A DNA stretch of 45,967 nucleotides from an uncultured Eubacterium sp. (GTDB lineage Bacteria; Bacillota; Clostridia; Oscillospirales; Acutalibacteraceae). The notes under the pieces are model-generated. The model searched no databases and was not told where the DNA came from. It saw only the letters and a program-made list of their open reading frames with translations. The stretch is from NCBI GenBank assembly GCA_905234995.1, contig CAJOJV010000007.1:1-45967 (forward strand). The letters run 5' to 3'. A program made the translations under genes and the position numbers. Shown here one piece after another: positions 1 to 45,967 of this stretch (the stretch's first letter is position 1; every line of letters starts with the position of its first letter).

Positions 1-2
1 TA

Positions 3-2312
3 ACTTATAACGATGTTAACAACACTGAGATTGAGCATTACTATTTCACAGCAGGCACAAGCGCTGACACAGTTGAGGAATGTGCACCCGCACTTCCGGC
101 TGATTACGTTACCGCAGCAAATCATTATGAATATGATTGGGATACTGCATTTGTAAACGTAAGCCGCGATGCAGTTTACACTCAGACCGAAACCGTAACA
201 CCGCATAATTACGTTTACTACGGTTCAAACGGCGACGGCACTCATACCGCAACCTGCACGATATTCGGCTGCACGCAGCAGGATACTCAGGCTTGCTCGT
301 TTGAAACGCAGACGTACAGAACGGGCGACCATCATCCTTATACAATCAGCGAATGCTCAGTTTGCGGATATAAGGATCCGGCAACTAAGAAGTATCTTTA
401 CAACGTAACCTTTGAAGATGAGGACGGCACGGTGCTTCAGGGACCGACCGAATATGAAGAAGGCACAACGCCGACTTACACGGGCGCTATTCCGACTAAG
501 GCAGCTACTGCTCAGTACACCTACGCCTTCGCAGGTTGGGCTCCGGATGTTACTCAGGTTACAGGCGCTGCTATTTACACTGCGACTTACACAAGCACCG
601 TAAACAAATACACTGTAATCTATAATGACAAAACCGGTGCCGAAATCAGCAGCGCTGATATTGAATACGGCACAAGCGCAGCAACCGAGGCTCCCGAGCT
701 TCCCGCTGCATTCATAGACGCAGACGGACATCATTCATTTGCTTGGGATGCTGAATTTGCAAATGTAACGGAAGCAGCAACCTACAGCCAGGTTGAAACC
801 GTAGTTCCCCATAATTACACGGGCGATTACACAAGCAACAATGACGGCACTCATTCAAGAGAATGCACGCTCGGCTGCGAATTTGCGGACACTCAGACTT
901 GCACATATGAAGACGTTCATTATGCGACAAGCGGCGAAAATAACGGCTACACCGTTCCGCGCTGCACCGTTTGCGGATATGAGGATATGGAAAACGCCGT
1001 TTATGATGCAACCGATTGGAGCACCTACACGGCTTACCTGAATGCTATTGATGATATCCTTGCAAACACTGTCAAGTATTCCGCAGCTTCTCTTGCGGCA
1101 TACAGTGATGCAACGGCTGCAATCAAGGCAACCGTAACGGTTAGCGATCAGACCAAATCACAGGCGTTCATTGATAATAAGCTTGCAGCTCTTATTGAGC
1201 AGGAAGCACGGCTTGCGCTTCATACTTACACGGTAACCTTTATCGTTAACACTGACGGCGTTAACGCAGATCCTGTTGAATACACGGTAAACTACGGCAC
1301 AATGAAGGAGCTTGCTTACACGGGCACCGGCACGGTTTACAAGTGGATAACGAATTACACCGGCACGGACAAAACTGTTAACACAACATCCGCAACCTAC
1401 GGCGTTATCGTTAACAGCGACGTAACCTACACGGTATTCGCATCAACAGAGAATGCAGTTGCTCCTGCCGAAACATCAAAGATCAGCCTGCTCAAGAAGG
1501 GCAACGATATTTCCGATATTGCATATCTTGCAAACGGAACATACGATGTTTCAATCAACGGCAATGCAATCACAATCGGCGAAACGACGTTAACGGTTCC
1601 TGAATTGTCATTCTACAACATCACAGGCTTTACTGTTGGCGGAGAAGCAATCGGCGAAAGCATTACGATTGACGGCGACGTTGAAATCAAGGCAGTTTAT
1701 ACTGCAAAGCCTGCTGCTTCAATGACGATTACTTACACGGATTGCTTCAATGCTGCAGATAAAACCTCCGGCGGTCCGATTTACTCCAGATGGGATGAAA
1801 GAATCACCGTTACAGCCGAGGGCGCTGATAAGAACACCGAATGGCTTGTTAACGGCCAGGTTGTCGGCTACGGCGCAACATTCACCTTCCGTATGTCTCA
1901 GACATCAGTTGTTACCTGCAGAGCCGGTGAAGAAAAGGCTGTTGCAACAATCAACTATATGTCATACGATAACAACCGTTTGGTTACCAAGATTATCGGT
2001 ACTTACGATTTACCTGAAGGCGCAGAGCTTGTTGCCGCAGGTATCGTAAATAAGAATGACACGGCTGCCGGCGCAACTGTTGATAACAACAAGATAACTT
2101 ATGAATATCTTATGGCTGCAGTTGATACAAGCGCTAAGAAGACCGCAGCAAACTTTACGGATACACAGCAGTTCGTATTCAACATTTCAAGAAAAACCGA
2201 TATTTCATTCATTGCAGGCGCAATTGCATTTGTAACCTATGAAATCGGCGGCGAGCAATACACTGTTTATTCCGATTCCGTAAGCTATTTAGCATGCACG
2301 AAGGCATCCTAA
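3..2312 (+). CDS. Large secreted/surface repeat protein, C-terminal part (5' end outside window)
   Basis: The reading frame is open from base 3 to the stop at 2312 (769 residues visible), so the true start lies upstream. The visible part has two copies of a module with paired cysteines (C...GC...C then CxVCGYxD, near nt 87-375 and 690-990). These alternate with InlB/Listeria-Bacteroides-type repeats, with the typical YTYAFAGW and YTVIYND strands. A FIVAR-like helical stretch follows (about nt 1010-1210), then beta-rich domains to the end. The C-terminus has no LPxTG motif or membrane anchor, so the attachment mode is not visible. Such proteins are usually extracellular, in adhesion or matrix roles. 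The function here is inferred only from repeat architecture. The next gene, a small acidic peptide, follows 13 bases after the stop. Confidence 0.8.
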   Translation, partial: TYNDVNNTEIEHYYFTAGTSADTVEECAPALPADYVTAANHYEYDWDTAFVNVSRDAVYTQTETVTPHNYVYYGSNGDGTHTATCTIFGCTQQDTQACSFETQTYRTGDHHPYTISECSVCGYKDPATKKYLYNVTFEDEDGTVLQGPTEYEEGTTPTYTGAIPTKAATAQYTYAFAGWAPDVTQVTGAAIYTATYTSTVNKYTVIYNDKTGAEISSADIEYGTSAATEAPELPAAFIDADGHHSFAWDAEFANVTEAATYSQVETVVPHNYTGDYTSNNDGTHSRECTLGCEFADTQTCTYEDVHYATSGENNGYTVPRCTVCGYEDMENAVYDATDWSTYTAYLNAIDDILANTVKYSAASLAAYSDATAAIKATVTVSDQTKSQAFIDNKLAALIEQEARLALHTYTVTFIVNTDGVNADPVEYTVNYGTMKELAYTGTGTVYKWITNYTGTDKTVNTTSATYGVIVNSDVTYTVFASTENAVAPAETSKISLLKKGNDISDIAYLANGTYDVSINGNAITIGETTLTVPELSFYNITGFTVGGEAIGESITIDGDVEIKAVYTAKPAASMTITYTDCFNAADKTSGGPIYSRWDERITVTAEGADKNTEWLVNGQVVGYGATFTFRMSQTSVVTCRAGEEKAVATINYMSYDNNRLVTKIIGTYDLPEGAELVAAGIVNKNDTAAGATVDNNKITYEYLMAAVDTSAKKTAANFTDTQQFVFNISRKTDISFIAGAIAFVTYEIGGEQYTVYSDSVSYLACTKAS

Positions 2313-2325
2313 GGAGGTAATATAA

Positions 2326-2448
2326 ATGAAAAAAGAGTATCAGAACCCCATTGCCGAAATTGAAAAATTCAGGCTTTCCTCCATCACAACCGATTCCGGT
2401 TTTGACAACAAAGGCAACGATCTCGACGGTGAGGACGACGACGAATAA
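2326..2448 (+). CDS. Small acidic peptide of 40 residues, function unknown
   Basis: The ORF starts with ATG behind a near-perfect Shine-Dalgarno (AAGGAGG at 2311-2317) and ends directly before a strong terminator, so it is very probably translated. The product begins MKKEYQNPIAEIEKF and ends in an Asp/Glu tail (DGEDDDE). There is no signal peptide and no cysteine. Short peptides that begin MKK.Y..P..E...F and end acidic recur in gut Clostridia. I know no established function for them. It is probably cotranscribed with the surface protein upstream. It could be a chaperone-like or RiPP-like peptide, but no maturation enzyme is adjacent. Confidence 0.65.
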   Translation: MKKEYQNPIAEIEKFRLSSITTDSGFDNKGNDLDGEDDDE

Positions 2449-2455
2449 TTAAACA

Positions 2456-2487
2456 AAAGAGCAAGGAAGAAATTCCTTGCTCTTTTT
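2456..2487. terminator. Bidirectional rho-independent terminator
   Basis: Perfect 13-bp arms (AAAGAGCAAGGAA / TTCCTTGCTCTTT) enclose a 4-base loop, with a T-run on the plus side and an A-run on the other. It sits between the convergent acidic-peptide gene and FRG-domain gene and can serve both. Confidence 0.9.
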
Positions 2488-2499
2488 ATTTTCGGTTAT

Positions 2500-3450
2500 T
2501 CAGTTTTTCTTTTCGGCGGCTCTGCGGGCTGCCTTTGAAACATCAAGCAGGCAATCGTATTCATACCAGGGCGCTTCCTTTGAAATCATATCAAGAAGCG
2601 CAGGGCAGATATCCTTGCTGATAATAAACTTCGTGAAATGAAACTGATTGCGGATATTCTTTGTTAAATAGCTTTTTTGCACCAGACGGAAATCCGTGAG
2701 CAGCAGAAATACGCCCTGCTGCTGGCGCATCAAATCATTTGTGGGAATATCAATCAGCCTTGCCTTCGGCGAGGCGTTGCGCGCGCTTGATTCAAGACTT
2801 TCACGAAACTCCTTAATATCCGAGGGCGTGATTGCCTTTGCGGGCATTTTAAGCATCGCTTCCGGCGAATTGAAAATTGAAACCTTGTAATCCTGAAGCC
2901 AGCATTCGGCAACCACCATATCGTTCGTGTAATTATCGGCATCGCTTATCTTTGCGGTATATATCACGATGTCGTCATTAAATTCCTGCCTGCCCTTAAG
3001 CGCAAAGGAAAGCGCAACGAAAAGCGATTTTGTGAAATCAATAAAGGGCGAGCAATCTATATAATGCTGCGAAAAGGCGCAAAGCTCATAAAGCCTGTGC
3101 CTTGAAGCCGTGCCGAAGGCAGAATTGAAAAAGGAAAAATAATCCCCCATTCCCTTATAAAAGCTCAGCAGGTATTCGGAATCAATATTCTGCACCCAGT
3201 TATCGCCGAGCAGGCGCTCCTTTTTTCTGAACATCGTCGGAAGCAGCGGACGGTTGGAGGCGTTAATTCTCTCTCCCCTGTAAAAAATCCGATTGCTCTG
3301 CTGCTTGGACGGTAGCTTAAGCTGCTGCTCAAATTCCTCAAGGCTTTCAATGCGCTGCTCGTTTATGCTGAAATCAAAATCCAGCTCCTCCAGAATTGCG
3401 CGTGAAACCTCCTGAGATAAATCGTTTATTGATGAAAATATGCTTTCCAT
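2500..3450 (-). CDS. FRG-domain protein
   Basis: The product has 316 residues. It carries the motif that names the FRG family (FYRGE at residues 56-60) and the later family segment in which QHY is followed by a hydrophobic IDFTKSLFVALSFAL stretch (about residues 128-152). FRG domains occur in bacterial and phage-associated proteins of unknown biochemistry, some encoded near defence or toxin genes. The protein is cytosolic by appearance, with no signal or membrane segment. It stands alone between a terminator and a divergent permease gene, so context does not assign a job. A role in defence is possible but not shown. Confidence 0.8.
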   Translation of the reverse strand: MESIFSSINDLSQEVSRAILEELDFDFSINEQRIESLEEFEQQLKLPSKQQSNRIFYRGERINASNRPLLPTMFRKKERLLGDNWVQNIDSEYLLSFYKGMGDYFSFFNSAFGTASRHRLYELCAFSQHYIDCSPFIDFTKSLFVALSFALKGRQEFNDDIVIYTAKISDADNYTNDMVVAECWLQDYKVSIFNSPEAMLKMPAKAITPSDIKEFRESLESSARNASPKARLIDIPTNDLMRQQQGVFLLLTDFRLVQKSYLTKNIRNQFHFTKFIISKDICPALLDMISKEAPWYEYDCLLDVSKAARRAAEKKN

Positions 3451-3527
3451 AATTCAACCTCAAATATAATTGGTATATATATTATATAGCAAAGATAAAA
3501 TCAAATAAAGCATTTTTTAAATTTCAA

Positions 3528-3556
3528 TTGATTTTAACGGCACAGCGTGGTATTAT
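3528..3556 (+). promoter_or_regulatory. Sigma-A-type promoter for the permease gene
   Basis: TTGATT (3528-3533), a 17-base spacer and TATTAT (3551-3556) lie 34 bases ahead of the chosen ATG at 3591. The promoter position argues against longer N-terminal extensions. Confidence 0.5.
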
Positions 3557-3590
3557 TGATAGGATAATAAAAATGCAAAGGAGTGTTAAT

Positions 3591-4943
3591 ATGGCAGCAC
3601 CGATAGTTGCAACTGTAATTTTTGTGGCTATGTTTGTTATGGTGGTTTGGGAAAAGATTGAACGCCACATAACAACAATGGCTGCAGGGCTTCTGATGAT
3701 TGTTGTTGTTTTTCTGATCATAATGCGCAGTCCGCAGGCGGTTTGGGAAACGCTTAATCTGCACTCAATCGTGCAAACAAATTTCTGGTATTCAACGGGC
3801 GCTTCGGAATCCGCGGGCATTAACTGGGAAACCATTATATTCATTATGGGAATGATGGTTATGGTTGAAGGAATGGGGCACGCAGGCTTTTTCCGCTGGC
3901 TGTGCCTGCGCCTTGCAAAGGCTGTTAAGTATAAAACCGTTCCCCTGCTCATAACCTTTATGCTTATGGCGGCAGTGCTTTCAATGTTTATTGACAGCAT
4001 TACGGTTATCCTCTTCCTTGCTGCCGTTACGGTTGAGCTTGCAAAAACGCTTGAGTTTGACCCCGTGCCTATGATTATTTCGGAAATTTTCTGCGCTAAT
4101 CTCGGCGGCAGCGCAACGATGTGCGGCGACCCGCCAAACATTATTATCGGCACCGCGCTTGGCTACAGCTTCGCGGATTTCGTCGGCAACACGGGCGTTA
4201 TCGCCTTCATATGCCTTATTCTCGTTGTGGGCTATTTCACAATCTGCTTCGGCAAGCAGCTCAAAAAGAGCGAGGCTTCAAGAAACACCGCTGCTGAGGA
4301 TTATCCTCAGCCGTCCTCAGCGATTGAAAATAAAACCGCATTTGCAATCAGCATCGTTATTTTTGCAATTGCAATCGTGCTTCTCGTAACCCACGCGCAA
4401 ACGCATTTAACCGTTTCCGCAATCGGCGTTTTCGTTGCGTTTCTTACGGTTATAACCTCAAAGCCAAAGGTTATCAAGCATATTTTCCAGCGCCTTGATT
4501 ATAAAACCTTGCTGTTCTTCATCGGTCTTTTCATCGTTGTTGGCGGTCTTGAGCAGACGGGCGTGCTTGAAAAAATTGCGGAATTTATCGAAGCAATCGG
4601 CAAGGGCAACAGCATAGCAATCGTTTGCATCGTTATCTGGATTTCGGCGATTGCAAGCGCGTTTGTTGACAATATTCCGTTTGCCGCAACAATGGTGCCC
4701 GTTATCAGCAGAATGGCATCCGCGGCGCTTCCGCTTGACACTCTCGTGTGGTCGCTTTCGCTCGGCACGGACCTCGGCGGCAACGCAACGCCAATCGGCG
4801 CTTCCGCAAACGTTATGGGCATTTCCGTTGCTTCAAAGTACGGCCACAAAATCACCTGGGGCAAATATTGCAAATACACCGCCCCCGCAACAATTGCCGT
4901 TGTTGCAATCTGCACAATCTACATTATTGTGAGATATTTATAA
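3591..4943 (+). CDS. Ion-transporter (ArsB/NhaD/SLC13-like) superfamily permease
   Basis: This 450-residue polytopic membrane protein is of the citrate-transporter-like type. It carries the signature GDPPNIIIG near residue 180 and a matching Asn-rich, Gly-rich element in the second half (DNIPFAATMVP, GGNATPIGASANV). These are the two inverted re-entrant regions expected of ArsB/NhaD/DASS carriers. It probably moves an anion, or sodium against protons; the substrate cannot be told from sequence. The start at 3591 is chosen because AAAGGAG lies 7 bases upstream; the frame stays open to 3528 without a ribosome site. No arsenic genes are nearby, which argues against an arsenite role. A terminator follows at 4960. 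Confidence 0.85.
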   Translation: MAAPIVATVIFVAMFVMVVWEKIERHITTMAAGLLMIVVVFLIIMRSPQAVWETLNLHSIVQTNFWYSTGASESAGINWETIIFIMGMMVMVEGMGHAGFFRWLCLRLAKAVKYKTVPLLITFMLMAAVLSMFIDSITVILFLAAVTVELAKTLEFDPVPMIISEIFCANLGGSATMCGDPPNIIIGTALGYSFADFVGNTGVIAFICLILVVGYFTICFGKQLKKSEASRNTAAEDYPQPSSAIENKTAFAISIVIFAIAIVLLVTHAQTHLTVSAIGVFVAFLTVITSKPKVIKHIFQRLDYKTLLFFIGLFIVVGGLEQTGVLEKIAEFIEAIGKGNSIAIVCIVIWISAIASAFVDNIPFAATMVPVISRMASAALPLDTLVWSLSLGTDLGGNATPIGASANVMGISVASKYGHKITWGKYCKYTAPATIAVVAICTIYIIVRYL

Positions 4944-4959
4944 AAAGCACATATTGACC

Positions 4960-4985
4960 CCCCTGCATTAATTGCAGGGGTTTTT
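4960..4985 (+). terminator. Rho-independent terminator after the permease
   Basis: CCCCTGCA and TGCAGGGG arms with a 5-base loop are followed directly by five T. Confidence 0.9.
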
Positions 4986-5015
4986 AGTTATTATTACAAA
5001 AATCAATTATTTGTC

Positions 5016-5043
5016 TTTACATTATTGATTATTGTGTTAAAAT
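5016..5043 (+). promoter_or_regulatory. Possible promoter for the TetR-family gene
   Basis: TTTACA (5016-5021), a 16-base spacer and TAAAAT (5038-5043) lie 39 bases before the start codon. The boxes are degenerate in an AT-rich region. Confidence 0.35.
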
Positions 5044-5082
5044 ATGTTAAATTAGGTTATCAAAAGCTAAGGGGTGACGATT

Positions 5083-5619
5083 ATGGCAAAGAATACCAAG
5101 ATTAATATTTTCAGAGGTCTGTGCAGGCTGTTTGAAGCTCATAGTCTGGATGATATTACCGTAACCATGCTCGTTGAGGAATGCGGCATCAGCAGGCAAA
5201 CCTTTTATTATCATTTTTCCGATATTGAATCCCTGCTGCGCTGGGGCATTGAGCAGGGCACCCAGGGCTGTGTTAAAAGAGCAAATCAGGCTTCGGATAT
5301 GAGAGAGGCAACCCTATTATTCTTATCAACGGTTGACAGAGGGCACGACACGATTATTAAAATGCTCAACTCCTCTTACAGCGGCTACGTTACCGTGCTG
5401 ATTAAGGAAAGCGTTTTGCAGTATATTACGAATTACGCGATAACGATTAAAGGCGAAAGCTTTGTAAACACAAGAGATTCAAAATTTTTGCTGACGTTTA
5501 TTGCAGATGGCATTACCGGCGGAATTCTTTCCGCATTTTACGAAAACAGGCATATTGACGTTGAGGCGGCTACTGACGCGCTTACCTCGCTCGTTTTTGA
5601 AAAATACATTACCGAATAA
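5083..5619 (+). CDS. TetR/AcrR-family transcriptional regulator
   Basis: The product has 178 residues. The N-terminal helix-turn-helix reads VTMLVEECGISRQTFYYHFSDIESLL, with the family's YYHF core. The C-terminal part is helical and resembles the group around the dihydroxyacetone-kinase regulators. The ligand and targets are unknown. The start at 5083 is preceded by AAGGGGTG; an in-frame GTG at 5074 falls inside that ribosome site and is less likely. It stands upstream of the 5651 gene with a 31-base gap and the same strand, so the two may be cotranscribed. No efflux pump is directly adjacent. Confidence 0.85.
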   Translation: MAKNTKINIFRGLCRLFEAHSLDDITVTMLVEECGISRQTFYYHFSDIESLLRWGIEQGTQGCVKRANQASDMREATLLFLSTVDRGHDTIIKMLNSSYSGYVTVLIKESVLQYITNYAITIKGESFVNTRDSKFLLTFIADGITGGILSAFYENRHIDVEAATDALTSLVFEKYITE

Positions 5620-5650
5620 GAATTAAAGGGCACCCCGGAGGCGGCAGGAA

Positions 5651-6205
5651 ATGAGACTGGATGAAAAATGGATACGCGCACATCTTCCGGAGAACGTGGC
5701 CGACCAGCCTATAGACTGCTTTGCGGGAGCGTATCTTGACGGGCTGATCGTTATGCAAGAGGGCGAACGCGGCGGAGACGACGTTGTAGTATATCGGGCG
5801 AAGGATGAAGATGATCTTCGATGGTGGCAACTCGAGCAAGTGTGCCGCTATATCCACGAGCCCAACCCGCCCGCGCGGAAGATCTGGCGGTTTTACAGGG
5901 ATCACGCCGAAGACGGCAAATGGCTGTACACAGAACGCAAAAGCTATGACTATAACGCAATTGAAGACCCGCGGCTTTACGGTTTTGAATGTTTCCTGCG
6001 AGTGTTGCATTACGGTTTCTCACCCGACCGTTGGGAAAGAAAAGTGCAGGAGCATATCGCCCTGATGAACCACTGGTATCAAAAACCGCACTGGGACTAT
6101 GACCGGAATAAACTGTGTTTCATCGAGATAAGCGATTCCAAAGAGCATGACGGTGACGGAATAGAAGAGCCGAGACCGGGTTCTGTTATCCAAATAACGG
6201 ATTAG
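5651..6205 (+). CDS. Uncharacterised 184-residue protein, possibly immunity-protein-like
   Basis: I do not recognise this with confidence. It is a soluble acidic protein rich in Trp and aromatic residues (RWWQLEQ, WDYDRNKLCFIEI). One segment, DPRLYGFECFLRVL followed by a WERKVQEHIALMN helix, recalls the C-terminal half of Imm63-type polymorphic-toxin immunity proteins. That match is from memory and weak. GGAGG at 5637-5641 supports the ATG. Its codons include more CGG, CCG and CGC than the flanking TetR gene, which may point to separate origin. No toxin gene is adjacent. It could instead be a general stand-alone domain of unknown function. Confidence 0.55.
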   Translation: MRLDEKWIRAHLPENVADQPIDCFAGAYLDGLIVMQEGERGGDDVVVYRAKDEDDLRWWQLEQVCRYIHEPNPPARKIWRFYRDHAEDGKWLYTERKSYDYNAIEDPRLYGFECFLRVLHYGFSPDRWERKVQEHIALMNHWYQKPHWDYDRNKLCFIEISDSKEHDGDGIEEPRPGSVIQITD

Positions 6206-6296
6206 ATAAAATCCGGTTTGCAGAGAGGCATTTTCTTCTTTCCACAAAAATAACGAGCATCGGATTTTGCACCCCAAAATTCCAAGTAGAAAGGCA

Positions 6297-6341
6297 AAAC
6301 GGTCGTGACTGTGACGGTCACGACCGTTTCATATCCTTTTT
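6297..6341 (+). terminator. Rho-independent terminator with 13-bp perfect arms
   Basis: AAACGGTCGTGAC (6297-6309) and GTCACGACCGTTT (6317-6329) enclose a 7-base loop and are followed by CATATCC and five T. It ends the 5651 transcript. The GC-rich palindrome is of a type repeated elsewhere in the window. Confidence 0.7.
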
Positions 6342-6380
6342 AGCTGGAAAATGACTGCCTCAAAGTAACTTCCTTACGGA

Positions 6381-6407
6381 GGGCACCCCGGCGGGTGCCC
6401 CTTTTTG
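6381..6407. terminator. Second hairpin terminator between convergent genes
   Basis: GGGCACC and GGGTGCCC arms with a CCGGC loop precede a CTTTTT run on the plus strand. It lies 4 bases past the stop of the minus-strand DUF4250 gene. Confidence 0.65.
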
Positions 6408-6410
6408 TTT

Positions 6411-6590
6411 TCAGACGAACTGATTTACGCTTTCATCATAATTATAACCGATTGAGGCAAGGCGGGAAACGATATCCTCCCTGCTCTCCCCCAAGTCCTC
6501 ACACAGGGCGTCAAGGTCTGAATAATTATCGCGCAGTTTCATATTAACCGCGCTTAAAAGCATAACCGCATCCTTCGGCAAACTGCCCAT
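6411..6590 (-). CDS. DUF4250 family protein
   Basis: This 59-residue ORF matches the DUF4250 pattern closely: LPKDAVMLLSAVNMKLRD near the N-terminus, a YSDLDALCEDL helix, and a C-terminal ASIGYNYDESVNQF. Such proteins are small, helical, cytosolic, found widely in Clostridia and of unknown function. The helical pattern resembles UBA-like or helix-hairpin modules, but this is inference. The start (ATG at 6590 on the minus strand) has an AAGGGGGT ribosome site. It is isolated, with terminators on one side and the divergent gltX on the other. Confidence 0.85.
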   Translation of the reverse strand: MGSLPKDAVMLLSAVNMKLRDNYSDLDALCEDLGESREDIVSRLASIGYNYDESVNQFV

Positions 6591-6727
6591 AAAAGCACCC
6601 CCTTAACTCGTTCAATTTAAAATAGCACAGATTTTTTGCTTTTTCAACAAAAATATAGATAATTAATTGTTGAATAATTTTAAAATATATGTAATAATAT
6701 AATGATTAATTATATGGAGTTATAAAA

Positions 6728-8389
6728 ATGACAGATAATAAAGCTTTGGCGGAGCTTTTGTTTCCGCAAATTAATAAAACTCCCGAGGATTACGAGGCGC
6801 TTTACCCGCAGAGAGCGCTTGCTGAGGGCGCAAGAGTAACGCGCTTTGCGCCGAGCCCCACCGGCTTTCTGCATTTCGGCAATCTTTTCACCTGCCTCGT
6901 TTCCTACAAAACGGCAAAGAGCACGGGCGGCGTTTTCTACGTCCGCGTTGAGGATACGGACCAAAAGCGCAAGGTTGACGGCGCAATTGAGGTTATGCTC
7001 AAGGGGCTTTCCGTTTACGGCATCGTGCCCGACGAGGGCGTTGTTGCCGAGGGCGAGGAAAAGGGCGATTATGCTCCCTATTATCAGAGCAGAAGAAAAG
7101 ATATCTATCAGGCGTTTGCAAAGCGCCTTGTTGAACAGGGGCTTGCTTACCCCTGCTTTATGAGCGCCGAGGAGCTTGATGAAATCCGCGCGCAACAGGA
7201 AAGTGAAAGCATTAAAGGCATCTGGGGCAAATGGGCAAAGCACCGCGATTTGGGCTTTGACGAAATTGAGAGCCGCATAAAAAACGGCGAGGCATGGACT
7301 TTGCGCCTTAAATCTCCCGGCACGCCCGAGGGCAAATGCTTTTTTGACGACGTGATTAAGGGCAAGATTGAAATGCCCGAAAACGTGCAGGACGTGGTTA
7401 TCCTGAAATCGGATGGTATTCCGACCTACCATTTCGCCCACGCGATTGACGACCACCTGATGAGAACAACCCACGTTGTTCGCGGCGACGAATGGATTGC
7501 ATCAACACCGATTCATCTTCAGCTTTTCAAGCTGCTTGGCTTTAAACCGCCGAAATACGCGCACGTTGCTCCGATTATGAAGGAGGAAAACGGCGGCAAG
7601 CGCAAGCTTTCAAAGAGAAAGGACCCCGAAGCGGCAGTTACCTATTATGCCGAGGAGGGCTTTCCGAGCGAGAGCGTTAACGAATATATGCTCACCCTTG
7701 CCAATTCAAATTTTGAGGACTGGCGCAGGATGAACCGAAACGAGGATATTGAAAAATTCCCGTTCAATCTTAAGAAGATGAGCGTTTCGGGCGCGCTGTT
7801 TGATATGGTTAAGCTTACCGACGTTTCCAAAAACGTTATCTGCAAAATGCCTGCCGCAAGGGTTTTTGATTTATCCTATGAATGGGCAAAGGAATATGAC
7901 CCTGAGCTTGCCGCCCTTTATGAACAGGATAAGGAGAGGGCAACCGCAATTCTGAACATTGACAGGGAAAACAAAAAGCCCCGCAAGGATATTGCAAAAT
8001 GGAGCGATATTCCCGATTACATCAGCTATATGTATCCCGAAACCTTTAAGCCGAATTACGAGCTCGCAGGCAACGCAACGCCCGCGCTTGCGGTTAAGGT
8101 GCTTGAAAAATACATCGGCATTGTTAATCTCGTGGACAATAAGGATATGTGGTTTGAGCGCATTAAGGCGCTCTGCCCCGAGGTGGGCTGCACGCCGAAC
8201 GTTAAGGAATACAAGGCTGAGCCTGAAAAGTTTGACGGCCACGTGGGCGACGTTTCAACCGTTATCCGCGTTGCGCTGACGGGCAGAACGAACACGCCCG
8301 ATTTATTTGCAATCACTGCCCTGCTCGGCGAAGCAGAGGTTAAGGCAAGGCTTGAAAAAGCGTTAGAATACTATAAGGAGAATGAATAA
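6728..8389 (+). CDS. gltX: Glutamyl-tRNA synthetase
   Basis: This class I aminoacyl-tRNA synthetase charges tRNA-Glu with glutamate. The catalytic HIGH region reads [15 protein letters not shown] (residues 40-54) and the KMSKS loop reads KLSKR (near residue 295). The product has 553 residues, longer than the usual roughly 480-500. The extra length includes about 35 residues ahead of the HIGH motif. HFGN in place of HIGG/HIGN is unusual but is seen in divergent GluRS forms. The stop overlaps the glnS start by one base (TAATG), so the two are translationally coupled. The upstream region 6591-6727 is AT-rich and must hold the promoter. Confidence 0.95.
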
Positions 8390-10074
8390 TGGCAATTGAT
8401 AACACCCCTGAAATTAAAGAGGAAATCGCTTCTAATTTCATTCACGATTTTATTGATAAGGATTTGGAGGAAGGCGTTTATTCAAGAGTGCAGACCCGCT
8501 TCCCTCCCGAGCCTAACGGCTATCTGCATATCGGCCATGCAAAGGCTATCTGCATTAATTTCGGCGCAAAGGAAAAATACCACGGCATCTGCAATCTGCG
8601 CCTGGACGACACCAACCCCACCAAAGAGGACACGGAATACGTTGAAGCCATTGAAGAGGATATCAAATGGCTTGGCTTTGATTGGGACAACGTTTATTTT
8701 GCATCTGATTATTTTGATTACATTTACGAATGTGCAATCAAGCTTATCAAAAAGGGCAAGGCATTCGTTTGCGATTTAACGCCCGAGCAGCAGAGAGAAT
8801 ACCGCGGCACTCTGACCGAGCCCGGCAAGGAAAGCCCTTACCGCAACCGCTCAATTGAGGAAAACCTTGATTTATTTGAAAGAATGACCAAGGGCGAATT
8901 TGAGGCAGGCAGCAAGGTGCTGCGCGCAAAGATTGATATGAGCTCCTCAAACCTCAATATGCGCGACCCGATTATTTACCGCATTATGTATGCTCACCAC
9001 CACAGAACGGGCGACAAATGGTGCGTTTACCCGATGTACGATTTTGCACACCCGCTTTCCGACGCGTGCGAAAACGTCACTCACTCCCTTTGCTCGCTTG
9101 AATTTGAAAACCACCGCCCGCTTTACGACTGGGTGGTTAATGAATGTGTTGAGGGCGAAAAGCCGCGCCAGATTGAATTTGCAAGGCTTAACCTCAATTA
9201 CACCCTGACCAGCAAGCGCAAGTGCCTGAAGCTCGTTCAGGACGGCATCGTTGACGGCTGGAACGACCCGAGAATGGCAACCATCAGCGGTATGCGCCGC
9301 AGGGTTTACCCCGCCGAGGCAATCCGCGATTTCTGCGAAAGAATCGGCGTTTCAAAGGCATACAGCGTTGTTGATTTCGCACTGCTTGAAAGCTGTGTGA
9401 GAGATAATCTTAACCGCAATTCACGCCGCGCAATGGCTGTGCTGGACCCGATTAAGCTTATTATTGACAATTACCCCGAGGATAAAACCGAGGAGCTTGA
9501 GGTTGAATACCATCCCGACCATCCCGAATACGGCACGCGCAAAATCACCTTCGGCAAGGAGCTGCTTATTGAGCGCGACGACTTTATGATTGAACCCATT
9601 AAGAAATACCGCAGGCTTTACATCGGCAACGAGGTTAGGCTTTACAAGGCATATTTCGTTACCTGCACGGGCTATGACACGGATGATGACGGCAACGTTA
9701 CCGCAGTTCACTGCACTTACGACCCCGAAACCTTCGGCGGCGACAGCCCCGACGGCAGAAAGGTTAAGGGCACAATCCACTGGGTTAACGCCAAGGACAA
9801 CGCACCCGCTGAGGTTAGGCTTTACGAAAGACTTTTCGACGTGCCGAACCCGAGCGACGAGGACGGCGTTTCCTCCTTTGAGGACAACCTTAACCCCAAT
9901 TCACTGAAAACCATTACCGCATACTGCGAAAAGAGCCTTGGCGACGCAAAGCCCGGCGACAAATTCCAGTTTATGCGCGACGGCTATTTCTGCGTTGATA
10001 TCACATCAACGGATGATAAGCTGATTTTCAACCGCACCGTGCAGCTGAGGGACAGCTTTAATAAAAAGCAATAA
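8389..10074 (+). CDS. glnS: Glutaminyl-tRNA synthetase
   Basis: This class I synthetase charges tRNA-Gln directly with glutamine. Motifs are [16 protein letters not shown] (residues 38-53) and a KMSKS-like TSKRK (near residue 275), followed by the beta-barrel anticodon-binding part. The 561-residue length is normal for bacterial GlnRS. AAGGAG at 8375-8380 precedes the ATG, which shares its A with the gltX stop. Many Bacillota lack GlnRS and use Glu-tRNA-Gln amidotransferase, so its presence next to GluRS is notable. The pair would give balanced supply of both synthetases. Confidence 0.96.
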
Positions 10075-10108
10075 CACAAATTCCTATGATTATCATAGAG
10101 GCGTAAAA

Positions 10109-11926
10109 ATGCAAAACATTAAAAACATAGCAATTATTGCCCACGTTGACCACGGCAAGACCACGCTCGTTGATGAAATGCTGCGCCAGAGCGGCACATT
10201 CAGGGCGAACGAAGTGGTTGACGAAAGGGTTATGGACAGCAACGATTTGGAAAAGGAGCGCGGAATTACAATCCTTTCCAAAAACACTGCTATCCATTAT
10301 AAGGACACAAAAATCAATATCGTTGACACACCGGGGCACGCGGATTTCGGTGGCGAGGTTGAGCGCATTTTAACTATGGTTGACGGCGTTCTGCTGCTGG
10401 TTGACGCCTTTGAGGGCTGTATGCCGCAGACGCGCTTCGTGCTTAAAAAGGCACTCGGACTGCACAAGACCCCGCTTGTTGTTATCAACAAGATTGACCG
10501 TGACGGTGCACGCCCCGACGAGGTTATTGACGAGGTGCTTGACCTTTTCATTGAGCTTGGCGCGGATGACGACCAGATTGATTTCCCCGTTGTTTTTGCA
10601 TCTGCAAAGAACGGCTATTCCTCGCTTGACAGCAGTGTTAGAAGCGGCGATATGCGCCCGCTGCTAGATGCAATTCTGGAATACATCCCCTCCCCCGACG
10701 GTGACGAAAATGCACCCGTGCAGACGCTTTTCTGCTCGCTCGAATATGATGATTACATCGGCAGAATCGGCATTGGCAGAGTTGAGAGAGGCACGATAAA
10801 AACCAACACGCCTTACGTGCTGTGCAAGCAGGACGGCAGGGAGGAAAACATCCGCATCACGAAGCTGTTTCAGTTTGAGGGCTTAAAGCGCGTTCCCTGC
10901 GAAAGCGCATCTGCCGGCGATATTATCTGCGTTGCGGGTATTCCCGACCTTAATATCGGCGAAACGCTTTGCGACGTTGATTGCATTGAGCCGCTGCCCT
11001 TCGTTAAAATCGACGAGCCGACCATCAGTATGAACTTTATGGTTAACGATTCGCCGTTCGCAGGGCAGGAGGGCAAATACGTTACGAGCCGCAATATCCG
11101 CGAGCGCCTGTTTAAAGAGGTTGAAACCAACGTATCTATGCGCGTTGAGGAAACCGATTCTATGGACACCTTTAAGGTTTCCGGCAGGGGTGAGCTGCAC
11201 CTTTCAATTCTGATTGAAACGATGAGGCGCGAGAATTATGAATTCGCCGTATCCCGCCCTCAGGTTATTCTGAAAAAGGACGAGGCAACGGGGCAAACCC
11301 TTGAGCCTATGGAGCTTGCCATTATTGAGGTGCCCGAGGAATACGTTGGCGTGGTTATGGAAAAGCTGTGCTCACGCAAGGGAGAAATCGGAAATATGGA
11401 CACCCGCTCAACGGGTATGACCCACCTTGAAATCAAAATCCCATCCCGCGGGCTTATCGGCTACCGCAGCGAATTCCTGACGGACACAAACGGCAACGGC
11501 ATTATGAACCAGCTTTTTGCGGGCTATGAGCCTTACAAGGGCGATATTGCAACCCGCACGCGCGGTTCAATTGTTGTGCACGAAACGGGCACGACCACAG
11601 GCTACGGGCTTTGGAACACCCAGGACAGGGGCAGGCTTTTCGTTGGCCCCGGCGTTGACGTTTACGAGGGTATGATAGTCGGCGAATGTGCAAAGGATGA
11701 GGATATCGTATGCAACGTTTGCAAGAAAAAGCACGTTACCAACACGCGCGCAAGCGGCTCTGACGAAGCGTTAAAGCTCGTGCCGCCGACCACCCTTTCG
11801 CTTGAGCAGAGTATGGAATTCCTTGCTGACGATGAGCTTCTGGAGGTTACTCCGAAATCAATCAGATTAAGAAAAACCATTCTTGATAAGAGCCTCCGCC
11901 TTAAGGCAGAGAGCAGGAAGAAATAA
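10109..11926 (+). CDS. typA: Ribosome-associated GTPase TypA/BipA
   Basis: This 605-residue translational GTPase is related to EF-G. It acts in ribosome assembly and stress adaptation. G motifs are complete: AHVDHGKTT (residues 11-19), RGITI switch [15 protein letters not shown] switch II and NKID. EF-G-like domains III and V and the BipA-specific C-terminal domain follow. It starts 34 bases after glnS and is probably in the same transcript. It ends at a short palindrome (11939-11957) before hemW. Confidence 0.96.
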
Positions 11927-11938
11927 TTATTTATGTAG

Positions 11939-11957
11939 GGGCGGATAATATCCGCCC
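11939..11957. repeat. Short GC-rich intergenic palindrome, possible terminator
   Basis: GGGCGGATA and TATCCGCCC form near-perfect arms with a one-base centre, followed by GCTTTT. The TGTAGGGGCGG...CCGCCC form recalls palindromes scattered through gut Clostridia genomes. It lies between typA and hemW and may be a weak terminator. Confidence 0.5.
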
Positions 11958-11969
11958 GCTTTTGGATTT

Positions 11970-13001
11970 ATGAACTCCGGATTATACTTTCACATTCCCT
12001 ATTGCAAAAACAAATGCCCATACTGTGCGTTTTACAGTAAAAAATACTGCCGTGAGGAAGCTGAAAGCTACGTTGAAAAGCTGATTGCCGAAATGCAGAA
12101 ATACGGCGGCAGCTTTGATACCGTTTATTTCGGCGGAGGCACGCCGAGCACGGTTGACGCTGAGCTTATTGAAAAGCTGCTGAACGCCGCGAGAGCGCAT
12201 TTTGAGATTGCAGACGGTGCAGAAATCACAATTGAATGTAATCCCTCCTCCGAGGGCTTAGAGGATAAAATCGCGTGTTATGCCGAAACGGGAATCAACC
12301 GCATTTCACTTGGTATGCAGAGCGCGGTTAAGGCTGAGCGCCTCGCCCTCGGCAGGACGGCGGATAAGGAGCAGATTCTGAAAATCATCGCCGCCGCGCG
12401 CAGAAACGGCATTGATAACGTCAGCCTTGATTTAATGCTCGGCACGCCGAAGCAAACGGCAGAAAGCCTTGATGAAACGCTTGATTTCATTGCCGAAACG
12501 GGCGTTCCCCACGTTTCCGCATACATCCTGAGCATTGAGGAGGGTACGCCGTTTGCGCGTATGCAGGATAAGCTCCCTCTGCCGAATGAAGAACAGACCG
12601 CGGAGCTCTATCTTAAAACCGTCATCCGCCTTGAAGCAATCGGGCTTAAGCAATACGAAGTGAGCAATTTTGCAAAGGAGGGCTTTGAGAGCAGGCACAA
12701 CAACAAATACTGGCTGCTTGCCCCCTACCTCGGCATTGGCGCAACGGCACATTCCTATTGGAACGGCAGGCGCTTTTATTACGACGAGGCACTGAATAAG
12801 CTTGACGACGGTGAGGGCGGCACCAAGGAAGAGCAAATAATGCTTGGCCTGCGCCTGAAAAAGGGCATAAAAAAATCCCTGATTGAAAGGGATTTGGCGC
12901 CGTATATTTCGGCTGGGCTTATGGAGGAAAGCGGGGATAATATTCGCTTCACCCCGCGCGGCTTCCTCGTTTCAAACACGATTTTAGCAGAATTAATATA
13001 A
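11970..13001 (+). CDS. hemW: HemW-like radical SAM protein
   Basis: The product has 343 residues with the HemN/HemW arrangement. The cluster-binding motif is HIPYCKNKCPYC (Cys 12, 16 and 19), followed by YFGGGTPS and the SAM-binding IECNPSS segment. HemW proteins are heme chaperones rather than true coproporphyrinogen dehydrogenases, and they lack the N-terminal extra cysteine arrangement of HemN. In many Clostridia hemW lies near hrcA-grpE-dnaK; here it follows typA instead. No clear Shine-Dalgarno precedes the ATG; the upstream palindrome occupies that space. Confidence 0.88.
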   Translation: MNSGLYFHIPYCKNKCPYCAFYSKKYCREEAESYVEKLIAEMQKYGGSFDTVYFGGGTPSTVDAELIEKLLNAARAHFEIADGAEITIECNPSSEGLEDKIACYAETGINRISLGMQSAVKAERLALGRTADKEQILKIIAAARRNGIDNVSLDLMLGTPKQTAESLDETLDFIAETGVPHVSAYILSIEEGTPFARMQDKLPLPNEEQTAELYLKTVIRLEAIGLKQYEVSNFAKEGFESRHNNKYWLLAPYLGIGATAHSYWNGRRFYYDEALNKLDDGEGGTKEEQIMLGLRLKKGIKKSLIERDLAPYISAGLMEESGDNIRFTPRGFLVSNTILAELI

Positions 13002-13002
13002 C

Positions 13003-13063
13003 CGGCCGGGGGACAGTCCCCCGGCCGATACGAAAGCAACTGCGCGTTGCTTGAATTATCGGC
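13003..13063. promoter_or_regulatory. Overlapping inverted repeats that form mutually exclusive hairpins
   Basis: A perfect 12-bp inverted repeat (CGGCCGGGGGAC / GTCCCCCGGCCG, 13003-13027) directly follows hemW. A second nested hairpin uses GCCGATA (13024-13030) with TATCGGC (13057-13063) and an inner AAGCAAC / GTTGCTT (13034-13040 and 13046-13052). The two share bases 13024-13027, so both cannot form at once. It may be an intergenic repeat or a leader ahead of the XRE gene. Confidence 0.5.
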
Positions 13064-13099
13064 AACTTGGTATTAGAATTAATATCGGGAGGTGCAGAA

Positions 13100-13864
13100 A
13101 TGGACACGAAAGATATTATTTACGAGCTCAGAACGAAAAACGGATTATCGCAGGATGAGCTGGCGCAAAAGGTTTTCGTAACCCGCCAGGCTGTTTCCCG
13201 CTGGGAAAACGGCGAAACCGTGCCGAACACGGAAACGCTGAAGCTGCTTTCGGAGCTTTTTAATGTTTCCATTAACACGCTGCTCGGCGCGCCGAAAAAG
13301 CTTATCTGCCAATGCTGCGGAATGCCGCTTGAGGATGAAATCATCGGCAGAAATGCAGACGGCACGATGAATGAGGATTACTGCAAATGGTGCTATGCGG
13401 ACGGCACTTATACCTACAGCGATATGGATGATTTGATTAAAGTCTGCATTCCGCATATGACTGCGCAGGGCTTCACAGAGAAGCAGGCGCGCGAATATAT
13501 GCAGCATATGCTGCCTCAGCTTGATTACTGGAAAAGATATGAGGAACTGAGCGACGGCGGCGAATTTGAATTATTCAAAAAGCAACTGATTGACGAAATC
13601 AACGAGCTTAAAATCGAGGGTATGCCAAAGGTTGAAAGCCTCAACGCACTCGTTGGCAAATTCGTCAATCTCGAATACCGCCTGCCGAGCGGGATGAGCG
13701 TTAAATTCCTTGACGATAACACAACCTATCTCGGCAATCAGCTGCCCTGCGAATTCGATGATGAATGCTGCTTCGGCATTCTTGCGAATATGGATTTCAT
13801 CCTGATTTGCACATACGAAGCCGAGGGCGCCAACCCCGAGCTCGTGCTCTACAAAAAAAGATAA
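13100..13864 (+). CDS. XRE-family regulator fused to a zinc-ribbon domain
   Basis: This 254-residue protein has three parts. Residues 5-62 form an XRE helix-turn-helix (LSQDELAQKVFVTRQAVSRWENGE). Residues 66-105 hold a putative zinc ribbon (Cys 70, 72, 73, 95 and 98, with GMPL and DGTMNEDYCKWC). The helical extension typical of the PF12674 zinc-ribbon family follows (IPHMTAQGFTEKQAREYMQHMLPQLDYW). The last 90 residues are unassigned. The start at 13100 is set by GGGAGGTG; the frame is open to 13067 without such a site. It probably senses a metal or stress signal and regulates itself or distant genes. It has no cotranscribed partner. Confidence 0.85.
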   Translation: MDTKDIIYELRTKNGLSQDELAQKVFVTRQAVSRWENGETVPNTETLKLLSELFNVSINTLLGAPKKLICQCCGMPLEDEIIGRNADGTMNEDYCKWCYADGTYTYSDMDDLIKVCIPHMTAQGFTEKQAREYMQHMLPQLDYWKRYEELSDGGEFELFKKQLIDEINELKIEGMPKVESLNALVGKFVNLEYRLPSGMSVKFLDDNTTYLGNQLPCEFDDECCFGILANMDFILICTYEAEGANPELVLYKKR

Positions 13865-13895
13865 AAAAAGAACCCTGAATATCAGGGTTCTTTTT
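13865..13895. terminator. Bidirectional rho-independent terminator
   Basis: AAAAAGAACCCTGA and TCAGGGTTCTTTTT arms with a 3-base loop lie between the convergent XRE and malic-enzyme genes and serve both. Confidence 0.92.
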
Positions 13896-13907
13896 ATTAT
13901 AGGAATG

Positions 13908-15080
13908 TTAGATTCTTGCAACGCCGTCTTTGCGGGCAGCTTCTGCAACTGCAGCTGCAACGGTGTCCTTAATTCTCGGGTCAAATGCATGAGGAAGAAT
14001 GTAATCTGCATTAAGCTCCTTCTCATCAACAAGAGAAGCGATTGCATATGCAGCTGCAATCTTCATGCCCTCTGTGATATCGCTTGCGCGAACATCAAGC
14101 GTGCCGCGGAAAATGCCCGGGAATGCAAGCACGTTATTAATCTGATTCGGGAAATCGGAACGGCCCGTGCCAACGATTGCTGCGCCTGCTTCCTTAGCAA
14201 GGTCAGGCATAATTTCAGGAGTTGGATTAGCCATAGGAAGAACAATTGGATTTGGATTCATTGACCTAACCATATCCTGAGTTACGATACCGGGAGCGGA
14301 AACGCCGATGAAGATATCGGTGCCAACCATAGCTTCCTTAAGTCCGCCCTTGGTCATACCGCGGTTTGTAACCTTAGCAAGCTCTTCCTTAAACGGATTC
14401 ATATTATCTCTGCCCTCATAGATTGCGCCGGTTCTGTCGCAAAGGATAACGTCCTTAAGACCGAGGCTCATAAGCAGCTTTGCAATAGCAACGCCTGCTG
14501 CGCCTGAGCCGTTGATAACAGCCTTGCACTCGCCGAGGGTTTTGCCGGTGAGCTTCATTGCATTGATGAGAGCGGCGGAAACAACAACTGCGGTGCCGTG
14601 CTGGTCATCGTGGAAAATCGGAATATCGCAGCGCTCCTTGAGCTTCTTTTCAATCTCAAAGCAGCGCGGAGCAGCAATATCCTCAAGGTTAATGCCGCCG
14701 AAGGAGCCGCTGATATTGTAAACGGTTTCAACGATTTCATCAACGTCCTTCGTGCGAACGCAGAGCGGGAAAGCGTCAACATCGCCGAATTCCTTGAAGA
14801 GCACGCATTTGCCCTCCATAACGGGCATACCTGCCTCAGGACCGATATCGCCGAGGCCGAGAACAGCGGTGCCGTCAGTGATAACGGCAACCATATTCCA
14901 GCGGCGGGTGAGCTCCCAGCTCTTCTTATAATCCTCCTGAATTGCAAGGCAGGGCTCTGCAACGCCGGGGGTATATGCAAGTGAAAGGGCATCCTTGTTA
15001 TCAACCTTAGCTCTTGCAATAACCTCAACCTTGCCCTTCCATTCGCCGTGAAGTCTTAAAGATTCTTTTCTGTAATCCAT
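13908..15080 (-). CDS. NAD(P)-dependent malic enzyme, short form
   Basis: This enzyme decarboxylates malate oxidatively to pyruvate and CO2, reducing NAD or NADP. At 390 residues it has the length of the single-module bacterial malic enzymes without a phosphotransacetylase tail. Visible motifs are LAYTPGVAEPC, GDIGPEAGMPVMEGK, FHDDQHGTAVV (metal and substrate site) and the Rossmann GSGAAGVAIAK. Cofactor preference cannot be told. It is the last gene of a minus-strand set with the Ldh2-family dehydrogenase and glpK. AGAGGT precedes the ATG. It ends at the bidirectional terminator. Confidence 0.94.
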   Translation of the reverse strand: MDYRKESLRLHGEWKGKVEVIARAKVDNKDALSLAYTPGVAEPCLAIQEDYKKSWELTRRWNMVAVITDGTAVLGLGDIGPEAGMPVMEGKCVLFKEFGDVDAFPLCVRTKDVDEIVETVYNISGSFGGINLEDIAAPRCFEIEKKLKERCDIPIFHDDQHGTAVVVSAALINAMKLTGKTLGECKAVINGSGAAGVAIAKLLMSLGLKDVILCDRTGAIYEGRDNMNPFKEELAKVTNRGMTKGGLKEAMVGTDIFIGVSAPGIVTQDMVRSMNPNPIVLPMANPTPEIMPDLAKEAGAAIVGTGRSDFPNQINNVLAFPGIFRGTLDVRASDITEGMKIAAAYAIASLVDEKELNADYILPHAFDPRIKDTVAAAVAEAARKDGVARI

Positions 15081-15132
15081 AAATAGTACCTCTGAATTTT
15101 ATATTTTTGCGGGCGGACGAGTTGTTTAATCA

Positions 15133-15179
15133 CACCTCATCCGTCTGCTTCGCAGCCACCTTCCCCTCAAGGGGAAGGC
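15133..15179. repeat. Intergenic palindromic repeat element
   Basis: The sequence starts CACCTCATCCGTCTGC and carries two small hairpins (CTGC-TTC-GCAG and CCTTCCCCT-CA-AGGGGAAGG). I recognise this layout as a short intergenic element common in Ruminococcaceae genomes. Only one copy is in the window. It sits between the malic-enzyme and Ldh2-family genes and could affect readthrough or mRNA stability. Confidence 0.65.
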
Positions 15180-15197
15180 AAAGCGGTTTATTGATTT

Positions 15198-16358
15198 TTA
15201 TCTTTCAATATGAGATTTGATTTTCTTCGTTTCCGGATAAGGAGTATAGTTTTCCTCCCACGGGAAGGTGTAATCAAGACCGAGCTCATCTCTTACGGCA
15301 TTGATTTCGCCCTGAACGGACTCATTAATCGGAACGCCGTGAGGCTCGCGCTCTTTCCAGATTTCATATTCCTTTTCGCCTGCGATATAAATCCTGTCCT
15401 CACCCGGAGCCTTTCTTGAAGCGCGGATTGTGCGGATGATATCGCCCGTCTTCTTGCGGCAGATTTCCTCGCCGAGGAAATGATTTGTGTCAATAGCAAT
15501 GAAGAAATGGCCGAGATGATAAGGTCTGATATTGCCCTCTTCATCCTTACCGTCAAGCGCCTTGCCGTATTCACCGTCCTGAAGAACGGAGGAAAGGAAT
15601 TCAACGAACATTGCAAAGCCGTAGCCCTTATAGCCGCCGAGAGCCTCGCCGATACCGCCGAGGGTTGTGAGAGCAGCCGTGCCGCCGCGGATTTTCTTAA
15701 GCGCCTCGCCTGCGTCGCCCTCAACGGGAGTACCGTCGATATTAATAATCGTGCCGGGGTGAACGGGCTCGTCAATTCTTGCATAATACTCAATCTTACC
15801 GTTCTGGGTGATTGAGGTTGCGCAGTCAAAGTTGAAATCAAAGGCTTCGTCTGACGGAACGCCGAGTGTGAACGGATTCGTTCCGAACATACCCTCAGTG
15901 CCGAAGGTGGGAGCAACTGACGGACGGGCGTTAGTGCCGGTCATACCGATGCAGCCCTGCTCCGTTGCCATTGAGGTGTAATAACCCGCAATACCGTAAT
16001 GGCAGGAATTGCGAACAACAACCATACCCATACCGTATTTCTTAGCCTTATCAATAGCCATCTGCATTGCTCTTGTGCCGATAACCTGTCCCATTCCGTT
16101 ATGGCCGTCAACAACTGCAGTTGTTTCCGTTTCCTTTAAGATTTCAAAATTTGTTGTGGGGCTCTGGATTCCCGCCTTAATTCTATCAAGATAAATTGGC
16201 TTGAATCTGTTGCAGCCGTGGCTTTCAATTCCTCTTTTATCTGATTCAAGAAGAACGTCCGTGCACATTTCTGCCTCATCTCTCGGAATGCCGTAACCGA
16301 CGAAAGCATCCGTTACGAAATCAGTGATTAAATTCCAAGGACATACAACTTTTCCCAT
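15198..16358 (-). CDS. Malate/L-lactate dehydrogenase family (Ldh2/AllD/ComC type) oxidoreductase
   Basis: This 386-residue NAD(P)-dependent 2-hydroxyacid dehydrogenase belongs to the family unrelated to classical LDH/MDH. Family marks are ESDKRGIESHGCNRF near residue 42, NSCHYGIAGYY, TGTNARPSVAPTFG and GGYKGYGFAMFVEFLSS. Members act on malate, sulfolactate or ureidoglycolate. Malate is favoured here because the next gene downstream encodes malic enzyme. The ribosome site AAAAGGAG is strong. The 50-base gap after glpK shows no terminator, so the three minus-strand genes may form one transcript. Confidence 0.9.
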   Translation of the reverse strand: MGKVVCPWNLITDFVTDAFVGYGIPRDEAEMCTDVLLESDKRGIESHGCNRFKPIYLDRIKAGIQSPTTNFEILKETETTAVVDGHNGMGQVIGTRAMQMAIDKAKKYGMGMVVVRNSCHYGIAGYYTSMATEQGCIGMTGTNARPSVAPTFGTEGMFGTNPFTLGVPSDEAFDFNFDCATSITQNGKIEYYARIDEPVHPGTIINIDGTPVEGDAGEALKKIRGGTAALTTLGGIGEALGGYKGYGFAMFVEFLSSVLQDGEYGKALDGKDEEGNIRPYHLGHFFIAIDTNHFLGEEICRKKTGDIIRTIRASRKAPGEDRIYIAGEKEYEIWKEREPHGVPINESVQGEINAVRDELGLDYTFPWEENYTPYPETKKIKSHIER

Positions 16359-16408
16359 AATTTAATACTCCTTTTATTTAAATTTATAATTAATAAAATA
16401 ATTACCGA

Positions 16409-17911
16409 TTATCTTTCCCAGTTGCGTGAGCGTTCAACTGCGCGCTTCCAGTTTGCATAAATTTTATTTCTTTCCTCCTCAGGCATTGAGGGCACGAAGA
16501 TTTTATCAACCTGGCGGTTTGCCTCAATCTCAGCAGTGCTTTCCCAGACGCCCGTTGCAAGGCCTGCAAGATATGCGGCGCCGAGCGCGGTTGCCTCTCT
16601 GTTCTTAGGACGGTTAACGTTAACGCCCGTCATATTAGCCTGAATCTGCATCATAATATCGGAAATGGACGCGCCGCCGTCAACGCGGAGATCCTTAAGC
16701 AGGATGCCGCTGTCCTTCATCATAGCCTCAAGCAAATCCGTCATCTGGAAGGTGATGCTTTCAAGCACTGCGCGGCAGATATGCTTTTTGTTAATTGCCC
16801 TTGTTAAGCCAATCATACAGCCGCGCGCATACATATCCCAATACGGCGCGCCGAGGCCGGTGAAAGCCGGAACGAAATAAAGCCCGTTTGTGTTTTCAAC
16901 CTGCATTGCAAGCTCGTCGCACTCGGGAGCGTCAGCTATAAGCTCCAAATCATCGCGCAGCCACTTGATTACGGAGCCTGCGTTGAATGCGGAGCCCTCA
17001 AGGTCATAAGTAACCTTACCGTCAAGACCCCAGGCGATGCCCGTTAAAAGATTTGAGCGGGAATTAATTCTCTTTTCGCCGGTGTTCATAAGCAGGAAGC
17101 AGCCGGTGCCGTATGTATTCTTAGCCTGACCCTCTTCAAAGCAGCCCTGACCGAAGAGCGCGCCGGGCTGATCGCCGATTGAGCTTGCAATCGGTATGCC
17201 CGCAATATCCTCAATACCCGGGAACTTTGCACAATAGCCGTAAACGCAGCTTGAGGGCTTAACCTCAGGCAGCATACACATCGGAATATCAAACTTTTCG
17301 CAGAGATACGGATCCCACTGAAGCTTATCTATATCAAAAAGCATAGTGCGGCAAGCGTTACTGTAATCAGTTACGTGCACCTTGCCGCCGGTTAAATTCC
17401 AGATAAGCCAGGTATCAACCGTGCCGAAAAGAAGTTCTCCCTTCTCTGCCTTTTCGCGCGCGCCCTCAACGTTATCAAGAATCCACTTGATTTTTGTTGC
17501 GGAGAAATACGCGTCAATAAGAAGCCCGGTCGTTTCCTTAATGTATTCGCCGAGGCCCTCTGCCTTTAACTGCTCGCAATACTCAGCGGTTCTGCGGCAC
17601 TGCCAGACGATTGCATTATAAACAGGCTTGCCGGTGTTTTTATCCCAAACGATTGTGGTTTCACGCTGATTGGTTACGCCGATTGCCTTAATATCCTTGG
17701 CATTAACGGCGCCCTCTCTGATAACCTCAATGATGGATTCCATTTCGGTGAAAAGGATTTCATTCGGGTCATGCTCAACCCAGCCGTTTTTCGGATAATG
17801 CTGAGGGAATTCCTTTTGCGCCTTTGAAACGATTTCGCCTTTTTTGTTGAATATAATAACGCGGGAGCTGGTTGTTCCCTGATCCAGCGCCATAACATAT
17901 TTTTCAGCCAT
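16409..17911 (-). CDS. glpK: Glycerol kinase
   Basis: It phosphorylates glycerol to glycerol-3-phosphate with ATP in the cytosol. The 500-residue length and FGGY-family motifs are standard: LDQGTTSSR at residues 9-17, GVTNQRETT, and near the C-terminus [18 protein letters not shown]. No glpF or glpD is adjacent, so uptake and oxidation must be encoded elsewhere. Instead the cluster continues with malate-linked enzymes. The start has a GAGAGGGG ribosome site. The acpP terminator lies about 50 bases upstream, so glpK must have its own promoter. Confidence 0.96.
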
Positions 17912-17962
17912 AAATCTTTTACCCCTCTCAATTAATGACTAACAATATTCAATTTTGCCTGC

Positions 17963-17989
17963 AAAAAAAGAGCAAGCATAGCTTACTCT
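17963..17989 (-). terminator. Terminator of acpP
   Basis: On the minus strand AGAGTAAGC pairs with GCTTGCTCT (one G-T pair) across a 3-base loop, followed by a run of seven T. Confidence 0.85.
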
Positions 17990-18025
17990 TCTATTTTATA
18001 CTTTTATTATACGGTTGTCAATTTT

Positions 18026-18253
18026 TTACTGATTATTTTCAATAAAGTTTACAATATCGCCGACTGTTTTCGCTTCCTCAATAATTTCATCGGGAACCTC
18101 AAGCTGAAATTCATCCTCAATACTCATAACGAGATCGATAATATCAAGGCTGTCAGCATCCAAATCCTCTTCAAAAAGGCTGTCAGCCGTGATTTTATCA
18201 GCATCAAGACCAAGCTGCTCTGCAAGAATTTCGGCAATTCGTTCAAAAACCAT
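18026..18253 (-). CDS. acpP: Acyl carrier protein
   Basis: This 75-residue acidic protein carries growing acyl chains in type II fatty-acid synthesis. The phosphopantetheine attachment motif DSL is at residues 34-36, with Ser35 as the modified residue, inside the conserved EEDLDADSLDIIDLVMSIEDEF. The TAGGAGTG ribosome site is clear. It is monocistronic here, ended by its own terminator and divergent from aroE. Because fab genes are not adjacent, it could be a second ACP of the cell, but the sequence is typical of the primary one. Confidence 0.93.
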   Translation of the reverse strand: MVFERIAEILAEQLGLDADKITADSLFEEDLDADSLDIIDLVMSIEDEFQLEVPDEIIEEAKTVGDIVNFIENNQ

Positions 18254-18290
18254 AAATATTCACTCCTAAAAAATGGTTGTTAATATTTCT

Positions 18291-18318
18291 TTGATATGTT
18301 AATATCATATTATATAAT
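18291..18318 (+). promoter_or_regulatory. Promoter for aroE-aroK
   Basis: TTGATA (18291-18296), a 16-base spacer and TATAAT (18313-18318) precede the aroE start by about 40 bases. Confidence 0.55.
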
Positions 18319-18360
18319 TTACAAAAAAATGTCAACACTTTGAAAAGGGATTGGGGCGTT

Positions 18361-19185
18361 ATGAAAAATTTTGCGCTTATCGGCTATCCTCTCGGGCATT
18401 CTCTTTCGCCCGTTATTCACAGGAAGCTGTTTAAAATTCAGGGCATTGAGGCTGATTACAGCCTGATTGAAATTCCGCCCGAGCAGCTTGCGGAAAAATT
18501 TGAAGCATTAAAAAGCAACCGCGGCTTTAATGTTACTATTCCGCACAAGGTTAATATTATTCCCCTGCTTGACGAGCTTGACGAGCGCGCGGCGCTTTTC
18601 GGCGCGGTTAACACCGTTAAGGTTGATGAAAACGGCAAAACGAAGGGCTATAACACCGATTGCAGCGGCTTTCTGAACGCGCTTAAAACGGCGAATATTC
18701 CGCTTTCGGGAAAGGTGCTTCTCTGCGGCAGCGGCGGGGTTGCAAGAATGTTTGCATTTGAGGCAGTGCTTGCAGACTGCGATTTAACTATTGCCGTGCG
18801 TGAAAACGACGTTGAAGCCGCAAAAACTATTGCCGCTGAAATCAGCGAGAAGCTCGGCAAATCAGCAAAGGTTATCCTGCTCGGCGAGGCTGAGGGGAGC
18901 TATGACTTAATCATCAACGCCACCCCCGTGGGTATGTTTCCGAACGCAGACGCCTGCGTAATTGACAAAAGCATTATCGGGCAGGCGGGCGCAGTGTTCG
19001 ACGCGGTTTACAACCCTGCCGAAACGCAGTTTATCAGATATGCAAAAGAGGCGGGAATCAAATATTCAAACGGGCTTTCAATGCTTGTGTGGCAGGCGGC
19101 TGTTGCGGAGGAAATCTGGAACGGCAGCCGCTTCACGCAGGAGGATATTGAGCCCGTTATCGAGATTACGAACAAGGAGCTTTAA
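18361..19185 (+). CDS. aroE: Shikimate dehydrogenase
   Basis: It reduces 3-dehydroshikimate to shikimate with NADPH in aromatic amino-acid synthesis. The 274-residue product has the substrate motif GYPLGHSLSPVIH at the N-terminus, the catalytic-lysine segment NVTIPHK, VNTVKV, the glycine-rich GSGGVARM of the Rossmann fold, and NATPVGM. The ATG at 18361 is favoured over an in-frame TTG at 18340, because the GGGG at 18353 serves the ATG. Only 6 bases separate it from aroK, so the two consecutive pathway steps are made together. Confidence 0.94.
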   Translation: MKNFALIGYPLGHSLSPVIHRKLFKIQGIEADYSLIEIPPEQLAEKFEALKSNRGFNVTIPHKVNIIPLLDELDERAALFGAVNTVKVDENGKTKGYNTDCSGFLNALKTANIPLSGKVLLCGSGGVARMFAFEAVLADCDLTIAVRENDVEAAKTIAAEISEKLGKSAKVILLGEAEGSYDLIINATPVGMFPNADACVIDKSIIGQAGAVFDAVYNPAETQFIRYAKEAGIKYSNGLSMLVWQAAVAEEIWNGSRFTQEDIEPVIEITNKEL

Positions 19186-19191
19186 CAATTT

Positions 19192-19680
19192 ATGAACATT
19201 ATTTTATGCGGCTTTATGGGCGCGGGCAAAACCGTTGTCGGCAGAGAGCTTGCAAAGATTACGGGCAGAAAATTTGTTGACACCGACGAGCTTATCGAAA
19301 AAGAGCAGGGCGTTGCAATCGCCGCAATTTTTGCCGCGCACGGCGAGGAATATTTCCGAGAGCTTGAATATGAAACCTGCAAAAAGGTTGCCGAAATGAA
19401 AAACGCAGTCGTTTCCACCGGCGGAGGGGCAATGACCTTTCCCCGAAACGTTGAAGCAATTAAGAAAAACGGCAAAGTCGTTTTCCTTGACGCTTCGTTT
19501 GACGTTATCTGCGAGCGCGTCGGAAGCGGCGCAACCCGCCCGCTTTTCAAGGACAGGGAGAACGCAAAACGCCTTTACGACGAGCGCCGCGAAAAATACC
19601 TTGCGGCAAGCGATATAGTCGTTGACGGCGATATGAGCGCAAGGATGACCGCGCTTGAAATTGCACAATTGGTTAAATAA
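19192..19680 (+). CDS. aroK: Shikimate kinase
   Basis: It phosphorylates shikimate at the 3-position with ATP, the step after AroE. The 162-residue length is normal. The Walker A loop is GFMGAGKT (residues 7-14), followed by the VDTDE metal-binding segment, the STGGGA shikimate-binding glycine loop, and the lid region with GATRPLF. Its ribosome site (AAGGAG at 19175-19180) lies inside the end of aroE, a sign of translational coupling. Confidence 0.95.
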   Translation: MNIILCGFMGAGKTVVGRELAKITGRKFVDTDELIEKEQGVAIAAIFAAHGEEYFRELEYETCKKVAEMKNAVVSTGGGAMTFPRNVEAIKKNGKVVFLDASFDVICERVGSGATRPLFKDRENAKRLYDERREKYLAASDIVVDGDMSARMTALEIAQLVK

Positions 19681-19692
19681 TTGTCATTTTTA

Positions 19693-19721
19693 TTGAAATA
19701 TTGATTTCTCTATGCTATAAT
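19693..19721 (+). promoter_or_regulatory. Promoter for the ABC-2 permease gene
   Basis: TTGAAA (19693-19698), an optimal 17-base spacer and TATAAT (19716-19721) lie directly downstream of aroK. Confidence 0.65.
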
Positions 19722-19766
19722 GCATTTGCTTTTATTAACTAATTTTTATTTTATTTGGAGTTAGAA

Positions 19767-20609
19767 ATGGAAGAAACCAGAACTAAAAAGGAGCTTACTC
19801 ATTTTAAGACTACCTTTGCCAAATATAAAAACCTGATGTATGAGCTGACGAGAAAGAACATCAAGCTTAAATACAGGGATTCCTGGCTCGGAATTTTCTG
19901 GAGCTTTTTGCAGCCGCTGCTCAATATGATCGTGCTTACGGTTGTGTTCTCAAACATCTTCGGCGCAAAGAGGGAGCATATTATCTGCTATCCCGTTTAT
20001 CTTTTCACGGGCAGGCTGATGTTTGAATTTTTCACCTCCTCAAGCAAAAAGGCGCTCGTTTCCTTCAGAGCAAACGCGCCGATTATCAAAAAGGTTTACG
20101 TGCCGAAATATATGTATCCCGTTTCGGGCATACTTTCAAACTTCGTGACCTTTGCAATTTCCATCGCCTGCTACATTATGGTTTGGATTTTCTTCAAGCT
20201 GACGGGCTTCCAGAACGGCGGGGACTTAACCGTAAACTGGCACGTGCTGCTGTTCTTCATTCCGATGGCGATAATGCTCGTTTTCGTTACGGGCGTGGGC
20301 TTAATCCTTTCAGTGCTTCAGGTTTATTTCAGGGATATTGAATATATCTGGGAGGTTTTCTGCACCCTGATGTTCTATATGGTGCCGATTATCTACCCCC
20401 TGCAGCAAATCACAACCCCGTGGATAAGAATAATTATTCAGCTTAACCCGCTATATTCTATGCTGGAGCTGTTCAGACAATGCGTGCTTTACTGTATGCC
20501 GATGAGCTGGAAAATGCTTGGCTACGCCTCCCTGTGGGCATTCGGCACGCTCATCGTTGCAATATTTATTTTTGACAGAAAGAGCGACGATTTAATTTTC
20601 CATATGTAA
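19767..20609 (+). CDS. ABC-2-type polysaccharide/teichoic-acid export permease (TagG/Wzm-like)
   Basis: The product has 280 residues with six predicted membrane segments. The family's cytoplasmic N-terminal amphipathic segment reads LMYELTRKNIKLKYRDSWLGIFWSFLQPLLNM. It is expected to pair with a TagH/Wzt-like ATPase to export cell-surface glycan. That ATPase is not encoded next to it, which is unusual. ATG at 19767 is chosen by the GGAG 7 bases upstream rather than a TTG at 19755 that lies just ahead of that site. A promoter precedes it and a terminator follows, so it is a single-gene unit. The substrate is unknown. Confidence 0.85.
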   Translation: MEETRTKKELTHFKTTFAKYKNLMYELTRKNIKLKYRDSWLGIFWSFLQPLLNMIVLTVVFSNIFGAKREHIICYPVYLFTGRLMFEFFTSSSKKALVSFRANAPIIKKVYVPKYMYPVSGILSNFVTFAISIACYIMVWIFFKLTGFQNGGDLTVNWHVLLFFIPMAIMLVFVTGVGLILSVLQVYFRDIEYIWEVFCTLMFYMVPIIYPLQQITTPWIRIIIQLNPLYSMLELFRQCVLYCMPMSWKMLGYASLWAFGTLIVAIFIFDRKSDDLIFHM

Positions 20610-20667
20610 TAAACTGTTAGGGGCATTTGCACTAATGGTTTTTGCGGTGCAATGTGCCTTGAAATCA

Positions 20668-20706
20668 AAAAGCCCCTGAACGCACAGGTTTCAGGGACTT
20701 TTTATT
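20668..20706 (+). terminator. Terminator after the ABC-2 permease
   Basis: CCCTGAA and TTCAGGG arms extend through AAAAAG / CTTTTT. A longer imperfect hairpin (GGCATTTGCAC with GTGCAATGTGCC, about 20623-20659) lies just before it and may add a second structure. Confidence 0.75.
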
Positions 20707-20763
20707 TGCAACGGAAAACACTGCGGCTGACAGCTGCAGATAAAATAATAATAGGAGATATAT

Positions 20764-22482
20764 ATGAAAGTTAAAGAAAAAGTGACAGAGGGCATTACCT
20801 ATGTCAAAAGCAGGTGGAGCAGCCCCGCAAAGGGCGAATACACCAACCTGCAGGAATTCCTTTCTTACTGCTTCGGCACGATGGGAATCTGCGGTTTCAC
20901 ATTTCTTATCAATGACGTTGTAACCTTCGGCGCAGGCTATTTCTGCGGCTCCATTATGGAAATCAAGCTGATGGACTTCACGATTATCAGCTTTATTGCC
21001 ATGGTTGTTAAGTACGCAACGCTTTACATTGAATCCATTTCAATGACGGTTTTTGAAAGCCTTGGCCATCTGGCGAAGGACAAATTCAAGAAAGCGCTGT
21101 TTTCTTACATAAGTGTTGCAATCGTCGGCGGTATTTGCTACTTCATTCCGTCCGCTCCGTTTGAAAGCATCATCAAGGGCTTGCCGCAAATCGTCGGCAA
21201 TATGCTTGTTGTTATGGGCGTTGGCGGTTTATTCAACTGGTTTATGCGTTACAAGCTGTGCAAGCGCTTCGGACGTTACAAGCCGTTTATGATGATTTAC
21301 GGAATTCCCGTTGCACTGCTTACGGTTGCAATGGCATTCGTTCCGACCACGCTTGATTACACGACGAGAATCGTGCTTCTTCACCTTCTCGTTACCATCA
21401 GAAGCAGATTCTCTCTGCTTTACTGCGATAACCCGACGGCTATCGTTGCGCTGGTTACGCCGAATATGGTTGAAAGGCAGAAGTATTATTCAATCGGCGC
21501 GATTTTCCTCGGCTTCTTCCGTTCGATTTTCAGAATCGTTTTCCCGATTATGATCGTTTCAACGGGCGGCTATCTTTCAGTTAAATCCTACCGCGTATTC
21601 GTTCCGATTCTTGCATTTGCAAGCATCTTAATGGGTATGGCGTTCTTTAAGGTTAAGGAGCGCGTTGCCGCTAACCAGGAGGAAGCTCCGAAGATTGATT
21701 TCAAAAAGAGCGCAAAGCAGCTGCTTTCAAACAAGTATTTCTGGATTGTTAACCTTTCAATGGCGTTCAATCTCTGGAATATGCTTGCAGACGGCGTTAT
21801 TAACTACATTTTCATTTACAAGATGAGAATTGAATGGATTATCGGCTTCCTTTCAATCGCAGGCGTTACGGGCGTTATCGGCAATCTGCTTACCCCGCTT
21901 ATCATCAAGAAATTTGAAAAGCGCACCTGCATTCTGTTTATGCGCAGCGTGTGGATTGCAATCACGGCTTGCTATCTGCTTGCCCTTAAGCTTGAAAGCG
22001 TTCCGCTTCTGCTTATCTTAATCTTCGTTCGCTCGCCTATCAGCACGGCGTGCAACGGCATTTCAAACAATATGACAGCCGACGTGCTTGATTACCATCA
22101 GTGGAAAACGGGAGAAAGAGCGGATAATATGCAAAGCATTTTCAGCTGGTTCACCGTTCCTATGGTTACGGCGCTCGGTCTTGTTTCCCCGTGGCTGCTC
22201 GGAAAATTCGGCTACACCTCTGACTGGGACGTTCTTTTCGACTCCGCTATTTTCGGCAACATTATGAACATTTACGTTATTCTTACGGTTGTCGGTTTGA
22301 TTATATCCACCCTTCCCTATTTGTTCTACAATTACACGAGAGCTCAGCACGACCAATACGTTGCCGAGATTGCAGAGCGTGAGGGAAAGGCAAACGGAGA
22401 AGAGAGCGATGCCGATGATGACAGCGACGCTGATATTTCAGACTTAGCGCAGGACGCTGTTACTGAGGAGGTGCTTGCATAA
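20764..22482 (+). CDS. GPH-family (MFS_2) sugar:cation symporter
   Basis: This 572-residue protein has about 12 membrane segments. It resembles glycoside-pentoside-hexuronide symporters: a conserved ADVLDYHQWKTGERADN loop near the middle of the C-terminal half is the clearest mark. It probably imports a sugar or glycoside with Na+ or H+; the substrate is unknown. The C-terminal tail is long and strongly acidic (GEESDADDDSDADISD). AATAGGAG precedes the ATG. Its stop overlaps the start of the LRR lipoprotein (TAATG), so the two are translationally coupled. Confidence 0.85.
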   Translation: MKVKEKVTEGITYVKSRWSSPAKGEYTNLQEFLSYCFGTMGICGFTFLINDVVTFGAGYFCGSIMEIKLMDFTIISFIAMVVKYATLYIESISMTVFESLGHLAKDKFKKALFSYISVAIVGGICYFIPSAPFESIIKGLPQIVGNMLVVMGVGGLFNWFMRYKLCKRFGRYKPFMMIYGIPVALLTVAMAFVPTTLDYTTRIVLLHLLVTIRSRFSLLYCDNPTAIVALVTPNMVERQKYYSIGAIFLGFFRSIFRIVFPIMIVSTGGYLSVKSYRVFVPILAFASILMGMAFFKVKERVAANQEEAPKIDFKKSAKQLLSNKYFWIVNLSMAFNLWNMLADGVINYIFIYKMRIEWIIGFLSIAGVTGVIGNLLTPLIIKKFEKRTCILFMRSVWIAITACYLLALKLESVPLLLILIFVRSPISTACNGISNNMTADVLDYHQWKTGERADNMQSIFSWFTVPMVTALGLVSPWLLGKFGYTSDWDVLFDSAIFGNIMNIYVILTVVGLIISTLPYLFYNYTRAQHDQYVAEIAEREGKANGEESDADDDSDADISDLAQDAVTEEVLA

Positions 22483-23315
22483 TGAAGGCTTTAAATAGAA
22501 CTCTCAGCGCGCTGCTTTGCATTGCGTTAATCGTTACCTGCTTTGCAGGCTGCGCCGCTAAAACCGATGAAAAGCTTGAATATGAAATCGTGGGCAACAC
22601 CGTTAAAATCACGGGCTACACCGATTCCACCACGAGAACCGAGGTAACCGTGCCCGATGAAATTGAGGGCTTGCCAGTTACCGAAATCGCGGATTTCAGC
22701 CTGTTCAACGCAGAGTCGTTACAGACAATCCGCATAGGCAAAAACGTTAACACCATCGGCGAATGGGCAATGACAAACAATCAGCGCCTGCAGGAATTTG
22801 TTGTTGACGAGAACAACGAGAGCTTCTGCTCCGTTGACGGCGTGCTTTACAGCAAGGATATGAAAACGCTCATTTACTTCCCGCCTGCAAAGGGCATTGA
22901 GTTCAACAAATACGGCGAGTCACAGAATACAACGCAGTATGCAATTGCAGACGGCGTTGAAACCATCAGAACCAAGGCGTTTTACAAATGCTATTACGTT
23001 GATCAGATTACTATTCCAGACAGCGTTACCCGCATTGAGGAGAAGGCTTTCCACAGAACGAGCGCGCTTACTGCGCTTGACCTTCCCGCAAATCTTGAAT
23101 TCATCGGCAAGGATGCTTTTGCTTATTGCGAGCAGATTGAAAGCGTAACAATCCCCGCAACGATTCAGGAAATTCAGGAATACGCCTTCTTTAACTGCAA
23201 GGGTATGAAAACCGTTACCGTGCTTGCCGCTGAGGACAGCATTACTCTCGGCAAAAACTGGTATCCCACCAGCAACGGCAAGCAGATTAAGGAATGCGAA
23301 ATCATCTGGAAATAA
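22482..23315 (+). CDS. BspA-type leucine-rich-repeat lipoprotein
   Basis: The product has 277 residues. A signal peptide ends in a lipobox-like FAGC with Cys24 as the likely lipidated residue. It is followed by LRR_5 (BspA/TpLRR) repeats with units such as VTEIADFSLFNAESLQTIRIGKNV and IEEKAFHRTSALTALDLPANL. It should sit on the outer face of the membrane. BspA-type repeats usually bind proteins or glycans. Overlap with the symporter stop indicates coupled translation, so it may help to capture or sense that transporter's substrate; this is inference. Confidence 0.85.
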   Translation: MKALNRTLSALLCIALIVTCFAGCAAKTDEKLEYEIVGNTVKITGYTDSTTRTEVTVPDEIEGLPVTEIADFSLFNAESLQTIRIGKNVNTIGEWAMTNNQRLQEFVVDENNESFCSVDGVLYSKDMKTLIYFPPAKGIEFNKYGESQNTTQYAIADGVETIRTKAFYKCYYVDQITIPDSVTRIEEKAFHRTSALTALDLPANLEFIGKDAFAYCEQIESVTIPATIQEIQEYAFFNCKGMKTVTVLAAEDSITLGKNWYPTSNGKQIKECEIIWK

Positions 23316-23328
23316 TAATATATAATAT

Positions 23329-23366
23329 AACTGCCTTACGGATTATCCGCAAGGCAGTTTTTGTTT
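23329..23366 (+). terminator. Terminator after the LRR lipoprotein
   Basis: AACTGCCTT and AAGGCAGTT with an inner CGGA/TCCG stem are followed by TTTTTGTTTT. Confidence 0.88.
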
Positions 23367-23424
23367 TACTGATACTTTTCTTTTTGAGCTGATTGTGATA
23401 GAATAAATGAAAGGAGTTGATATT

Positions 23425-24465
23425 ATGCAGCACGAAATTACAGCGCCGCAAAAATTGCTTGATGAAAACGGCAACATCAAGGAACCGGGCTTTGCGAAAA
23501 AGCTTTTCTGGCAATACAGCCGCAAGGATATAAAGGCGCCGAAAATCCGCATCAAGGAATGGGATTATTATTACATCGGCACGCAGGATTACGGGCTTTG
23601 CCTGACGATTTCGGACGCGGGCTTCGTTAGCTGTCTTTCAATATCCGTGCTTGAGTTCGGAGATAATCCGAGCCAGCTTAACGATTCCGAAATCGGGCTG
23701 CTGCCGCTCGGAAAGCTCAATCTGCCCGCAACGAGCGAAAGGGGCAACACCTGCGCCAAGGTCGGCACGGCTGATATGAGCTTTGAAAACGACGGCAAAA
23801 TCCGCCGCCTGCACGGGACTTATGACAATTTCTGCAACACGAAAAAATGCCTTGTGTTTGACGTTTCGCTGACGGACACGCCCGAGGAAAGCATGGTTAT
23901 TGCAACCCCGTTTGATAAGCCCGAGCATTTTTATTACAACCAGAAAATCAACTGTATGAGAGCCGAGGGCTTTTTTGAATTTGACGGCAAGCGATATGAG
24001 TTCAACGCCGCAAACGGCGCGCTCGGCACGCTTGACTGGGGCAGAGGCGTCTGGACTTATGACAACACCTGGTACTGGGGCTCAGGGCAGATGCTGCTTG
24101 ATGACGGCAGCCGCTTCGGCTTCAATATAGGCTACGGCTTCGGCAACACCTCTGCCGCGAGTGAGAATATGCTGTTTTACAACGGCAAATCGCACAAGCT
24201 TGAGGACATAACCTTTAACATTCCGCAGGAAAACGGCGAATATAAATACACCGAGCCCTGGACCTTCACAAGCTCCGACGGTCGCTTTGAAATGAGCTTT
24301 AAGCCGATTATTGACAGGCAGGCGCCGTTTGATTTAAAGGTGATTTGTATGCTGCCGCACCAGGTTTTCGGCAAGCTTTCGGGCACCGCAATCCTTGACG
24401 ACGGAACTAAAATTGAAATTAAGGATAAGCTTGTTTTTGCAGAACACGTGCACAATAAATGGTAA
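23425..24465 (+). CDS. DUF2804 domain protein
   Basis: The product has 346 residues and matches the DUF2804 family along its length. It has an N-terminal LLDENGNIKEPGFAKKL segment, the KEWDYYYIG strand, and a Trp-rich central region with GTLDWGRGVWTYDNTWYWG. The family is predicted to have a beta-rich fold and has no established function. There is no signal peptide or membrane span. The start at 23425 is set by AAGGAG at 23411-23416; a longer in-frame start at 23407 would put that site inside the gene. It is monocistronic. Confidence 0.85.
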   Translation: MQHEITAPQKLLDENGNIKEPGFAKKLFWQYSRKDIKAPKIRIKEWDYYYIGTQDYGLCLTISDAGFVSCLSISVLEFGDNPSQLNDSEIGLLPLGKLNLPATSERGNTCAKVGTADMSFENDGKIRRLHGTYDNFCNTKKCLVFDVSLTDTPEESMVIATPFDKPEHFYYNQKINCMRAEGFFEFDGKRYEFNAANGALGTLDWGRGVWTYDNTWYWGSGQMLLDDGSRFGFNIGYGFGNTSAASENMLFYNGKSHKLEDITFNIPQENGEYKYTEPWTFTSSDGRFEMSFKPIIDRQAPFDLKVICMLPHQVFGKLSGTAILDDGTKIEIKDKLVFAEHVHNKW

Positions 24466-24615
24466 TTCGGAGTTCGGAATACGGAATGCGGAATTAAAAG
24501 TGACTCGCTTTGCTCAAACAATTAATTATTAATTGCCGTGCGCAGCACCCTAATCTTAACTCTCAACTCTCATATCTCAACTCTGTCGGGCTACGCCCGA
24601 CTAATCCCTATTTTC
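24466..24615. other. Low-complexity intergenic stretch
   Basis: There are no ORFs of note. It holds short tandem near-repeats: CGGAAT-type units at about 24473-24495, then AACTCTCAACTCTCATATCTC at about 24556-24582, and a small GTCGGGCTACGCCCGAC hairpin at about 24586-24602. It resembles decayed intergenic repeat sequence. Confidence 0.5.
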
Positions 24616-24646
24616 AAAAAAGGCCGCTTCAATGAAGCGGTCTTTT
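24616..24646. terminator. Bidirectional terminator
   Basis: GGCCGCTTC and GAAGCGGTC arms (one G-T pair) with a 3-base loop are flanked by an A-run and TTTT. It lies between convergent DUF2804 and DUF5662 genes. Confidence 0.85.
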
Positions 24647-25167
24647 CATTTAAGTTTTCTTATATAGGCGAAGGTTTCCTTTTCGCCCTTTTCCTTGAGC
24701 ATAATGAGCCAACTCTCAAGCAGCTCCGAGGTTTTCGGATGAATCATAATATGATCCTTGGCGCGGCTGAAATACTGAAGCGGGTGCGCGTCCGTATAAT
24801 TTTCGCCCTGGTAGATTTTGCTTGCGGCAACGCGGTCGCAAAACATTTCCTTTGCATATTTCAGGGGCATTTCAACCGGGGACATTCTTTTGGTTTCCCT
24901 GCTGTAATCCGTCCAATACTCATAATGATGGCGGTTTCTGCCCTTGTGATGCAGCCATGCGGCGGAATAGCCCTTATCGTCGCGCTCCGCCTCATTCGGG
25001 GAGCGGGTGCCGAGATAATACTTTGCGCCCGGGATAAACTCCGTCGGCGAATATTTGGACAAATCATGCCTCATTCCCTGAAACGGAATTCCCGCCTTAA
25101 AGCAATGCAGCATAACCCTGTGGCGGTGCTTTGTGATTGTTACAAAATGCTTTATCGGATGTGCCAT
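24646..25167 (-). CDS. DUF5662 family protein
   Basis: The product has 173 residues. The family pattern is clear: KHFVTITKHRHRVMLHCFKAGIPFQGMRHDLSKYSPTEF at the N-terminus, then GTRSPNEAER, WLHHKGRNRHHYEYW and a C-terminal helical part. Many conserved His and Asp residues suggest a metal site, possibly catalytic, but no function is established. These proteins are common in gut Clostridia and their phages. It stands alone, divergent from the MATE gene. The chosen ATG has a GAGAGGTAAAAG ribosome site. Confidence 0.85.
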   Translation of the reverse strand: MAHPIKHFVTITKHRHRVMLHCFKAGIPFQGMRHDLSKYSPTEFIPGAKYYLGTRSPNEAERDDKGYSAAWLHHKGRNRHHYEYWTDYSRETKRMSPVEMPLKYAKEMFCDRVAASKIYQGENYTDAHPLQYFSRAKDHIMIHPKTSELLESWLIMLKEKGEKETFAYIRKLK

Positions 25168-25231
25168 TTCTTTTACCTCTCTAACAACAGGAATATATTA
25201 ACACTTATTTATTAAGATGTCAAAGAAGTAA

Positions 25232-25260
25232 TTGAAATTAATAAATTAATATGTTACAAT
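25232..25260 (+). promoter_or_regulatory. Promoter for the MATE transporter gene
   Basis: TTGAAA (25232-25237), a 17-base spacer and TACAAT (25255-25260) lie 46 bases ahead of the start. Confidence 0.55.
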
Positions 25261-25306
25261 ACTGCCCTGCACGAAAGAATTATTAATTATTTTATGGGTA
25301 ATAACA

Positions 25307-26710
25307 ATGAAAACCGAAAGCTTTGCAAAAAAGTTCATAGGTGATAAGGCATTTTACAAGCGCCTGCTTGCAATTGCAATTCCGATTATGGTGCAATCGG
25401 GCATTACGAATTTCGTCAGCCTGCTTGATAACATAATGGTGGGCAGAACGGGAACCGAGCAGATGAGCGGCGTTGCAATAGTTAATCAGCTGATTTTCGT
25501 TTTTTATCTCTGCTGCTTCGGCGGCTTTGCGGGCGCGGGAATATTCACCGCGCAATATTACGGCGCAAAGGATGACGAGGGCATTCGCCACACCTTCAGA
25601 TATAAACTCTGGCTCGGTTTAATTCTGCTTACATCGGCGCTTGCCGTTTTCATTTTCTTCGGCAACGATCTGATTTCGCTTTATCTGAGAGGCACGGACG
25701 ACGGGGGCGACCCTGCCGCTGCGCTTGCCTTCGGCAGCGGATATTTAAGAATTATGCTGTTTTCCCTGCCCGCATTTGCGCTTACGCAAATATATGCAAA
25801 CACGCTGCGCGAATGCGGAGAAACCGTCGTTCCGATGCGTGCGGGGCTTGCGGCTGTGTGCGTTAATCTGACCTTTAATTATCTTCTGATTTACGGCAAG
25901 CTCGGCTTTCCGGAGCTCGGAGTCAGGGGCGCGGCAGTTGCAACTGTGCTTTCCCGCTGCGTTGAGTTCACCGTGGTTGCGGTATGGACGCACAGGCACA
26001 GGGAAAAATGCCCGTATATCAAAGGGGTTTATAAAACGCTTTACGTGCCGTTAAGGCTCGTTAAAAAATACTTCATTACCGGCGCGCCCCTTCTTGTGAA
26101 CGAAGCGCTGTGGTCTGCGGGAATGGCAATGCTGGCGCAATGCTATTCAATGCGCGGGCTGAACGTTGTTGCGGCAGAGAATATTTCAAACACCGTTTGC
26201 AACGTTTTCAACGTCGTTTTCTTTGCAATGGGCGACGCGATTGCAATCGTTATCGGCCAGCATCTCGGCGCGGGAAACTTCAAAAAGGCGAAGGAGGAAA
26301 CCGCAAAAATTATTGCATTTTCAATTTTCATTGCAACGCTTGTGGGCATAGTTATTGCATCAACCTCAAAGCTGTTCCCGATGATTTATAATACTACGCC
26401 CGAGGCAAAGAAGCTCGCATCCGAATTCCTGATTGCGCAGGCGATATTTACTCCGCAGATTGCGCTTATGCACACCACGTATTTCACGCTGCGCTCAGGC
26501 GGAAAAACGATTATCACTTTTCTTTTTGACAGCGTGTTTATGTGGGTTATCAGTGTGCCGCTGGCATTTCTGCTCAGCAGATTTACCGATATTTACGTTA
26601 TCTGGATTTTCGTTTTTCTGCAAATGGCCGACTGGATTAAATGCATTATCGGAGTCGTGCTCGTTAAAAAGGGCGTTTGGATTAATAACATCGTATCAGA
26701 TAAGAAATAA
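25307..26710 (+). CDS. MATE-family efflux transporter
   Basis: This 467-residue protein has 12 membrane segments and the two homologous halves of the multidrug and toxic compound extrusion family. The first helix region carries IPIMVQSGITNFVSLLDNIMVGRTG, and the second half has the equivalent APLLVNEALWSAGMAMLAQCY. It exports cationic compounds in exchange for Na+ or H+; the natural substrate is unknown. The promoter upstream and hairpin downstream make it a single-gene unit. No regulator is adjacent. Confidence 0.92.
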   Translation: MKTESFAKKFIGDKAFYKRLLAIAIPIMVQSGITNFVSLLDNIMVGRTGTEQMSGVAIVNQLIFVFYLCCFGGFAGAGIFTAQYYGAKDDEGIRHTFRYKLWLGLILLTSALAVFIFFGNDLISLYLRGTDDGGDPAAALAFGSGYLRIMLFSLPAFALTQIYANTLRECGETVVPMRAGLAAVCVNLTFNYLLIYGKLGFPELGVRGAAVATVLSRCVEFTVVAVWTHRHREKCPYIKGVYKTLYVPLRLVKKYFITGAPLLVNEALWSAGMAMLAQCYSMRGLNVVAAENISNTVCNVFNVVFFAMGDAIAIVIGQHLGAGNFKKAKEETAKIIAFSIFIATLVGIVIASTSKLFPMIYNTTPEAKKLASEFLIAQAIFTPQIALMHTTYFTLRSGGKTIITFLFDSVFMWVISVPLAFLLSRFTDIYVIWIFVFLQMADWIKCIIGVVLVKKGVWINNIVSDKK

Positions 26711-26746
26711 ACAAAATTCGGGGGCGGTCAGACGACCGTCCCCGAA
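26711..26746 (-). terminator. Terminator of luxS
   Basis: Arms TTCGGGGGCGGTC and GACCGTCCCCGAA (one G-T pair) enclose a 4-base loop. On the minus strand the hairpin is followed by TTTTGTTTATTTC. It also closes the convergent MATE gene. Confidence 0.7.
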
Positions 26747-26761
26747 ATGCATTATATATAA

Positions 26762-27286
26762 TTATGAATCAAAGAAATTCTGCCCGTCGTCGGTAACAAG
26801 GCGCTCCGTTTTTGGATATTCAAAGATTGCGGGATTGCCTGCATTTGCCTCAAGATATTCTGCAAATTCCGCAGCATACCATTTTGCCATACCGAGATTG
26901 TGCATAAGATAATGCCCGCAGTTTTCCGGCGCTGTGCCGGGCACGGACTGAGAATTTTCAACCGATTTGAACGCGCTGAGCAGCAAATCATAAATCTCCT
27001 GCGGCGCGCGGTTTCCTTTCAGAATAAGGTAAAAGCCCGTGAGGCAGCCCATCGGCCCCCAATAGATAACCTCATCCTTCCATTCGGGGTCATTGCGCAG
27101 ATAGGTTGCAATAATATGCTCAAGCGAATGCATTGCCGCAACGTCAATTACCGGTTCCCTGTTCGGCTTTTTAAGCCTGATATCATAAGTTGTGACCTTA
27201 TCGCCGCCGACGGTATCCACACGGCTTTCAAAAATGCCGGGAACGATTAAATTATGGTCAACCGAAAAGCTTTGAATTAATTTCAT
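26762..27286 (-). CDS. luxS: S-ribosylhomocysteine lyase
   Basis: It cleaves S-ribosylhomocysteine to homocysteine and DPD, the precursor of autoinducer-2, in the activated methyl cycle. The zinc ligands are visible: His53 and His57 in HSLEH and Cys123 in ENCGHY. The catalytic Cys81 lies in GCLTGFY, where Leu replaces the usual Arg or Gln. The 174-residue length is slightly above the usual 155-160, with extra residues at the C-terminus. The gene starts 11 bases after ugd and shares its transcript. No pfs gene is in the window. Confidence 0.93.
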   Translation of the reverse strand: MKLIQSFSVDHNLIVPGIFESRVDTVGGDKVTTYDIRLKKPNREPVIDVAAMHSLEHIIATYLRNDPEWKDEVIYWGPMGCLTGFYLILKGNRAPQEIYDLLLSAFKSVENSQSVPGTAPENCGHYLMHNLGMAKWYAAEFAEYLEANAGNPAIFEYPKTERLVTDDGQNFFDS

Positions 27287-27297
27287 TTTAATCTCCT

Positions 27298-28503
27298 TTA
27301 ATCTCTGCCGTAGATATCGCGGGTGTAAACCTTATCGGCAACGTCCGCAAGCTCATCATTCATTCTGTTTGCAAGAATAACGGCGCTGCGCTTTTTGAAT
27401 TCATCAAGGTTATTGACAACCCTGTTGCCGAAAAACAACTCGCCGTCTGCAAGAGTGGGCTCATAAATAATAACCTCTGCGCCCTCGCCCTTAATATTCT
27501 TGATAACGCCCTGAATTGAGCTCTGGCGGAAATTATCCGAATTTGCTTTCATAGTCAGCCTGTAAACGCCGATAGTTGCGGCACTGCGCTGGCTGTGCCC
27601 TGCCAAATCAAGCACGCGGCGGGCAATGAAATCCTTGCGGGTCTGATTAGATTCAACAATTGCGCGGATAAGATTTTCGGGAATATCGGCATAATTTGCA
27701 AGCAGCTGCTTCGTGTCCTTCGGCAGGCAGTAGCCTCCGTAGCCGAAGGAGGGGTTATTATAATGCGTGCCGATTCTCGGGTCAAGCCCGATGCCCTCAA
27801 TAATCTGCGCGGTGTTCAGCCCGTGAATTTCCGCATAGGTATCAAGCTCGTTAAAATAGCTTACGCGCAGGGCAAGATAAGTGTTTGCAAAAAGCTTAAC
27901 CGCCTCTGCCTCAGTGGGGTTGATTATAAGAACGGGCACATCCTTTTTGATTGCGCCCTGAGCAAGCAACGCGGCAAATTCCTGCGCCTGCGCCTTTAGC
28001 TCATCATCCGCGCCTACGATAATTCGGCTTGGATAAAGGTTATCATAAAGCGCCCTGCCCTCTCTTAAAAATTCGGGGCTGAAAATTATTTTCAGGCTTG
28101 GGAATTTTTCCTGCATCGTTTTTGTGAAGCCGACGGGAACGGTTGATTTCACAACCGCAACGGCATTCGGATTATGCTTTTCAATAAGGGAAAGCACCGC
28201 CTCAACCGAGCTTGTGTTGAAATAATTCTTGGTTTCATCATAATCCGTCGGGGTTGAAATGATGACGAAATCCGCCTGAGAATAAGCCGCGGCAGCATCC
28301 GTGGTTGCGGTTAAATCAAGAACGTGATTTGCAAGATAATCGGAAATCTCCGCATCAACAATCGGAGATTTTTTATTATTAATCAGCTGAACCTTTTCCT
28401 CAACTATATCAACCGCAAAAACGCGGTTATTCTGAGAAAGGAGCACGGCGTTTGAAAGACCGACGTAGCCCGTGCCTGCAACGGCAATTGTGCATTTTTT
28501 CAT
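27298..28503 (-). CDS. ugd: UDP-glucose 6-dehydrogenase
   Basis: It oxidises UDP-glucose twice with NAD to give UDP-glucuronate for surface polysaccharide. The 401-residue length fits the short bacterial form. The NAD-binding GTGYVGLS is at residues 10-17, the catalytic motif [10 protein letters not shown] places the nucleophile at Cys259, and [10 protein letters not shown] lies between them. UDP-ManNAc dehydrogenases are close relatives, but the [13 protein letters not shown] context favours Ugd. It is translated ahead of luxS in one operon. No glycosyltransferases are adjacent. Confidence 0.92.
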
Positions 28504-28518
28504 AAGTGAATACCTCTA

Positions 28519-28556
28519 AAATAAATCCGAACACATTTCTGCGTTCGGATTTATTA
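28519..28556 (-). terminator. Terminator of the hrcA-dnaJ operon
   Basis: On the minus strand AATAAATCCGAAC pairs with GTTCGGATTTATT and is followed by a short T-rich stretch. It lies between dnaJ and ugd. Confidence 0.65.
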
Positions 28557-28580
28557 TATATCATATTTGTTAAAAAAACA

Positions 28581-29732
28581 TTACTTTTTCTTGAATTTAT
28601 CAAAGAAGTTTTCCTTACCCGGGTTCTTCGGCGGAACGTAATTCTTATCAAACTGCATCAGAATTGCCCTCTGCTCATCGGTTAAATTCCTTGGAATATC
28701 AACGATAATGCGAACGAACTGATCGCCCCTGCCGACGGAATTGAGCCTCTGAATACCCTTGCCCTTGAGCTTGAATACCTCGTGGGACTGAGTGCCCGCG
28801 GGAAGAGTATATTTAACGTTGCCGTCAAGAGTCGGCACCTGAAGCTCTGCGCCGAGGGTTGCCTCAATGATTGAAACGTGCTTTTCAAACCATACATTAA
28901 AGCCGTCACGCTCAAAATATGCGTGGGGCTTAATGCTGATAACAACCTTTAAATCCCCTGCGGGGCCGCCGTTTAAGCCGCTGTTGCCGTAGCCGCGCAT
29001 ATTGATAACCTGACCGTCGTCAATACCTGCAGGGATATTGACCTCAAGCTTATTCCTGCGCCTAACCTTGCCCTTGCCGCCGCATTTCTGGCACGGGGTT
29101 TCCACGATTTTACCCCTGCCGCCGCAGGCTGTGCAGGTGCGCTGCGTGCTCATAACGCCGAAAGCGGTTCTGTTCTGAACGTTGACGAAGCCCCTGCCGC
29201 CGCATTCGGTGCAGGTTTTGGGCGAGGTGCCCTTTGCCGCGCCCGTGCCGCCGCATTCGGAGCAATCCTCAATTCGCGGAACCTCAACGTTCTTTTTGCA
29301 GCCCTTTGCCGCCTCCTCAAAGGTGAGGCTTACGCGAACCTGAACGTCGCTGCCCTTTTGCGGAGCATTCGGATTTCTTGAGCCGCCGAAGCCGCCGAAA
29401 CCGCCTCCGCCGAAAATAGAGGAGAAAATATCGCCGAGGTCAATATCGCCCTCAAAGCCGAAGCCGCCGGGGCCGTAGCCGCCCTGCCCTGCGCCGTAAT
29501 TAGGGTCAACGCCTGCAAAGCCGAACTGGTCGTAGCGGGCTTTTTTCTCAGGGTCCGAAAGCACCTCATAGGCCTCGTTGCATTCCTTGAACTTTTCCTC
29601 CGCAACCTTATCATCCGGATGCAAATCGGGGTGATACTGCTTTGCGGTTTTTCTGTATGCTTTTTTTATTTCATCATCCGAAGCACCCTTTGAAACGCCG
29701 AGCACCTCATAATAATCTCTTTTTTCGGGCAT
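28581..29732 (-). CDS. dnaJ: Chaperone DnaJ
   Basis: This is the Hsp40 partner that stimulates DnaK ATPase and delivers substrates. The 383-residue product has the full type I layout: a J domain with HPD (QYHPDLH near residue 33), a Gly/Phe-rich linker, four CxxCGGxG zinc-binding repeats ([32 protein letters not shown]), and the C-terminal substrate-binding domains. CGGAGG precedes the ATG. It is the last gene of the heat-shock operon and is separated from dnaK by a strong hairpin. Confidence 0.97.
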
Positions 29733-29761
29733 ATATCTGCCTCCGTTATGTTCGAATAATT

Positions 29762-29801
29762 ATGATGAACGGGAGGGTGCGAAAACCCTCCCCTGCATCA
29801 T
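29762..29801 (-). other. Intra-operon hairpin between dnaK and dnaJ
   Basis: Arms GGGAGGGT and ACCCTCCC (29771-29778 / 29785-29792) are extended by outer ATGATG / CATCAT. There is no T-run on the minus strand after it. It may be an mRNA processing or stability element that lowers dnaJ relative to dnaK. Confidence 0.6.
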
Positions 29802-29817
29802 TATATTTTGGGGAAAA

Positions 29818-31641
29818 TTAGTTGTCCTCAACCTCGGTGTAATCAGCATCCGTGTAGCCTGCGCCGCCTGCCTGAGCATTCGGGTCTGCGCCTGCATCAC
29901 CCTGAGGTGCAGCTGCCTGATACATCTTCTGAGAAACCTCATAGAACTTATTCTGAAGGTCATCCTGAGCGGACTTGATAGCATCAAGATTATCGCCCTT
30001 TAACGCTTCCTTAAGAGCCTCTGTTTTGCCCTCAAGAGCTGCCTTATCATCAGCTGCAAACTTATCGCCGTTTTCGCTGAGAAGCTGCTCCGTCTGATAA
30101 ACGAGCTGCTCTGCATTATTCTTGAGGTCAACCGCCTCTCTCTTCTTCTTATCCTCTTCGGCAAACTGCTCTGCTTCCTTAACAGCCTTTTCAATATCTT
30201 CCTTGCTCATATTTGAGGAGGCTGTGATGCTGATGTTCTGCTCCTTGCCGGTGCCGAGGTCCTTAGCGGAAACGTGAACGATGCCGTTTGCATCAATATC
30301 AAAGGTAACCTCAATCTGCGGAACACCTCTGCGTGCGGGAAGAATACCGTCCAGATGGAACATACCGAGAGTTTTGTTGTCCTTTGCAAACTGTCTTTCA
30401 CCCTGGAGCACGTGAACCTCAACGGAGGTCTGATTATCTGCTGCAGTTGAGAAAATCTGAGACTTCTTAGTAGGAATAGTTGTGTTTCTCTCAATGATAA
30501 CGGTGTTTACGCCGCCCATCGTTTCGATACCGAGTGAAAGCGGAGTAACGTCAAGAAGAAGGAGACCCTTAACGTCGCCGCCGAGTACGCCGCCCTGAAG
30601 CGCAGCACCCATAGCAACGCATTCATCCGGGTTAATGCCCTTGAACGGCTCCTTACCGCTGAACTTCTGAATAGCTTCCTGAACTGCGGGGATACGGGTT
30701 GAACCGCCAACGAGGAGAATCTTATCAATCTCGTTCATTGAAAGTCCGCTGTCCTTCATTGCCTGGCGAACGGGGCCCATCGTTGCTTCAACGAGATCTG
30801 CTGTCATCTGATTGAACTGTGCTCTTGAAAGAGTGAGCTCAAGATGCTTCGGGCCTGTTGCATCTGCAGTGATGAACGGAAGTGAAATCTGAGCGGTGGT
30901 CATACCGGAAAGGTCAATCTTTGCCTTTTCTGCAGCTTCCTTAACGCGCTGCATTGCCATCTTATCGCCTGAAAGATCTATGCCGTTGCTCTTCTTGAAT
31001 TCGGATACAATCCAATCCATAACCTTCTTATCAAAATCATCGCCGCCGAGACGGTTGTTACCCGCGGTTGCAAGAACCTCCTGAACACCGTCGCCCATTT
31101 CGATAATGGAAACATCGAACGTGCCGCCGCCGAGGTCATAAACCATAACCTTCTGATCCTCTTCCTTATCAATACCGAAAGCAAGAGCAGCAGCAGTGGG
31201 CTCGTTGATAATTCTCTTAACCTCAAGGCCTGCGATTTTACCTGCATCCTTGGTTGCCTGTCGCTGAGCATCGGTGAAATATGCGGGAACGGTGATAACC
31301 GCCTCAGTTACAGTGTCGCCGAGATAGCTTTCTGCATCAGTCTTAAGCTTCTGCAGGATGATTGCGGAAATCTCCTGAGGAGTGTAAGCCTTGCCGTCAA
31401 TATCAACCTTATAATCAGAGCCCATATGGCGCTTGATTGAGCTGATTGTTCTTTCGGGATTTGTGATAGCCTGGCGCTTTGCAACGTTGCCGACCATTCT
31501 TTCGCCGTCCTTGCTGAATGCAACTACGGACGGGGTGGTTCTTGCACCCTCTGAGTTTGTGATTACTACGGGCTCGCCGCCCTCGATTACGCTTACGCAG
31601 CTGTTTGTTGTGCCTAAGTCAATACCAATAATTTTAGCCAT
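29818..31641 (-). CDS. dnaK: Chaperone DnaK (Hsp70)
   Basis: This ATP-dependent chaperone has 607 residues. The ATPase domain opens with [15 protein letters not shown] and contains the signature [13 protein letters not shown] and [15 protein letters not shown]. The substrate-binding domain follows, then a Gln/Gly/Ala-rich tail ending in the acidic TEVEDN. CGGAGG lies ahead of the ATG. It is third in the hrcA-grpE-dnaK-dnaJ operon and is expected to be controlled by HrcA binding at the CIRCE sites upstream of hrcA. Confidence 0.98.
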
Positions 31642-31674
31642 TGTATTTATCCTCCGTAATGAATTATTTTTAGA

Positions 31675-32238
31675 TTAATTTGCTGATTTGACCATTGCAG
31701 GTCTGATTATTTTATCGCCGATTTTATATCCCCTCTGGAATACGTCAACGATTTCGCCATCTTTAAAGCTGTCATCCTCAACGTGCATTACTGCGTTGTG
31801 AAGATTGGGGTCAAAGGTGTCGCCCTTATCGCCGAAAGCCTCAACCCCGAGCTTTGCGAAGGTGTTTATGAAGCCGTTATAGGTTATCTCCACTCCCTTT
31901 TTCAGCCCCTCAAAATCCTCCTGCTCGTTTGCCAGCGCTCTTTCGAGATTATCAATCGCGGGCAAAAGCTCCTTTAAGGTTTCAGCCTTTGCATAATTAA
32001 AGGTTTCCTGCTTTTCCTTTTCACTTCTCTTTCTGAAATTTGAATATTCGGCAGTCAGGCGAAGCAATTGCTCCTTAGTGTCTGCAAGCTCCTTTTCAAG
32101 CGGATTTTCCTCCTGCTCCTCCGAAGCCTCCTCTGCCGCAGCCGTTTCAGGCTGTTCCTCCTCCGCGGTTTCTTCAGCCGCCTTGGATTTTTTCGTTTCC
32201 TTTTCCTCCTGTGAGGATTTCGTTTCCTTCTTACTCAA
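31675..32238 (-). CDS. grpE: Nucleotide exchange factor GrpE
   Basis: GrpE releases ADP from DnaK. The product of 187 residues has a long acidic, low-complexity N-terminus with repeated Glu and Ala, a coiled-coil region and the conserved C-terminal beta domain (HNAVMHVEDDSFKDGEIVDVFQRGYKIGDKIIRPAMV). The start codon is TTG: the minus strand reads TTGAGTAAG, and a GGAGG site lies 8 bases before it. The TTGAGTAA also contains the hrcA stop, giving an 8-base overlap and coupled translation. Confidence 0.95.
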   Translation of the reverse strand: MSKKETKSSQEEKETKKSKAAEETAEEEQPETAAAEEASEEQEENPLEKELADTKEQLLRLTAEYSNFRKRSEKEKQETFNYAKAETLKELLPAIDNLERALANEQEDFEGLKKGVEITYNGFINTFAKLGVEAFGDKGDTFDPNLHNAVMHVEDDSFKDGEIVDVFQRGYKIGDKIIRPAMVKSAN

Positions 32239-33268
32239 TTACTGCGCCTCCTTTTTGGAGAAATTCTTTAACTATTTTCATTATATAATCAACTCGCGGA
32301 AGAACCGACGCATAGTCAATTCTCGTTGAGCCTATAATGCCTAGTATTGCGGTTTGGCTGTTGTTATAATTAAACCTTGCCATAGCCGTTGCGGTGTTTT
32401 TAAGCTCAGGATGATAATTCTCCTCGCCGATGAAGAGCTCCCTTTCCCTGCCGTGCCTTGCATATTGGGAAAGCAAATCGGAAATCTGCTCCTTTGCAGT
32501 GAGGAAAGTGAGCAGCTTATAAACTCCGCTGCCGAGCTCCGTGTGAGAAAGCAGATTCGTTTCGCCCTCAATGTGTAGCGAGCCGTCCGCCGCCTCAGAG
32601 CAGATGGAGCAAAGCGTTGTCAGCACGGGCAGCATATCAAAAAGCCTTGTGCCGAGCACGGGTGCCGTGCTCTGAATTAAGGCAAGATTGATATCCGTTA
32701 GCGGTGTGCCGACGAAATATTCAGCCGCAACGTAATAAAACAACGCCTTGAAATCATCATCAAGCGGGCACGCAAGCCTGCAGACGGAGGATTTGATTTT
32801 GCCTCCGACGGAGAGCATTACGAGCATCGCCCTGTTGCCGCCAGCTGGGATTATATCCACGCCCTGCACGCAATCAAGCTCATCCTTAACGATGTTATAA
32901 AACGAAGCGCAGCCACTGATTTGCGCAAGCAGAACCGAGGCGCTGCGAAGCAGCCTTTCAGGGTCGCTTGCATTCACGGAAAGCACGCTGACGATGTGCT
33001 CCTTTTCATAATCCGTGAGCGGCTTCGGGCGCATCAGATTATCAACATAGTATCTGAAGGACGCGTTGCTTGGCACTCTGCCGCCGCTCGTGTGCATCTG
33101 CTGCAGGAAGCCGAGCTCCGAAAGATAAGCCATTTCATTTCTGATGGTGGCGCTGGAAATCTGATATGGCAAAAGATTTGAAAGCGTTTTTGAGCCAATA
33201 GGCTCGCCGGTTTTGATATAGCTTTCAATAATCAGGCTTAATATCGCGGCACGCCTTTCGCCAATCAT
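32231..33268 (-). CDS. hrcA: Heat-inducible transcription repressor HrcA
   Basis: This 345-residue repressor binds CIRCE operators and needs GroEL for activity. The N-terminal winged helix is visible (RRAAILSLIIESYIKTGEPIGSKTL, then SSATIRNEMAYLSELGFLQQMHTSGGRVPS), followed by the GAF-like domain. As first gene of the operon it controls its own expression through the CIRCE site 26 bases upstream of the start. GGGGGTG precedes the ATG. Confidence 0.96.
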   Translation of the reverse strand: MIGERRAAILSLIIESYIKTGEPIGSKTLSNLLPYQISSATIRNEMAYLSELGFLQQMHTSGGRVPSNASFRYYVDNLMRPKPLTDYEKEHIVSVLSVNASDPERLLRSASVLLAQISGCASFYNIVKDELDCVQGVDIIPAGGNRAMLVMLSVGGKIKSSVCRLACPLDDDFKALFYYVAAEYFVGTPLTDINLALIQSTAPVLGTRLFDMLPVLTTLCSICSEAADGSLHIEGETNLLSHTELGSGVYKLLTFLTAKEQISDLLSQYARHGRERELFIGEENYHPELKNTATAMARFNYNNSQTAILGIIGSTRIDYASVLPRVDYIMKIVKEFLQKGGAVIE

Positions 33269-33293
33269 ATTTGCACCCCCTTCATTTTAGCAA

Positions 33294-33320
33294 TTAGCAC
33301 TCTCGCCTTTTGAGTGCTAA
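33294..33320. promoter_or_regulatory. CIRCE operator (perfect)
   Basis: TTAGCACTC (33294-33302), a 9-base spacer and GAGTGCTAA (33312-33320) match the HrcA operator consensus exactly. It lies between the hrcA start and the promoter's -10 box. Confidence 0.98.
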
Positions 33321-33332
33321 CCTTGCTTATAT

Positions 33333-33359
33333 ATTATATCCTTTACCCGCGTTTGTCAA
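33333..33359 (-). promoter_or_regulatory. Promoter of the hrcA operon
   Basis: On the minus strand TTGACA (33359-33354) and TATAAT (33338-33333) are separated by 15 bases; a TAATAT two bases on would give 17. It is flanked by CIRCE sites on both sides. Confidence 0.75.
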
Positions 33360-33386
33360 TAGTTTTTTATGAATTTTTTGTAAATT

Positions 33387-33413
33387 TCAGCACTGCCTCC
33401 CCAAGAGTGCTAA
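33387..33413. promoter_or_regulatory. Second, degenerate CIRCE-like operator
   Basis: TCAGCACTG (33387-33395), exactly 9 bases, then GAGTGCTAA (33405-33413). The right arm is perfect and the left arm matches consensus at 7 of 9 positions. It lies upstream of the -35 box. Confidence 0.75.
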
Positions 33414-33508
33414 CCTGCCCTTTCGGTATATATTATTATAATTAATTACATATTTATTCGTCCCGCTGAACTCCGAATTTATTTATTTTAAAAAACCGAA
33501 AAAAGATA

Positions 33509-33537
33509 TTGACATCTCAATAATTATTTGCTATTAT
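33509..33537 (+). promoter_or_regulatory. Promoter of the tRNA-Asn gene
   Basis: TTGACA (33509-33514), a 17-base spacer and TATTAT (33532-33537) lie 29 bases ahead of the mature tRNA 5' end. Confidence 0.75.
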
Positions 33538-33566
33538 AATTAGGCACTCAGAGATGAGGCAGATAT

Positions 33567-33642
33567 TCCTCTATAGCTCAGTCGGTAGAGCATGCGGCTG
33601 TTAACCGCAGGGTCGTTGGTTCGAGTCCAACTGGGGGAGCCA
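33567..33642 (+). tRNA. tRNA-Asn (anticodon GTT)
   Basis: The 76-base cloverleaf is complete. Acceptor strands TCCTCTA and TGGGGGA pair with three G-T pairs. The D-loop is AGCTCAGTCGGTAGAGC, the anticodon stem is TGCGG/CCGCA around CTGTTAA, the T-loop is GGTTCGAGTCC, and CCA is encoded. It is the last host-like feature before the putative ICE, and tRNA 3' ends are common integration sites. Confidence 0.97.
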
Positions 33643-33646
33643 CATA

Positions 33647-33682
33647 AACCTCTTGGCTTTAATGTCAAGAGGTTATTTTTTT
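33647..33682 (+). terminator. Terminator of tRNA-Asn
   Basis: AACCTCTTG and CAAGAGGTT arms with a 10-base loop are followed by ATTTTTTT. Confidence 0.88.
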
Positions 33683-33726
33683 AATTATTTTGGGATTGTA
33701 CTATTACCACTTTTTAAGATGTATGG

Positions 33727-33761
33727 GCGTATAATGATTATTTCATTATGCGCTCTTTTTT
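33727..33761 (+). terminator. Second terminator-like hairpin ahead of parA
   Basis: GCGTATAATGA and TCATTATGCGC arms (one G-T pair) with a 5-base loop are followed by TCTTTTTT. No gene lies between it and the tRNA terminator, so it may insulate the element or act as an attenuator for parA. Confidence 0.65.
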
Positions 33762-33791
33762 ATTTTATTCAAAAAAGGAGTGTAATATTGT

Positions 33792-34619
33792 ATGCCAAAA
33801 TGCAAAACGATTGCAATATGCAATCAGAAAGGCGGTGTCGGAAAGACGACCACCGCCGTTAATCTCGGTGTAGGTTTAGCAAGGCAAGGAAAAAAGGTAC
33901 TCCTTGTGGATGCTGATCCGCAGGGAGATTTAACAATCAGTCTTGGATGGCAGGACAACGACAGTTTGGAGATTACTCTTGCAGACAAAATCAATTCCGT
34001 CATTACCGACAAGGAGTTTGATAAGACAGCAGGTATTCTGCATCACGAAGAAGGCGTTGACCTTATACCATCAAACCTTGAATTATCAAGTCTTGAAATT
34101 CGACTTGTAAACGCTATGAGCAGAGAGGTTGCATTAAAGGAATATCTTAAAAGTATTAAAAACAATTATGATTATATCCTTATTGACTGTATGCCCTCGC
34201 TCAGTATGATTACGATTAATGCCCTTGCTGCTGCGGACAGCGTTATTATTCCTGTTCAGGCACATTATTTATCCGCAAAAGGTATGACGCAGCTTGTTCA
34301 GACAGTTTCAAAGGTAAAAAGACAGATAAACCGCAATTTGAAAATTGACGGTATCCTGTTGACGCTTGTTGACGAGCGAACTAATCTCGCTAAAAGCACA
34401 CGCAAAGCCGTTGTTGAGGGATACGGTAAATATATTAAAGTCTTTAAGACTTATATACCTATTGCTATAAAAGCGGCAGAAACAACGACAAAAGGCAAAA
34501 GCATATTTGCTTATGAGCCGAGCAGTAAAGTCGCAAAGGCTTATGAAAACTTAACAAAGGAGGTAATTGATAATGGCGAAAAGCAACTCAACCGACTTCA
34601 CTCTGAACGGGTTAGATGA
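33792..34619 (+). CDS. parA: ParA-family partition ATPase
   Basis: The product has 275 residues with the deviant Walker A box KGGVGKTTTAVN near the N-terminus, VDADPQGDLT, and a LIDCMPSLSMI Walker B region. It resembles Soj/ParA chromosomal and plasmid partition ATPases. In ICEs it aids stability of the excised circular form. An AGGAG site lies 11 bases before the ATG. It overlaps parB by 47 bases, so the two are coupled. It lacks an N-terminal DNA-binding extension, so it is of the short, type Ib or Soj-like kind. Confidence 0.93.
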   Translation: MPKCKTIAICNQKGGVGKTTTAVNLGVGLARQGKKVLLVDADPQGDLTISLGWQDNDSLEITLADKINSVITDKEFDKTAGILHHEEGVDLIPSNLELSSLEIRLVNAMSREVALKEYLKSIKNNYDYILIDCMPSLSMITINALAAADSVIIPVQAHYLSAKGMTQLVQTVSKVKRQINRNLKIDGILLTLVDERTNLAKSTRKAVVEGYGKYIKVFKTYIPIAIKAAETTTKGKSIFAYEPSSKVAKAYENLTKEVIDNGEKQLNRLHSERVR

Positions 34620-35520
34620 TTTGTTTTCAACGCAGGAAGAAAGAGATAACGGCAGTATTCCCGAAATCAGAGATATTGACATATCGCTGATTGATGATTT
34701 CCCCGACCATCCGTTTAAGGTCGCGGAGAATGAGGAGTTATATGAACTCGCTGACAGCATAAAGGAACAAGGAGTATTAATCCCTGCTATTGTTCGCCCG
34801 AAAGAAAACGGCAGATATGAAATGATTGCCGGACACAGAAGAAAGCGAGCAAGCGAGCTTGCTGAGATTGACACCTTGAGATGTATCGTTTCTGATTTAG
34901 ACGATGATGCTGCCACAATCATTATGGTAGATACAAACCTTCGTCAGCGACAGCAGATATTGCCGAGCGAAAAAGCAAAGGCGTACAAAATGAGAAATGA
35001 TGCTCTAAAACATCAAGGAAAACGCACCGATTTGACTTCGGCAACACCGTTGCACAAGTCCGAAAATAAAACAACAAGAGAAATTATGGCTGATGAAATC
35101 GGCGAGAGTTATGAGCAGATTCGCAAATATATCCGCCTCAATGAACTTGTCCCTGAATTGCTTGAATATGTTGATGAGGGTAAAATCGGACTTCGCCCCG
35201 CAGTTGAAATGTCTTATCTTGATGAGGACGCACAGCGCGATATTGTTGATATGATTGATGATAGCGAGTGCTTCCCGTCACACGCACAGACCATTCGTAT
35301 GCGAAAGGCATTTGAGCAAGGCGAATTAACACGCGATGATGTTATCGCAATTATGAACGAGGAAAAGCCAAATCAAGCTTCAAAGATAACAATCCGTAAA
35401 GATGATATAAGCAAATATATCCCAAAATCGGTAAAGCCCGAACAAACGCAGGAATTTATTTGCAAGGCGGTCAAACACTACGCCGCATATCTTGAACGAA
35501 AAAAAGAGCAAGTCAGATAG
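34573..35520 (+). CDS. parB: ParB-family partition protein
   Basis: The product has 315 residues. The ParB/Srx nuclease-like domain lies at about residues 30-125, with the CTP-binding box reading IAGHRRKRASELA. A helix-turn-helix region follows (TTREIMADEIGESYEQIRKYIRL). It loads at parS-like sites and works with ParA. The start at 34573 is set by AAGGAGG at 34557-34563, within parA; a TTG at 34567 lies too close to that site. Such ParB proteins are standard at one end of Clostridia ICEs. I did not identify a parS site. Confidence 0.92.
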   Translation: MAKSNSTDFTLNGLDDLFSTQEERDNGSIPEIRDIDISLIDDFPDHPFKVAENEELYELADSIKEQGVLIPAIVRPKENGRYEMIAGHRRKRASELAEIDTLRCIVSDLDDDAATIIMVDTNLRQRQQILPSEKAKAYKMRNDALKHQGKRTDLTSATPLHKSENKTTREIMADEIGESYEQIRKYIRLNELVPELLEYVDEGKIGLRPAVEMSYLDEDAQRDIVDMIDDSECFPSHAQTIRMRKAFEQGELTRDDVIAIMNEEKPNQASKITIRKDDISKYIPKSVKPEQTQEFICKAVKHYAAYLERKKEQVR

Positions 35521-35524
35521 CAGG

Positions 35525-35548
35525 AGGAGTATGTTTTTTCATACTCCC
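35525..35548 (+). terminator. Hairpin after parB
   Basis: GGAGTATG and CATACTCC arms surround a T-rich loop and are followed by CCTTTCTT. The T-run is weak. Confidence 0.55.
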
Positions 35549-35655
35549 CTTTCTTACAATCTAACCCCTGATTACTAACAATACTTACCGAAATAAGAAT
35601 TGATTAGTATTCAGCAACACTCTTAAAGAGATATAAAGGAGGCGATGCCTATGAT

Positions 35656-35685
35656 TTGACTAAAGAATCGCATCTTTGATATAAT
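35656..35685 (+). promoter_or_regulatory. Promoter for the Thr-rich lipoprotein gene
   Basis: TTGACT (35656-35661), an 18-base spacer and TATAAT (35680-35685) lie 39 bases ahead of the start. It shows that the surface cluster can be transcribed apart from parAB. Confidence 0.65.
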
Positions 35686-35724
35686 ATTACAGAATTGGTA
35701 ATATATGGTTGAGGAGGCGATGAT

Positions 35725-36273
35725 ATGAAGAAACTCGCAGTGTTGGCAGTATTGATCGCTGTATTGGCGTTTTCAGCCTGCAGTAATGCTTCAGTTATTA
35801 ACGAAGAGGATGTTTCTTTTTCGGTTAGTAATACAACCGTTGAAAGTATAAGTGATGCTGATGTAACGGAAAGTGCAGATAATACAACTACCGAACCGTC
35901 AACAACAGAAATTTCAACAACACAGGCAGAAACAACGACTAAAGCAGCAAAGCAAACCACCGCCAAACAAGAAACCACAACGCAAAAGCAAACTACCACA
36001 GCAAAGGAAACTACTACAAAAGCGGAAACGACTACCGCACCAAGCACCTGCACAAATAACGGCAACCACAGCCAAGCCTGCGGGAATATGGGAAAGTGGT
36101 TTAATTCAAAAAGCGAGGTTAAAGCCTATGCAGAAAAGGAAATGAAATATTGGGCTGACTTGGAGGAAAGCGGACAGATTACCCGCGAGGAATACTACCA
36201 AAAATGCCCGTCAGGTTACGAATGTTGGTCTTGCGCTTATTGCGGCAGGTGGACAGGAAATTTCAAATACTAA
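35725..36273 (+). CDS. Thr-rich lipoprotein with Cys-containing C-terminal domain
   Basis: The 182-residue product has an N-terminal signal with a lipobox-like FSAC (Cys19). A long Thr/Lys/Glu/Gln-rich linker at about residues 50-108 is the sort that forms an extended stalk across the cell wall. The small C-terminal domain has Cys-containing motifs (STC, QAC, KCPSGYECWSCAYCGRW); the CxxC pair suggests a metal site or disulfides. I recognise no named family for that domain. A terminator follows, so it is a single-gene unit next to the adhesin gene. Confidence 0.75.
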   Translation: MKKLAVLAVLIAVLAFSACSNASVINEEDVSFSVSNTTVESISDADVTESADNTTTEPSTTEISTTQAETTTKAAKQTTAKQETTTQKQTTTAKETTTKAETTTAPSTCTNNGNHSQACGNMGKWFNSKSEVKAYAEKEMKYWADLEESGQITREEYYQKCPSGYECWSCAYCGRWTGNFKY

Positions 36274-36294
36274 ATTTAATACTGAACTGAATTT

Positions 36295-36337
36295 GAGGGA
36301 AGATTAATCGCTATGAAAAATCTTCCCTCTTTTTTTG
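36295..36337 (+). terminator. Terminator between lipoprotein and adhesin genes
   Basis: GAGGGAAGATT and AATCTTCCCTC arms (36295-36305 / 36319-36329) are followed by eight T. The adhesin start is 20 bases further on, so the hairpin could also act as an attenuator for it. Confidence 0.9.
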
Positions 36338-36356
36338 TTTCAGGGAAAGGAGGCTT

Positions 36357-39300
36357 ATGAAAAAAGCCAAAACAATCTGCAGAAAAACGCTGGCGTTTTT
36401 TCTTTCGGTGCTGATGATTCTTTCAGTATTGCCACTGACCGTTTACGCTGAAGAAAATTTGGGCGAGATAAGCGGTATCAGTGATATTGATATTGACGTT
36501 TCACGGCATTACGGTCATCAGTTGCATACAACGGATGTAAACGGAACTACCTACCCTATGTTCTGTATTGAGTATAACACAACAAGCCCATCCTCATCGT
36601 ATCTGGAAGCGAGGAAAGCGGGTGCAAGTTCAGATGTTATCACGGCGGCTAAATGGATCTTTGCCGGCTATTATTTAGAGCATGGCAACTCTGTTGACTG
36701 GAAAGATATGGCGATGTGTCAGAAAAAGGTTTGGAGTATCTTGGGCAACAATACCACTTGGGATTTTTCAGACAGCGATTATGACGACTGGATTGAAAAT
36801 GCCGAGAGAAATATGGCAAATCTTGATACAAAGCCTTCGTTTAACAACTCAAATGTCGGCACAATCACTGCAGGAACAGCTAAGACAATAACTGACTCCA
36901 ACGGTGTCTTTAAGGACTATCCCGCTTTTACGGTTAATAAAAACGGTATCAAAATGACACATGGAGCAAATTCAAACCAACTGACGATTACGGTTGATAA
37001 AACCTGCACTACAACCTCGTTCAGAATCAATAACGGCGATTTTTATAAGAATGATACAGGTGATGATGACGAGCTTCTGCTCTTTTATCCTTACGGAAGT
37101 GATAACTACCAGAAACTTGTATATTCCGCATATTATGATCCTGTCAGTTTCGCTCTGAACGGAAATGTTGAGGTGCTTGGCTCTGCCAAACTAAAAAAGA
37201 CTTCCGAGGACGGTCAGGTCGGAGGAATTAACTTTACCGTTACGGGTGCAAATTATTCAAAAACGGTATCCACCGACAGTAACGGCGAATGGCAGCTTGA
37301 TTATCTCGTTCCCGGTAATTACACCGTTACGGAAGAAAGCATTGACCGTTATGTAACGCCGAGCAGTAAAACAATTACTGTTAAATCAGGCGGAATTGTT
37401 AGCACATCGTTTAATAACATCCTTAAAAAATTCTGCGTTGAAACTACAAAAGAGGATGCAGAAAAAGGACGGGCGCAGGGCGATGCTTCGCTTGCAGGCG
37501 CGACTTACGGTATCTATGATAACGGCAGGCTCATTGACACCTATACCACAGATGAGAACGGCAAATTCACCACCTCGTATTATGTCTGCGGCGACCATTG
37601 GACAATCAAGGAAATCAGTCCGAGCGAGGGTTATCTGCTTGATAATACGGTTTATGATGTCGGCGCACAGGCACGGCTATATGCCGTTGAATACAACACA
37701 ACGAGCAATACGGTCAAAGAGCAGGTCATCAAGGGTAACATCTCAATTATCAAGCATAGCGATGACGGCTCAACGCAGATTGAAACGCCAGAGCCCGAAG
37801 CAGAGTTTCAGGTATATCTTAAATCCGCAGGCTCATACGCAAATGCAAATGCAGATGAAAGAGATGTGCTTGATTGTAACGAGGACGGCTACGCTAAATC
37901 AAAGGATTTACCCTACGGCATTTATACCGTTCATCAGACAAAGGGCGTTGAAGGTTCCGAGTTCATGCAGGACTTCGATGTGTATATTGCCGAGAACGGC
38001 AATACCTACAAATACCTGATTAACAATGCTCCGTTCAAAGCATATCTCAAAATCACAAAGGTTGACAGAGAAACGGGAAAGACCGTTCCCTACGCAGGCG
38101 CAGGCTTTGAAATCTATGATTCAAGCGGCAATAAGGTATCGCAGACCTTCACTTACCCGAAAAAGACAACCATCAGCACCTATTACACTAATGCGGACGG
38201 TTATCTTATTACCCCTGAAAAGCTTGACTATGGCAAGAATTACACGCTCGTTGAGGTGCAGGCTCCGTATGGCTATGTGCTTGACAGTACGCCTATCAAG
38301 TTTGATGTAACGAGAGATAATTCCGAGATTGAGGATGCTTTAACCATTATTAAGGTTAAGCGTGATAATGTCGCTCAAAAAGGTGTTATTGAAGTAACAA
38401 AATCAGGCGAGGTATTCGCAAGTGTTGAGAACACGAACAATATCTATACTCCTGTTTATGAGGTGCAAAATCTTAAAGGCGCTGTGTATCAGGTATTTGC
38501 CGCAGAGAATATTAAGACTCCTGACGGAACACTCCGCTATCAGCAGGGCGAACAGGTTGACGAAATCACTACGGGCAATGATGGTATCGCTAAAACAAAG
38601 CAGCTTTATCTTGGCAAGTATACCGTAGTTGAAAAGACTGCACCTGTTAATTTTGTCAATGCAAATCAGCAGTATGATGTTGAGCTTGTCTATGCAGGAC
38701 AGAATGTCGCTGTAACAAGCACGGCACTCTCCGTTTACAACGAAAGACAGAAGGTTACAACTTCACTTTCAAAGGTTATGCAGACAGATGAAACCTACAA
38801 AATTGGAATGAACGATGAAATTCTTTCCGTTCAGTTCGGTATTTATGCTGCCGAAGAAATAAAGGCGGCAGACGGCTCGGTTATCCCTGCCGATGGTTTA
38901 ATCACACTTGCTAATTGCGATAAGGACGGCAACATTGCCTTCGATTGCGACCTGCCTATCGGCTTCAAGTGGTACGCAAAGGAAATTGCTACCGATAAGC
39001 ACTATATCCTCTCCGATGAACAGCATTTCTTTGATACGGAATATGCAGGACAGGAAACGGCAGTTATTGACATTAAGCTCAATGACGGCGAACCTATAGC
39101 CAACGACCTTATTTACGGTAAGGTAACGGGCTACAAGATTGACCGTGAAACCGAAAAGCCGATTAAAGATGTTGTTTTCGGTATCTTTAAGGGCGATGAA
39201 ACCGAATACACCGAAAAGACGGCGATTACAACCGCCACCACCGATGAAAACGGCGTATTTGAATTTATCAATATACCATTCGGTGCTTGGATTATTCGTG

Positions 39301-39551
39301 AGTTGAAGCCTGCTGAGAACTATCTTGAAAACACGGATTTGTATCACATTGATGTGGATCGTAATGAAAAAGCAATCGAGATAACCGTGTTTAATGACAG
39401 AATACCTGAAACGGTAACGGAAATCCCCAAAACAGGCGATGACAGTAATTACCGAACGCTCATTACAATCATCAGTGGAAGCGTTTTCGCTGCACTCTGT
39501 TTGGCGTATTACCTTATCCGTAAGAAGAAAAAAGATGAGGGAGGAGATTAA
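36357..39551 (+). CDS. Thioester- and Cna-B/SpaA-like repeat surface adhesin with IPKTG sorting signal
   Basis: The product has 1064 residues. A signal peptide covers residues 1-31. The next 150 residues look like a thioester domain: Cys70 in MFCIEYN and Gln122 in CQKKVW fit the Cys and Gln that form the internal thioester in Gram-positive covalent adhesins. About seven Cna-B/prealbumin-like beta modules follow, each with a V/I-x-K-T/V strand, a GxxFxIY core and a final E residue in KEIS, VEVQ, VEKT, KEIA or REL; these suit isopeptide bonds. The C-terminus has EIPKTGDD, a membrane span and RKKKKDEGGD, a sortase signal. It resembles ICE-encoded VaFE/SpaA proteins. No sortase is in the window. 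AAAGGAGG precedes the ATG. Confidence 0.85.
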   Translation: MKKAKTICRKTLAFFLSVLMILSVLPLTVYAEENLGEISGISDIDIDVSRHYGHQLHTTDVNGTTYPMFCIEYNTTSPSSSYLEARKAGASSDVITAAKWIFAGYYLEHGNSVDWKDMAMCQKKVWSILGNNTTWDFSDSDYDDWIENAERNMANLDTKPSFNNSNVGTITAGTAKTITDSNGVFKDYPAFTVNKNGIKMTHGANSNQLTITVDKTCTTTSFRINNGDFYKNDTGDDDELLLFYPYGSDNYQKLVYSAYYDPVSFALNGNVEVLGSAKLKKTSEDGQVGGINFTVTGANYSKTVSTDSNGEWQLDYLVPGNYTVTEESIDRYVTPSSKTITVKSGGIVSTSFNNILKKFCVETTKEDAEKGRAQGDASLAGATYGIYDNGRLIDTYTTDENGKFTTSYYVCGDHWTIKEISPSEGYLLDNTVYDVGAQARLYAVEYNTTSNTVKEQVIKGNISIIKHSDDGSTQIETPEPEAEFQVYLKSAGSYANANADERDVLDCNEDGYAKSKDLPYGIYTVHQTKGVEGSEFMQDFDVYIAENGNTYKYLINNAPFKAYLKITKVDRETGKTVPYAGAGFEIYDSSGNKVSQTFTYPKKTTISTYYTNADGYLITPEKLDYGKNYTLVEVQAPYGYVLDSTPIKFDVTRDNSEIEDALTIIKVKRDNVAQKGVIEVTKSGEVFASVENTNNIYTPVYEVQNLKGAVYQVFAAENIKTPDGTLRYQQGEQVDEITTGNDGIAKTKQLYLGKYTVVEKTAPVNFVNANQQYDVELVYAGQNVAVTSTALSVYNERQKVTTSLSKVMQTDETYKIGMNDEILSVQFGIYAAEEIKAADGSVIPADGLITLANCDKDGNIAFDCDLPIGFKWYAKEIATDKHYILSDEQHFFDTEYAGQETAVIDIKLNDGEPIANDLIYGKVTGYKIDRETEKPIKDVVFGIFKGDETEYTEKTAITTATTDENGVFEFINIPFGAWIIRELKPAENYLENTDLYHIDVDRNEKAIEITVFNDRIPETVTEIPKTGDDSNYRTLITIISGSVFAALCLAYYLIRKKKKDEGGD

Positions 39552-39553
39552 CA

Positions 39554-39646
39554 ATGACTGCAAAGGCAATAATCGGGATTGCTGTTGTTGCACTTGTAAT
39601 CGTAGCAATCGTTGTTATGCAGCTGAAAAATAAAAAACGCGATTAG
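39554..39646 (+). CDS. Single-span membrane microprotein (30 residues)
   Basis: The ATG lies 3 bases after the adhesin stop, and its GGAGG site sits inside the end of the adhesin gene, so it is likely translated by coupling. The product is one hydrophobic helix (IIGIAVVALVIVAIVVM) with a basic tail KNKKRD, giving a predicted N-out, C-in orientation. I know no family for it. It may assist adhesin anchoring or the membrane protein encoded 15 bases later. Confidence 0.6.
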   Translation: MTAKAIIGIAVVALVIVAIVVMQLKNKKRD

Positions 39647-39661
39647 CAGAAAGGCTTATAT

Positions 39662-40555
39662 ATGAACAACACAGAAAACACTTATACCGTCATTGATTTC
39701 AAGGTTAAAGGATATGATAAAAGGCTTTACCGCAAGAAAAACGCAGACGAGTTTTGTTACCTGACAAAGAAAGGGTTTAAGAATTTTTCGGAAGTTTCTG
39801 AAAACCCTCCCGATGTTATCGGCGATGTGTTTATCAGGCACAGTAAGCATAGGAAAAGCAATAAGCAAGCTGATGTAACAGGAACTATCATCCTTCCGTA
39901 TTCTAACCGCTCTGGTAAAACAGGCAATGAATATCCGCTGCGTCAATTTAAGAAGCAGTGGCGCAGAACTATCGGTTACGCAGAGCTTGACAATCATCAG
40001 TTTGTAAGGCTTGTAAAATACGATGTCAGATTTTTGCTTATTGTTCTTTTAATCCTGCTTGCCTTGATTCCATTCTTTCTAAAATCCGGCTCGGATATTT
40101 CGCCAATAAGTATTAACACGGGCGAAACCATAACCGAAGAGTACGAAGCGCCGGAGGAAACCCCAATTTGCTACTACGAACCGTTTGAAGAAGTAACTAC
40201 CCTTTCTGCTGATAATCCCGAAATATTCTTAAAGAATGTTTCGTCAAATGCGGAAACATATTTCGTTTCGTATGAAATTTATATTAACGGAAATCCGTTA
40301 AAGGATGAAAGCGGAAACAACTTTTCAACGGGTGCATTACCACCAGATAGGCAAGTTAACATTAACCTTTGGAATCAACTTGATGCTGGCAATTATCAGC
40401 TTGAAGTTAAAGCTACTGATTATGATTATAGCATTTTAACCGAGCTTAATGAGAACAAAGATAAATACAGCGAGAAAGAATACCAATCGCTGTTGAACGA
40501 GGCAACAATGCCCGTTCATCACACCTTAAGTACAACACTAATTATTTCAAAATAA
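39662..40555 (+). CDS. Single-pass membrane protein of unknown function
   Basis: The product has 297 residues. A basic cytoplasmic N-terminal domain (residues 1-120, with many Lys and Arg) precedes one membrane helix (about residues 124-140). An extracellular beta-type domain of 150 residues follows (NVSSNAETYFVSYEIYINGNPL, GNYQLEVKAT), which looks like an immunoglobulin-like or carbohydrate-binding-like sandwich. The large cytoplasmic domain ahead of a single span is reminiscent of anchored assembly or signalling factors. No catalytic motif is seen. It lies between the microprotein and a secreted LRR protein in an apparent operon. Confidence 0.7.
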   Translation: MNNTENTYTVIDFKVKGYDKRLYRKKNADEFCYLTKKGFKNFSEVSENPPDVIGDVFIRHSKHRKSNKQADVTGTIILPYSNRSGKTGNEYPLRQFKKQWRRTIGYAELDNHQFVRLVKYDVRFLLIVLLILLALIPFFLKSGSDISPISINTGETITEEYEAPEETPICYYEPFEEVTTLSADNPEIFLKNVSSNAETYFVSYEIYINGNPLKDESGNNFSTGALPPDRQVNINLWNQLDAGNYQLEVKATDYDYSILTELNENKDKYSEKEYQSLLNEATMPVHHTLSTTLIISK

Positions 40556-40570
40556 GAAAGGATTTTTACT

Positions 40571-42238
40571 ATGAAAAATAAAACCAATTCAAGAGTTATT
40601 GCGATTGTACTCGCAATGCTTACTATTATCTCATCCGCAATCCCTGCTTTTGCTGCAGACATGGAAATTTACACTTATGACGGTAACGATATTATCAGTT
40701 CCGTTAATGTAACAGCCACTATTGCAGACGGTTCGGATGTGTACGATCCTGAAAACCCCGATGCCGGCGATGACGGCTTCGTTAACGGTAAGATTCAGGT
40801 AGGTGTACCCACATCAATCACAATTAACGGTACGGCTGATGCAGACGGTTATTATGTCGGCTCTGCATCAGGCAAGGTCAAGGGAAACATTTCAGGCGCT
40901 ACTGTAATCAGTGTTGTCCCCGACAGCGAAGTAACGCTTCAGGCTCAAGGCAAAACAGATGTAACTGCACCTATCGAGCAGGACTATACTCAGTTCGTCG
41001 TTTCAACTTCTGAATATTCAGGCGCAAAAGTCAACAAATATGTCACGCCGGAATTCAATGACAATGCTGTTTTTGATGTAACAATTAAGACAAAGGATCT
41101 CTCGGCAGGTACTTGGTCAGGTGCATTCAACTATAATATCTCTGTTGTTAATACAACTGTTGCTTCGCTCGGAAACAGAGTAACTTCATGGAATGTCTCT
41201 GCAACAGACGAAGACAATGTTTGGATGTCATACTATCAGGCAAACACCAGACAGGCAACCGCCCCCACAAGAGGCGGCACAACCATTGAGAAATACGAAG
41301 ATGGTACTGTCGTTATTTCGGGAACAGGCAATATGGAAGATTCCGTAAACAAGCATTTCTTCGATCTTGATGCAATGACCAAGCAGCTCAATATTCTCAT
41401 CTGGGATTATTTAGAAGAGAATCTCTCTGAAGATGAATATAGTGCAATCACTGCCATTGTTCCCGAAGGCACACAGACTTGGTATTACACTGCAGCGCGT
41501 GTGCTCAATTCCAATCTTTCAGACTATACTACTGCAAGCAGTATTGTAAGGAAGTTCAGCGAGGCAGAAGACTATGCAATGCGCAGAGTATCTGCCAACG
41601 ACTATATGTTATACGTTCCCAAGAGAGTGATTGTTATGGATGGTGTAACCAACATTTCAGAAAGCGCATTCAACAGTTGTACATTTCTGACCGAGGTTGA
41701 CCTTGGAAACACGATTAAATCAATCGAAAATTATGCGTTTACCAACTGCTACAACATTGAAGGAATTATAATTCCTGATGGCTGTGAAAAAATCGGAGAT
41801 GCATTTGGAGTAACACATAAAATCGATGTGTTAAACATTCCGGCAAGCGTAAAAGAACTTGCCGGTTCCGTGGCTTTTGCCTATAAGAAGCTGGAGATTG
41901 ATCCTGCAAACCCGTACTATTTCCTTGAAGACGGCGTTATTTATACCAAAGATGGAAAGACTCTTTACGGATTAACCAAAGACTCGTCAAGCGACTTGGT
42001 TATTCGTGAAGGCGTTGAAACCATCAATAACGGTGTGTTCCAGAAGAAGATGAATTCTCTTACTCTGCCGTCAACGCTGAAAGAAATGAGTTATGGGGTA
42101 TTTGGTAACTACTCAAATCTTGAAGTTATCTGTAAATCTCAAAGGGCTTATGATATCATGATGGATCTTATTGCGGCAAAAGAGAACACTTCAATGGCGT
42201 TCAAAGGAACAGTAACATTATCGACTGATGAACGATAA
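40571..42238 (+). CDS. Secreted protein with TasA-like beta domain and BspA-type LRRs
   Basis: The product has 555 residues. A signal peptide ends at AFA (residues 26-28). Residues 30-200 form a beta-rich domain that recalls surface-layer or camelysin/TasA-like modules (TVTLQAQG-type strands, ending LSAGTWSGAFNYNISV). Residues 350-540 carry BspA-type LRRs (ITNISESAFNSCTFLTEVDLGNTI, IKSIENYAFTNCYNIEGIIIP). There is no cell-wall anchor, so it may be released or bound to the adhesin or to the membrane protein upstream. The function is inferred as adhesion or mating-partner contact. AAGAAAGGA precedes the ATG. A hairpin follows at 42266. Confidence 0.75.
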   Translation: MKNKTNSRVIAIVLAMLTIISSAIPAFAADMEIYTYDGNDIISSVNVTATIADGSDVYDPENPDAGDDGFVNGKIQVGVPTSITINGTADADGYYVGSASGKVKGNISGATVISVVPDSEVTLQAQGKTDVTAPIEQDYTQFVVSTSEYSGAKVNKYVTPEFNDNAVFDVTIKTKDLSAGTWSGAFNYNISVVNTTVASLGNRVTSWNVSATDEDNVWMSYYQANTRQATAPTRGGTTIEKYEDGTVVISGTGNMEDSVNKHFFDLDAMTKQLNILIWDYLEENLSEDEYSAITAIVPEGTQTWYYTAARVLNSNLSDYTTASSIVRKFSEAEDYAMRRVSANDYMLYVPKRVIVMDGVTNISESAFNSCTFLTEVDLGNTIKSIENYAFTNCYNIEGIIIPDGCEKIGDAFGVTHKIDVLNIPASVKELAGSVAFAYKKLEIDPANPYYFLEDGVIYTKDGKTLYGLTKDSSSDLVIREGVETINNGVFQKKMNSLTLPSTLKEMSYGVFGNYSNLEVICKSQRAYDIMMDLIAAKENTSMAFKGTVTLSTDER

Positions 42239-42265
42239 TCATTATAACTGAACAAAAATTATAGG

Positions 42266-42288
42266 GCGGTCAGGTTTAACCTGGCCGC
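42266..42288 (+). other. Hairpin between the LRR gene and the ICE protein run
   Basis: GCGGTCAGG and CCTGGCCGC pair over 9 bp (one G-T pair) around a 5-base loop. No T-run follows. It lies 6 bases before the next ATG and may act on translation of the 42295 gene or on mRNA stability. Confidence 0.5.
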
Positions 42289-42294
42289 TTAACT

Positions 42295-42900
42295 ATGAAG
42301 GAAGTGATTGCATTGAACAACGATATAATTACCATTGACGGCTATACTGTTATTCACTCTTTTTTTGTCGGCGAGAAAAATGTAATTGTTGCTGAAAACC
42401 TGAAAGCAGATTATCGTTTTCTTTGCGCCTATCTTGAAGAAAACGAGGTGTTCAGTCAGTTTACCGATTGCGCTTTAAGCAACGATTATCTTGAGATAAT
42501 GACGCTCTACTGCGACAGGGCAAAGGAACAGGTAACTAATTGCAAGGAGCAAAGCCTCGGCGACATAACGGTTATAACGCCGGATATGTGCAGAAAGCTG
42601 AACGAAGGAGAAACCTACAAAGGCAAGGTTGTAGCGTTAAAGCCGGAGAGCCTGCGCCGTGAATATGAAAATGCAGAAAATCAGTTATATTATGCCGTAA
42701 GCGGCAACGGCCTCAACCCTAAAGGCTTGGGGACGAAGATTTACGCATATAATATTGCGACAAAAGCACACCACTATATCCGCAATTACGATGTTCTCGG
42801 CGTTGTGGATAAGGACAAACTGCCCGAATGGGCAAAGCCTAAACTTACCAAAATAAAAAAGGAAATCAAGGAAAAGGAGGAAAGACGAAATGAGCGATAA
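42295..42900 (+). CDS. ICE-associated hypothetical protein (about 200 residues)
   Basis: I recognise no named family. The N-terminal half is a mixed fold with CAYLEENEVFSQF. The C-terminal half includes an ENQLYYAVSGNGLNPKGLGTKIYAYNIATKAHHYIRNYDVLGVV segment of a kind seen in other Clostridia ICE proteins, ending in a charged Lys/Glu helix. ATG at 42295 has no ribosome site. A TTG at 42313, with AAGGAAGTG ahead of it, would remove six residues and may be the true start. It overlaps the next gene by 11 bases, in the style of a dense ICE operon. Confidence 0.65.
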   Translation: MKEVIALNNDIITIDGYTVIHSFFVGEKNVIVAENLKADYRFLCAYLEENEVFSQFTDCALSNDYLEIMTLYCDRAKEQVTNCKEQSLGDITVITPDMCRKLNEGETYKGKVVALKPESLRREYENAENQLYYAVSGNGLNPKGLGTKIYAYNIATKAHHYIRNYDVLGVVDKDKLPEWAKPKLTKIKKEIKEKEERRNER

Positions 42901-43177
42901 AATCGTTAATCAGGGATATGTCATTGAACAGGAACTCCATATCAGTAACGCTGTTATCGTTCTCGGCGTTAATCCCAACCTTGTGGACAAGGAACACACT
43001 ACACCTTATGTCACTTGGGAAACCGATAAAGACAAAAAGGACTTTTATTGGGGACATTATTTCAAGGACAGATATTCTGCCGAGCGTGACCTTGTAAAAA
43101 GAGGTAACGAAAAGGTTCGCTATTTTGATCGTATTACCGGTTTTCATAAACAGCAGACGGAGCGTGATGCCCGATGA
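42890..43177 (+). CDS. Small ICE protein, paralogue A (95 residues)
   Basis: The product has 95 residues, with a strong AAGGAGG ribosome site inside the upstream gene. It has no signal or membrane helix. It shares its layout with the next gene product: L-x-I-x-N-V/A near the start, a GxxxN turn, an FYW/FAWxxxF segment, and YSA-x-x-D-x-V-x-R near the end. The pair looks like a tandem duplication. It ends in an ATGA overlap with its paralogue. Function is unknown; small Trp/Tyr-rich ICE proteins often accompany DNA-processing genes. Confidence 0.65.
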   Translation: MSDKIVNQGYVIEQELHISNAVIVLGVNPNLVDKEHTTPYVTWETDKDKKDFYWGHYFKDRYSAERDLVKRGNEKVRYFDRITGFHKQQTERDAR

Positions 43178-43440
43178 AAAAACGATATTTCAGATATAAG
43201 ATTATTCAGACATTGCCAATCGGCAATGTCACTTTTTATATCGGCTACAAGAAGAATGACCGTTATAAGTACGCTACCTTTTTCAAGCGTGATAATAACA
43301 CTGATTTCGCTTGGATACGCTTTTTCAACGACTTATACTCTGCCCAAAAGGATATAGTTGACCGAGCGTACAGAGAAATACCAAACCTTGATTTTAATCT
43401 TGAAATGAAGGAGAAAACGATATATGGCGACAAAACCTAA
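43174..43440 (+). CDS. Small ICE protein, paralogue B (88 residues)
   Basis: The product has 88 residues and is similar in pattern to the preceding gene product: LPIGNVTFYIGY, FAWIRFFNDLYSAQKDIVDR and a final NLD correspond to LHISNAVIVLGV, FYWGHYFKDRYSAERDLVKR and RYFD. The duplication has kept the YSA..D.V.R element best, which suggests that it matters. Start and stop overlap neighbours on both sides (ATGA upstream, 17 bases downstream). Function is unknown. Confidence 0.65.
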   Translation: MKKRYFRYKIIQTLPIGNVTFYIGYKKNDRYKYATFFKRDNNTDFAWIRFFNDLYSAQKDIVDRAYREIPNLDFNLEMKEKTIYGDKT

Positions 43441-43666
43441 ACTTGCAAAAGGCAAGGTTATGGAAAAACTGCGTGACGCAGGATACAAGGATGAAAAGCA
43501 ACTGGCTTCGCTTGATGAATCGCTAATCTTTAACATAGATTTTACAAGAGAGGAACTCATTGTTGCATATCAAATCAGAGATGCAACAAAGAAAGGTGTG
43601 CTGTATTCCTATCTCATCAATCCGAATGTTGACCTTTCTCCGCCGAAGAAGGAGAAAAAGAAATGA
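43424..43666 (+). CDS. Small basic ICE protein (80 residues)
   Basis: The product has 80 residues and is highly charged. Its N-terminal AKGKVMEKLRDAGYKDEKQLASL looks like a short helix-hairpin, and it ends in PPKKEKKK. It overlaps the previous gene by 17 bases and the next by 4 (ATGA). It has no recognised family. Its basic tail could bind nucleic acid. The ribosome site GAAGGAG supports the ATG. Confidence 0.6.
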   Translation: MATKPKLAKGKVMEKLRDAGYKDEKQLASLDESLIFNIDFTREELIVAYQIRDATKKGVLYSYLINPNVDLSPPKKEKKK

Positions 43667-44613
43667 GCAATTACACAATAAGACCGTTTACCAAAGCAGA
43701 ACAGCTTTATGCGTATCGGCAAAGTCAGCAAATTGCCGGACAAACGGGCTTTTACGGATATTATCACGGAGATTTCGGAAAAAGAGGCGATGATTACAAT
43801 GCCGTTTGGATTAACAACAATGCAAACGAAATGACAGATGATTTTCGTAATGATTTAGCAGATGTTATGAAAACTCTCGGCGAAAACGGTCAACCGCTTT
43901 TTGACAGAAACGCTATGCAAGAGTATTGCAGAACAAACCCCGACTCTCATTTTAAGGGAGCTTTCGGTTATGAGTACGGCTTTCGTCTGAAAACGGATAA
44001 GTATTCATACATTATCCGTATGGAACCGTTTTGCTTGGGTGATTATGACTTTTATATATTCGCATACGATACTCGTTTGCTTGATAACCATATAAAAAAC
44101 GCATCCAAAGGTATTAACTTTATCACATCAGCTTACAAGCATCTGTTTAATCTTGAGGACGGCGATTCTATCATTGTTCAATACGCTGACGGCGAAAGAA
44201 AAGTAAAGGAGTGCCGATTTATTGATGAATACCATACGCAGATTGACAAAATGATATACCACAACTGTCAGTTTGCGGAAATCATTGAAAGAAACGGTGC
44301 AACTGTAATACCATATCGAAAATCTTTGCCTTATAAAGCATTTCACTACAATGCCGAAAGAAAAAAGATTGAAATCGCGGCAAAGGGTGAGGATAAAGTT
44401 AAAGTGGTTGACGCTCCTTCAAATGATGATGAAAAGAACAGAGAATATGTTAATGAACGAAATAAAGAATTCGGAGCAGATAAAAAGCAGGTTGCAGCGA
44501 TGATGGTCGGAAGTATTCTCGGATGGGATGATAAAGGTGCTGACCCGAGAAACTATGACGATGACGGTAAGTTTATAAAAAACGCAAAACACAAGGACAC
44601 TCCGGAAAGGTAG
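43663..44613 (+). CDS. Conserved ICE protein of about 316 residues
   Basis: I recognise the arrangement but no official name. It opens with TIRPFTKAEQLYAYRQSQQIAGQTGFYGYYHGDFG, followed by a mixed alpha/beta core (YSYIIRMEPFCLGDYDFYIFAYDTRLLDNHI) and a charged C-terminal tail. Close relatives sit in Clostridia conjugative elements just ahead of the large ArdC/helicase-type gene, as here. Its role in transfer or host take-over is unknown. It overlaps the 43424 gene by ATGA and ends 7 bases before the giant gene. Confidence 0.7.
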   Translation: MSNYTIRPFTKAEQLYAYRQSQQIAGQTGFYGYYHGDFGKRGDDYNAVWINNNANEMTDDFRNDLADVMKTLGENGQPLFDRNAMQEYCRTNPDSHFKGAFGYEYGFRLKTDKYSYIIRMEPFCLGDYDFYIFAYDTRLLDNHIKNASKGINFITSAYKHLFNLEDGDSIIVQYADGERKVKECRFIDEYHTQIDKMIYHNCQFAEIIERNGATVIPYRKSLPYKAFHYNAERKKIEIAAKGEDKVKVVDAPSNDDEKNREYVNERNKEFGADKKQVAAMMVGSILGWDDKGADPRNYDDDGKFIKNAKHKDTPER

Positions 44614-44620
44614 GTGCGTA

Positions 44621-45967
44621 ATGCCGAATAAATATGATTTTATCAAATTTACATTTGACGATACCTCAAAGGAAATTACAAAATCGCCTGAAAACTGGCA
44701 GTCCTTTCTTTTTTCGGCTTGCAGGAACTTCAAACTGCCGTTTGACGAGCAGGTTTTAATCTTCGCTCAAAGACCGGATGCAACTGCAGTCCTTGAATTT
44801 GACAAGTGGAACAACCGCTTCGGCAGATGGGTTAATCGTGGTGCAAAGGGTATTGCTGTTTTTGATGATGTCAGCGGAACGAATCAAAGGCTAAAATACT
44901 ACTTTGATATTTCCGATACGCACGAAACGGAATTTGCAAAGCCTGTTCCGATGTGGGAATATAACGCCGGTTACGAATCAGAGGTTATTGCAACCCTTGA
45001 AGATAACTTCGGTGAGCTTTCAAAGAAAGATGATATTGTTGACGCAGTTATGTCCGCCGCAGAAAATATGGCTGATGATAATCTGCAAGACTATACATCC
45101 GAGCTTATCAATTACGCTCAGAAAGGCAGTTTCCTTGAGGACTTGGGAGATGACGGTGTAGAAACAGCTTTCAGAAACCTTGTGAAAAACAGCGTAGCGT
45201 TTATGATGCTTACTCGTCTTGGCTTTGAGCCGAGGGAATACTTTGACCGAGAAGATTTTGTTTCTGTTGTTGATTTTAACACTCCCGATTCTCTCGCTGT
45301 GCTTGGTGACGCAACAAGCGATATTGCCGAAATGGGACTGAATGAAATAAGCAAAACTGTGATTTCTCTGCAAAAGGAAAATCGCACATTTGCAGAAAAT
45401 GAAAAGTCCGTTTATACTGAAACCGAAATAAAAAACGAAAGGGGTGCTGAATATGACACAGCCCATCAGTTACACAGCAGTAGGCGGAGTAATGCTTCCG
45501 AACCTGTTGCTGCCACAGAACAAGACGATTCATTTCGGGCGTTACGCAGAGGCTCACAGGGAGTTTCTGAAGAAAAACCACAAGCCGTATTATACGAGCC
45601 TGAAGATGCAATGCAAGCTCGACGAGCATCTGCAGGAGGTTCAGGAGAGAGCCGAACAGATGGAAGAAATGCTGATGAAGAAGTTATCGGCACAGGAGGG
45701 CTTGACGGAGCAGATGAAAGCTTCGGATATGATGATATGGGTACAGAGGATGAACAACCTGAAGCAGAGAGTTCAGGAGATAGTTATGAACGAAGTGATT
45801 TATCAGAGGTAAGCGAAGAATTACCGCCGTTTACGGATGAAGATAAAATTCTGTATATGCTTCAAAATCCTAATGACGATTTGGCGCACCGAAAGGAATT
45901 TTTGGTACAGCGTTGGAGCGAATTAAGGAATACTGATGAAAAAGGAAGATATATCTCAACCGTTTAC
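44621..45967 (+). CDS. N-terminal part of a giant ICE protein (ArdC/helicase/methylase-type), truncated by the window
   Basis: The frame is open for all 449 codons to the last base. The first 120 residues (RNFKLPFDEQVLIFAQRPDATAV, FDKWNNRFGRWVNRGAKGIAVFDD) match the start of the multi-domain proteins that in Clostridia ICEs carry ArdC-like, DNA methylase and SNF2-type helicase domains. Those later domains would lie outside this window, so the call rests on the N-terminus. Residues about 278-397 are low-complexity (Glu, Ser, Gly, Asp and Arg). In that stretch a second frame encodes a TnpV-like protein. After it, ILYMLQNPNDDLAHRKEFL resumes ordered sequence. Confidence 0.75.
   Translation, partial: MPNKYDFIKFTFDDTSKEITKSPENWQSFLFSACRNFKLPFDEQVLIFAQRPDATAVLEFDKWNNRFGRWVNRGAKGIAVFDDVSGTNQRLKYYFDISDTHETEFAKPVPMWEYNAGYESEVIATLEDNFGELSKKDDIVDAVMSAAENMADDNLQDYTSELINYAQKGSFLEDLGDDGVETAFRNLVKNSVAFMMLTRLGFEPREYFDREDFVSVVDFNTPDSLAVLGDATSDIAEMGLNEISKTVISLQKENRTFAENEKSVYTETEIKNERGAEYDTAHQLHSSRRSNASEPVAATEQDDSFRALRRGSQGVSEEKPQAVLYEPEDAMQARRASAGGSGESRTDGRNADEEVIGTGGLDGADESFGYDDMGTEDEQPEAESSGDSYERSDLSEVSEELPPFTDEDKILYMLQNPNDDLAHRKEFLVQRWSELRNTDEKGRYISTVY
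45453..45812 (+). CDS. TnpV-like protein encoded in an overlapping frame
   Basis: This 119-residue ORF lies wholly within the giant ICE gene, in its +1 frame. The ATG at 45453 has a Shine-Dalgarno (AAAGGGG) 8 bases upstream. The product fits the TnpV pattern known from Tn4451-type transposons: LPNLLLPQNKTIHFGRYAEAHREFLKKN, then SLKMQCKLDEHLQEVQERAEQ, and at the end LTEQMKASDMMIWVQRMNNLKQRVQEIVMNEVIY. The enclosing frame shows low-complexity sequence here. An upstream GTG at 45444 is less likely. Its function in the element is unknown. The family call is from recollection of the motif. Confidence 0.75.
   Translation: MTQPISYTAVGGVMLPNLLLPQNKTIHFGRYAEAHREFLKKNHKPYYTSLKMQCKLDEHLQEVQERAEQMEEMLMKKLSAQEGLTEQMKASDMMIWVQRMNNLKQRVQEIVMNEVIYQR

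Follow-up and report, generated by a model that had tools for sequence, protein, structure and literature searches.

Evidence for a conserved overlapping gene pair: tnpV in the +1 frame of a giant gene of putative antirestriction type

The window analyzed here, which makes up an entire contig (C7; 45,967 bases) in a 2.04-Mb draft genome of an uncultured Eubacterium sp., ends within the first part of a presumably large gene that carries a complete tnpV gene in its +1 frame. From comparison of sequences, the two very probably form a conserved overlapping gene pair, in which a giant gene of polyvalent antirestriction type contains an internally initiated tnpV. Both frames are open and are kept, the start codon and the Shine-Dalgarno (SD) sequence of tnpV are conserved in most loci, and there is selection on the inner protein.

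The nested tnpV and the outer protein

The features of the window that bear on the pair are as follows.

33792..44613, plus strand: upstream context, with ParA, ParB, a SpaA-domain protein, an LRR protein, and small ORFs (Pfam)
44621..45967, plus strand: 449-aa N-terminal part of the outer ORF, with no stop before the contig ends
44621..45388, plus strand: mostly ordered N-terminal domain, outer residues 1 to 256 (AlphaFold2 pLDDT; upstream dN/dS, 0.125)
45389..45835, plus strand: predicted disordered linker, outer residues 257 to 405, spanning the entire overlap (AlphaFold2 pLDDT under 50)
45437..45444, plus strand: SD sequence GAAAGGGG of tnpV, 8 nt before the ATG; in the outer frame, Glu273-Arg274 and the start of Gly275
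45453..45812, plus strand: nested tnpV (119 aa) in the +1 frame of the outer gene; begins with an ATG at 45453 and ends with a stop at 45810-45812

The earlier note had claimed that two long frames are open over the same 360 bases, that the inner one has its own ATG and a well-spaced ribosome site, and that its product is TnpV-like, and each of these points was borne out. The whole inner ORF (45453-45812) lies within the outer one (44621-45967), the overlap corresponding to outer residues 278 to 398, and GAAAGGGG stands 8 nt before the ATG. Against the Pfam family TnpV (PF14198; curated cut-off, 27 bits), the inner ORF scored 120.4 bits (4.5e-35) over model positions 2 to 111 of 111 and is a member by score over the full model. 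The contig ends 155 bases past the tnpV stop, and the outer gene is cut there. Two further TnpV matches were present in the same genome (G000), one stand-alone (C30:61529-61855) and one covering model positions 31 to 111 only (C65:9295-9537).

In three close relatives of the outer ORF (identity, 73 to 76% over 449 aa), the open frames span 3,099, 3,278, and 810 aa, the last of which runs to the end of its fetched DNA, and the open frames of outer homologues are often 2,000 to 3,300 aa long. A query of 1,400 residues from the downstream part of the giant protein of a relative gave just a 115-residue match elsewhere in the assembly of the window. In the AlphaFold2 model of the outer protein (29 natural sequences), pLDDT is mostly high over residues 1 to 256 (one block of ten at 64) and under 50 over residues 257 to 405, and helices follow at residues 407 to 448, in line with the claim that the outer frame is of low complexity over just the overlap and ordered around it. 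The top Foldseek match of this model in the PDB was ArdC of R388 (6i89; E = 7.9e-3, probability 1.00), a weak match (TM 0.26/0.38, rmsd 7.9), and the outer profile gave no match when searched against PDB sequences. Searches of each frame against protein families, which the earlier note had proposed, returned PF14198 for the inner frame and, for the outer frame, the Pfam family ArdcN in only 1 of 29 members (E = 0.0097).

Several effector domains in one polypeptide were found in three homologues (L198, L199, and L191), which between them carry MutS_I, LPD25, Eco57I/N6_Mtase, ResIII/SNF2, and Helicase_C domains (Pfam); the window contig ends before that part. A DarB-like antirestriction PHROG was matched at 1,599 bits in L198, the one homologue scanned against PHROGs. 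These matches, together with the weak N-terminal match to ArdC, suggest that the outer homologues are giant polyvalent, ArdC-like/DarB-like proteins of antirestriction type. They resemble the polyvalent ArdC-N proteins described by Iyer et al. 2017 (PMC5512222) in having a putatively ArdC-like N-terminus and MutS_I, LPD, methyltransferase, and SNF2 domains and in their probable location on conjugative elements; the words "TnpV," "overlapping," and "overlap" are absent from the main text of that paper by word search. The giant protein would probably protect incoming DNA of the element on entry to a new cell.

The gene content of the region upstream of the outer ORF (33792 to 44613) probably marks the beginning of a conjugative or mobile element, and the order ParA, ParB, SpaA, small ORFs, and giant frame was also found in Monoglobus (NZ_OY725736.1). 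The SpaA-domain protein (36357-39548; seven matched stretches) lies upstream of the giant gene, as it does in the Monoglobus element, and is perhaps an adhesin of the element.

Spread and descent of the nesting

Nesting of tnpV in the identical +1 phase was found in 222 fetched loci, a count that includes places fetched twice, and in 202 loci distinct by sequence after identical sequences were removed. The overlap with a large mobile-element gene is real, as had been claimed, and its recurrence in many gut and other Firmicutes suggests that the two proteins have occupied the same DNA over a long period. Nested loci came from Clostridia, from Holdemania (Erysipelotrichia), from Cohnella (Bacilli), and from plasmid and viral records, and their hosts also include Blautia, Faecalicatena, Mediterraneibacter, Caproiciproducens, and Christensenella.

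Among 148 related genomes, the outer ORF protein found matches in 28, and a TnpV family search of as many relatives was positive in 90. In the first set of loci, comprising these relatives and plasmid and phage records, TnpV lay within the outer stretch in 44 loci, every one in phase +1. Fourteen loci were dropped before this count, namely six repeats of places already fetched (L198, L199, and L206 to L209), an outer match near a contig end (L052), a broken outer fragment without TnpV (L053), stand-alone TnpVs (L106, L123, and L167), outer homologues without TnpV (L196 and L197), and a locus of Ruminococcus albus plasmid pRUMAL02 (L195). In this last locus, a diverged, approximately full-length TnpV-like frame (L195:2724-3077) lies in the same phase inside a giant SNF2 gene; it scored 20 bits with our own profile and matched nothing in Pfam, and it was left uncounted as nested.

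A first scan of public genome contigs with the outer protein gave no relative, and a second scan with alignment A2 gave matches. Among named bacterial genomes, 76 of the best 80 of 575 outer matches were nested. The pattern held in advance to speak against the overlap, an inner frame often broken while the outer one is conserved, was therefore not what these homologues have. All 76 nested loci have an ATG with a purine-rich SD-like sequence, and in all 76 (41 of 44 in the first set) the outer frame extends 500 aa or more beyond TnpV, or as far as the fetched DNA goes; in L042 and L205, it ends 64 and 278 aa after TnpV, respectively. The four non-nested matches comprise one that ends too soon (L325), two with an IS110-type insertion (L348 and L355), and one with a rearranged tnpV (L350). 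The IS110-type transposases (Pfam) follow directly on the outer N-terminal part (L348:5006-6208; L355:4960-5646, minus strand); tnpV and the rest of the giant continue after the insert in L348, and the contig ends within the insert in L355. Possibly the two insertions share a target site near the tnpV ribosome-binding region. In L350 (4760-5337), about 14 initial codons of the nested tnpV remain ahead of a second, different full TnpV, perhaps an inserted element with its own tnpV at its end.

Viral records gave 40 outer matches, of which 14 were nested, 5 were too short, and 21 were without TnpV, all of the latter having outer frames under 480 aa. The TnpV query gave 19 viral matches; 5 were nested, and four of these lay on contigs that the outer query had also found. 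An outer match was present in 97 of 98 further loci; 83 of these were nested, 12 had no TnpV (10 with frames under 480 aa), and 2 were labelled "after," one of them being cut by the contig end (L381) and the other having an outer frame that stops inside tnpV (L372).

A census without preselection for TnpV covered 291 genomes drawn from the class and gave 51 outer matches of at least 150 bits. A PF14198 match was found just downstream and in phase +1 for 45 of the 51, among the TnpV matches listed, and 3 more (L427, L428, and L430) were nested by our own profile. The remainder were a partial, in-phase TnpV at the end of a contig (G207), a long frame without TnpV (G222:C68, or L431), and one match whose sequence was not fetched (G163:C5). 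Conversely, 45 of the 150 TnpV matches listed in the 291 genomes lay at an outer N-terminus. TnpV is not needed by the giant everywhere, because some long outer homologues are without it (L431, L404, and E. faecalis L197 and L061, the last two having no open inner frame). TnpV also persists where the outer frame is broken, as in L348, in G200, which is one of the 45 and has an outer frame that stops inside tnpV, and in L510, where TnpV remains in a decayed giant gene.

Distances between outer N-termini agreed closely with those between TnpVs (Mantel r, 0.874 over 131 loci, a value reached in 0 of 999 permutations), which indicates that the outer gene and its nested TnpV were inherited together. 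Nested and stand-alone rows were interleaved in TnpV trees, with at least 8, 13, and 17 changes in three trees, and none of the 200 bootstrap trees made for each had just one change. In approximately unbiased (AU) tests, one split between the two kinds was not rejected with 37 nested and 46 stand-alone rows (P = 0.059) and rejected with 62 nested and 56 stand-alone rows, three long-branch rows being omitted (P = 3e-28); the larger tree has 113 alignment columns only and unsettled bootstraps, and the decayed giant L510 is scored in it as stand-alone. Strongly supported sister pairs of a stand-alone with a nested TnpV were L506/L425, L262/L044, L139/L216+L219, and L151/L228. A remnant of the outer gene was found beside 1 of 12 stand-alone TnpVs checked (L510) and beside none of the other 11.

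Because phase and place are shared, these data argue for one origin of the nesting, with several later escapes. How the pair arose can be told in two ways, each compatible with a conserved overlap. A stand-alone tnpV may have come first, the giant having formed when an upstream ArdC-like gene was read through tnpV in the other frame into a downstream gene; the free TnpVs close to nested ones would then be later escapes or re-captures. We regard this history as a serious possibility that falls a little short of probable. The inner frame is structured and constrained, and the outer segment is disordered and loose; in overprinting, the loose frame usually marks the younger one. Nor do stand-alone genes carry a trace of escape in the old frame, since the stand-alone TnpVs nearest nested ones had no fewer stops there (Spearman 0.009, P = 0.92). 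Against it, nested TnpVs are the more diverse (5% quantile of pairwise identity, 0.19 versus 0.31 for stand-alone TnpVs), and rooting the trees at the midpoint places nested rows to either side of the root, although a midpoint is no real root; one side held nested rows only in one tree, and the two sides held 2 and 54 stand-alone rows in a second. As the two kinds are interleaved in the TnpV trees, transposon TnpVs may be escapees from nested ones. That TnpV was born by overprinting inside the giant antirestriction gene, with the free-standing transposon TnpVs as its repeated escapees, we consider rather unlikely; if true, it would be a case of a gene family sourced and exported from a second reading frame.

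Selection on the two frames and initiation of tnpV

The earlier note had proposed a comparison of codon-position rates in both frames. At positions 1/2/3 of the outer codons, the four closest loci differ by 0.105/0.074/0.318 upstream, 0.218/0.117/0.068 in the overlap, and 0.173/0.085/0.265 downstream. Over 37 disjoint pairs, drawn from 126 loci after removal of repeated places, the corresponding values were 0.083/0.060/0.266, 0.182/0.079/0.060, and 0.145/0.110/0.312 (an earlier run with 40 pairs from 139 loci, some of them duplicates, gave nearly the same result). The rates thus reverse in the overlap, where they take the inner-frame pattern, and revert downstream, so that the outer pattern is seen on either side. 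In the same 37 pairs, dN/dS was 0.182 for the inner frame, 0.125 for the outer frame upstream, 0.211 for the outer frame downstream, and, by naive count, 1.73 for the outer frame in the overlap. A count that takes the overlap into account, made in 10 close pairs (80 to 97% identity), gave an omega of 0.227 (0.154 to 0.306) for the inner and 1.75 (1.13 to 2.78) for the outer frame. By these comparisons, the inner protein sets the substitution pattern in the overlap and is the better conserved frame. Outer amino acid changes in the overlap fell into the same, similar, and different classes 13, 24, and 177 times, respectively, versus 18.4, 22.0, and 173.6 expected, without preference for conservative changes. 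With this lack of preference and a dN/dS of 1.73 to 1.75, the outer amino acid sequence in the overlap may hardly matter.

The outer frame itself is kept open. Inner four-fold sites without risk of an outer stop change at 0.169, compared with 0.280 upstream under the same condition (ratio, 0.60 [0.51 to 0.70]; 37 pairs), which argues that the outer frame constrains inner silent sites too. The frame corresponding to the outer one was open in all 44 nested loci that make up the first set, compared with 3 of 126 stand-alone TnpV genes; in a second stand-alone set it was open in 1 of 60, that one being the decayed giant L510. When the synonymous codons of the window tnpV were shuffled, the outer frame stayed open in 1 of 300 trials, and with codons drawn from stand-alone usage it was open in 0 of 300. 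It is accordingly very unlikely that only TnpV is real, with a giant that starts downstream and an outer frame open by accident over tnpV. The little outer amino acid constraint in the overlap would fit such a reading, as would the gene table of NZ_OY725736.1, which gives TnpV and then an SNF2 protein that begins about 1,030 codons past the start of the conserved outer domain. Yet that outer N-terminal domain is conserved (dN/dS, 0.125) and is joined to the downstream parts in one open frame in 76 of 76 loci, and neither the slowed inner silent sites nor the rarity of an open frame in stand-alone TnpVs (3 of 126) agrees with openness by accident.

Start codons of tnpV among the 202 distinct loci, chosen automatically, were ATG in 190, TTG in 5, and GTG in 2, with none in 5, and an SD-like sequence was most often found 8 nt before the start (116 of 202). 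In alignment A4, made up of the window and 28 of 32 outer representatives (29 outer N-termini), E273 and R274 are the only invariant residues after position 235; one of the four omitted representatives, L229, has no Glu-Arg at the SD. Over all distinct loci, Glu-Arg was present at the SD site in 157 of 202. The Arg codon at this site was AGG in 156 of the 157, against a background of 13.2% of 2,939 other Arg codons, and the Glu codon was GAA in 153 (background, 57.2% of 3,666). The other 45 loci have no Glu-Arg at the site or no start by the rule used; among 40 of these, SD-like sequences written in different outer codons are common and are weak in the most divergent loci. The ribosome site of tnpV therefore appears, from codon choice, to leave a mark in the outer protein sequence. 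The same data lead us to reject, as highly improbable, production of TnpV as a frameshift fusion to the outer N-terminus; although the inner frame is open for some codons before the ATG in many loci, internal initiation is favored by the 190 ATGs, the 8-nt spacing, and the bias of the SD codons.

Gene-annotation programs normally disallow overlaps of this kind, which would favor a real outer gene with a TnpV frame that is chance or a decaying relic, but we reject this reading with near certainty, given the inner dN/dS of 0.18, the codon-position pattern that follows the inner frame, and the ATG in 190 of 202 loci. The claim of the earlier note that a new or acquired gene is tolerated in a linker stands for the disordered linker and falls for the novelty: recent acquisition or birth of TnpV in this one element has the linker alone in its favor, which such an overlap would need anyway, and is practically excluded by the same phase and place in 202 distinct loci of several classes, by the Mantel r of 0.874, and by the inner gene in 76 of the best 80 outer homologues.

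For the conserved overlapping pair, we propose that ribosomes starting at 44621 would read across the overlap and yield a giant protein with an ArdC-like N-terminus, a disordered linker, and methyltransferase and SNF2-type helicase parts downstream. Other ribosomes would start independently on the same mRNA at the SD-ATG (45437-45455), yielding the small helical TnpV, and both proteins might share a role in transfer or establishment. Persistence of the overlap would come at low cost to the giant, since the outer segment would need only to be an open, flexible linker.

Known systems and significance

TnpV is a separate ORF next in number to the large serine recombinase in Tn6104 and a separate ORF elsewhere on the same element in Tn6105 and Tn6106, as described in PMC3158075, where an Xis-like or excision role of Tn4451 TnpV is cited as a postulate; fold searches gave no convincing match in support of such a role. 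The window tnpV is like those of Tn4451 and Tn6104 to Tn6106 in belonging to the same family by curated score and in lying on a probable Firmicutes mobile element. Unlike the separate ORFs of Tn6104 to Tn6106 (PMC3158075), it occupies the +1 frame within another gene. The free-standing Tn4451-type arrangement is thus not that of the window gene; this limits the name "transposon gene" and not the homology to TnpV, because a free-standing position is no feature of the Pfam model.

The earlier note was aware of no published overlap of this sort, and no description was found in the literature searched, which omits most subscription-journal papers and preprints. Few long nested genes with good support are known from bacteria, and such examples are generally antisense and limited to a handful of species. 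In PMC3533173, ardD is reported to be nested antisense inside tniA of one transposon, Tn5053; tnpV shares with it the nesting in a mobile-element gene and the link to antirestriction and differs in being on the same strand, in phase +1, and in 202 distinct loci. In E. coli O157:H7, pop (in ompA) and ano (in ECs2385) are antisense overlapping genes with expression data, according to PMC7103648 and PMC5960689. They are likewise protein genes within or almost within another bacterial gene, whereas tnpV is on the same strand, has wide comparative support, and is known here from sequence alone.

Some 340 to 360 nt long, the nested tnpV shares its strand with the outer gene, is inherited, and can be examined by codon statistics in about 200 natural copies, and it points to a structured protein over a disordered linker as a route by which overlaps may persist. 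It also exposes an annotation problem. For the Monoglobus plasmid (L191, NZ_OY725736.1; 12848-13180 and 15097-19665), the nested TnpV is retained in the gene table, and the giant is made to begin about 1,030 codons too late. In Cohnella (L190, NZ_CP051681.1), the table keeps TnpV (9247-9810), and the giant is absent from the table, which omits pseudogenes; an antisense ORF is annotated over the 5' part of the giant.

In the AlphaFold2 model of TnpV (42 sequences; mean pLDDT, 78.6), helices come after two short strands. Because fold searches of the TnpV models against solved structures gave no convincing match and nothing at an E value of 0.001, any role assigned to TnpV is a guess; our best one, tentative and well short of probable, is that it serves as an accessory or regulatory partner produced alongside the antirestriction protein. 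Beside two stand-alone TnpVs (L139:618-1691 and L092:260-1810), we observed a C5 DNA methylase and a type I restriction subunit-like protein, two cases only and too few to judge. Because TnpV is frequent within an antirestriction-type gene, the association suggests a role in the same step as the giant, that is, in protection or establishment of incoming DNA. An orphan transposon family would thereby be linked to antirestriction and conjugative transfer, which would give the TnpV family its first testable function.
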